NCBI GenBank assembly: GCA_027618255.1
Contig: JAQCFG010000017.1
Location: 1 to 36,228, forward strand
Reading direction: 5' to 3'
DNA length: 36,228 bases
Source of the DNA: Cyanobacteriota bacterium
Lineage (GTDB): Bacteria > Cyanobacteriota > Vampirovibrionia > LMEP-6097
The notes under the pieces were generated by a model. It was given only the letters and a program-made list of their open reading frames with translations, made no database searches and was not told where the DNA came from. The position numbers and the translations under genes were made by a program. The number at the start of each line of letters is the position of its first letter. Within the stretch, counting starts at the first letter, position 1. Shown piece by piece: positions 1 through 36,228 of this stretch.

Positions 1-426
1 AACGAATTTATAAAACAAAAAATCAAATACGAGAATTTAAACGCTAAGCAAAAAGAGTCCTACAACTTCCAAAAAATCTCGGCTGTATTTGCAGACTATG
101 GTTACGTCACGATCAAACTAGATGATGATTGGGAGGGAGCTGATTTTATTGCAATGAGAACTTATAAAGGTACAAGTTCTTTTATTAAAGTTCAACTTAA
201 AAGTAGGCTAACTATCGATAAAAAGTATATGAATAAAGATTTGTTTATAGGCTTTTCTTCTGAGGATAATTCTATTTGGTATCTGGTCCCTCATGACGAG
301 ATACTAGATTTTCTAAAACTAAAAAAGCCTAGCGTGTTAGAGTCAAATTCATGGCAAAAAGGAAATTATCATTTTCCAAGACTTGATAAAGTGCTACTTA
401 AAGAGCTTGAGCAATATAAGATTTAA
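1..426 (+). CDS. Partial PD-(D/E)XK-like nuclease-fold protein (5' end outside window)
   Basis: The frame is open from base 1, so the start lies left of the window; 141 residues are visible. An acidic stretch (DDDWEGADFIA) puts an Asp at visible residue 48, followed by a strand ending in VQLKSR with Gln65 and Lys67. The D...QxK spacing is that of PD-(D/E)XK nuclease-fold proteins, in which these residues bind metal. The C-terminal part (FIGFSSEDNSIWYLVPHDEIL) looks like the second half of such a small domain. The family call is by motif only; target and partner are unknown. Its stop codon lies one base from the stop of the convergent GIY-YIG gene, so the two may have moved together. An ATG at 154 would give a 90-residue product lacking the Asp, so the longer frame is preferred. 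Confidence 0.6.
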   Translation, partial: NEFIKQKIKYENLNAKQKESYNFQKISAVFADYGYVTIKLDDDWEGADFIAMRTYKGTSSFIKVQLKSRLTIDKKYMNKDLFIGFSSEDNSIWYLVPHDEILDFLKLKKPSVLESNSWQKGNYHFPRLDKVLLKELEQYKI

Positions 427-427
427 T

Positions 428-1303
428 TTATCCCGTTACTAGATCAGTATTTTGATTTTGTCTCTTTAACTCATCAAGTGTTTTACCTTCTGAGTTTTTC
501 CACTCAATCCAGCCATTTGAAGATCTTCCAAGAATCACATTACTAGCGTAACTAGGTGAATTAAAGATTTGATCTCTAGCAAAATACAACCCATCATCTC
601 TATTCTCCAAAATACCTGTATTAAACAATTTATCTCTTGCCTCTTTGGCTCTCTCTCCGGAAGGAACTGTATCTTTTATAATCCTAGATCCTTTATAAAC
701 AATAAATCCATCCTCTAAATACCTCCCGCAGGCATTAGCATTTTTACTTGTACAATAAAGCATTTCAGCAGCGTCAGAACCAGAATCAGCTTTGTGAGTT
801 TCTTCTAACACAGGGGAGCCTAGTGCTGATAGCAAGATTGTGATTGTTTCAATATGGTCCATTAGTTCAGCTTCAGTAGTCTCTTGAATATGTGGTTGAA
901 CTGGTATTTGTGAGTTCTCTACCTGGTAACGATCAATTTGTTTAATCTTGTTATGGCAAAAATATTCTAAGTATCTAACATGCGCCCTGTTAAAATCATT
1001 TGTTTTGGATCTGATGATTATAGCTGCATTCCAAAAGTCCTTCTTCTGATCATGTTGTTTCAATCGTGAATAGCAGTTCTCAGTTTCACCAATATATACT
1101 AATGGCTTAGCTGATTCTTCAGATTCTCCCAATAGAAAGTAAATGCCAACACTATTCACTTCATCTCTTTGGCTAGATTGATTTAATTTACTTCTTGGAA
1201 TATAAATAGCTTCAATATTTCTAGTTGTAATAGAGGCTATTTTCATGTCCCTGGCAGAGCCAAATGGCAAGAAAATCTGTATGGTTTGGGGCTTAGCATT
1301 CAT
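428..1303 (-). CDS. GIY-YIG nuclease-domain protein with C-terminal DUF4357
   Basis: This 291-residue protein carries the GIY-YIG core: VGIYFLL near residue 52, YIGE at 70-73, Arg80, His84, and a Glu in YLEYF at about 113 that would hold the catalytic metal. The last 60 residues match the DUF4357 pattern (SPSYASNVILGRSSNGWIEW, then a Leu-rich end). That pairing is common in uncharacterised bacterial proteins in which a GIY-YIG domain follows a short N-terminal region. The role is unknown; restriction, repair and mobile-element functions are all possible. It converges on the partial PD-(D/E)XK-like gene with almost no space between them. Start is ATG at 1303; no strong Shine-Dalgarno is obvious. 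Confidence 0.85.
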   Translation of the reverse strand: MNAKPQTIQIFLPFGSARDMKIASITTRNIEAIYIPRSKLNQSSQRDEVNSVGIYFLLGESEESAKPLVYIGETENCYSRLKQHDQKKDFWNAAIIIRSKTNDFNRAHVRYLEYFCHNKIKQIDRYQVENSQIPVQPHIQETTEAELMDHIETITILLSALGSPVLEETHKADSGSDAAEMLYCTSKNANACGRYLEDGFIVYKGSRIIKDTVPSGERAKEARDKLFNTGILENRDDGLYFARDQIFNSPSYASNVILGRSSNGWIEWKNSEGKTLDELKRQNQNTDLVTG

Positions 1304-1452
1304 TGTGAAGATAATTTTACCAGTTTTTCATAGCTCCCACTGCATTTTAGATCAACTTGAGGTGCTTCGTTTATCCTAGGTTAATACAATGTTTCGAGTA
1401 GCTAGTATATGAATCTTATCCAAAGACCTTCTCTCATACAGTAAGGCTATAT

Positions 1453-1923
1453 TTAAAAACAATATGATTGAACTGCCCTATAAGCATCTTCAAAATCTCC
1501 ATAGACATAAATGACTAAATCAGACGTTAAACTACATTGTGGACAAGAAGCACTCTCCATTTGAACGATACCATATTCAACAAAGCAATCTTCATCATAG
1601 TTATTATTCCCAGCGCAAGCTCCAAGGAGGTGGGCATCTAATTCAAGATCAGAACAATTTTTATAATCTACAGAGCATAAAGCTAGGTTATCAGAAAAAT
1701 CCTCCAAATCAAAAGCTAACTTCTCATAGTCATTAACTGCTTGTTTGCATTTTACAGATTTATTTTTAATCGGTGATCTATTTGCTTTTGCAAGCGTAAG
1801 TATCGAATGATAATGTTGAATAGCTTGATCAAGTTCCTTATTGCTTCCCGTTTTTAGTGCTGACACAGAATTGAAGGTCAACAAAAAAGATATTATACTC
1901 ATTAACAATATGTTGTATTTCAT
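1453..1923 (-). CDS. Secreted cysteine-rich hypothetical protein
   Basis: This 156-residue protein starts with a clear signal peptide (MKYNILLMSIISFLLTF, cleavage probably after SVSA near residue 22). The mature part holds eight cysteines, including a CPQC pair, at spacing that suggests disulfides in the periplasm or outside the cell. Charged helical stretches (ELDQAIQHYHSILTLAK) precede the cysteine region. I do not recognise the family. It stands alone between the GIY-YIG gene and a divergently read hypothetical gene. Confidence 0.7.
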   Translation of the reverse strand: MKYNILLMSIISFLLTFNSVSALKTGSNKELDQAIQHYHSILTLAKANRSPIKNKSVKCKQAVNDYEKLAFDLEDFSDNLALCSVDYKNCSDLELDAHLLGACAGNNNYDEDCFVEYGIVQMESASCPQCSLTSDLVIYVYGDFEDAYRAVQSYCF

Positions 1924-2321
1924 TGTATACAGGACGATAAGACCTACAGCAAAAATTTTAGCATTTTGTCATATCAATACGAGATTCAGCGTCGTATCCG
2001 CACAAAACACATTTTGATTAAAATTAACACCTATTAAAAGAACCTAATTCCCCTTTATTTCCTTACCTAAGTCATAAAAAGCTGTTGGGCATTGAGATAG
2101 ATTTTAGATTAAACCTTCTATTGTAGCGGTATTGAAACTCAGCAAGGTATCTTTAGTATAATGGGTGCACTACAGAGCGGCCCACTTTGCTTGTGATTAT
2201 TGAGGCTGATTAAGCCCCCAAACAGCCCAAATAGCTGCTTTGATAACCAAAACTTAACTTGGATTTGCTTAAAATAAGATACCTGCAAAGGTCCTAGTTT
2301 AATTACTAGTGGGTGATTACA
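1924..2321. other. Gene-free stretch, 398 bases, probable leader region
   Basis: No open frame of coding character is seen on either strand. The only candidate signal is a weak sigma-70-like promoter at 2132-2162 reading right, which would give a 5' leader of about 150 nt before the ATG at 2322. The leader has short complementary runs (GGCTGATTAAGCC) but matches no riboswitch class I know. Confidence 0.4.
2132..2162 (+). promoter_or_regulatory. Possible sigma-70 promoter for the gene at 2322
   Basis: TTGAAA at 2132-2137 and a perfect TATAAT at 2157-2162 are separated by 19 bases, two more than ideal. The -10 box is convincing, the pair less so. Confidence 0.35.
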
Positions 2322-3101
2322 ATGAAACTAACAACACAAACAGGACATACTGGTAATGCAGGGCATGTTGCAAACAAATCAAACTCAGGAGGAGCCAAGA
2401 CGGCTATCTCCCAAGTATATGGCAATGAAAGCACCGATGAGTCGCAAGATGGCGAAGTCGCTAAGTCAGGCAAAGCAGTTGAAGACCCAAGTAAAAAATC
2501 AGATGCAAATACACCTAGCAAATATGAGGACGCAAGAACCACAGCCAAAGCTCTGGATAAAGCCTTTGCCAAAAAACCAGCTAGCTTAGAAGATATAGCC
2601 AACGGACTTAATACAGGAACGCCACCAACTAACAACGCAGCAATCACAGACCTGGCATCAAGAGTACCAATGACAACAGCTGATCGTATTCTTGCCAGCC
2701 AAAACACAAAACTATCTGGTCCAGTCGGAGCCGATTCCGCAAATCAATCCGTAAGAGATATGTCTTTTGCGTCACTTCAAAAACAATTTGCCAATGACAA
2801 TGACACTACAGCTGCTAGGTTCTCCCTAGACACACCAAGTAGTGCTGCTGGTGCTAGTGGAATTAATAACGCTGCAACTTGGCAACAGAATGGTGCTAAT
2901 CCAGTTGGTGGTGGAGTTGGTAATAATTATAATGGTGGAGTTCAGATTGGGACTCAAATTGGAACTCAAATTAATCACGTGGGGAATAATGTAGGGGTTA
3001 CTGTGGAAAGTCAGCCCGTGCATCAGGAAGTTGCAAGGGAGGTTGAAGAACCAGATGCCAGTAAATATACAATAGCTCAATCAGGCAATGAAGAAATTTA
3101 A
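2322..3101 (+). CDS. Low-complexity hydrophilic protein, unknown
   Basis: This 259-residue protein has no signal peptide or membrane segment. It is rich in Ala, Asn, Gly, Ser and Thr. Residues about 200-235 hold a Gly/Asn/Gln run with the small repeat IGTQIGTQI, and the protein ends in an acidic tail. ATG 2322 is chosen over GTG 2313 because GGGTG lies just upstream of it. The composition resembles secreted effectors or structural filaments that leave the cell without a Sec signal, but no family is recognised and this is only an impression. It converges on the gene at 3128-3964. Confidence 0.6.
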   Translation: MKLTTQTGHTGNAGHVANKSNSGGAKTAISQVYGNESTDESQDGEVAKSGKAVEDPSKKSDANTPSKYEDARTTAKALDKAFAKKPASLEDIANGLNTGTPPTNNAAITDLASRVPMTTADRILASQNTKLSGPVGADSANQSVRDMSFASLQKQFANDNDTTAARFSLDTPSSAAGASGINNAATWQQNGANPVGGGVGNNYNGGVQIGTQIGTQINHVGNNVGVTVESQPVHQEVAREVEEPDASKYTIAQSGNEEI

Positions 3102-3127
3102 TGCTTCACAATCATTTCAGTAAACAG

Positions 3128-3964
3128 TTATTTCTTTGCGACAGATCGAAACTCTCCAGAAAGACCTCGTTTCTGTAGGCTGTAATCAATCAACTGAGAA
3201 AGATCTTTCTCAAAACTCTCAATCATCCTTTTACCAACAGAATCATCGTTATATGGGAACTTATAATTATTAGATAAATGATCTTTCAGCATAGAAAAGA
3301 ATTCATCCTTCGTAATACCATGAACAACTTTACTATCATTCCTCGCACCTAATGCTGTAAATAAAAGCTTCTTAAGAGGAGCTATCTCCGGTGTATTAGA
3401 AAGAATCTGATGCACCTCTTCCATCTTTCTATTAGAGTCAAAATAGCCATCATTGCGAAGCATCTCAATTGCTCTGAAATACTGTCTAAGATCTCTTACG
3501 CTTGCTCGATCTGCTACATCTTTAAACTTAGAATAACTAAACTCAGAATTTTGTGTCTCGGTTGGGAGGTATCCATGTTTTTCTGCCAAAGCTAATAGTT
3601 CATTAGTTGTATCTATTTTCAACTTTGCAATATTTTGTGGAGTAAAGTGATGTTCACCTGGGACTCTATCATTAGCTTCTGCGATCTTGAACAAAGGTTC
3701 AAGGACTGCAGCAGTGAGCATAGCTGCACCTGCCATAGCCGTCTTCAAAACCCCTCTTCTTGAAAATTCTCTCTCTTCAAAAGGAAGCTCAGGAGTTTTT
3801 GGTGGTGTTAGAATAACTTCTCTTGTTCTTGGTATCGCATGAAGAGGTTCAATCTCAGCTTCTTGGCTCTTACGCAAGTCAACCGAATCTCGTCGTCCAT
3901 TAAGGACTGCAGCAAGATCATCTCGTCTTATTGCCGAATTACCGATAGCTGATAAAGTTCTCAT
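3128..3964 (-). CDS. Hypothetical protein with an internal Tat-like motif
   Basis: Start is ATG 3964, preceded by a strong GAGGAGA five bases upstream; the longer frame from 3979 (TTG) would bury that site. In this 278-residue protein a twin-arginine-like motif, FSRRGVLK, sits at residues 67-74. It is followed by a hydrophobic Ala/Met/Leu stretch to about 92 and then EANDR, as in a Tat signal, but the N-region before it is about 66 residues long, far longer than usual. The rest is helical and charged with no family I know. It may be an exported protein with an extended leader, or a membrane-anchored one. Confidence 0.65.
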   Translation of the reverse strand: MRTLSAIGNSAIRRDDLAAVLNGRRDSVDLRKSQEAEIEPLHAIPRTREVILTPPKTPELPFEEREFSRRGVLKTAMAGAAMLTAAVLEPLFKIAEANDRVPGEHHFTPQNIAKLKIDTTNELLALAEKHGYLPTETQNSEFSYSKFKDVADRASVRDLRQYFRAIEMLRNDGYFDSNRKMEEVHQILSNTPEIAPLKKLLFTALGARNDSKVVHGITKDEFFSMLKDHLSNNYKFPYNDDSVGKRMIESFEKDLSQLIDYSLQKRGLSGEFRSVAKK

Positions 3965-4286
3965 AAAGCTTCTCCTCAATATTCACAAACACTTTAGTAT
4001 CAATAAATATTTTATAGTCAACATTATAACTTAAAAAGAATTAAACTAGCAAGTCTAGACCATATACAGAGTGGCTTTGGTCATAAAAATAAGGACAATC
4101 AAGGATATTATCCGCTTTCGGAGATTAATTTCAGTTAACACTCATTACTGAAAGCATCTAATCTTATTCCTTATATCAGTTTGGCTTCCCTGGCTCAGAA
4201 GCTTTTGGTATCTAAGGCTCCCGCGACAATAGACGCTGGAAGGATAAGCAAATAAAATCACATCTCCACAATTCCATATTAAAAAA
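3965..4286. other. Gene-free stretch, 322 bases
   Basis: Apart from the promoter at 3994-4021 I see no gene, RNA or clear terminator here. The remainder has no repeat shared with the rest of the window. Confidence 0.5.
3994..4021 (-). promoter_or_regulatory. Promoter for the gene at 3128-3964
   Basis: On the minus strand TTGACT (4016-4021) and TACTAA (3994-3999) are 16 bases apart. The transcript would begin near 3987, giving a leader of about 23 nt that contains the GAGGAGA ribosome site. Confidence 0.5.
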
Positions 4287-4868
4287 TCACGGAGCCGCAT
4301 CTCCGGATATGCCCCCGTTGTCATTGGAACCTATCGCTTGCTCAAAGAGTTGAAGAACAGACTTGAGTCTTGCTTGTGGTTTAGCTTGAAATGCTGTACC
4401 TTCCTCAAGGCAGAGCCTAGGTAGATTAGAGCCATCAGCTTTCAGTTGAAACTGCTGGCTTGGTTTGCTTACTGTCGATAGGCTAGAAAGTATTTGCCGA
4501 GTGATATTCTCTTCGTTACTGTTCTTCACTCCAGTGCCAAGAACAATTGTAGCCAAGCAAGCTACCTTCTCTTGCAAACAATCGTGTAAGCCATTATAAA
4601 ACTCAGAAAGATACTTGCCCTTATCATTCAATGCAACAACTTTATCAATGAAAATCAAAAGCGCTGTTGTATCTTTTGATAAGTTTCTAATAAAGGGTAG
4701 CTTACTGATAGTAGCAAGAGGATTATTGCCTTTGCTAGCATTGAACTCCAATATTGAATCCTGAGTTATTTGCAATGCTGTCTGAGCAGCTTTGCTGATC
4801 AAGCCGGATTGGGCTTGATTCGAAGTGAGGACAATCAATGCTGGACAGTAGGGCTTAACTGCAGCCAT
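4287..4868 (-). CDS. Hypothetical protein, 193 residues
   Basis: This is a soluble protein with two hydrophobic beta-strand-like runs (CPALIVLT near the start, ALLIFIDKVVAL at about 68-79) separated by helices, compatible with an alpha/beta fold. A Thr/Gly-rich turn after the third strand-like run (LATIVLGTGV) resembles nucleotide-binding folds, but no Walker motif is present. The last 60 residues are Gln/Ser/Ala-rich and end in GGISGDAAP. No family recognised. It is divergent from the gene at 4998 across a 129-base gap that should hold both promoters. Confidence 0.55.
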   Translation of the reverse strand: MAAVKPYCPALIVLTSNQAQSGLISKAAQTALQITQDSILEFNASKGNNPLATISKLPFIRNLSKDTTALLIFIDKVVALNDKGKYLSEFYNGLHDCLQEKVACLATIVLGTGVKNSNEENITRQILSSLSTVSKPSQQFQLKADGSNLPRLCLEEGTAFQAKPQARLKSVLQLFEQAIGSNDNGGISGDAAP

Positions 4869-4997
4869 AGTCTAATCTTACACTGCTGGGGCGGATTTGA
4901 GGCTAAGATTTTACCCAGTTTGAGCCACTGATGGGAGTTGCGCCCTATAGTACAATTGGATGCCGTAGCCAACAATGGATAACTCCAAAGACCGTTT

Positions 4998-5444
4998 ATG
5001 AACAAAGCTATATCAAAATCACCGGCCTCGCCTGCTAAGACTCCGAAGCCAGTTCGAGCAAAGAACAAAAAAGAACCCAGTATCAGACCATTACTGGATC
5101 GAGATGGATTAACTGTCAAACAATTAAATGAAGCAGAGTTTGCTGATGAGCCCAAAGAATTTAGTTTTGATTTCAAAACAACTCAAGTTTTTATACCGAG
5201 AGACCAGAGACGCAACCAAGCTTCTAGCCTTGAGATTGATCGTTTTGTAGCGCAGGCAATGCCATCTGGTGAAATCATGCTTGAAACCTATAGCAGCTCC
5301 AAGGGTACGATGTACTATGTAATTGTTGAGTTTGATGATCATTACTATCTACTCAAAAGACCAAAGAAAGAAACTGAATTTAAATTACAAGGGCTTATTC
5401 CGGAGTACAAAGTTGATGAGCTTAGAGAACGCTTAGCTGAGTAA
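4998..5444 (+). CDS. Hypothetical protein, 148 residues
   Basis: The N-terminal 35 residues are Lys/Pro/Ala-rich and probably disordered. The remainder looks like a small folded domain of alternating strands (MLETYSSSKGTMYYVIVEF, DDHYYLLKRP) with a charged C-terminal helix (VDELRERLAE). There is no signal peptide, and no family is recognised. It converges with the gene at 5479-6249 across 34 bases. Confidence 0.55.
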   Translation: MNKAISKSPASPAKTPKPVRAKNKKEPSIRPLLDRDGLTVKQLNEAEFADEPKEFSFDFKTTQVFIPRDQRRNQASSLEIDRFVAQAMPSGEIMLETYSSSKGTMYYVIVEFDDHYYLLKRPKKETEFKLQGLIPEYKVDELRERLAE

Positions 5445-5478
5445 TAAACACGGCATCTCCACCTTCGGCTCTGTAGTT

Positions 5479-6249
5479 CTAACTATACTCTCCAAGCTTC
5501 ATTTTCACAGAATCAATCAGCTGAAGCAATGTTTGATGTTCTGTTGTCCCAGCTTGAACCCTCTTGAGGCTTGACTTATAAACATTGAGCATATTTTCAA
5601 ACTTGGATTTATAGTAGTTATCAGTGCTTGTTTCATTATTAATTTGTTCTTGAACTATTGTTTTCAGTTCATCAAACATAGTAGCTTCTGATTCAATTCT
5701 AATCATAGAGATTATACGTTGAGCCTCAATTTGTTTGTCGATATCAACAAATTGGTTATCTACTTGATCAGCCTGAATTCGGTAATGGTATTCTGTATTA
5801 ATTCCCGAACTCAACTCTTCTTCTTGGATAAGCTCTGCCATTACAATTGCTTGACTAACAGCTCTGCTATTACGCATTGAACCACGTCTCTCATTTTGGT
5901 TAGCTTCTTCCAAACTTGGTTCTACCAAGCTTGGCATCATAAAACTAGGTTGAGCAAAACTAGGTATCATAAAACGAGGCTCACTAAAACTCATTCTCTG
6001 TTCATGCACTAACTGCGCAAGCTGGAATCTTGGAGGTGGTGCAGCTCTGGCAGCAGTGCGAAACTCAGGAACAGTTTCCGCAACTATCGCTTCCTGATTA
6101 TCCAGAAATGCCATATCATCAGACAGATTTATCTCTGTTTGACCGTGAATACTCGATGTGAATAATTGTCGTAATAATCCTTGTTCTGCAAGGCTTTGAT
6201 TCTTTGATGCCAATTGTGCTTTCTTATGCTCTATCGCCTGGATATTCAT
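5479..6249 (-). CDS. Hypothetical protein with a Phe-Met-Pro-Ser peptide repeat
   Basis: ATG 6249 has an AAAGGA ribosome site upstream. The 256-residue protein has a helical N-terminus. Residues about 87-110 repeat the pattern EPRFMIPSFAQPSFMMPS followed by LVEPSL, and the DNA there repeats as well. The C-terminal half is long charged helices with a conserved-looking coiled-coil feel. There is no signal peptide or membrane span. Proline-spaced aromatic repeats can act as docking motifs, but the role is unknown. It is divergent from the gene at 6415 across a region with a perfect palindrome. Confidence 0.6.
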   Translation of the reverse strand: MNIQAIEHKKAQLASKNQSLAEQGLLRQLFTSSIHGQTEINLSDDMAFLDNQEAIVAETVPEFRTAARAAPPPRFQLAQLVHEQRMSFSEPRFMIPSFAQPSFMMPSLVEPSLEEANQNERRGSMRNSRAVSQAIVMAELIQEEELSSGINTEYHYRIQADQVDNQFVDIDKQIEAQRIISMIRIESEATMFDELKTIVQEQINNETSTDNYYKSKFENMLNVYKSSLKRVQAGTTEHQTLLQLIDSVKMKLGEYS

Positions 6250-6314
6250 AGTTATTATCCTTTGATGAATTGCCCAGTCTTCTATAGCATTAAGCCCAGT
6301 TATCTTGTATTTAG

Positions 6315-6326
6315 ACTAGTACTAGT
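6315..6326. promoter_or_regulatory. Perfect 12-bp palindrome in a divergent promoter region
   Basis: ACTAGTACTAGT is a perfect inverted repeat lying between two divergent hypothetical genes. A wider TAGACTA...TAGTCTA pair brackets it (about 6312 to 6354). Its position suits an operator for a dimeric regulator; that function is inference. Confidence 0.3.
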
Positions 6327-6414
6327 AGTTTAGGTGGTTTCATGGGGGTAGTCTAATCGTCTAATCAGGCAGGATCAACATATCCAGTTGTTATAATGCT
6401 ATAATCTAAGAATA

Positions 6415-7245
6415 ATGAATCTGGTTAATCCTAGTTCAAGTGCATTACCTGCCGCAGCTCCATTTGCTGCTCCAGCACCGAGCATTTTAGATTTGGCAAA
6501 CGTGAATCTCACCCTGTCAACTGTCAGAGATTATGCAGGGCAATTACTGAGACCTGACAATTCTAAATTAAATGCACTTGGCTTATCGCCCAAAGATCTC
6601 GCTGCTATTACTCAACTAGCTTCAGATCATGTGCCTAAATATATGGCAGCACTGCAAACTCAAGATCTCAATCAGATAGCACAAGAAGACATGAGGCTAT
6701 TGAAGCAATTTTGGTCACACAGTTTTGAATCACCAAATGAAACTATTTTGACCAAAGCTCTCATGTTGAGCGTCATGAATAAACTACTCGAAGGAAAAGA
6801 CACAACGGCAAATATCCAAAGTGGTATTTCTCGTACTGGCAATCTTTTTATTGCCTTTGCCAAAAACCTTGTCGGCAATATTTTAGGAGCAGGCCAAGAA
6901 TCTGAATTCTCCAAAGACCTTGCTGCACTAGCTTCTGAGAGTATAGATGGAATGGTTAAATCAGTGATGGTGCCTAAGTTTGACGCCAAGGCTGACCAAA
7001 CAGCTATGGTATCTGGTTCATCTCGTGCCTGGGTCGCTTTACACCAATTCCTCAAGTCCAAGAACTTAAGCCCAGATCAAGAGCTTGCTGCTTTCAAAAG
7101 CTATGCTCAAGAATTAAATCTCTTTGCTCCTCTCAGGGCTGTTACAAGTCAATTCTTTGGTTCACTGGGTGGCTTGAAGCAAGTCTTGTCACTTAATCAC
7201 AATCCAGCGATTCAAGCACGAGTTGTGGGTTCTACTAATACCTAA
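6415..7245 (+). CDS. Hypothetical protein with Ala/Pro-rich N-terminus
   Basis: The first 26 residues of this 276-residue protein are Ser/Ala/Pro-rich (LPAAAPFAAPAPS) and lack a Sec signal. The remainder is predicted helical with amphipathic stretches (LFIAFAKNLVGNILGAG). Two TATAAT-like boxes lie just upstream (around 6388 and 6399), so the leader is very short. The 3' end overlaps the convergent tag gene by 11 bases. The N-terminus resembles that of the alpha/beta hydrolase at 20260 in composition. No family recognised. Confidence 0.6.
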   Translation: MNLVNPSSSALPAAAPFAAPAPSILDLANVNLTLSTVRDYAGQLLRPDNSKLNALGLSPKDLAAITQLASDHVPKYMAALQTQDLNQIAQEDMRLLKQFWSHSFESPNETILTKALMLSVMNKLLEGKDTTANIQSGISRTGNLFIAFAKNLVGNILGAGQESEFSKDLAALASESIDGMVKSVMVPKFDAKADQTAMVSGSSRAWVALHQFLKSKNLSPDQELAAFKSYAQELNLFAPLRAVTSQFFGSLGGLKQVLSLNHNPAIQARVVGSTNT

Positions 7246-7798
7246 AACAATCAACGGTATGATCATTCACCATACCGATTGCCTGCATAAAAGCATAAAC
7301 AATAGTGGTACCAACAAAGCTCATACCTCGTTTTTTGAGGTCTTTAGACAAAGCATCACTCTCTGGACTCTTTGCGGGGATTTGTTTTAAGCTCTTCCAT
7401 TTGTTTTTAATGATTTTGCCACGTGCAAATGCCCAAAGATATTTATCAAAAGACCCAAACTCTTTTTGAATTTCCAGAAACACGATTGCATTTTTTCGAG
7501 CAGAAAAAATTTTGAGACGATTGCGAATGATCTTGTCATTCAACATTAGTTTCTCAAGCTGACCGTCAGTCATCTTGGATACTTTCTTGACATCGAAATT
7601 CTTGAATGATTTTCTGTAGCCCTCGCGCTTATTCAGTACTGTCTCCCAACTAAGTCCAGCTTGAGCACCTTCAAGTATTAGCATCTCAAAAAGCTTGTTA
7701 TCGTCATGCACTGGCAGCCCCCATTCCTCATCGTGGTACTTGAGGTAGAGTGGATTTTTGGGGTTTGCCCAAGAGCATCGTGTTTGTGAGTTTTGCAT
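7235..7798 (-). CDS. tag: DNA-3-methyladenine glycosylase I
   Basis: This 187-residue protein, the full family length, is a Tag-type base-excision enzyme that removes 3-methyladenine from alkylated DNA. It has the N-terminal RCSWANPKNPLYLKYHDEEWG with a zinc-ligand Cys, the LILEGAQAGLSWETVLNKR helix that holds the base pocket, KRGMSFVGTT in the helix-hairpin-helix region, and the C-terminal MVNDHTVDCF with the His and Cys zinc ligands. A GAGG ribosome site lies 10 bases before the ATG. The right end of a roughly 96-nt two-hairpin repeat sits 21 bases upstream of the start and would be in its leader. Confidence 0.95.
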   Translation of the reverse strand: MQNSQTRCSWANPKNPLYLKYHDEEWGLPVHDDNKLFEMLILEGAQAGLSWETVLNKREGYRKSFKNFDVKKVSKMTDGQLEKLMLNDKIIRNRLKIFSARKNAIVFLEIQKEFGSFDKYLWAFARGKIIKNKWKSLKQIPAKSPESDALSKDLKKRGMSFVGTTIVYAFMQAIGMVNDHTVDCFRY

Positions 7799-7819
7799 CT
7801 ATTTCAAACCTCGGAGGCT

Positions 7820-7915
7820 GTCGGAATTATTTCCAAAGGCAACACGCGCATTCCGCGCGGTTGCTACCTTTTTTGAGCGACCTGTACATCGCAACTTTGT
7901 TTCGATGTACAGGTC
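7820..7915 (-). repeat. Two-hairpin intergenic repeat, copy A
   Basis: Read on the minus strand it begins after a TA (7916-7917). Hairpin I has a 13-bp perfect stem, GACCTGTACATCG with its complement. Then come GCTC, a six-A run and GG, a GC-rich hairpin II (GCAAC-CGCG stem), and the end GGAAATAATTCCGAC. It is about 92% identical to 21490-21584. Its right end points at the start of tag. The order matches that of the 109-bp TA-flanked family, though the right end lacks an inverted repeat and TA. Confidence 0.75.
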
Positions 7916-7975
7916 TATTATATTTCAATAAAATCAAATCGACCATTATGACTCAAATAAGTGAATAATAAATAT

Positions 7976-8962
7976 ATGGATCTATTCTTTGATTTCTTTT
8001 TTCAAATCCTGCCTCTCTATTTCATAATTCTGCTTGGCTATATTGCAGGCAAATATTTAGAAGTACAGCGTGAGTCAATAGCACCACTGCTACTTTATAT
8101 AGTAGTACCAGTCGTTACCTTCAAAGGTATACTCGATTCTGATATTAATGCTCAAACCTTGACTTATCCATTATATTTCTTAGTTCTCGGTGCATTCATG
8201 TCATTGAGTTTCTTTTGGCTTGCAAGGCTACTTGGTTTTAGTAAAGAAAAAGCCGGGATGCTTTCTCTATGTACCAGCTTGGTTAATGTAGGTTATTACG
8301 GCTTGCCACTGGTACTGCTGGTGCTTGGTGAAAAGGCCCTAGGTGTTTCAGTTATGCTAATCCTGGGACTCGCTATCCATGAGTGTTCAGTTGCATACTT
8401 AGTTGCAGCAAGTGGCAAATATAGCTTTAAAGAAAGCTTAGACAAAACTCTAACCCTGCCAATATTGTACTCAAGTTTGATTGCAATAGCAGTAAACTAT
8501 TTTAATCATCATTATTACCATGAAGTCATCCACTACTTGCCGAGCAATATAGAAACAAGTTTACTCAAGCCAATCTGGGCGAGTATAAACACAATGATGG
8601 AAAGGTTTATCAGTGCCTATTCATTACTTGGAATGATCATGATTGGTCTTGGCATAAGCAAAATCAAAAATCTCAAGCTAGATCTTGCCTTCATGTCCCT
8701 AGCTTATATTGCCAAGTTCATAATCATCCCTGGTATTGCAGTAGGTTTTATATTTCTCAACAAAAACTATTTTCATTTTTATGATGATCTTGCAACTCAA
8801 GTAATCTTCTTAATGTCTTTAGTGCCTATTGGTGCAAATACAATCAGCATAGCAACTCAACTCAAGCTAGATGTAGACAAAGTGGCAATCACCACTGTCA
8901 TTAGCACACTAATCGCGTTAGCTTATATCCCGCTTGTGCTCAACTTTGTAAAGTTGCCATAG
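7976..8962 (+). CDS. AEC-family transporter (auxin efflux carrier/malate permease type)
   Basis: This inner-membrane permease of about 328 residues has some ten hydrophobic helices in the two-bundle arrangement of the AEC family. Family-like features are the start FFDFFFQILPLYFIILLGYIAG, the LLLYIVVPVVTFKGIL helix with its Pro break, SLVNVGYYGLPL, and the late PIGANTISIATQL segment. Substrates in the family include dicarboxylates and auxin-like acids; none can be assigned here. ATG 7976 fits the family start; GTG 7961 in frame is the alternative, and neither has a good ribosome site. The hairpin repeat at 7820-7915 lies upstream. Confidence 0.85.
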   Translation: MDLFFDFFFQILPLYFIILLGYIAGKYLEVQRESIAPLLLYIVVPVVTFKGILDSDINAQTLTYPLYFLVLGAFMSLSFFWLARLLGFSKEKAGMLSLCTSLVNVGYYGLPLVLLVLGEKALGVSVMLILGLAIHECSVAYLVAASGKYSFKESLDKTLTLPILYSSLIAIAVNYFNHHYYHEVIHYLPSNIETSLLKPIWASINTMMERFISAYSLLGMIMIGLGISKIKNLKLDLAFMSLAYIAKFIIIPGIAVGFIFLNKNYFHFYDDLATQVIFLMSLVPIGANTISIATQLKLDVDKVAITTVISTLIALAYIPLVLNFVKLP

Positions 8963-8976
8963 TCCCCAATACATAG

Positions 8977-9123
8977 AGAAATACAAAGTATAGCTTTAAA
9001 TCGAAGGTAAAATGGCGTGAGGATTTTCTCGAATTCAATCATGACCCAGCACAACGCTTGGACTATTATGAAAACCAATTCATCAAAACTTTTGAGAAGA
9101 CAGGTGATCTTCCCAAGGACTAA
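8977..9123 (+). pseudogene. Headless gene remnant (C-terminal 48 codons)
   Basis: An open frame of coding character, without any start codon, runs from just after a TAG to a TAA at 9121-9123. It includes KWREDFLEFNHDPAQRLDYY and ends KTGDLPKD. The charge pattern and length look like the tail of a lost gene. The TAA overlaps the stop of the convergent sulfotransferase. I cannot name the parent family. Confidence 0.4.
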
Positions 9124-10106
9124 TTACCACGTCTCAACAACTTCAAGACCTTCAATAAATTCAATTTGCAAAGCTCCCAAATATAATACAAACCCAAGAA
9201 GCTTGAAGCTTTGTTGAGAGCTGGCTCTATCGCTAGTTCACCGTAATACTTTCCGCAAACAGAGTCTATCAAAGCAATTTGCATTGGACTAAGTATTGTT
9301 TTCCAACGATCAAGACTTGATTCCTTAAAACCAGTCTTGCCTCTATCTTCATCAAAAGAGCTATTGGCTTTTTGTTCTTTCAGTAAAGCAGGCGAAAACT
9401 CTTCTCCCAAGAAATCCGTCAGGTCTCTCAAGGTTGTCTCTGGTTGGGAAATTAGATCTTCATATTTGAGCAGCTTAAAATTGCGATCTTGTTGTTTTGC
9501 AAGCATCACCCGAGCAGCCCGATTCCAACTAAATGCAGCGCTCAATAGACTCTTGGAACTATTTTTGCGTTTCATCCAAGAAAGTATCACAGCTCTTGGA
9601 TCCCGGTAGATACCAATGACTTGAGCATCTGGGTATCTCGCTGATATATCTTCAAGCGAGAAGAGATGAAAAGGAGTTTTTTCAACAAATCGAGTTGCAC
9701 CTGCCTTCTCGATATTAAAACGACAAATTGCATCAAAGACTTCAAGATGATTTGCATCTTGAATCTCTTTAAATTCTTCTGAGTTTCTAAACTCAGACAA
9801 AAACTCCTCGATATTTTCATCAAGCTTGCCGCCAGTTAAAACATCCTTGGTGTACTGAGCTGAACCTCTTTTTTTGAGACTCTGCCCAACCCGATTCATG
9901 CCGATAGCGAGTGCCACAGTTAAATCATTTAAGTTCTTAGATTGGTAATAAGAATTGGCTTGAGGCCATTGTTTAACAAAAACATAGCTCTCTTTGGGCA
10001 CAGCCCAAATATTCGGATGCTCAGCAAGATTGCGTCTCAGGGCTGTAGTCCCTGACCTTCCTTCACCAACAATAAATATGGGCGCTTTCACCAAATTATT
10101 ATACAA
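9120..10106 (-). CDS. Sulfotransferase family protein
   Basis: This 328-residue PAPS-dependent sulfotransferase type transfers sulfate to a sugar, peptide or lipid hydroxyl. The 5'-phosphosulfate loop is FIVGEGRSGTTAL (residues 11-23) and the 3'-phosphate site is IYRDPRAVILSW (166-177), with LKYEDLISQPE later as usual in the family. The acceptor is unknown. The start is uncertain: the frame opens at TTG 10106, with TTG and GTG codons just after it and a TATAAT box overlapping this region, so the true start may be the GTG five codons in. A sulfatase lies 3.5 kb away, but no operon joins them. Confidence 0.85.
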   Translation of the reverse strand: MYNNLVKAPIFIVGEGRSGTTALRRNLAEHPNIWAVPKESYVFVKQWPQANSYYQSKNLNDLTVALAIGMNRVGQSLKKRGSAQYTKDVLTGGKLDENIEEFLSEFRNSEEFKEIQDANHLEVFDAICRFNIEKAGATRFVEKTPFHLFSLEDISARYPDAQVIGIYRDPRAVILSWMKRKNSSKSLLSAAFSWNRAARVMLAKQQDRNFKLLKYEDLISQPETTLRDLTDFLGEEFSPALLKEQKANSSFDEDRGKTGFKESSLDRWKTILSPMQIALIDSVCGKYYGELAIEPALNKASSFLGLYYIWELCKLNLLKVLKLLRRGN

Positions 10107-10208
10107 GAACCCAAAATCGTGATACTAATTAGAGTTCTTTAAGATATATTAATACAAATAGGCTCAATTCAGGCTGTTTTACAAGCTCTGTGCGATAAAA
10201 TAAGCCTT

Positions 10209-12122
10209 ATGCTTATAGAAGCAAACGAAATCTCCATCAACTTCGGGCAACGTCTAATACTTGACGAGGTTAGCCTACGAATTACACCGCAAAGCCGTAT
10301 TGGTTTAATCGGAGCTAATGGCGCAGGCAAATCCACTTTGCTTCAATGCCTAATGTCTGAGCTCACTCCTCAAATTGGTGAAGTCAAAGTAGCTTCCAAA
10401 ATCCAAGTCAAACATCTTACGCAAAATCCAACTATCACTCCAGGCAATACTCTAGACCAGGAGCTCAAGTCTGTTTATCGCGAAGTCCAAGAGTTGCAAA
10501 AAGAAGAGATTTATCTTAGTGAACAACTCGGTGTCGTTACCGGTGATGAGTTTGACAATGCCTTAGTAAGACTCGGTGAGATACAAGACAAGCTTGATCG
10601 CTTTGACGCTTCTAAGATAGATGAAAAAATTGGTCGGATGATTTTAGGTCTAGGATTCACTCTTGATGAGCTTCAACGGGAAGTACAAGAATTTAGTGGT
10701 GGCTGGCAAATGCGTATCAATTTAGCCAAAGTACTTTTGCAAGAAGCAGACGTTATTTTAATGGACGAGCCGACTAATCACCTCGACATGGAGGCTTGTG
10801 AGTGGCTAGAAGAATTCTTGCGTTCATACCCTTATGGGATTTTGGTTGTATCTCATGATAGACGTTTCCTCAATGAAGTAGTTACTGAAATTGCAGAACT
10901 TGAAAGAGGCAAACTAACTATTTACCCAGGCAACTACGATAAGTTCGTAGAGCAAAAAGCCGCTCGCAGAGAGTATTTGATCTCGGCAGCCAAAAGACAA
11001 GAGAAACATATAGCTGAGCAAATGGACTTTATTAATAAGTTCAGAGCAAGTGCACGCAAATCTACTCAAGCTAAAAGTAGAGAGAAACAACTTACCAAAC
11101 TTGAACGAGTCGAAGCTCCCCCATCAGAGTTACGCAAACTCAGTTTCAAGTTTCCCTTCCCAAATCCAAGTGCAAGGCATGTGCTTAGTATTAATAACCT
11201 CTCCAAAGGTTTTGGCGGCAACCAACTTTTTGAAGATATCTCACTAGATCTTGAATGGACTAAAGAAGAGCCTCAACGTGTTTTCATACTTGGAGCCAAT
11301 GGTTGCGGCAAGACAACTCTCTTTAAAATACTGATGGGACTTGAAACGCCTGATACTGGCGATGCGACATTCGATAGCAAAGTCAAACTTGGTTATTATG
11401 CGCAACATCAATTACAAATTCTTGATCCAAAGAAAACTGTGATCAAAACACTTGAAGACGCAATGCCACCAACTCCAGAAAAAGAGATACGTGGAATCCT
11501 CGGAAGATTTTTATTTTCAAGAGATGATGTCTTTAAAGAGGTAGAGCTTACTAGTGGCGGCGAGAAAGCAAGACTAGCAATGGCAAGACTAATGGTAAGC
11601 GGTCCTAATACACTCTTGTTAGATGAGCCTACAAACCACTTAGACACACCTTCCCAGGAGGCTGTTGAAGCAGCGCTTAAGTCCTATGAGGGTACAGTGA
11701 TCTGCATTTCTCACGATAGATATTTTATTAATAACCATGCGACACAGATTTGGGAGTTTGATCATGGCAGATTAATCGTTTTTAAAGGCAATTACGAAGA
11801 CTATCTCAACAAACGTAACAAGCTACTGGCAGAGTCTCGTGCCAAACTAACAATACCAGTAGAAGCTCCCAAAGAACTCAAACAAGGAGCCAAAGAAAAA
11901 GCAGCGAAGAAAGAAGCCAAAGAATTCCAAAAAGCACTCAAGGCTCTTGAAAGAGATATTCAAGTTTTACACAGAGGTAAAGAAGAATTAACCGAAAAGC
12001 TACTAGACCCAAATCTAAGTAGTGACTACCAAGCACTTAATAAATTAACCAAAGAACTTGAAGAGCTTAACACAGAGTTAGAAGCCAAAGAAGCCCAGTG
12101 GGTCAGCCAAAGTCATGTTTGA
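10209..12122 (+). CDS. ABC-F family ATPase (ribosome-associated type)
   Basis: This 637-residue protein has two nucleotide-binding domains and no membrane segments. Domain 1 has GANGAGKST (35-43), the signature FSGGWQMRINLAK and ILMDEPTNHLD; domain 2 has GANGCGKTT, LTSGGEKARLAMAR and LLLDEPTNHLD. A charged linker (AEQMDFINKFRASARKSTQA) lies between them, as in ABC-F proteins, where it reaches the ribosomal E or P site. A Lys/Glu-rich coiled coil of about 90 residues ends the protein, as in Uup and YheS. It likely resolves stalled ribosomes. It overlaps selO by 8 bases, so translation is probably coupled. Confidence 0.95.
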   Translation: MLIEANEISINFGQRLILDEVSLRITPQSRIGLIGANGAGKSTLLQCLMSELTPQIGEVKVASKIQVKHLTQNPTITPGNTLDQELKSVYREVQELQKEEIYLSEQLGVVTGDEFDNALVRLGEIQDKLDRFDASKIDEKIGRMILGLGFTLDELQREVQEFSGGWQMRINLAKVLLQEADVILMDEPTNHLDMEACEWLEEFLRSYPYGILVVSHDRRFLNEVVTEIAELERGKLTIYPGNYDKFVEQKAARREYLISAAKRQEKHIAEQMDFINKFRASARKSTQAKSREKQLTKLERVEAPPSELRKLSFKFPFPNPSARHVLSINNLSKGFGGNQLFEDISLDLEWTKEEPQRVFILGANGCGKTTLFKILMGLETPDTGDATFDSKVKLGYYAQHQLQILDPKKTVIKTLEDAMPPTPEKEIRGILGRFLFSRDDVFKEVELTSGGEKARLAMARLMVSGPNTLLLDEPTNHLDTPSQEAVEAALKSYEGTVICISHDRYFINNHATQIWEFDHGRLIVFKGNYEDYLNKRNKLLAESRAKLTIPVEAPKELKQGAKEKAAKKEAKEFQKALKALERDIQVLHRGKEELTEKLLDPNLSSDYQALNKLTKELEELNTELEAKEAQWVSQSHV

Positions 12123-13581
12123 GTTTGACAATAGTTACGCTAGCTTGCCTAAGCAGTTTTATCAAAAAATCAATCCAAGTCCCGTTTCCAACCCTAGTTT
12201 AATCAAAATCAATACTAGCCTCGCTACTGAGCTTGGTCTCGATCCCCAATATTTACAAAGCGATCAAGGGATAGCAATACTCTCTGGTAATCAAATTGCT
12301 CAGGGTTCGCAGCCTCTTGCCCAAGCCTATGCCGGTCATCAATTCGGTAACTTCGTGCCGCAACTCGGTGACGGTAGAGCTAATCTACTTGGAGAAATAA
12401 TAGATATCAATGGTAAGCGTAGAGACTTACAGCTCAAAGGCTCGGGGCAAACCCAGTTCTCTAGAGCCGGAGACGGGCGAGCTGGGCTAGGACCAGTGAT
12501 TCGTGAGTTTATTGTCAGTGAAGCAATGCACGCACTTGGTGTTCCTACAACTCGCGCACTAGCTGCCATTAGTAGTGGTGATCAAATTCAACGAGAGACT
12601 CAATTACCTGGGGCTATTCTCACAAGAGTCGCCTCAAGTCATATTAGAGTTGGCACTTTTGAATATTTCATACAGAGAAGAGATTTTGAATCGCTTAAGA
12701 TACTCGCAGATTATGTAATTAATAGACATTATCCAGAGATTGTAGATTCTGAGAATCCCTATGCTGAATTATTGAGAGCTGTCGCTATACGCCAAGCCAA
12801 GCTAATTTCTGAATGGATGCAACTTGGTTTTATCCATGGTGTCATGAACACAGACAACTGCAGTATCGCAGGCGAGACGATAGACTACGGACCTTGTGCA
12901 TTTATGAATTTTTATAATCCAAGCACTGTTTTTAGTTCTATTGATCGAATGGGGCGCTACGCCTACGGGCAACAAGGATTGATTGGGCAGTGGAATCTTA
13001 GCATTTTTGCTAATGCAATCCTTTCACTGATTGACCCTGATCAAGACCAAGCTATCAAAACAGCCCATCGCATCCTTGAAGAATATGCAGTTTGTTTTCT
13101 CAATGAACTCGATTTTGCTTTCATGCTCAAAATAGGTATCCAAAACAAAATAGGTGATAGCCTTGCCAAAAACCTACTGACTCTAATGCAGAATAACAGA
13201 GCGGATTTCACTTTGAGTTTTCACTATCTTACAGAGATGGTCAGTGATAAATCATATGACCACAAATTTATTGCCTTGTTTGATACAGCGAGTCCAGAAC
13301 TCAATCAATGGATACAAGATTGGCGCCAGGCTCTTAGTGAAGAGAACAAGGAGCTTAAAACTATCACAGAGGAAATGAGCAAAGTTAATCCGGTGTACAT
13401 TCCGCGCAATCATATCATTGAAGAAATGATTGAAGCAGCAGTAGCCAACCAAGACTACAGTCTCATGGACAAGCTCTATGAAGTCCTAGCAAAGCCTTTC
13501 ACTAAGCAAGAAGGCGCAGACTACTACATGCTGCCTCCTCGAGACAAAGAACAGCGATATCAAACTTTTTGTGGGACTTAA
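12115..13581 (+). CDS. selO: Protein adenylyltransferase SelO (UPF0061/YdiU)
   Basis: This 488-residue pseudokinase-fold enzyme transfers AMP from ATP to protein hydroxyls and is linked to redox stress. Visible features are AQAYAGHQFGNFVPQLGDGR (about 69-88), QLKGSGQTQFSRAGDGR with Lys108 as nucleotide contact, FIVSEAMHALGVPTTRAL with Glu136, and HGVMNTDNCS with Asp246 and Asn247, then IDYGP with Asp256 as metal ligand. The C-terminal FCGT keeps a single Cys where many members have Cys or selenocysteine. The ATG lies inside the last codons of the ABC-F gene. Its end overlaps the convergent sulfatase by 4 bases. Confidence 0.95.
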   Translation: MFEFDNSYASLPKQFYQKINPSPVSNPSLIKINTSLATELGLDPQYLQSDQGIAILSGNQIAQGSQPLAQAYAGHQFGNFVPQLGDGRANLLGEIIDINGKRRDLQLKGSGQTQFSRAGDGRAGLGPVIREFIVSEAMHALGVPTTRALAAISSGDQIQRETQLPGAILTRVASSHIRVGTFEYFIQRRDFESLKILADYVINRHYPEIVDSENPYAELLRAVAIRQAKLISEWMQLGFIHGVMNTDNCSIAGETIDYGPCAFMNFYNPSTVFSSIDRMGRYAYGQQGLIGQWNLSIFANAILSLIDPDQDQAIKTAHRILEEYAVCFLNELDFAFMLKIGIQNKIGDSLAKNLLTLMQNNRADFTLSFHYLTEMVSDKSYDHKFIALFDTASPELNQWIQDWRQALSEENKELKTITEEMSKVNPVYIPRNHIIEEMIEAAVANQDYSLMDKLYEVLAKPFTKQEGADYYMLPPRDKEQRYQTFCGT

Positions 13582-15683
13582 TCAAGTATAGGAATCATCT
13601 CCACAAACTTAGCTTTTATAGGATCTAACTGTTTAAGATGAGATAAATTATAGAATTCATGAGGGTCAAACTTGTGATCATAAAGCTCCTCAGATCTATC
13701 TTGATATCGAATATATCTCCAGCTACCTTCTCGGATAGAATAATTCCCTGCCCCCATAGTAGTTAATGCTTTGCCGGGCCAGGCTTTAGCTGACTTATCA
13801 ATTAATGGCTTAAGACTTATCCCTTGTAAACTACTACGCTTCGGTAAGTTCGCCATATCAATCAAAGTTGGATAAATATCCAAGAGGCTCACAACCTCGC
13901 TAGAGACTTGTCCATTGCTCTGACCAGCTTTGGCAATCATCAGAGGTACATGAGTGGTTTTTTCCCAAAGAGCATGTTTTTTCCAATGTTCTTTTTCGCC
14001 CAAATGTAAACCATGATCACTCCACAAAACAACAATGGTATTAGCAGCATTAGGTCCATTGTATAAGGCTTGAAGAACCCTACCTAAATCATCATCAACC
14101 TTGCTAATACCTGCCATATAGGCTTGAAGAGCTTCTTTCCATTTGCCGGCTTCGACAATTTTCTCGTGATAGCCCTCCCAAGCTCCAGCCAAAAATAATT
14201 CAGCAAGAACAGTTCCTGCTTCAGGAACATCATATAAATCATAGAAGGGTTGTTCTGGTGTTTTAATGTCAGCGAGTGGGTAAAGATCAAAGAATTGTTT
14301 CGGAAAATGCCAAGGTAAATGTGGGCTAGAAAAACCAACTGCCATGAAAGTTGGCTCCGTAAACTCTTCTGTGAGTATTTCAGCAGCTTTTATTGCTGCT
14401 TCAGTATCGCCAGTACGAATATCTGCTTCTTCATGCCCCCATTGCACGATAGAAGAGTTAGGCGGCTCTCTTGAATTACCTTCCAGTGGATAGTATTCGT
14501 CCCAAACCCAAGGAATGTTCTGAGTACCATGAAATATTTTTTTGAGGCCGATCGTTTTATAGCCATAATCTCGAAAATAATCCATCAAGAATTTTTGCTG
14601 ATTTTCATATTCATGACTATTAACGTTATTGTCATAAACCTTGTGACTGTCAGGATTGAGCCCAGTCAGAACTGAAAATCTAGAAGGATTGCATTGAGTA
14701 GCACTGGTATAGGCTTGGGTAAACAAAGTAGACTTGGTTGCTAAATGATCAAGATGGGGTGTTTGAGTTAAGACAGAAGGATCAAGTAATTTGATCATGT
14801 CATTTAAATCATCCAAAACAATAAACAAAACATTTGGTTTTTCATCGCAAGCAACAAGTCCGCAAGCCCAATTGCCATACCATTGTTGATCGAGTCGCTG
14901 TTCTAATGCTAATTTAGTTGGCTTAGAATGCAACTCACCAAGCTCATCAATAAAAACAGGATCATTGTTTTTCACCCGGTAGAACCTTGCCCATAAATGT
15001 TTTTGGCTTTCATCTTTTATGAGCTTGCCGGTTTCTTGATTCCATAAATAGCCACTAATAGTGGATTCTTCAAGCCACAGCTTGGCTGCTTGCAAACGTG
15101 CAATTAGAACTTTACCTGGTTCATTAATTGATTCAAGTATCTTGATTAATTCAACTGTCTCTCTGGTAGAAAGCACCGGCTTCTTGGAAACAATTTTCTG
15201 ACATTGATTGGACCAACCTAGATATTGCTCGTCTCTTTTTAGCTGTGTTTGAAGAATAAAATCAATCGCCTGATCAAAAGCTGCTTTTACCTTCTGCTGA
15301 TAGAGCTCATCTAGAAAGCCAAATTCAGCTTCTCCATTAATCTTCGTCAGTATAGAAATCCTATTACTAAGACAACTTGTTTCAATAGGATCATCAAGAA
15401 TCAAATCCAATGCATTGTTGATTGATTTACGATATTGCTTGCGTGGGTCTGCATTATAAATCCGAGCCAAAAATATAATCTGATTGACAATCACATTATG
15501 ATCTAAGCTATCTAATTGTTCCTGCTCTAGTAGAATCTCATTAGCAACAGCTTCGGCTTTATCAGAAGCAAACCATTTGCTATCATTATAGTTATATTGC
15601 TCAAGTGCCGTTGCTCCTTGTGCCAAACTAGGTAAGCTAAGTATGAAGCCAAGAGAGAATAAGTAAAAGAAAGTCTTTTTCAT
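13578..15683 (-). CDS. Exported sulfatase with N-terminal PL10-like domain
   Basis: This 701-residue protein has a signal peptide (1-23, ending SLAQG). Residues about 284-700 are a type I sulfatase of the iduronate-2-sulfatase type: NVLFIVLDD metal Asp pair (291-292), CNPSR at 331-335 whose Cys331 becomes formylglycine, and SDHGLHLG at 555-562 with metal Asp/His, followed by EHWKKHALWE. Residues about 35-272 resemble PL10 pectate lyases (PelA): WxAQ-like WSNQC, an Ile/Leu-Ser-Ile helix (LIKILESINEPG), ARFYRVKNNDPVF, and a closing WYGNW. The catalytic AR-x-YE-like region appears shortened (VLSTRETVELI), so this half may only bind uronate glycans. Desulfation of an acidic polysaccharide is inferred. 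An anaerobic or FGE maturase would be needed and is not in the window. Confidence 0.9.
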   Translation of the reverse strand: MKKTFFYLFSLGFILSLPSLAQGATALEQYNYNDSKWFASDKAEAVANEILLEQEQLDSLDHNVIVNQIIFLARIYNADPRKQYRKSINNALDLILDDPIETSCLSNRISILTKINGEAEFGFLDELYQQKVKAAFDQAIDFILQTQLKRDEQYLGWSNQCQKIVSKKPVLSTRETVELIKILESINEPGKVLIARLQAAKLWLEESTISGYLWNQETGKLIKDESQKHLWARFYRVKNNDPVFIDELGELHSKPTKLALEQRLDQQWYGNWACGLVACDEKPNVLFIVLDDLNDMIKLLDPSVLTQTPHLDHLATKSTLFTQAYTSATQCNPSRFSVLTGLNPDSHKVYDNNVNSHEYENQQKFLMDYFRDYGYKTIGLKKIFHGTQNIPWVWDEYYPLEGNSREPPNSSIVQWGHEEADIRTGDTEAAIKAAEILTEEFTEPTFMAVGFSSPHLPWHFPKQFFDLYPLADIKTPEQPFYDLYDVPEAGTVLAELFLAGAWEGYHEKIVEAGKWKEALQAYMAGISKVDDDLGRVLQALYNGPNAANTIVVLWSDHGLHLGEKEHWKKHALWEKTTHVPLMIAKAGQSNGQVSSEVVSLLDIYPTLIDMANLPKRSSLQGISLKPLIDKSAKAWPGKALTTMGAGNYSIREGSWRYIRYQDRSEELYDHKFDPHEFYNLSHLKQLDPIKAKFVEMIPILD

Positions 15684-15715
15684 CTGTTATAAATATAATT
15701 ATAACGTTTTTAGAA

Positions 15716-16570
15716 TTAACCCATCTGAGCAATATTACTTTCGACAGATTCGCCAATCTGGCCAATACTGCTACTTACAGTAACGACTTGTCCATTAGCC
15801 ATTTCCATACTACGAGCAATCTCATTAGTTACAGCTGTTTGCTCTTCAATAGCACTTGCAATAGAGGTAACAACTTCATTGATTGATTCAACTGACTCTG
15901 TAGTAATTGCAATTGACTTTAAGGCAGAAATTGTTTGTTGTTGAATAGACATCCTGCAAAACAAAGTTTTGCTAGTGATGTCTATTACTAAATTTCTCTA
16001 GATCCGTCATAATTACACGAACAGCATCAGCCTCTTGGACTGTTTTTTTTGTCATAGTCGCTGCTGATTTCGTGTTTGAAGAAATTTCAGCAATACTTGA
16101 GACCATTGCTTCAGTAGCTGTTACAACACCTGTAATATACTTAGCAAGCTGCTCAGAAGCGTTTCCCGTATCAGTAACAAGTCCCATTACAGTACTTTTC
16201 AATCTATCTTTACTATCGAGAGTACGTTTCTCAAGAGCCAATCTATCAGTGACTACTGACCAAGTTACCACGGGTCCAAGATATTCTTTATTTTCGTCGT
16301 AAACAGCAGTTACCAGCAAATCCAAAGTCTCTTCTCCAAGATTAATCTGTGTTTGATGAGGAAGATTGGCAGGATTAGCCAATAGTTTGCGTTGGTGTGC
16401 TGGCGACTTATGAAAAACATCATATGAGCTTCCAACTATCTGATCAACCGGTATTGGTACAAGATGAAAAAAAATATTTTTCAAGAGATTTCTATATCAA
16501 TTAGCCACACTCAAGATAAACACATCGGTTAAATTTCTGAGTTTTTTTATTTGACATATTTGTCAACCCT
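15716..16570 (-). pseudogene. Decayed methyl-accepting chemotaxis protein (PAS type)
   Basis: Fragments on the minus strand match PAS-type chemoreceptors: a PAS C-terminal half (LVPIPVDQIVGSSYDVFHKS, then VVTWSVVTDR), then the first signalling helix (SIAEISSNTKSAATMTKKTV), then the return helix (IASAIEEQTAVTNEIARSME). Three lesions are visible. Stop codons and an eight-T frameshift cut the PAS N-terminal half near 16460-16530. A 35-bp hairpin element at 15948-15982 shifts the frame. The highly conserved hairpin tip (normally an AEQTNLLALN...GFAVVA-type segment of about 60 residues) is absent exactly at that element. CheA/CheW contact would be lost. Outer limits are approximate. Confidence 0.85.
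15948..15982 (+). mobile_element. 35-bp solo hairpin of the TA-flanked family (copy E4)
   Basis: This sequence is flanked by TA on both sides (15946-15947, 15983-15984). It differs from the first 35 bases of the 109-bp copy at 18258 only in the three loop bases (AAA instead of CCT). The stem pairs GACATC and GCAAAAC with their complements. Taking out 35 bases plus one TA joins the two chemoreceptor frames in phase (Ser-Asn to Ile-Gln-Gln). Confidence 0.75.
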
Positions 16571-16646
16571 ACTCTAACACGTGCTCTGCACAGTCAGAAT
16601 CTTCTTATCTCAGCATCACCAGCAAAACGGAGTTTTGTATGATGTC
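16560..16646 (-). repeat. Degenerate two-hairpin element (copy E5)
   Basis: Read on the minus strand it starts after a TA at 16647-16648 with GACATCATACAAAAC, loop TCC and GTTTTGCTGGTGATGC. An A-rich spacer with AAGAAG follows, then TGTGCAGAGCACG as hairpin II. That core is shared with the copy at 27410. The other end has no matching terminal repeat, so its limit is approximate. The first codons of the gene at 16639 lie inside the element. Confidence 0.55.
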
Positions 16647-18243
16647 TAATAAAATCAATGATGTACTGAAGCAGTATAATAAACCGGTGCCTTTTAACCC
16701 TAGATTAGTTTTTTCCTTGCTTATAAGCCTTGGCCTTGCACTGTTTGTTGAGCATAGAGTATTTTTTGATACCTATGCCATCAATGACGATGTGCGTAAT
16801 CAAATCTATGGCATGGCAAAATATCTCGACCCCAGTTATTTTGCAAATGATTATATAGCTGCATACTTTACTCAACCGAGCATGATCTCACCGATAGTTG
16901 GCTTGATCTATAAATCATTTAGTTTTTTTGCTGATCCAAAATTACTTACACAATACTTGCCATTCATTTTAATCATGGCTACAACTTACTTTCTCTTCAA
17001 AGCTTCTGAAATTCATGCTGGATCTAATTATGCTTTTTGGGTTTCATTTGTTTTCAATCTCTATATTTGGACAATGAAATATATGGCTGGTGGATTAGCT
17101 CGTGCATTCTTTTATCTCTTGTTCTTTATGTTTTTCTACTTCCTTGCAAAAAGAGCCTGGAAGAGTATGGTTCTTTGTTTTGCTTTACAAGCATTGATTT
17201 ACCCGACTGCTTGTTTTCTTTCATTAATAACCCTTATCATCGAATTAATCAGAACAAGGTTTTTCTTGAAGGAAAAAATCAAAGACATTACAAAGGCTTT
17301 GACTGGCAGCTTCCTAGTATCAGCAATCATTCTCTACTTTAGATATATTTATTTCAAAGTACCGGGTTTTGGTCCAATGACCACACTGGATCAAGCAGTG
17401 AAGATGCCAGAGTTTTACTTAGATGGCAGAGCCTGTGTCTTTGTAGTGCCATTTAGTTTTTATCAAAATGGCATTAGTCTTGAATTAATCACAAATGGCT
17501 TTATCAAGTTTTGGGACTGCTCATACATACTGATTCTAATTATTGCTGCATTAGTTTTGTTCTATTCCATCTCTCGCAAATTCTTTAACGTCTCTAAAAC
17601 AACAATCACAAGCCCAAGCTATCTTTGGTCAAGCGCGATAGCTTCTCTCTCTCTCTTTGTGATTGCGTATCTCAATCTCTTCTATCTTTATTTACCACAT
17701 AGATATATTGCATACACCTTGCCTCTTGTGCCAATTTATCTAATTGGTGCATTATTGTTTAAACTAGAATCAGACTGCAGCAAACGTCCAATCATCACTT
17801 GGATTGTAGCTATTGTCATGATCCTAGCCATCGCACCTCTTTGGAGAGAGGATTTGATACATCTAAGCAAAGCTGAGCGTAAGTTACATCAATTCTTGGA
17901 AACTACACCAAAGCAATCAATGATCGCAGCCCCGCTCAAACTAGCAAGTAATATACCTGCCTTTGCTTATCGCTCGGTGATAGCAAGTAGTGAGACCAAT
18001 ATCCCTTTTCACCAAACCTACTATAAGGAAGTTAAAACAAGAGTCGACAATTTGGCACAGCTCTACGCAACTACAGACATCAATTATATTCGTGACTTTG
18101 TTCAGCAATACTCAATTGATTATGTCGTTATCGATACATTCCTTGAAAGCCTGTCAGAGACTAGTCCTCTTCGCAGTATCCCTGAAACAAGCCAAGCATA
18201 CATAAATAAAAGATACAAAGTATTTAACGCTGCTATGATTTAG
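16639..18243 (+). CDS. Polytopic membrane protein, GT-C-like glycosyltransferase
   Basis: This 534-residue protein has roughly ten hydrophobic helices. The first, ending near residue 38, is followed by an outside loop with IND50-D51, the position of the catalytic acidic pair in GT-C enzymes that use lipid-linked sugars. A soluble C-terminal tail of about 120 residues (from LSKAERKLHQF) ends with strand-like IDYVVIDTFL. I infer transfer of a sugar on the outer face of the membrane; no closer family is recognised. ATG 16639 and the GGAG six bases before it both lie in element E5, with GGAG in the hairpin loop. trmH follows after element E1. Confidence 0.65.
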   Translation: MMSNKINDVLKQYNKPVPFNPRLVFSLLISLGLALFVEHRVFFDTYAINDDVRNQIYGMAKYLDPSYFANDYIAAYFTQPSMISPIVGLIYKSFSFFADPKLLTQYLPFILIMATTYFLFKASEIHAGSNYAFWVSFVFNLYIWTMKYMAGGLARAFFYLLFFMFFYFLAKRAWKSMVLCFALQALIYPTACFLSLITLIIELIRTRFFLKEKIKDITKALTGSFLVSAIILYFRYIYFKVPGFGPMTTLDQAVKMPEFYLDGRACVFVVPFSFYQNGISLELITNGFIKFWDCSYILILIIAALVLFYSISRKFFNVSKTTITSPSYLWSSAIASLSLFVIAYLNLFYLYLPHRYIAYTLPLVPIYLIGALLFKLESDCSKRPIITWIVAIVMILAIAPLWREDLIHLSKAERKLHQFLETTPKQSMIAAPLKLASNIPAFAYRSVIASSETNIPFHQTYYKEVKTRVDNLAQLYATTDINYIRDFVQQYSIDYVVIDTFLESLSETSPLRSIPETSQAYINKRYKVFNAAMI

Positions 18244-18257
18244 GCTAAAATAATATA

Positions 18258-18366
18258 GACATCCTGCAAAACCCTGTTTTGCTAGTGATGTCGACACAAA
18301 AAGGGTCGGAACAGTGCGGTGCACTAGTTCCGTTAGTAAAGATAAAGGGAACTTTCGCAGGAAGTC
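18258..18366 (+). mobile_element. 109-bp TA-flanked element (copy E1)
   Basis: TA at 18256-18257 and 18367-18368 flank imperfect terminal repeats GACATCCTGC and GCAGGAAGTC. Inside are hairpin I (18258-18292), GACAC with an A-run and GGG, and hairpin II with a GGAAC/GTTCC outer stem and GTGC/GCAC inner stem. It separates the GT-C-like gene from trmH; without it and one TA the two genes would be about 22 bases apart. Gap-free alignment with 21724-21832 over all 109 positions. Confidence 0.8.
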
Positions 18367-18376
18367 TAATAGAATA

Positions 18377-18964
18377 ATGGTCACAGAACAGCGCCTAACC
18401 AAAATAACCGCAGTGGTCTCCGAAAGACAAGAAGGCATAGTCGTGCTTGAAGACATTCACGACCCGCATAATGCACAAGCGGTAATTCGATCCTGTGATT
18501 GTTTTGGTATTCAAACTATCTATATCATTTTCCAAAACGAAAAACAATTCAATCCAGAGAAGATGGGCAAACTCGCTTCAAGCTCCGCAAACAAATGGGT
18601 TGATTATAAGATTTTTGATTCCACTCAAGCTTGTTTCGACCAGCTCAAAACCGATGGCTATACGAGCTATGCAACAGTGCTTAAAGCAGAAGCTAAATCA
18701 ATTTACCAAAGCAACTTTGCCAAATCAGAAGAGAAGATCGCAATTGTCTTTGGCAACGAACATGCCGGCTTGAGTCAAGAAGCAATCGAACTTAGTGATA
18801 ACTTAGTTACCATCCCAATGAACGGTATGATCCAAAGCCTCAATCTGTCAGTGACAGCTGCTATATTTTTATTTGAGATCAATCGGCAAAGAAGAGTTGC
18901 AGGTTTTGACAAGTTTGGCTTGAAGGAGCAGGAGCAGCTTGTTGAAGATATGATTAGTCGCTAG
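18377..18964 (+). CDS. trmH: tRNA/rRNA ribose 2'-O-methyltransferase, SpoU/TrmH type
   Basis: This 195-residue, AdoMet-dependent SPOUT-fold enzyme has motif 1 LEDIHDPHNAQAVIRSCDCF with Asn32 and Arg38, motif 2 IVFGNEHAGLS (123-133), and motif 3 IPMNGMIQSLNLSVTAAI (146-163) of the trefoil knot. Length and the short charged C-terminus fit TrmH, which methylates G18 of tRNA; a related target is possible. ATG 18377 fits the family start; a longer frame from 18314 would be translated from element E1 and is rejected. The nearest ribosome-site-like run, AGGA, is the right end of E1, 14 bases before the ATG, which is farther than usual. Confidence 0.9.
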   Translation: MVTEQRLTKITAVVSERQEGIVVLEDIHDPHNAQAVIRSCDCFGIQTIYIIFQNEKQFNPEKMGKLASSSANKWVDYKIFDSTQACFDQLKTDGYTSYATVLKAEAKSIYQSNFAKSEEKIAIVFGNEHAGLSQEAIELSDNLVTIPMNGMIQSLNLSVTAAIFLFEINRQRRVAGFDKFGLKEQEQLVEDMISR

Positions 18965-18992
18965 ATAGTCACTTCCCAGCATGCATAAAAAA

Positions 18993-19016
18993 AGAGCTGC
19001 CTGGATAGACAGCTCT
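18993..19016 (-). terminator. Intrinsic terminator, mainly for flagellin
   Basis: AGAGCTG and CAGCTCT form a 7-bp stem with a 10-base loop. On the minus strand a seven-T run follows directly, making a good terminator after the flagellin gene. On the plus strand only ATTTT follows a few bases later, so it may also serve trmH weakly. Confidence 0.75.
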
Positions 19017-19103
19017 CTGGATTTTATCGGTCTGAATTAGTAAACCTTACTCCCCCCCCCAGAAGTAGTCTTACTACATATCACCAGTGATGAGAGAATG
19101 CCC

Positions 19104-19982
19104 CTATCTCACCATCGGCAAAAGTGTTAGTGCAAGAGACGCGTTAGCTTGCCGCTGACTGCTCATTGCAACTGTGCTAGAACGAAGAATGAATCCTCGT
19201 ACAGCAATACTGGTCTCTCTTGCAAAATCTGCGTCCCGCAATCGTGACCTAGTCGCCAAAGCCGCTTCTCTACTGCCGCTCATGGACTGACTCTTAGAAA
19301 CAAAAGCGTTTTCTTTTGCTCCCAAACTTGATTGTGCAGCGGCGACATTGTCAATGGCATTATCAAGTCCTGTGATAATGTCATCAAGATTGCCTGTTAC
19401 TACATCTATATTGTTTAATGCTTCCCCTAAAGCCCCGCCGCCATTACCTTCATTGATATTGCCAGCTGCATTAGCTGAAGCAGAATCAAAACTACCACTC
19501 AAATCTATGGAGTCTGTGTCGCCAGAATCAGTGCCAGTTTGAATATTAAGCGTACCGGCACTTGCATCTAATAATTTAATTCCATTAAAGCTACTGCCGC
19601 CGGAAATATCATCAATATTACTCAAACGTGAATCTATTTCACTTTGAATCGCCTGTTTTTCCACAGTGCCCAAAGTATCATTGTTTGCCTGAACGGCAAG
19701 TGAACGAATCTCCTGTAACTCAGTTTGTATAGAACCCAAACCCGCTTCTGCTGTTCGAATTAAACTAACACCATCACCTAAATTACGCTCTGCAACTTCA
19801 TAACCTCTAATCGAAGAAGTCAAAGACTGAATTCGAGCTGTATTTGCAACATCATCTGCTGCTCCGTTAATCCGCAAGCCTGAAGACAATCGCTCGATTG
19901 CCTGACCTAAGGTCCGGTTAGTTTGATTATAGGCATTTCCAAAAACTGTACTAAAACTATTAAAGCTAATCCCCGTAAGCAT
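19104..19982 (-). CDS. fliC: Flagellin
   Basis: This 292-residue flagellar filament subunit is exported by the flagellar secretion apparatus. The N-terminal D0/D1 region (ERLSSGLRINGAADDVA, then LGDGVSLIRTAEAGL and RSLAVQANNDT) and the C-terminal D1 region (SLGAKENAF, RSRLRDADFARETS) are conserved. The short middle, rich in Gly/Asp/Ser, means almost no variable outer domain. The last 30 residues depart from the usual QILxQAxxAMLAQAN pattern (GFILRSSTVAMSSQRQANA, ending LLPMVR). GGGGGA precedes ATG 19982. A sigma-28 promoter lies 94 bases upstream and a terminator downstream, so it is a single-gene unit. A nine-C run lies past the stop (19052-19060). Confidence 0.95.
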   Translation of the reverse strand: MLTGISFNSFSTVFGNAYNQTNRTLGQAIERLSSGLRINGAADDVANTARIQSLTSSIRGYEVAERNLGDGVSLIRTAEAGLGSIQTELQEIRSLAVQANNDTLGTVEKQAIQSEIDSRLSNIDDISGGSSFNGIKLLDASAGTLNIQTGTDSGDTDSIDLSGSFDSASANAAGNINEGNGGGALGEALNNIDVVTGNLDDIITGLDNAIDNVAAAQSSLGAKENAFVSKSQSMSGSREAALATRSRLRDADFARETSIAVRGFILRSSTVAMSSQRQANASLALTLLPMVR

Positions 19983-20075
19983 TCATTTTCCCCCGATGTC
20001 CTCTATATACACCAAATGGGGGACAAAATAACGTCCGAAAATTAGATATTCTTAATAATTGATCTACATCTTAGT

Positions 20076-20102
20076 ATATCGGCAATCTAAAGCAAGACTT
20101 GA
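20076..20102 (-). promoter_or_regulatory. Sigma-28 (FliA-type) promoter of flagellin
   Basis: On the minus strand TCAAGTCT (6 of 8 to TAAAGTTT), an 11-base spacer and GCCGATAT (7 of 8 to GCCGATAA) match the flagellar sigma-28 consensus with exact spacing. Confidence 0.8.
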
Positions 20103-20120
20103 ATGAAATTATTTTAAGCT

Positions 20121-20147
20121 CGATACCCCGCCCGGGGTGGGGTATCG
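20121..20147. repeat. Strong GC-rich inverted repeat
   Basis: CGATACCCC and GGGGTATCG form a 9-bp perfect stem around a CCCGGGG-containing core, in an otherwise AT-rich region between flagellin and the divergent hydrolase. No T-run follows on either strand, so a protein-binding site or attenuator is as likely as a terminator. Confidence 0.45.
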
Positions 20148-20259
20148 GTGAGGTTTGAGGAATTTACCCACAGAAATATAAAAAATCTGTTAGAATTTAT
20201 ATTAATTAGGACAAAGGACAGATAAGCCACGACTTATTGTTGTGCGCTGAATTAAACAA

Positions 20260-21465
20260 ATGACGAGTGCAGCACTAGCAGCTCCGCATCATTACATGCC
20301 GGTACCAACAGCTCCAAGCCAGCCAGGATTTTTTGGTGGCGTAAAAAACGTACTCTCAAGTTTACTCAAGGATGCAACATCAGGACTAAGCAACTCTAAG
20401 GCAGTCGATAGAGCAGTTAAACTATTACACCAAGCACCAGCATTAGCATCTTCCATTAGCCCCCTCGTCCGTTCAACAACCAGTCCACTTTTAGATTTCT
20501 TTAATCTTGAACAACGCTTTTTTACAGGGTCAGTTTTTGCAAGAGAAGCACTTACCCTTAAGCATATACAAACGATATTTAAAGATATCCCTGATCTAAA
20601 CATTACAACCAAACTTCTTCGTACTGAGGCTAATCGACCGCCTTTGACTCAGTTTCACATCACGCCAGCAAAAGCAATCACATCTCCTTTGACAATTCTC
20701 TCTGGAATTAGAACTTCAGCTTTATATAAATCAAATGGAGCTAAAGATTTGGTCAGACACGGCATCCCCGTTAGCATGAGCGATTACACCGGATACGGAG
20801 ACACTTTTGGTCAAGCAACGGTCCACTGCAAAACGCTAATAGCTGACGCAATCAAAATGCTTAAAGCACAATTTGCAAATCATTCAGAAGTTAATCTATT
20901 AGGTCACTCTCTTGGTAGCGCAATTGGGGCAAATGCATTTGCCAAACTGAGTGCTACGAACCCCAATTTTAATAGTGGCAACTTTATTTGCGCCTCTGGC
21001 TGGAATGACTTTGATAGCGTCTGCAGTGAGCTACCACAAACAACACTAAGACCATTTGCAAATATGCTCAGAGGTTACGCTAATAAATTATTCAAAAACG
21101 AATGGGACACTGGCGCAAACCTATGTACAACAATGGACAATATAGTCAAGAATATTACTGCAAAGCCAGCACAGCCATGGACAAAATTCCGCATTATGAT
21201 AGTTCACGGCATCAAAGACAAACTTGTTTCGATAAAACAAGCAAAGAAACTACAACAAACTCTAGAAGCTCACAAAGCGACATTACCGCCAAATCTACAA
21301 GATCACTTCGAAATTAGCTTTTTAACCGTCCAAGACGCTGGTCACTTCAATACCAAACAAGGTGATATAGAAATCCCATTTCCCGAAATCAGAAACGCCT
21401 TACTTGCTCAAAATCCTAGTACAGCGGCAAGTCCCGTACTTGCAAACACAAACAAAACAGCATAG
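20260..21465 (+). CDS. Alpha/beta hydrolase (lipase/esterase-like)
   Basis: In this 401-residue protein the catalytic half (about 145-385) has the nucleophile elbow LLGHSLGSAIG with Ser217, an acidic residue in VHGIKDKLVS (Asp320) and His362 in DAGHFN, the order of an alpha/beta-hydrolase triad. The first 140 residues are unrecognised: Ala/Pro-rich start (APHHYMPVPTAPSQPG), then amphipathic helices, without a Sec signal or membrane span. A secreted or effector role is possible but not shown. The ribosome site before ATG 20260 is weak. Two repeats follow the gene. Confidence 0.8.
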   Translation: MTSAALAAPHHYMPVPTAPSQPGFFGGVKNVLSSLLKDATSGLSNSKAVDRAVKLLHQAPALASSISPLVRSTTSPLLDFFNLEQRFFTGSVFAREALTLKHIQTIFKDIPDLNITTKLLRTEANRPPLTQFHITPAKAITSPLTILSGIRTSALYKSNGAKDLVRHGIPVSMSDYTGYGDTFGQATVHCKTLIADAIKMLKAQFANHSEVNLLGHSLGSAIGANAFAKLSATNPNFNSGNFICASGWNDFDSVCSELPQTTLRPFANMLRGYANKLFKNEWDTGANLCTTMDNIVKNITAKPAQPWTKFRIMIVHGIKDKLVSIKQAKKLQQTLEAHKATLPPNLQDHFEISFLTVQDAGHFNTKQGDIEIPFPEIRNALLAQNPSTAASPVLANTNKTA

Positions 21466-21489
21466 ACCAACAATAGACTTGTTTTGAAA

Positions 21490-21584
21490 GTCGGAATTAT
21501 CTCCAATGGCAACACGCGCATTCCGCGCGGTTGCTACCTTTTTTTGAGCGACCTGTACATCGAAACTTTGTTTCGAAACAGGTC
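21490..21584 (-). repeat. Two-hairpin intergenic repeat, copy B
   Basis: It is about 92% identical to 7820-7915, with changes mainly in the loop and one arm of hairpin I, where pairing GACCTGT/ACAGGTC and CGAAAC/GTTTCG is kept. It is preceded on the minus strand by TA (21585-21586). It lies after the hydrolase gene and 140 bases before a 109-bp element. Confidence 0.75.
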
Positions 21585-21723
21585 TAATATTCCACCAAGG
21601 TTAATAGCAGCTTAAGTAATTTCCTCAAGAAAATAGTTATATTTACCTAGACTATGGGTATGATACCTGATAGGGAACGACTCATATTGAAGACCTAGAT
21701 AGCTTCTAATAATGAGAGGACTA

Positions 21724-21832
21724 GACATACTTCAAAACGAAGTTTTGTTAGTGGTGTCGACACAAAAAAGGTCGGAACGGTAGGAACTACGAGTTCCGTT
21801 AGTGTAAATAAACGGAACTTGCGCAGGGAGTC
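21724..21832 (+). mobile_element. 109-bp TA-flanked element (copy E2)
   Basis: TA at 21722-21723 and 21833-21834. It aligns with E1 without gaps. Hairpin II keeps GGAAC/GTTCC but has GTAG/CTAC in place of GTGC/GCAC, a paired change. Its end AGGGAG (21825-21830) lies four bases before the ATG of the next gene. The sequence just left, GAGAGGA (21714-21720), would lie four bases from the same ATG if the element and one TA were removed. Confidence 0.8.
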
Positions 21833-21834
21833 TA

Positions 21835-23781
21835 ATGGATAGCTTAAATTTAACAACCAGCTTAATAGAAATAGTCGGGATTGTAATAGTAACCTGGTTA
21901 GTCTTTCAGTATGCTCCGATGATACAAAAAGCTCTGGACGCACAGCTTGGTGGAGGACATAGTAATGATGCTAATGCATCAAATCAACCCTTGTACAAGA
22001 TTTTTTATAAATACCAACATGAAAGCTCTGAACAATGGATTAGATGGATACTTTCACAAAACGAAGAGACCAAAGCCAAAGCATATGAAAAATTGCAAAC
22101 CTATTTAGAAAGTCCTGCACCAAAACTAGGGCTTTGTGCCAAAGATGTCATTATGGCAGTTGCCGCATTTAAGCGCCAAGATAGTTTTGATACATTAAGT
22201 AAATTTTTGGACAATGTTCGGTCTCATCTAGGGACCTTGAAAACCGTTGAACTTTTCTACTCACAACTTCTTGCTTCATTAATTCGATTAGACCTAATTA
22301 GAGGTGCCAAAATTTTAAAAGAAGAACTAGAATACTTTAGTCAAAAAAGAAATACTGCCAAAATTACTTACGACAACTTTAGAATCAAGATCATTAAGAC
22401 TTATAAACAAATGGAAATACTTCCAAGAGAAACCAGAGATTGCATAATAGCAACATTGTGTAATGGCAGTTATAGCGCAGTATTTAGGAAAGAATTGATC
22501 AAAATTATTGCTGAACACAATGACAAAGATATTTCGGACTACGTATATCCCAAAGTATTAAGGTATTTTTTGCAGGATGAAGTCCCAGCAATTAATGAAG
22601 AGAGTGAAGACGTACTTGAAAACCTCTTCTATAGCTTCAAAGACTTTAGTAAAGGACACAAAGAGACCTGGGGTCTTTTACTTGAAGCTTGTTACAAAGA
22701 AAAAACTTATGAACTATACATGAATTTATTGACAGGATTAGTTGCTGACAGAACAGAAAAATTTGAAAATGAACAATTGTTAGATATTCTCAATATCAAA
22801 GAACCTGCGAAAGATGCCTTCAGAAGTGCATTACAAGAAAGGAACTATGTAACAGACGAAGAGATGACTATTTTCAGATCCAAAGTTAAAGCCGAAGACC
22901 TTGAATTTAGTTCTGATACCGTAGTCATAGAGAAATTACGTAAAACCAAATCTGTAGCCAGTTCTTTATTAGAACAATACAAGCGACTAAGGGTGATTGT
23001 GGAAAGAGATTTTTCCACTGCAAACAAATCGGAACGTAGAATATCTCATACCATCAAATTAATTACTGGTACAAGCGACAGAGAGAAGCTCTATTTATTG
23101 AGAGCTCTAGCTGCCAATGAGAATCGAAGCTTGGTATACATCGACATTGCTCGTATGATCTACAACATACCAGAACTCAATAAGTTAATTAGTACTATCA
23201 GCAATGCAAAGCCGGCTCTAGTCTACGTAGATAATCTACTACATATTTTTGAAACCAATCTTGATGAAGAAGGGCAAAACGGTCTTCGTTTATTCTTAAA
23301 AACGCTTAGAGAATTAGCAATCTTGCCTACTGTTGCATTTTTTGGTTCGATATCGACGTCTGGTCTTGATTTACAAAAAAATCTTAAACTCAAACAACTT
23401 CTTGCCAGTAGTATGAAGGGTGATTATGAACTTTCAATCAACCTCGATAATCCAACAGATGATGAAAAAGTACAAATTATTAATGATATACTCGGCAAAA
23501 TTACTACTGATAAAATAGATAGAAGCTTTAAGACTACTGCAATATTACTAGCAACTGAAGGTAAATCATTCTTAGAATTTTGGTCTTACCTTTGTGATTT
23601 CTTTGAAAAAGCTTTAATGGTAAAAGGACGCATTGTTGATCCCCAATATTTATTTAGTGATCTGCCAGGTCAAGAGGATGTTAAGGAAAAAAGTCCAGAA
23701 GCACAGAGCCAAGAAGCTGCAACAAGCACAACAGAATCAACAGCAGAAGAGGCTGAGAATCAAGTAGAGACAGCAGTTTAA
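21835..23781 (+). CDS. Membrane-anchored protein with degenerate AAA+ domain
   Basis: This 648-residue protein has one N-terminal membrane helix (about 8-26) and a long helical middle (50-390). Residues about 400-600 are laid out like an AAA+ module. The Walker A place reads ITGTSDREKLYLLRALA (410-426), with no GxxxxGKT. The Walker B place is PALVYVDNLLHIF (460-472), with Asn where the catalytic Glu is normal. A sensor-1-like strand is LPTVAFFGSISTSG, followed by a Pro-x-Asp-x-Glu-Lys stretch like the second region of AAA proteins. It probably cannot hydrolyse ATP. It ends in a Glu/Ser/Thr tail. The role is unknown; a scaffold is one option. menG/ubiE follows 32 bases on. Confidence 0.7.
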   Translation: MDSLNLTTSLIEIVGIVIVTWLVFQYAPMIQKALDAQLGGGHSNDANASNQPLYKIFYKYQHESSEQWIRWILSQNEETKAKAYEKLQTYLESPAPKLGLCAKDVIMAVAAFKRQDSFDTLSKFLDNVRSHLGTLKTVELFYSQLLASLIRLDLIRGAKILKEELEYFSQKRNTAKITYDNFRIKIIKTYKQMEILPRETRDCIIATLCNGSYSAVFRKELIKIIAEHNDKDISDYVYPKVLRYFLQDEVPAINEESEDVLENLFYSFKDFSKGHKETWGLLLEACYKEKTYELYMNLLTGLVADRTEKFENEQLLDILNIKEPAKDAFRSALQERNYVTDEEMTIFRSKVKAEDLEFSSDTVVIEKLRKTKSVASSLLEQYKRLRVIVERDFSTANKSERRISHTIKLITGTSDREKLYLLRALAANENRSLVYIDIARMIYNIPELNKLISTISNAKPALVYVDNLLHIFETNLDEEGQNGLRLFLKTLRELAILPTVAFFGSISTSGLDLQKNLKLKQLLASSMKGDYELSINLDNPTDDEKVQIINDILGKITTDKIDRSFKTTAILLATEGKSFLEFWSYLCDFFEKALMVKGRIVDPQYLFSDLPGQEDVKEKSPEAQSQEAATSTTESTAEEAENQVETAV

Positions 23782-23813
23782 ACAAACTTGAAGACTAGAG
23801 CTATAATAAAGAG

Positions 23814-24524
23814 ATGGATAAACCCAAATTTATTCACAACTTGTTTAGCCGCATAGCCGGCAAATATAATCTATTGAACGATGTGATGACATTGTCTTTG
23901 CATAGACAATGGAAAAAACAAGCTGTCGCAATCGCAGCCAAGGCAATCAAACGCAAAGACGCCAAAGTATTAGATCTATGCACTGGCACTGGTGATATAG
24001 CTGAGCTATGGATAGCAAATCCAGCAGTCAAAGACGTAATCGCGGTTGACTCCTGCGCTCAGATGCTACAAGTGGGATATCAACAACTAGAACAAAAATT
24101 CAAGGGACCACCACCCAAGTTACAAATGATCGAAGCAGATGCACTCTCACTACCATTTGAAGACAATAGCTTTGATGCAGTTACAGTCGGTTTTGGTTTG
24201 CGCAATGTCAATGATTTACTCAAAGCTTGTGAGGAAATCAAAAGAGTACTTAGACCTGGCGGCATACTAGTCAGCCTTGATCTTGGTCACCCCAGTATCC
24301 CTCTGGTAGACTGGCTCTACAAAAATATTCTATTAAAAATAATCCCAATTATCGGTATGCTTTTTGCACAAGACAAAGCAGCGTATCAATATCTTTCTGA
24401 TTCACTCAAGACTTGGCCTTTACAAAAAGAACTATCACAAGGACTTTATAGCCTTGGTTTCACCAGGAGTTTTACTAAGGATATAATGTTGGGGACGATA
24501 GCTATAGTAGCCGCAGAGAAGTGA
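23814..24524 (+). CDS. menG: Demethylmenaquinone/ubiquinone C-methyltransferase
   Basis: This 236-residue AdoMet-dependent enzyme of the UbiE/MenG family carries out the C-methylation step of quinone synthesis. Family marks are RIAGKYNLLNDVMTLSLHRQWK near the start, LDLCTGTGDIAELW as the AdoMet loop, VDSCAQML, DALSLPFEDNSFDAVTVGFGLRN split by normal spacing, and EIKRVLRPGGILVSLDLGHP. Which quinone is used cannot be told from this gene. It probably shares a transcript with the AAA-like gene upstream and converges with the gene at 24527. Confidence 0.93.
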   Translation: MDKPKFIHNLFSRIAGKYNLLNDVMTLSLHRQWKKQAVAIAAKAIKRKDAKVLDLCTGTGDIAELWIANPAVKDVIAVDSCAQMLQVGYQQLEQKFKGPPPKLQMIEADALSLPFEDNSFDAVTVGFGLRNVNDLLKACEEIKRVLRPGGILVSLDLGHPSIPLVDWLYKNILLKIIPIIGMLFAQDKAAYQYLSDSLKTWPLQKELSQGLYSLGFTRSFTKDIMLGTIAIVAAEK

Positions 24525-24526
24525 CA

Positions 24527-25066
24527 TTAGTCTGCCAATGCGCTGTAATTTATTTTCGATAATTTCGACTCTGTCATATACGCACCAACAAACGCACCAT
24601 TCAAGTACTGCTTGACATGACCTTTGGCAACTAAATCTCCAGCTTCATCAAATCTAAAATCGGTAATAGTCCTTACAAACCAGTAATCACCGGCGTCTTC
24701 CAATTTACTCTCTCTTTCCCAATGTAAAGAGTTGTCATAATTAAAATCTATTACTCTATTTCTAACCAAGTGCCAATCATTTGCTTGCCACTCAGGATAA
24801 AGCTTACCGTTGATATCGTTGATGCGTATCTTAGAGACAGCTGAACTACCTTCAGCAACATACTTACAATCAGACCAAGTGACTGAAGACTCGACTTCCC
24901 ATTCACCAACCAGTTCAGAGCGCTGCTCGGACTTGGACGCCATCAACTGAAAAGCAATTGCTTGTGCACTTAATGGATTAAAAAATAAAACTAAGCCAAT
25001 TGTACACAGCACAAGCTTGCGTCTCAAACCTAACAATAAAAGCAAAATATAAAATATCCTTTCCAC
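24527..25066 (-). CDS. Exported hypothetical protein
   Basis: The frame opens at GTG 25066. A hydrophobic signal-like segment (LVLCTIGLVLFFNPLSAQA) ends near residue 36, so the true start may be one of the TTG codons further in. The mature part (about 140 residues) is beta-rich with regular Trp/Tyr residues (GEWEVESSVTWSDCKYVAEG, DYWFVRTITDFRFDEAGDLV), like a small barrel or lipocalin-type fold. No family recognised. Confidence 0.6.
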   Translation of the reverse strand: MERIFYILLLLLGLRRKLVLCTIGLVLFFNPLSAQAIAFQLMASKSEQRSELVGEWEVESSVTWSDCKYVAEGSSAVSKIRINDINGKLYPEWQANDWHLVRNRVIDFNYDNSLHWERESKLEDAGDYWFVRTITDFRFDEAGDLVAKGHVKQYLNGAFVGAYMTESKLSKINYSALAD

Positions 25067-25117
25067 GTTAAGAGATATCGGCTATTAGCGTGGCCGACTA
25101 AAGATCTAATTGTAAAT

Positions 25118-25966
25118 CTAAAGCAATTCGAGTAGTTCTTTTGGTCTAGGTGCAGTGAGCTTAATACGCTGTTTGCTTAATGGCTGCCTAAATTCTAGGC
25201 TAATTGCATGCAAAAGATGTCTCTCAATCAGCAAACCAGAACGAAATGATTCAGCGTAAACCGAGTCACCCACAATCGGATAACCAAGGTGAGCCATATG
25301 TACCCGCAATTGATGGGTCCTACCAGTAACAGGATTCAAAGCAAGATGAGCATATTTTTTGTAGTTCTTTATCAACTGGTATTCTGTAATTGCTTTCTTG
25401 GATTTATGACTAGCTCTTTTGGCGACTTGCCAAACTTGCATGGCACCAATCTTGCGCGCCATTTCCATTTCATTTTCTATTCTGCCATTAGCTTCTAATT
25501 TCCAGTGACCATCAACAATAGCTTCATATTGTTTCTTGACTTCTTTATCTTTAAATTGACGCATCAATTCAGTCAATGATTTTTTGTCTTTTGCAAAAAG
25601 ACAAAGTCCACTTGTTTGTTTATCGAGACGATGCACTGGCTCAATATAGCGATAGAGTTTTTTGAGCTCTTGAGTGAGATTAGCTTCATTAGATTTTTCG
25701 GTGGACATAATTGCGTGCCCAGCGTCTTTGTTATAAACGAGCACTTGATCATCTTGGTAAATAATTCGAGAATCTTCAATTACCAGCCTTGGCTTAGCCT
25801 TAGTCTCAATATTGCGAAACACTACCTTATCTTTAGGCTTGATTTCAACTGAGGCATAACGCTCAATCTTGCCATTAACAGTGCAAGCACCAGCTTCAAG
25901 GGCTCGTTTAATTGACCGATTAGTTAAATCATCATGTTTTTCTTTTAAATACTGTATTAATTTCAT
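25118..25966 (-). CDS. RluA-family pseudouridine synthase with S4 domain
   Basis: This 282-residue enzyme isomerises uridine in rRNA or tRNA. An S4 RNA-binding domain covers about residues 1-55 (RSIKRALEAGACTVNG). The catalytic motif is PVHRLDKQTSGLCLFAKD, whose Asp attacks the uracil. Later motifs are HLALNPVTGRTHQLRVHMAHLGYPIVG-type (split here by normal spacing) and RHLLHA. The exact site is not assignable. A TATAAT on the minus strand lies just upstream of the start, giving a very short leader without a clear ribosome site. Divergent from the dehydrogenase gene. Confidence 0.92.
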   Translation of the reverse strand: MKLIQYLKEKHDDLTNRSIKRALEAGACTVNGKIERYASVEIKPKDKVVFRNIETKAKPRLVIEDSRIIYQDDQVLVYNKDAGHAIMSTEKSNEANLTQELKKLYRYIEPVHRLDKQTSGLCLFAKDKKSLTELMRQFKDKEVKKQYEAIVDGHWKLEANGRIENEMEMARKIGAMQVWQVAKRASHKSKKAITEYQLIKNYKKYAHLALNPVTGRTHQLRVHMAHLGYPIVGDSVYAESFRSGLLIERHLLHAISLEFRQPLSKQRIKLTAPRPKELLELL

Positions 25967-26010
25967 GAACTGTTTTAAAATTATAGCTACTTAACAAAGG
26001 AGTTGAGAAA

Positions 26011-27357
26011 ATGAAACAAGAATTATTATCTAAGGATAGCCCAAATCAGGGTATAAAAGAAGAGATGACAGAAAAAGAATGGCCTGAATACACAGCAGGA
26101 GGCAAGACTTGTTATAACGCACAGACTTGTTTTTTGCTTAATCGCCAACATGGAATGCATAAGAATAAAAAGATAGACGATACTTTATTGTCTTACCTCA
26201 ATACTTGCAAGCGCGAAATCACCATGGAGATTCCACTGCGTCGTGATGACGGAACCTTAATGCCAGTTAAGGCTTTTCGAGTACAACACAACAATGCCCG
26301 TGGTCCTTTCAAGGGCGGCTTGCGTTATCACCAAGATGTTGACCTTGCTGAGATTCGTAGCATGGCTAATCTAATGACCTGGAAAACTGCGCTTGTTGAT
26401 ATTCCATTTGGCGGTGCCAAGGGTGGTATTGCAGTCAATCCCAAAGATTTATCAGAACATGAACTTCGCAGATTAACCAAAGCTTTGGTTTCTCATCTTG
26501 GCAATAATATTGGACCGCATATTGATATTCCAGCACCTGACGTCAACACCAATCCCCAAGTGATGTCATGGATCTATGATGAGTACGCCAAGAGTCACTC
26601 AGAAACCTCTCCGCTGGCTGTCGTCACAGGCAAACCAGTAGAGCTTGGTGGTTGCGCCGCAAGGCTTGAAGCTACCGGGCGCGGTGTTGCGATAATGCTT
26701 CGCGAGTATTGCAAGCTCAATAAAATCGATCCTAAATCATTACGAGTTGCTGTTCAAGGTTTTGGTAATGTAGGTTACCATGCTGTGCGCATAATCAGTG
26801 CTGAACTAGGTTCTAAGATAGTCGGCATCAGTAATGCAATTAGTGCAATTGAAAATCAGGATGGTATTGATGTTGAAGCTGCCAAGCAGACCGAACAAGA
26901 ACACGCCGATGATCTAAGCAAATTAGCCGGCTGCAAATCTATCAAACGTGATGATTTGCTTTTCGTTGACTGTGATGTTTTAATCCCAGCAGCTCTTTCA
27001 AATGCAATCACCAAAGAGGTTGCAGAGCGAACCAAGGCAACCGTCTTACTCGAGGCAGCTAATAGCCCGACTACAGCTGAAGCAAACGAGATTCTTTATA
27101 ACAAAGGAGTCTTCATTGCTCCAAGTATTCTTTGTAACGCAGGTGGTGTGATTACTAGTTACTTCGAATGGACACAAAACCTACAACAGTTTTATTGGGA
27201 TTATGATGTTACTGTCGCTGAGCTAGACAAGCGCATGGTCAAAGCATTTTGGGACGTCATTGAAGTTTCCGAAGAGAAGGGTATTGGAACTCGGCAGGCG
27301 GCTTACTTTATTGCTTTAGAGAAGGTTGCGGCGGCGGCTTTGTTGAGAGGGTTTTAA
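26011..27357 (+). CDS. gdhA: Glu/Leu/Phe/Val dehydrogenase, probably glutamate dehydrogenase
   Basis: This 448-residue protein interconverts glutamate with 2-oxoglutarate and ammonia using NAD(P). It has the ARGPFKGGLRYH substrate loop, MTWKTALVDIPFGGAKGGI with the catalytic Lys region, DIPAPDVNTNPQVM, and the Rossmann turn VQGFGNVGYHAV with its Gly pattern. The N-terminal 60 residues have more Cys and Asn than usual. ATG 26011 has AAAGGAG upstream. Specificity for Glu over Leu/Val is inferred from the general match and length. Confidence 0.9.
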   Translation: MKQELLSKDSPNQGIKEEMTEKEWPEYTAGGKTCYNAQTCFLLNRQHGMHKNKKIDDTLLSYLNTCKREITMEIPLRRDDGTLMPVKAFRVQHNNARGPFKGGLRYHQDVDLAEIRSMANLMTWKTALVDIPFGGAKGGIAVNPKDLSEHELRRLTKALVSHLGNNIGPHIDIPAPDVNTNPQVMSWIYDEYAKSHSETSPLAVVTGKPVELGGCAARLEATGRGVAIMLREYCKLNKIDPKSLRVAVQGFGNVGYHAVRIISAELGSKIVGISNAISAIENQDGIDVEAAKQTEQEHADDLSKLAGCKSIKRDDLLFVDCDVLIPAALSNAITKEVAERTKATVLLEAANSPTTAEANEILYNKGVFIAPSILCNAGGVITSYFEWTQNLQQFYWDYDVTVAELDKRMVKAFWDVIEVSEEKGIGTRQAAYFIALEKVAAAALLRGF

Positions 27358-27409
27358 GAGACCAGACTTAGATTTCAAGCCAATTTTAGGTAAAGAGTCA
27401 TTCTTTATA

Positions 27410-27518
27410 GGACACGCTGAAAAACGAAGTTTTTCTAGTCGGGTCCCTGATAAAAGGTTGTGACCGTGCAGAGCACGTGTCACATAAGGCGCGAGAAAGT
27501 CTATTTTTCAGTGTATCC
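27410..27518 (-). mobile_element. 109-bp TA-flanked element (copy E3)
   Basis: TA at 27408-27409 and 27519-27520 flank good terminal repeats, GGACACGCTGAAAAA and its near complement ending GTATCC. Inside are hairpin I with loop GAA, GAT plus an A-run and GG, and an 11-bp hairpin II (TGTGAC-CGTGC stem with AGA loop). The length is again exactly 109. It sits at the end of the minus-strand operon, supplying its last four codons and stop. Strand is nominal because the element is nearly symmetrical at its ends. Confidence 0.8.
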
Positions 27519-30195
27519 TATATTGATACCAATTTGCAATCTTGGGCGTTTCACATTTGCCACAAGGCGCAATTTTGCCATAATCAACGGATACATTTTC
27601 TTCCGGCTCTGACATCTCTATCTTTGCACTGTTTGTTTCTGCAACAACTAAACCCTCTGCCCTTTTCTTCTCAACCACGCTACAGCTTGGATCCCAATGC
27701 ATTAAATAATTCTCATGAACGAGACTTGGAGTTAACTTCTTGCCTTTTTTTGTAACAATGACTCTAAAACCTTGACCTTCATATACAGGAACCAATGCTT
27801 CTTTTGTATCAAGATCAACAGCCGGGGCAACCTTGACCGTATCTTTCTTCTGTGAAGTGCCCTGAGCTGAACCTGATTGGGGCTGAGGCTTTGAAAGCAT
27901 TATCAATTTCAAAAACAAATCCCGCAAATCGTCCGTGAAAGATAAATCAAAAGAAGCATTTCTATGCCATGATTTACTTAATCTTTGTAATAAAACTATC
28001 ACACTTTGCTGCAAATCATTATCTAAAAGCTCTCCCTTATTTAACCTTAGATCTAAATATTGATCCAAGAAATCTGCCAATAATTTACGAAGACCTGGCT
28101 GATCAAGCTCATCAATACGAAGAGTCAAGAATTTGGCAAATAATAATAAAGAGGTTTCAGGACTAAAAGACTCAGCTTGATCCAAAGAATTTATATCATG
28201 ATTAAATTGAAGCAATGAAAGCAAAGAATCAGGCTTAACAAGTGGAAATTGACACAATTCTGAAATCATTCGCCCAAGCATTCTATTCGTACGATCAATG
28301 GAGGGCAGAGTCGATTTGGTATTGTCAAACTTCTTAGCCAAAACTTCCAACTCGGCTTTATGGCAATCTTGATAATTAATGATATCCCTATATATCTGGA
28401 AGCCTGCAATAATTCTAGATTCATTCATTCCAGCCAAGTCTAACTTACTACAAGGTATCTCCTTGTCTTCAGCGATACGGTGATTAACGAAAGGATGAGC
28501 TCCTTTCCCTATATGTTCGTTATGATTCATCTTAATAACAGACAAACTAGGATCTTGTAACAATAGTTGTTTTTCAATCGCTGACTGAGCACTACTTGTG
28601 ACAAATCCAGAAGCGGAAGAATTTATTTTTGAAATTAAGATCGTCTGAATACCATGCGTCTTTGCAAATTGAACTAAAGCAGAAGCGATATTAACCCCAT
28701 TGTCAATAACGGATTTTGCGGAATCTGTATCTATGAAAAACACTAAAGCAAAACCAACACTAGGATCTTCAAGAATAGCAAGATTGGGATTATTCTGAGT
28801 ATATATCTGGCTACTATTCTTTTGACAGCATAGTTTAAAACGTTCAAGAGGTTGAAAATAATTAATAAGATACTCTCCACTATAACCGTTTATTGCATTG
28901 TCTTCTTTTGCTGTTGGTAAAATATCGACTTGAATACCACTCAATGGATCTAGATATTGATACGACCTTTGTGTTTGTTCATAATTAGCAAACTCAGGTT
29001 TTAATAATTGAAGCTCTCTAATGATTCCAGCGCAAGCTCTCTTTAAGTTATGAGCAAATTGAACTGTTTTGGCATACTGTGTTTTTTGAGCAGGAGACCT
29101 AGTAGCCTTTATTGCTTCAGCTTGAATCATCTCCAATTCAGTGTCATTAGTGTTGTTCAAAGCCTCCAAACAACGGGCAACTACCGGTTCAAGTGTTTTT
29201 ACTAAGTCCTCAATCTGATACATCTGCCCCTGTATTGAATAATCTGTGCCTAAGTGACTATTAATCTCTTTCAACAAGCGAAATAAATCTTGAGCCACAG
29301 ATAATTTATAATCCCTTTTGTACCCTCGCAGGTAAGAACGCAAACAACTATTGCCGGTGGGCACTGGTTCGTCTTTGGTCGGTCCATTTGATTCTAGCGC
29401 ATCAACATCCAAGTCAAAATCACTCATTGCTTGAACATCATTTTTAAAACGGAACAGAAAAGTCTCCTTCTTTCGGACTCCTCTCACTGTAGTATCAAAG
29501 CTAGTACTTGCTAGAAGAAAATATTTTTGAGCTGTATCCAATAACTTACTAAGCAATGGATGATCAAAACGAAGCTTAGTAGCATCAAAATTGTTAAGAT
29601 CACAACCTTCGATATGTTTAGCCAGTAAAGACAAGAACTCTGGATAGGGAATTGCAAATGCATCATTTTGTTTGCGTATAGAATATAATTGCAGTAACAA
29701 TGTATGATTTTGAGTTTTTGTTTTATTCAGTTCGGGATATGCCTTTGTCAAAAACTCAAAAGCCTTCGCTCTCTGTCTATCAGTCTCATTAGCACGCCCC
29801 AAAAAATGAAACAACCTTTCTAGAACCATAAAATCAGCAGCATTAAAAAAACCAGTTTCTTTAAAATAATCAGATAGTACGGGGGCAAGTTTCTTCCTTA
29901 CCTGCCCCTTGCTCTCAGTCAAAAGCTGCTTAGCCCAAGCCGGTAAATCAGTAGCTTTCAATTTCAACAAAAGATATTGATCAAGCGATGCGAGCTTTGC
30001 TTTTGGCAAGTTTGGACTTGCACCAAATTCTCGACTAAGCGAACTGGGCTCTATAATTTCTGCAGGCTCAGCAGCAGACAAACAATTCAACTCTTGAACG
30101 TGGCTAGGCTTGTCAACAAGCCGAGCTCTAGCTGTATTCAAATCAGATGTTTGATTTGCTCTTATCCTAGAATTGTCATCAACAGGACCAAGCAT
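27508..30195 (-). CDS. Large protein of unknown system, possible vWA-like segment
   Basis: ATG 30195 starts one base after the stop of the gene before it and has GAGAGG eight bases upstream; it is preferred over GTG 30231. The product is 895 residues, soluble and mostly helical. Residues about 480-610 alternate strands and helices like a von Willebrand A domain: VGFALVFFIDTDSAKSV (DxDxS in place of DxSxS), then GIQTILISKINSSASGF and a later Gly-rich GKGAHP turn. The metal site is incomplete. A linker rich in Gln/Ser/Lys (around 770-790) leads to a small C-terminal domain with CGKC (878-881). The last four residues come from element E3. Last gene of a four-gene operon. Confidence 0.6.
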   Translation of the reverse strand: MLGPVDDNSRIRANQTSDLNTARARLVDKPSHVQELNCLSAAEPAEIIEPSSLSREFGASPNLPKAKLASLDQYLLLKLKATDLPAWAKQLLTESKGQVRKKLAPVLSDYFKETGFFNAADFMVLERLFHFLGRANETDRQRAKAFEFLTKAYPELNKTKTQNHTLLLQLYSIRKQNDAFAIPYPEFLSLLAKHIEGCDLNNFDATKLRFDHPLLSKLLDTAQKYFLLASTSFDTTVRGVRKKETFLFRFKNDVQAMSDFDLDVDALESNGPTKDEPVPTGNSCLRSYLRGYKRDYKLSVAQDLFRLLKEINSHLGTDYSIQGQMYQIEDLVKTLEPVVARCLEALNNTNDTELEMIQAEAIKATRSPAQKTQYAKTVQFAHNLKRACAGIIRELQLLKPEFANYEQTQRSYQYLDPLSGIQVDILPTAKEDNAINGYSGEYLINYFQPLERFKLCCQKNSSQIYTQNNPNLAILEDPSVGFALVFFIDTDSAKSVIDNGVNIASALVQFAKTHGIQTILISKINSSASGFVTSSAQSAIEKQLLLQDPSLSVIKMNHNEHIGKGAHPFVNHRIAEDKEIPCSKLDLAGMNESRIIAGFQIYRDIINYQDCHKAELEVLAKKFDNTKSTLPSIDRTNRMLGRMISELCQFPLVKPDSLLSLLQFNHDINSLDQAESFSPETSLLLFAKFLTLRIDELDQPGLRKLLADFLDQYLDLRLNKGELLDNDLQQSVIVLLQRLSKSWHRNASFDLSFTDDLRDLFLKLIMLSKPQPQSGSAQGTSQKKDTVKVAPAVDLDTKEALVPVYEGQGFRVIVTKKGKKLTPSLVHENYLMHWDPSCSVVEKKRAEGLVVAETNSAKIEMSEPEENVSVDYGKIAPCGKCETPKIANWYQYRIH

Positions 30196-30196
30196 C

Positions 30197-31120
30197 CTAC
30201 AAGCCTCTCTTGACACGGCAAATGGTTCCACCGATATAAAACTCAGTAGCTTTGCTATCTCTGGGTTTTGCCAGAATTAATTGTCCAGTGATGTATCTAG
30301 TAATCCTCATAATGTTGGTATGAATACTATCTACGTTATCTAAAACAAATTTGCGACTTAATCGTCCAGGAGCAATAGATCCTTTGCCTGCTTTCTGCCT
30401 TTGCTTAAGTCTTCGATTTGCTATGTTACGATTGATTTCCAAAAAGCCTACTGGACGCAAATCATAAAAGACTTCAGGCTTACCATCGGGCACTAAGACC
30501 TTGAGAGATTTTTGTTGAGTAAGATCGGCATTATCACTAACAACCCAAGGACTAAGTTCAGGTTCCAGTGCTGTATACGCTGCAATTGACATTGTTTGCT
30601 CTTTTAATTTAGTGACTGTCAATTTTTGATCAGCTCCGAATTTAACTTCACAATCAATACCGCCCATATCAACAAGCAACCTTGTTTTCTCAAGATTGCG
30701 ACTAAATAAAACAAGGTTGTCGTCTAAAGCATGCTGCTCTAATTGTTCAAGTTTAGTTTGTTGTATCCCTTGATTCGTTTTTTGTGTTCTTAATTGCATT
30801 GCAGTAATAAGACTTAATAAATCAACTTGATTGGCGTATTCTGGGTCTACACTCAGTTCTCTGAGCCATTCTCTTACCAGTTCTTTTTTATTAGTAGTCT
30901 CTTTGTCCCCAAGAAACACCTTTCTCAAAGTCGCAAGTGTTTGAAAGTGAGTATGCCCCTCATCAAGCTTGTTTGGCACAGCATCAGGAGCAAAATAACG
31001 CAGTTGCGTTTTCAATAAACTATCCATAAAATCAAAGAAAGCGACTTCATTATTTTTAAATCGTTGTACTTGACTATAATTTAAGCCTAATGCACTAATA
31101 GGATTAGCAGAATCAGCCAT
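30197..31120 (-). CDS. Operon protein, related to the one before it
   Basis: This 307-residue soluble protein has GGGAG upstream of ATG 31120. Its first 70 residues follow the same pattern as the N-terminus of the neighbour (LGL, then V..RF, then F..ML..QLR.F..D...N), so the two look like diverged paralogues. The C-terminal half is strand-rich with two basic clusters (RNIANRRLKQRQKAGKG; RRSRKF-like LSRKFVLDN). It ends ICRVKRGL. No family recognised. Confidence 0.65.
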   Translation of the reverse strand: MADSANPISALGLNYSQVQRFKNNEVAFFDFMDSLLKTQLRYFAPDAVPNKLDEGHTHFQTLATLRKVFLGDKETTNKKELVREWLRELSVDPEYANQVDLLSLITAMQLRTQKTNQGIQQTKLEQLEQHALDDNLVLFSRNLEKTRLLVDMGGIDCEVKFGADQKLTVTKLKEQTMSIAAYTALEPELSPWVVSDNADLTQQKSLKVLVPDGKPEVFYDLRPVGFLEINRNIANRRLKQRQKAGKGSIAPGRLSRKFVLDNVDSIHTNIMRITRYITGQLILAKPRDSKATEFYIGGTICRVKRGL

Positions 31121-31134
31121 TATATAATCTCCCT

Positions 31135-32115
31135 TTATATTTTGATCGTACGAGCAATACCTAATAATTGAATTCGGTCAGTTTTAATATCTATAGCCAA
31201 GACAATATTCGCATCCTTAATCTCTGGACTATAAAAACGCATGATCTGCGGGAAGTCTTTTATAGCAAAACTATACTCTGTTGAAGCTCCGCCACTAACT
31301 CCAAGCTTTTTTGATTCACCTTTACCACCATGCAATAGCTTCTCTAATTCTGCAATATCAGCCGTATCATATACAAAGTCTCTGGTATCAATCGATCCTA
31401 TAATTCTCAAGCTTGGATTTAAAGTCTCCTCTTTTTGAGTTTTAAATCTCCTATAACCATATTTGGCAGAAGACTCTGTACTATCTTGACTTGGATCATC
31501 CAAAACCACTTCGTTTTTCTTTGGACTATATCTATTTAGCTCTTCAATTGTTAAACGTGGATCAATTTCAGTCAAGTCTTGTGACTTCAAAGCACCAGAA
31601 CTAGCACTCTTAAATACCTTGATCTTTTCTTGCATACCAGACCTTTCTCCACCTACACAGCCCATAGAAAATTCACCAGACAAAGCTCGATTTACATTTG
31701 TATCAATAGCCAATCTCTGATTATAGAACGCATTCAAAAATCCTGGACTTTTAACGGTACTAACAAGAACTGAAACTAACTGCTTATTAGAAGTAACTTC
31801 CCTTGCTTTCAATTTGGCAATCATCCCTTGAAACAGCTCTGCTGTTGCTGTTGCTTGATCAGCAGGTGAAGCAAGTAAAGTCTGAACTTCTTTAGCCAAC
31901 GACCCTGGTTTTGCCAAAGCAGCACCAATCTCCTGAACTTCTTGAAAAGCAGTTCTATTTGGGTAGCTACCATCATCATGAAAAGTTCGAGATTGGAGTT
32001 TAATCATGGACTGAACAAATTTGCCCAGCCCCTCCATATCCACTCTTTGATTTCTAGAATCTTGAAATCTCTTAACTAATGCTATGCCCAAACCAAGTTT
32101 GTTAAGATTTTGCAT
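31135..32115 (-). CDS. Operon protein, unknown (326 residues)
   Basis: ATG 32115 overlaps the end of the upstream gene by 14 bases; the longer frame starts at TTG 32121. N-terminal helices (GLGIALVKRFQD, MEGLGKFVQSMIKLQSRTF) match those of the next protein in pattern. The middle is charged, and the C-terminal 90 residues are beta-rich (FVYDTADIAELEKLL, ANIVLAIDIKTDRIQLLGI). No signal peptide. No family recognised. Tight spacing on both sides indicates one transcript. Confidence 0.65.
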   Translation of the reverse strand: MQNLNKLGLGIALVKRFQDSRNQRVDMEGLGKFVQSMIKLQSRTFHDDGSYPNRTAFQEVQEIGAALAKPGSLAKEVQTLLASPADQATATAELFQGMIAKLKAREVTSNKQLVSVLVSTVKSPGFLNAFYNQRLAIDTNVNRALSGEFSMGCVGGERSGMQEKIKVFKSASSGALKSQDLTEIDPRLTIEELNRYSPKKNEVVLDDPSQDSTESSAKYGYRRFKTQKEETLNPSLRIIGSIDTRDFVYDTADIAELEKLLHGGKGESKKLGVSGGASTEYSFAIKDFPQIMRFYSPEIKDANIVLAIDIKTDRIQLLGIARTIKI

Positions 32116-33283
32116 TCTCAAGCCCCATGAGTCGTTTTAATCTATCCATTGAAGTTGCATTAATGTCTAATACCGCTGTATCAAGATCTTGCAAACTTGA
32201 ACCATCAGTTATGTCTTTCAACCAATTGTTTAATAACAAAGCTGACATTTCAGTTGCAGTCATTTTTGCAGTTCTTCCGGTAGGCGCTTCCTCATCAGAT
32301 CCAACACTAGCCTTACTCTTAACCATAGAACTATTTTCCAAAGCTAAACTAATAATCGGCAGTTGTTTTTCGATAGTTTCAGAAATTGAACTTAATGCTA
32401 GATGCAAAGCATCAGCACCCTCCTCTGTATCTCCTGCAGTCTGGACAAAGCTTCTTAAAAACAATGGTACAAATGCTTCATGAGCTACAACGAGACCAGT
32501 TGCTAAACGATCTTGAACAGTACTAGGAATTACTCGTGACTCTAAATTAAAATCTTCAATTAAACTTGGTATTCTTGTAATATCCATACGTTTTGATCCC
32601 ATGAATTGTCCTGGTCTTACCTTATTAAAAGTAACTAATGCATCAGCCGCTTCACCAAGACTTAAATTATATTTATCAGCTAACTCTTCAATAGTAAATC
32701 TGATATCTCCCACAACACTAACGTCAAGAGCATAAGTATCAGCAATACGATTAATTTGACTTACTGTAACAGGGTCATTCATTATAAAATCTTTTGCTCT
32801 CAACCTTAATTCAACTGGTCCATCTTTCTTACCACCATTGGATCTCACAAGTGCTCTCTTCCCATTAGTATTAACTGCTGTACTATTAGCATTTAAAGGT
32901 TTTTTATTTACTATAATCACTCCATTATTATTGTTTATATTTGCTACTGCTGCTTCAGCAGCGCGATATGTTGTCGGTGAAACACGAAGTGCGATTGCAT
33001 TCTGTTGCACTTTAGCTCTTTCAACTTCAACCTCAGGTAATCTAACTAAGGTATGACTATCATCTTCTCCATCAATTTTGAACTCAGCCAAATCTTTAGC
33101 ATGTCTACGTAGCCATTCTTGAGCATCTACTTCATCATCTGCTGGTATAGGTAAAGGTGCACTACTTGATTTTGCAGGACTGCTAAATGCACTGTTTACT
33201 GCATCTGCAAATTGAGCTGCTTCATCATTTCCAGTAGTTACTGGTGTCTTGTCTCTTCTATGTCCTGGGTTGATTGTGTTCAT
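32102..33283 (-). CDS. First gene of the unknown operon (393 residues)
   Basis: ATG 33283 with GGAG six bases upstream and a strong promoter close by. The first 40 residues are Ser/Pro/Ala-rich and lack a Sec signal. Residues about 100-160 include an Asn run and basic patches. The C-terminal 230 residues are helical, with a possible helix-turn-helix-like stretch (RFTIEELADKYNLSLGEAAD). A late segment (TATEMSALLLNNWLKDIT) is amphipathic. It does not match a family I can name. Confidence 0.65.
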   Translation of the reverse strand: MNTINPGHRRDKTPVTTGNDEAAQFADAVNSAFSSPAKSSSAPLPIPADDEVDAQEWLRRHAKDLAEFKIDGEDDSHTLVRLPEVEVERAKVQQNAIALRVSPTTYRAAEAAVANINNNNGVIIVNKKPLNANSTAVNTNGKRALVRSNGGKKDGPVELRLRAKDFIMNDPVTVSQINRIADTYALDVSVVGDIRFTIEELADKYNLSLGEAADALVTFNKVRPGQFMGSKRMDITRIPSLIEDFNLESRVIPSTVQDRLATGLVVAHEAFVPLFLRSFVQTAGDTEEGADALHLALSSISETIEKQLPIISLALENSSMVKSKASVGSDEEAPTGRTAKMTATEMSALLLNNWLKDITDGSSLQDLDTAVLDINATSMDRLKRLMGLENAKS

Positions 33284-33308
33284 ATTTTCTCCTTTAATCT
33301 GTATGACA

Positions 33309-33338
33309 ATACTAGCCCAGCCATGAGTATTATGTCAA
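33309..33338 (-). promoter_or_regulatory. Sigma-70 promoter of the four-gene operon
   Basis: On the minus strand perfect TTGACA (33333-33338), an 18-base spacer and TAGTAT (33309-33314). Transcription would start near 33302, leaving about 20 nt before the ATG at 33283. Confidence 0.8.
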
Positions 33339-33405
33339 GCATCAATTATTAAATAATTACAATGGTCAGGATCAGACTTATTAAAATTAATTAAGCAAAA
33401 AGTAC

Positions 33406-33434
33406 TTGCACAACCCTTACGTACGTGCTAGTAT
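33406..33434 (+). promoter_or_regulatory. Promoter of the small ORF and recA
   Basis: TTGCAC (33406-33411), 17 bases, TAGTAT (33429-33434). The expected start point is at or next to the ATG at 33441, so the small ORF would be leaderless. A TTACGTACGT palindrome lies in the spacer and could be an operator; it does not match a LexA box I know. Confidence 0.65.
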
Positions 33435-33440
33435 CTTTGT

Positions 33441-33578
33441 ATGAGCTTACGAGAGTACGAGAACAACCAAACAATCAATATAAACCAGAAAATCATAGAG
33501 ATAATCAAGCAATATGAGCTGGAAGATACTGAAAACTATTATCAAGAACTCTTCGGCAATAACGCAGCTCAAAATTAA
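33441..33578 (+). CDS. Small ORF (45 residues) ahead of recA
   Basis: ATG 33441 to TAA 33578. The product is hydrophilic and helical (NQKIIEIIKQYELEDT, then ENYYQELFG), with a plausible protein composition. The promoter at 33406-33434 would put the transcript start at its first base, and no ribosome site precedes it. It ends 39 bases before recA and would be on the same mRNA. It could be a leaderless small protein or a translated leader that affects recA; neither is shown. Confidence 0.45.
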   Translation: MSLREYENNQTININQKIIEIIKQYELEDTENYYQELFGNNAAQN

Positions 33579-33617
33579 TTCCAGTTAGATAAAGCTAAAA
33601 TATAAAGGAGAAATAGC

Positions 33618-34748
33618 ATGGCAACAAAGGATAAAGAAATGAATAAAGAATTACAAAGCAAAACAGATAAACTCAAAACACTCACTGCGACATTAGCGCA
33701 GATAGACAAAAACTTCGGCAAGGGTTCTGTGATGCGTCTTGGTGATAAACCACCAATACAAATAGATGTAATTCCAACAGGTGCCATTACTCTTGATATT
33801 TGTCTTGGTATCGGTGGAATTCCAAGAGGGAGAATTATTGAGATTTACGGACCAGAATCATCTGGTAAAACCACTCTTGCTCTGTCTATCTGTGCTCAAG
33901 CCCAAAAGAAAGGTGGCATCGCTGCAATAGTAGATGCTGAGCATGCACTTGATCCTGTTTATGCTAAAGCTCTTGGAGTTAATACAGATGATCTTTTAGT
34001 TTCACAACCAGATACTGGTGAACAAGCTCTAGAAATTACAGAACACTTGGTTCGTTCTGCTGCTGTTGACGTAATAGTCATCGATTCGGTTGCCGCCCTC
34101 GTTCCTAAAGCAGAGATAGACGGCGAGATGGGAGACTCCTTGCCTGGTCTTCAAGCTCGCCTTATGTCGCAGGCTCTTCGTAAACTAACAGCAATTGCAG
34201 CCAAAACCAATACCACAATCATCTTTATTAACCAAATTAGATACAAGATTGGTGTAATGTTTGGTTCACCTGAGACTACTTCTGGTGGTAATGCACTCAA
34301 GTTTTACTCAAGTGTCAGAATGGATATTAGACGTATCGAAACCCTCAAAAAAGATGGTGAAGGTTACGGTAACAGAGTCAAAGTTAAAGTAGTCAAAAAC
34401 AAAGTTGCACCTCCATTTAGGCTTGCAGAGTTTGACATCATCTTTGGACAAGGAATTAATACTCACGGAGCTATTTTTGATTCTGCCGTCGATATGGATA
34501 TCGTCAAAAAAGCAGGTGCATGGTATAGCTACAACGGTGAAAAAATCGGTCAAGGAAGAGACAACTCTATTATTGCCCTCAAAGCAACACCTCTAGTCTT
34601 TGACGAGATAGAACTCAAAATCAAGGCTGAACTCGATGCCCAAAAAGCTGTAGCAACAGGAGTCGATCCTCAAGACTTTGCTGACATGGACGAAGACGAA
34701 AGCGAAGAAGAAATTAAAGAAGAAATTGAAGAAGAAGTAATAGCTTAG
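33618..34748 (+). CDS. recA: Recombinase RecA
   Basis: This 376-residue ATP-dependent strand-exchange protein also triggers LexA self-cleavage in SOS. Walker A GPESSGKT (78-85), EHALDP with the catalytic Glu region, Walker [11 protein letters not shown] (152-161), the L1/L2 DNA loops ([35 protein letters not shown]) and the acidic C-terminal tail are all present. AAAGGAG precedes ATG 33618. A strong terminator follows at 34817. uvrC converges on it, so two repair genes share this end. Confidence 0.98.
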
Positions 34749-34816
34749 ACTCAATAGGTTTCCGCAAGGAGCCAAATCAATAAAGGAGGACTTTACGAAA
34801 GCCACGTTATGGCTAA

Positions 34817-34845
34817 GCACAGACACCTGACCCGGGTGTCTGTGC
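34817..34845 (+). terminator. Intrinsic terminator of recA
   Basis: GCACAGACACC and GGTGTCTGTGC form an 11-bp perfect stem, followed by ACCCTTTTG. The T-run is short and delayed, but the stem is strong. Confidence 0.75.
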
Positions 34846-34854
34846 ACCCTTTTG

Positions 34855-34912
34855 TATAGTAAACCAATAAAGCCTTTGCCAAGAATAAAGAAGGCTTGCT
34901 TGATTTACTATA
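34855..34912. repeat. Nested inverted repeat between recA and uvrC
   Basis: TATAGTAAA and TTTACTATA bracket 58 bases, and inside them AAGCCTT and AAGGCTT form a second stem. It ends two bases before the uvrC stop and could end both convergent transcripts. Its outer ends are TA-containing, but it does not resemble the 109-bp family inside. Confidence 0.5.
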
Positions 34913-34913
34913 C

Positions 34914-36228
34914 TCAAATAGCTGCCTGTATCTTTTTAGCAAGCGCCTCAGTAATCCCAGGCAAGCTAGCCAAATCATCTAAACTAGCATCTTTAATTTT
35001 GCCCAATGAACCAAACTTGTCTAATAATAAAACCCGTTTCTTCGGACCAAGCCCAGGAATCGAATCCAGCACACTAGCAAGAGAACGCTTGGATCTGAGG
35101 CGGCGATGATAAGTCACAGCAAAACGATGAGCCTCGTTTCTAATTCTTTGTACAAAAAATAATTCAGGTGATTTGCGATCCAAAATAATTGGTCTCGATT
35201 CACCAGGCAAATACAACTCCTCATCACGCTTGGCAAGTCCGACCATCTTAATATAGTCAAGCTCAAGATCTTTCATCACTGCATAAGCGGCGTTCACTTG
35301 TCCCTTACCTCCATCAATGATAATCAGGTTTGGAAGCGCTTCTTTGCTCTTATAACGGCGTCTAACGACTTCACGCATCGATTCAAAATCATCATTTTGA
35401 TCAACACTTAATTTAAAACGGCGATATTCATTCTTGTCAGGAAGCCCATCAATAAAGCAAACCATTGAAGCAACAACATTGGTGCCTTGAATATGTGAAA
35501 TATCAAAACATTCAACACGTTGCGGCTGAGTGCGCAAATCAAGTTCACGCTCAAGATTTGCAAGAGCGGTGTTTATATCCTTACTAGCATCTTCCATCTG
35601 TTCAAGCTTGGTTTTATCCATGATCAAACGGGCATTGCGCTCGGCGAGTTTGAGCAAAGCAAACTTGTCTCCGCGTTGTGGTTTAATGATCTTGACTTTG
35701 GAGCCCTTGCGCTCAGTCAACCAATCAGCAAAAGCATCAGGCGATTCTATCTCTATATTGATTACTAATTCTCTTGGTAGCTCTTCATCTGGCACTTGTG
35801 AATAATATTGCAATAAGGCTGATTCATATAGCTCAGACTCAGGATCTTGCATTGCACAATCCAAATCCAGACTATCTCTATTAATCAAACGCCCCCCGCG
35901 AGTCTTAAAGACTTGAAGACATGCAGTATCATCATCTCTCACCAATGCAAAAACATCTTGATCCAGATTCTTGTCGTCTGAAATTACATTTTGGCTTTCG
36001 TTAAATGTTGCCAGTGCTTTGATGCGATCGCGTGCTTTGCCAGCTTTTTCGTATTCAAGATTGTCACTATAGCGCTGCATCTCTTGTTTGAGGATTGCTT
36101 GCAAATCAGAGAAGTCTCCCTTCAGTAGTAGTTCTACTTGCCGAAGCATCGCCGCATAATCCTCTCCAGAGATCAATTGCTGACAAGGTCCTAGGCATTT
36201 GCCCAAATCATAATTAAGACAAGGTCGA
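34914..36228 (-). CDS. uvrC: Excinuclease ABC subunit C, partial (N-terminus outside window)
   Basis: The frame is open to the right edge, so the GIY-YIG nuclease domain is mostly outside. Visible are RPCLNYDLGKCLGPC at the edge, the UVR motif (LEYEKAGKARDRIKAL) that binds UvrB, the RNase H-like second nuclease domain (ECFDISHIQGTNVVASMVCF, LPNLIIIDGGKGQ), and tandem helix-hairpin-helix motifs at the C-terminus (LDSIPGLGPKKR, LASLPGITEALAKKI). In nucleotide excision repair it makes the dual incisions. The TTG at 36206 is internal, not the start. Confidence 0.96.
   Translation of the reverse strand, partial: RPCLNYDLGKCLGPCQQLISGEDYAAMLRQVELLLKGDFSDLQAILKQEMQRYSDNLEYEKAGKARDRIKALATFNESQNVISDDKNLDQDVFALVRDDDTACLQVFKTRGGRLINRDSLDLDCAMQDPESELYESALLQYYSQVPDEELPRELVINIEIESPDAFADWLTERKGSKVKIIKPQRGDKFALLKLAERNARLIMDKTKLEQMEDASKDINTALANLERELDLRTQPQRVECFDISHIQGTNVVASMVCFIDGLPDKNEYRRFKLSVDQNDDFESMREVVRRRYKSKEALPNLIIIDGGKGQVNAAYAVMKDLELDYIKMVGLAKRDEELYLPGESRPIILDRKSPELFFVQRIRNEAHRFAVTYHRRLRSKRSLASVLDSIPGLGPKKRVLLLDKFGSLGKIKDASLDDLASLPGITEALAKKIQAAI

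Follow-up and report, generated by a model that had tools for sequence, protein, structure and literature searches.

Repeats in the window

The window is the whole stretch of 36,228 nucleotides analysed here, contig C17 of the source genome (G000, 1.99 Mb). The relatives of its proteins are found in Caenarcaniphilales and Melainabacteria MAGs. We have compared it with two sister genomes (G001 and G002) and with a genome from another genus of the same family (G004). The window contains seven copies or remnants of short repeats, if one of 35 bp is counted. These repeats, their parts and one unoccupied site are as follows:

7814..7917, minus strand: subfamily B copy, right end truncated
15947..15983, plus strand: solo hairpin I (AGACATCC...GATGTCT, 37 bp), which splits a chemotaxis-like ORF
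16537..16648, minus strand: decayed full-length copy (E = 7e-9)
18257..18367, plus strand: copy 1, subfamily A element, AGAC...GTCT, 111 bp; locus also occupied in G001
18258..18292, plus strand: hairpin I of copy 1 (6 bp, 2/4 internal loop, 7 bp, 3-nt loop)
18298..18304, plus strand: A-run and GG of copy 1, conserved in all subfamilies
18307..18332, plus strand: hairpin II of copy 1, from sequence and fold
21475..21585, minus strand: subfamily B element (found as 21474-21586), with a perfect AAT duplication at 21472-21474 and 21586-21588
21723..21833, plus strand: copy 2, subfamily A element, with a single base between it and the ATG at which the gene at 21835 starts
25688..25690, no strand: unoccupied ATT target within the gene of an RluB-like pseudouridine synthase (25118-25966, minus strand); a B element lies there in G001, in frame
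27410..27518, plus strand: copy 3, subfamily D element, GGACAC...GTATCC, 109 bp

The initial annotation described three 109-bp units between TA dinucleotides (18258-18366, 21724-21832 and 27410-27518) and a 35-bp copy with hairpin I only (15948-15982). All four are present in the sequence, and inverted ends, hairpin I, A-run, GG and hairpin II are found in each 109-bp unit. The three units do not form a single subfamily: copies 1 and 2 belong to one and are 81% identical, while copy 3 is a member of another.

The duplicated targets of copies 1 and 2 are decayed (TAT / AAT and ACT / AAT, respectively), and copy 3 is flanked by a 4-bp TATA duplication at 27406-27409 and 27519-27522. In G001 the position of copy 2 is held by a truncated remnant. 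The triplets which flank the solo hairpin are not identical (AAT and ATT). The chemotaxis ORF, MCP-like, is found in two minus-strand parts (15972-16484 and 15716-15964) around this hairpin; the parts are off by one frame, as expected from the insertion of 37 bp. A different type of repeat is seen in G001 (L122, about 5400-5640), opposite window position ~24515: an insertion of ~230 bp which contains inverted, GC-rich segments (GCTGCGGTTGCG...) and is absent from G000.

Structure and subfamilies

We have distinguished five subfamilies (A, B, A', C and D), all of them with the same layout: left end with hairpin I, A-run, GG, hairpin II, tail and right end. The body of the element is 111 bp long, begins with AGAC, ends with GTCT and does not contain a transposase. 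The terminal inverted repeats are imperfect and resemble AGACNTNNTGCRAAA, with 10 to 13 of the 16 outer bases inverted. Left and right ends co-vary by subfamily: CATCCTGCAAAA and CTTCCTGCGAAA in A, CCTGTTTCGAAA and CTTGTTTTGAAA in B, TATCTTGCGAAA and CCTTTTGCGAAA in C. Chimeras between A and B, tandem copies, copies interrupted by another copy and solo hairpins of 35–43 bp also occur.

The elements are strongly structured, with RNA folding z-scores from -3.7 to -5.8. The geometry of hairpin I (6 pairs, a 2/4 internal loop, 7 pairs and a 3-nt loop) is constant across divergent subfamilies. In this hairpin, 96% of cells pair, and compensatory changes are found in 32 cells, against 10.6 expected. 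An Rfam search of the window gave no match above any gathering score.

Two subfamilies deviate in length or ends. A' is one base shorter, so its insertions measure 113 bp and shift the reading frame (for example C8:25582, C8:41144 and C32:16337). Subfamily D keeps the two-hairpin layout with GGACAC..GTATCC ends, and three of its copies have 4-bp TATA or TTAA duplications: the one in the window (27410-27518) and those at L108 452-564 and C6:50670, in which TTAA is seen. These features suggest that D may use a different transposase on a similar body.

Abundance and distribution

The elements are abundant in the source genome. With copy 1 as a BLAST query we have found 44 matches in G000; a search with subfamily B yields 41 copies, complete or partial. 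A covariance model trained on 22 copies detects at least 149 matches (E <= 0.01), or roughly one every 13 kb. The further copies which the initial annotation proposed to look for are thus present in large numbers. We have counted 213 occurrences of the end motif and 9 of a reversed-pattern control; the family is much larger than chance would allow.

With the same model, at least 62 matches are found in G001, 3 in G002 and 40 in G004; the remaining 56 relatives searched gave no match. The 40 copies of G004 are C-like and have perfect duplications (for example L251-L269). They are nearly identical and therefore presumably young, and their spread looks recent. Subfamily B gave no BLAST hit among phage, plasmid and viral sources, and its core was not found in any viral contig. 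The exact 17-nt left end of subfamily A, TAGACATCCTGCAAAAC, is present in three IMG/VR viral contigs (L234, L235 and L236).

Target duplication and empty sites

The initial annotation took the flanking TA for a duplicated target. This is not the case: the T and A are the outer letters of a longer duplication, ANT. When copies are written as ANT-[AGAC...GTCT]-ANT, the middle base is equal on both sides in 47 of 55 copies, against a mean of 23 after shuffling, and none of 20,000 shuffles reached such a value. Whole flanking triplets are identical in 31 of the 55, and the bases outside the flanking TAs are correlated, a T before the left TA pairing with a T after the right one. All 20 copies checked in G004 have a perfect ANT repeat (AAT, ATT or ACT). 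Older copies, copies 1 and 2 included, have imperfect duplications.

Comparison with related genomes reveals the corresponding empty sites, which keep one ANT only. The B copy in the window is found as CAAC-AAT-[111 bp]-AAT-ATTCC, and G001 has a clean empty site, CAACAATATTCC (CAAC-AAT-ATTCC). The biotin ligase gene shows AAATT-AAT-[111 bp]-AAT-GAAG when filled and AAATTAATGAAG when empty. The reciprocal case is RluB, which has a B element in frame in G001 and an empty site in G000. From the ANT duplication and the empty sites it follows that each insertion adds 114 bp, and that the TA is nothing more than the point where A(N)T meets AG..CT.

Most of the in-gene sites which can be tested are empty in a relative. 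By BLAST, the joined flanks (with the insert and one triplet removed) are unbroken in G001 at 9–10 in-gene sites or more, and those of KdsB and PcrA/UvrD match G002 without a break. For MurE and GalE, the empty sites rest on uninterrupted BLAST matches of the joined flanks, the global alignments being misplaced there. At two in-gene sites, C61 and C8:44830, G001 carries the element too.

Insertion into coding regions

In subfamilies A, B and C one frame is free of stops, the one in which the duplicated codon is followed by AGA. Since 111 + 3 = 114 bp makes 38 codons without a stop, insertion in a gene would add 38 residues and leave the protein unbroken. In G000 we have counted 25 copies in this frame. 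Of these, 23 lie inside long ORFs, and two others, one in a 23S/tRNA m5U methyltransferase-like gene and one in C58, would still encode this peptide in spite of indels. A single copy is reversed, near the C-terminus of TruB (25 vs 1, p = 8e-7). A few apparent reverse-frame copies looked like spurious ORFs and are not included in these counts. The supply of sites does not account for the single frame, since in-frame ANT codons make up 42% of the ANT sites in window genes.

The other genomes give similar results. In G001, 13 copies are in this frame, 14 with RluB; of the others, one is in frame +1 and a second, doubtful, is reversed. The G000 and G001 counts are not fully independent because some insertions are shared by descent. 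Both in-gene copies of G004 are in this frame. One G004 copy (L250) lies in frame within an ORF of 370 residues.

According to Pfam, the host proteins include biotin ligase BirA, MurE, GalE, a TPP enzyme, RNase HII, ResB, an MgsA-like AAA protein, a CoA-binding protein, a histidine kinase, KdsB, PcrA/UvrD, ArgJ and an ABC permease with two adjacent copies. The BirA insert of G000 is at C77:1013. When GalE is compared with structure 2c20, nothing is missing apart from the insert, and KdsB aligns in full with structure 1gq9 apart from its own. In one case the same host gene has insertions at different positions in two species (C16:35993 and L307).

ORFs hold an excess of spans which preserve the frame (20/65 vs 4/58, p = 0.001), and stops in the peptide frame are absent from in-gene copies and number several in copies outside genes. 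The A' subfamily, whose insertions shift the frame, is a natural control for selection on the frame: 26 of its 27 members in G000 are outside ORFs. Genes are under-represented as sites, with about 26 of 149 copies, compared with 82% coding in the window. In-gene copies have no codon-position bias, third-position changes not being in excess, and thus no mark of selection on the peptide itself. The simplest reading is random insertion, followed by the loss of copies which break or truncate a protein.

Orientation may have an additional cause. Read from the opposite strand, hairpin II comes first and the A-run behind it is a U-run, so the element would resemble an intrinsic terminator; on minus strand copy 1 has this shape, its hairpin II leading into CC and a T-run. 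It is plausible that a reverse insertion would truncate the mRNA, giving the orientation bias. A terminator pattern scan did not call the element. We have also considered retention between genes as terminators and rejected it, as there is no orientation bias with respect to gene 3' ends (37 vs 31).

Candidate transposase

No intact transposase with matching ends is found in G000, G001 or G002, although IS copies may be lost or collapsed in MAG assemblies. In particular, no DDE_Tnp_4 gene is present in these three genomes, whose draft assemblies may miss one. A fragment of such a gene lies at a contig edge in G004, followed by ATT-AGATCATTTGCGAAAGT; no other DDE_Tnp_4 match turned up in the ten genomes searched. 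Through its protein we have reached a partner-like IS (L238 81-1083) from a different family of the class, 1003 bp long, with two overlapping ORFs which encode HTH_Tnp_4 and DDE_Tnp_4. Its best NCBIfam match is the IS5-family model NF033581, with a score below the cut-off of that model.

The left end of this IS, AGACCTTTTGCGAAAGTC, equals the right end of subfamily C in 18 of 18 nt, and its right end agrees with the C left end in 14 of 17. The agreement with subfamilies A and B is weaker (11–14 of 17). No 17-mer as close was found in 64 kb of unrelated DNA. The flanks of the IS itself are AAT and ATT, so its duplication is not perfect. ISL2 elements duplicate a 3-bp ANT target. To judge by the ends and the duplication length, we infer that the L238 IS, or one like it, may move the elements; the likely mobiliser would be a DDE transposase of the IS5 family, ISL2 type. 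In this genus one would expect an IS5/ISL2 copy which has AGACATCCTGC or AGACCTGTTTC at its ends. The missing partner in the same genome is no strict bar to a MITE, but it lowers the confidence with which a specific partner can be named.

Other transposases have been considered as partners and rejected. The only IS630 (DDE_3) gene of G000 has ends GTATTCCGCAAAATTAATG, which do not match, and the ends of the DDE_Tnp_1 genes in the same or sister genomes do not match either. The IS630-type element is present as a single IS with a frameshifted, two-part transposase (L110 1345-2415, G000:C57). The proposal of a TA-targeting transposase in the initial annotation, of IS630 type, finds no support. 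Its loose link to IS5 or IS630 survives for IS5, through the identity of ends with an IS5/ISL2-type IS, and a transposase gene with matching ends, such as it suggested looking for, exists elsewhere (L238) and has not been found in G000.

Origin of the repeats

We consider it very probable that these repeats are a MITE family with a 3-bp ANT duplication, moved in trans by an IS5/ISL2-type transposase, whose in-frame inserts of 38 residues are tolerated by the host proteins. The non-autonomous, MITE-like nature proposed in the initial annotation agrees with the inverted ends, the many genomic copies and the polymorphic sites. The elements insert at ANT with duplication of three bases, and the occupancy of their sites differs between sister genomes. 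The movement in trans would depend on a DDE transposase of the IS5 family, ISL2 type, cutting with a 3-base stagger. In a gene, the predicted translation of the insert is a peptide such as RPVSKHSFDVQVAQKKVATARNARVAFGDNSDFQNKS plus a duplicated Ile, Asn, Ser or Thr codon. Selection would then purge insertions in other frames or in the opposite orientation, and intergenic copies appear to be neutral passengers.

The strong folding and the covarying hairpins might suggest conserved structured RNAs (leaders, riboswitches or small RNAs) repeated by chance, as might the copy which stops a single base short of a start codon (21835) and the two window loci which are occupied or partly occupied in G001. 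The initial annotation had noted that its proposal would fail if orthologous loci all carried the sequence as conserved leaders; many sites are empty in sister genomes. The absence of an Rfam match, the 149 or more scattered matches, the insertions inside coding genes, the 3-bp duplications and the lack of an orientation bias with respect to neighbouring gene ends (37 vs 31) also argue against such RNAs, which we find hardly credible. An IS630/Tc1-type MITE which duplicates TA, by the mechanism of RUP, would explain why TA bounds every intact copy and why the length is similar to that of RUP, and there is one IS630 gene in G000. The duplication, however, reaches the variable base on both sides, as in the 20 G004 copies, empty sites hold a single ANT and the IS630 copy has other ends, so this mechanism is very improbable.

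Mobilisation as a single strand (Y1/RAYT or IS200/IS605-like), with recognition of hairpin I and its bulge in the manner of REP sequences, would fit the conserved asymmetric internal loop and the solo hairpins of 35–43 bp. We regard it as improbable, given that the variable base is truly duplicated and the inverted ends are paired on both sides and match a DDE-type IS. It is similarly unlikely that the peptide has been domesticated and is kept for a useful role. Diverged copies in ORFs do retain an open frame, and a few inserts are common to orthologs in two species; nevertheless, the host proteins are unrelated, most insertions are lineage-specific and in-gene copies lack an excess of third-position changes. 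The MITE reading also admits an extension, which we put forward only tentatively and consider rather doubtful: selection may have shaped the element for genes as a permissive habitat, giving a transposon family adapted to translation inside host proteins. The features which could be cited for this are a length which is a multiple of three with the duplication, a stop-free, hydrophilic, linker-like peptide and a terminator-like strand which faces away from the host mRNA.

Comparison with known systems

If the MITE family is read correctly, essential enzymes have been lengthened repeatedly by the same 38 residues and remain unbroken, which makes these elements a source of protein insertions. Some unexplained protein inserts in these uncultured relatives of cyanobacteria are mobile DNA, and annotation should take this into account. 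Our literature search found no description of such elements in Melainabacteria.

In length and number the elements recall RUP of Streptococcus pneumoniae and ERIC of enterobacteria, which have 107–127 bp, TA ends, many copies and movement in trans, shown or supposed. RUP, however, has TA termini, an IS630 partner and only intergenic copies (PMC2229807), whereas the elements described here have ANT targets and an IS5-type candidate partner and are often found in genes. The CIR elements of Caulobacter also have two independent hairpin arms and a linker (PMC2229807), but they contain stops in all six frames and are not found within genes. The likeness to IS5/ISL2 elements lies in the matching ends and in the L238 IS, which has DDE_Tnp_4, two overlapping ORFs and a length of about 1 kb, as in ISCaa3 of the ISL2 group (PMC3196728). 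Our elements differ in having no transposase, a two-hairpin interior and an open frame, with no intact IS in the same genome.

The closest resemblance is to the palindromic elements of Rickettsia and Wolbachia (RPE and WPE), the best-known ones inserted in frame, whose mode of movement is listed in a review as an open question. They are hairpin-rich repeats of ~100–150 bp, in several families, found in frame in conserved proteins (PMC3767692, PMC2229807, PMC10969869). Among these sources, a 2007 review marks the RPE target duplication as unknown, and a 2024 review still calls RPEs unusual for their in-frame fusion. Biotin ligase also has palindromic inserts in Wolbachia and Rickettsia (PMC3767692), and is possibly an insertion-tolerant protein. 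The organisms are unrelated and the likeness is one of description, but in the family described here, outside those intracellular bacteria, the ANT duplication, the empty sites and a likely transposase in a partner-like IS are all visible. In summary, by their anatomy these elements are MITEs with IS5/ISL2-like ends, and they behave like RPEs.

Follow-up and report, generated by a model that had tools for sequence, protein, structure and literature searches.

A four-gene operon between gdhA and recA

The window, that is the whole stretch of DNA analysed here, is one entire contig of 36,228 bp from a genome of 1.99 Mb in 104 contigs. Four minus-strand ORFs lie in it between gdhA and recA, and they are referred to below as P4, P3, P2 and P1 in the order of their presumed transcription. 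This genome (G000) was compared with two congeners (G001 and G002), a family member (G004) and a further genome (G005). The genus was represented by three genomes in all and the family by a handful, each species by a single genome. The features of the locus, given by their positions in the window, are as follows.

26011-27357: gdhA, flank of the operon
27358-33379: variable segment, unalignable by blastn with G001, from gdhA to the upstream region of recA
27410-27518: imperfect palindrome of ~110 bp, with terminal inverted repeats GGACACGCTGAAAAA / TTTTTCAGTGTATCC, TA-flanked
27508-30195, minus strand: P1, operon gene 4, 895 aa from ATG or 907 aa from GTG
30197-31120, minus strand: P2, operon gene 3, 307 aa, an ORF with the ribosome-binding site (RBS) AAGGGAG
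31135-32115, minus strand: P3, operon gene 2, 326 aa from ATG, with an alternative TTG at 32121
32102-33283, minus strand: P4, operon gene 1, 393 aa, an ORF with an RBS
33309-33338, minus strand: TTGACA-N18-TAGTAT, a site resembling a promoter, 25 nt ahead of the P4 start
33618-34748: recA, flank of the operon

That P1-P4 are real coding genes follows from several properties taken together. Clear RBSs precede P4 (AAAGGAG, listed as AAAGGAGAAAATATG) and P2 (AAGGGAG), with weaker ones at P3 (GGGG) and P1 (GAGAGG), and when the region was shuffled 200 times the longest stop-to-stop ORF to arise had 177 aa. The GC content at the third codon position, at 0.19-0.30, is the lowest of the three positions in all four genes alike, and their synonymous codon usage falls inside the range of 15 neighbouring genes. 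An earlier reading of the locus, made from the DNA alone, had described four tightly packed genes, and this was borne out by the co-directional ORFs running from 33283 to 27508, with a 14-bp overlap between P4 and P3, a gap of 14 bp between P3 and P2 and a gap of one base between P2 and P1, a packing that likely makes them a single transcription unit. Together the proteins comprise ~1,900 residues. None of them has a hydrophobic segment exceeding 1.41 on the Kyte-Doolittle scale over 19 residues, and no evident signal sequence or membrane span was found in any of the four. No RNA families were detected in the window.

The same reading had placed a strong promoter ahead of the operon, and here the sequence and its placement stood, as the TTGACA-N18-TAGTAT site matches 10 of 12 consensus positions and lies where a P4 promoter would be expected. 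Such sites are, however, no commoner in the region than in shuffled versions of it (14 observed versus 18.7 expected), so that the match by itself proves nothing.

At the other end of the operon, the last residues of P1 together with its stop codon fall within the palindromic repeat at 27410-27518, a point absent from the earlier account. Including this copy, 41 full or partial matches were listed genome-wide, with 28 of them at E <1e-4. The palindrome gives a long hairpin beyond the end of the operon, and its folding is well above that of shuffled sequences, with z values of -6.1 as DNA and -5.6 as RNA. In its length of ~110 bp, its terminal inverted repeats and flanking TA, its dispersed copies and its strong hairpin it resembles MITE-like palindromic repeats, and it looks like a MITE that has inserted at the end of P1, for which reason the native C-terminus of P1 near its CGKC motif may have been altered. 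The hairpin may also terminate the operon transcript. A partial copy of the repeat is found elsewhere in the window, near 16577-16609.

Features of the four products and searches for relatives

The products had been described as belonging to no nameable family, which four family libraries and the sequences of the PDB upheld: NCBIfam, PHROGs, PADLOC, Pfam and PDB sequences gave nothing significant for P1-P4, only noise. The best PADLOC result was Cas1e at E 0.014 across 27 residues of P3, and nothing rose above noise. No homologues of P1, P3 or P4 were found among 382 genomes of the class, nor of P2 among 60 relatives. Apart from self-matches, the class-wide searches with P1, P3 and P4 in the 382 genomes returned weak matches at E ~1e-4 to 0.1, which we read as chance because they cover short stretches at such E values; alignments were inspected for P1 only, where the matches cover residues 81-168 and 503-591. 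Pattern scans of IMG/VR with all four proteins, plasmid searches with P1 and P4, and searches of phage records with P1, P2 and P4 gave no match. Peptide patterns from P1 and from the P2/P3 alignment, scanned over one genome each of 84,980 species, were likewise without a match; these scans, like those of IMG/VR, detect close relatives only. Among the 382 class genomes (60 for P2) the four-gene operon is thus private to its species. The outcome that the sequence-only reading had held against its own proposal, namely a cluster conserved in no relative, was what we found in every genome sampled, and with the operon private among the 382 class genomes co-occurrence cannot support a conserved system.

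The largest protein, P1, is predicted to have a mostly helical N-terminal part, an alpha/beta stretch in its centre and, as had been noted before, a CGKC near the C-terminus, found at residues 878-881 of 895. A degenerate vWA-like stretch had also been described in P1, for which we found no support. When the isolated stretch was searched with E allowed up to 10 there was no Pfam match to a vWA profile, and the MIDAS motif DxSxS is absent, with P1 reading DTDSA (residues 501-505 of 907) after the candidate first strand. Single-sequence AlphaFold2 modelling of residues 470-680 gave a mean pLDDT of 51.6 with a local alpha/beta core reaching block means of up to 83, and the 50 best PDB matches of this core in Foldseek, all with E >0.03, included no vWA structure. 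The modelled beta-alpha-beta-alpha-beta core would be what P1 has in common with proteins of the vWA class, whereas it differs from them in lacking a Pfam vWA match, an intact DxSxS and any vWA entry among those 50. Entries with RuvC/RNase H-like folds were frequent among the Foldseek matches, none of them being significant and the model being of low confidence, and we rejected that assignment as well.

P2 and P3 had been called diverged paralogues. This held for a common N-terminal block of ~50 aa with the pattern LGL...VxRF...FxxSxxKxQxRxF (N-N comparison, Z 7.6 versus shuffles), but not for the remaining length, as the middle and C-terminal parts are similar at chance level only, with Z about 0. 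Searched against 97 genomes, a profile of the block gave no other match below E about 0.016. A weak similarity was also seen between P1 residues 56-160 and P3 residues 66-151 (Z 4.7; hhalign P 0.013), which is unproven.

The N-terminal block touches on the question of whether the operon could serve secretion, the assembly of a surface structure or a process related to flagellar export. The bacterium has flagella, with flagellin encoded at 19104-19982 of the window and FlgD in the genome, and by eye the N-termini of P2 and P3 resemble the export region of FlgD. With a FlgD profile, however, shuffled copies of P2 and P3 scored as well as the proteins themselves, hhalign gave a probability of 0.1 per cent, and we discarded the FlgD assignment. 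The interval moreover holds no partner machinery, and the lack of a membrane span or evident signal sequence in P1-P4 disfavours secretion or surface assembly, which had earlier been offered as a function. We consider a system of any of these kinds highly improbable.

The N-terminus of P4 is Ser/Pro/Ala-rich and disordered-looking, with the remainder predicted to be helical, and the absence of an evident signal sequence agreed with the earlier description of this start as one without a Sec signal. Single-sequence AlphaFold2 modelling of P4 was uninformative (pLDDT 38.9, with every residue but one <50). Very weak profile echoes of phage proteins were seen, between P4 and Phage_TTP_1 of Pfam (E 0.016, or 0.0086 for a C-terminal fragment) and between P2 and a tail-spike PHROG (E 0.008), and these would speak for a decayed structural module of a phage or phage satellite. 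The Pfam score is, however, below the cut-off and the PHROG match marginal. In the searches of phage and viral sequences described above, P1, P2 and P4 were without a match, as was P3 in IMG/VR; genes for an integrase, terminase, portal or capsid are absent, and the reading frames of the operon are all intact. Such a phage origin is very unlikely.

The gdhA-recA interval in related genomes

At the nucleotide level, G000 and G001 are homologous up to the stop codon of gdhA and again from 33380 onwards. In G001, gdhA (C103:7219-8562) and recA (9630-10730) are ~1.07 kb apart, with one gene of 249 aa between them, and the two flanking genes are 92% (gdhA) and 95% (recA) identical to those of G000. 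Just 222 bp separates gdhA and recA in G004. In G002, a gene of 560 aa (L030:1419-3101, minus strand) adjoins gdhA in convergent orientation and the contig ends there; its product had no Pfam match and no homologue among the 382 class genomes. In G005, gdhA is adjoined by a gene of 813 aa that had no Pfam match and by a DUF559 gene, with recA on another contig. The operon is thus missing from both congeners, and the same core flanks enclose different contents, with both flanks on one contig in G000, G001 and G004 and the gdhA side seen in G002 and G005. These syntenic flanks with unlike contents among relatives make the gdhA-recA interval a variable spot of private genes. No integrase was found at the interval, repeats bounding it were short chance repeats only, and the interval genes of G001 and G002 had no viral homologues.

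As an observation on the 813-aa protein of G005 (L033:7277-9718, minus strand), visual inspection shows a likeness between its two halves, with VLKP..A.GDG occurring twice, which suggests an internal duplication.

One alternative would make the interval genes of the sister species the same system as the operon, diverged beyond recognition through very fast evolution. Interval and orientation, convergent with gdhA, are the same in G000, G001 and G002 and, as seen from the gdhA side, in G005. Against this, neither phmmer at maximum sensitivity nor hhalign detected similarity between P1-P4 and the interval genes of G001, G002 or G005, the genes differ in number and length (four versus one of 249 aa), and divergence to nothing beside a recA that is 95% identical to that of G001 would be extreme. 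We regard this alternative as very doubtful.

Immediately upstream of recA, outside the variable segment, there is an ORF of 45 aa on the plus strand (33441-33578) that starts 6 nt past a TAGTAT -10-like box and is possibly leaderless. It stays in frame in G001 with a few substitutions, is shortened to 7 codons in G002, and is a candidate recA leader peptide.

Probable private accessory cargo at a site of gene turnover

The operon is probably species-private (ORFan) accessory cargo at the variable gdhA-recA spot. Gene turnover at chromosomal hotspots in which no mobile element can be recognised is an established phenomenon (Oliveira et al. 2017, PMC5635113), and the present interval resembles such hotspots in having conserved core flanks, a block whose content varies among close relatives and, like many of those described, no recognisable mobile element. 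Those hotspots were defined by comparing genomes within a species, and most of their cargo was annotated, whereas here each species is represented by one genome and the cargo of the window, G001 and G002 is without a family. Uncultivated taxa are also known to yield many novel gene families (FESNov catalogue, PMC10849945). P1-P4 resemble these in being without homologues in reference families, here in a fragmented, multi-contig genome; the FESNov families are multi-member and conserved, whereas P1-P4 are singletons in every genome searched. The kind of phenomenon is hence already known from such hotspots and novel families, but P1-P4 are not. A lack of homologues does not prove transfer, since fast divergence or loss in the sister species would look similar, and the host-like codon usage of P1-P4 does not point to a recent arrival from a foreign source.

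With regard to what this cargo may do, the packing of the operon, the solubility of its products and the module shared by P2 and P3 suggest that the four soluble proteins could work together in the cytoplasm as a complex. In such a complex P2 and P3 would dock or assemble through the N-terminal module common to both, and P1 might serve as scaffold or effector. The role itself, the weakest step of the proposal, may be conflict-related (interaction with phages or mobile elements) or niche-specific, as judged from the usual content of such turnover spots.

An anti-phage or conflict system of an undescribed type would refine the reading as private accessory cargo and does not exclude it; defence had also been among the functions suggested in the earlier reading. 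The siting of the operon among private genes, its soluble products with a large multidomain protein among them, and the usual cargo of such spots are in line with this refinement. It is nonetheless tentative and less likely than not, as PADLOC gave no match above noise, no nuclease, protease, nucleotidase or pore domains were recognised, and there were no homologues near known defence genes. That P1-P4 constitute a new multi-component system of undescribed folds, with a shared docking module and at a spot filled differently in each species of the genus, is rather unlikely.

Most private genes of uncultured bacteria are set aside as noise or as short spurious ORFs. Here four genes, clearly coding and organised together, account for ~1,900 residues without a detectable relative. 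The comparison with sister species makes the site a repeatable place to seek private genes, with the gdhA-recA interval as a cheap handle for collecting lineage-private operons in the genus. Until a structure or an assay provides a function, the operon stays an ordinary single case.

Among the other genes of the window, the single minus-strand ORF at 13578-15683 matches pectic acid lyase (residues 115-274) as well as sulfatase (residues 283-612), an unusual fusion.
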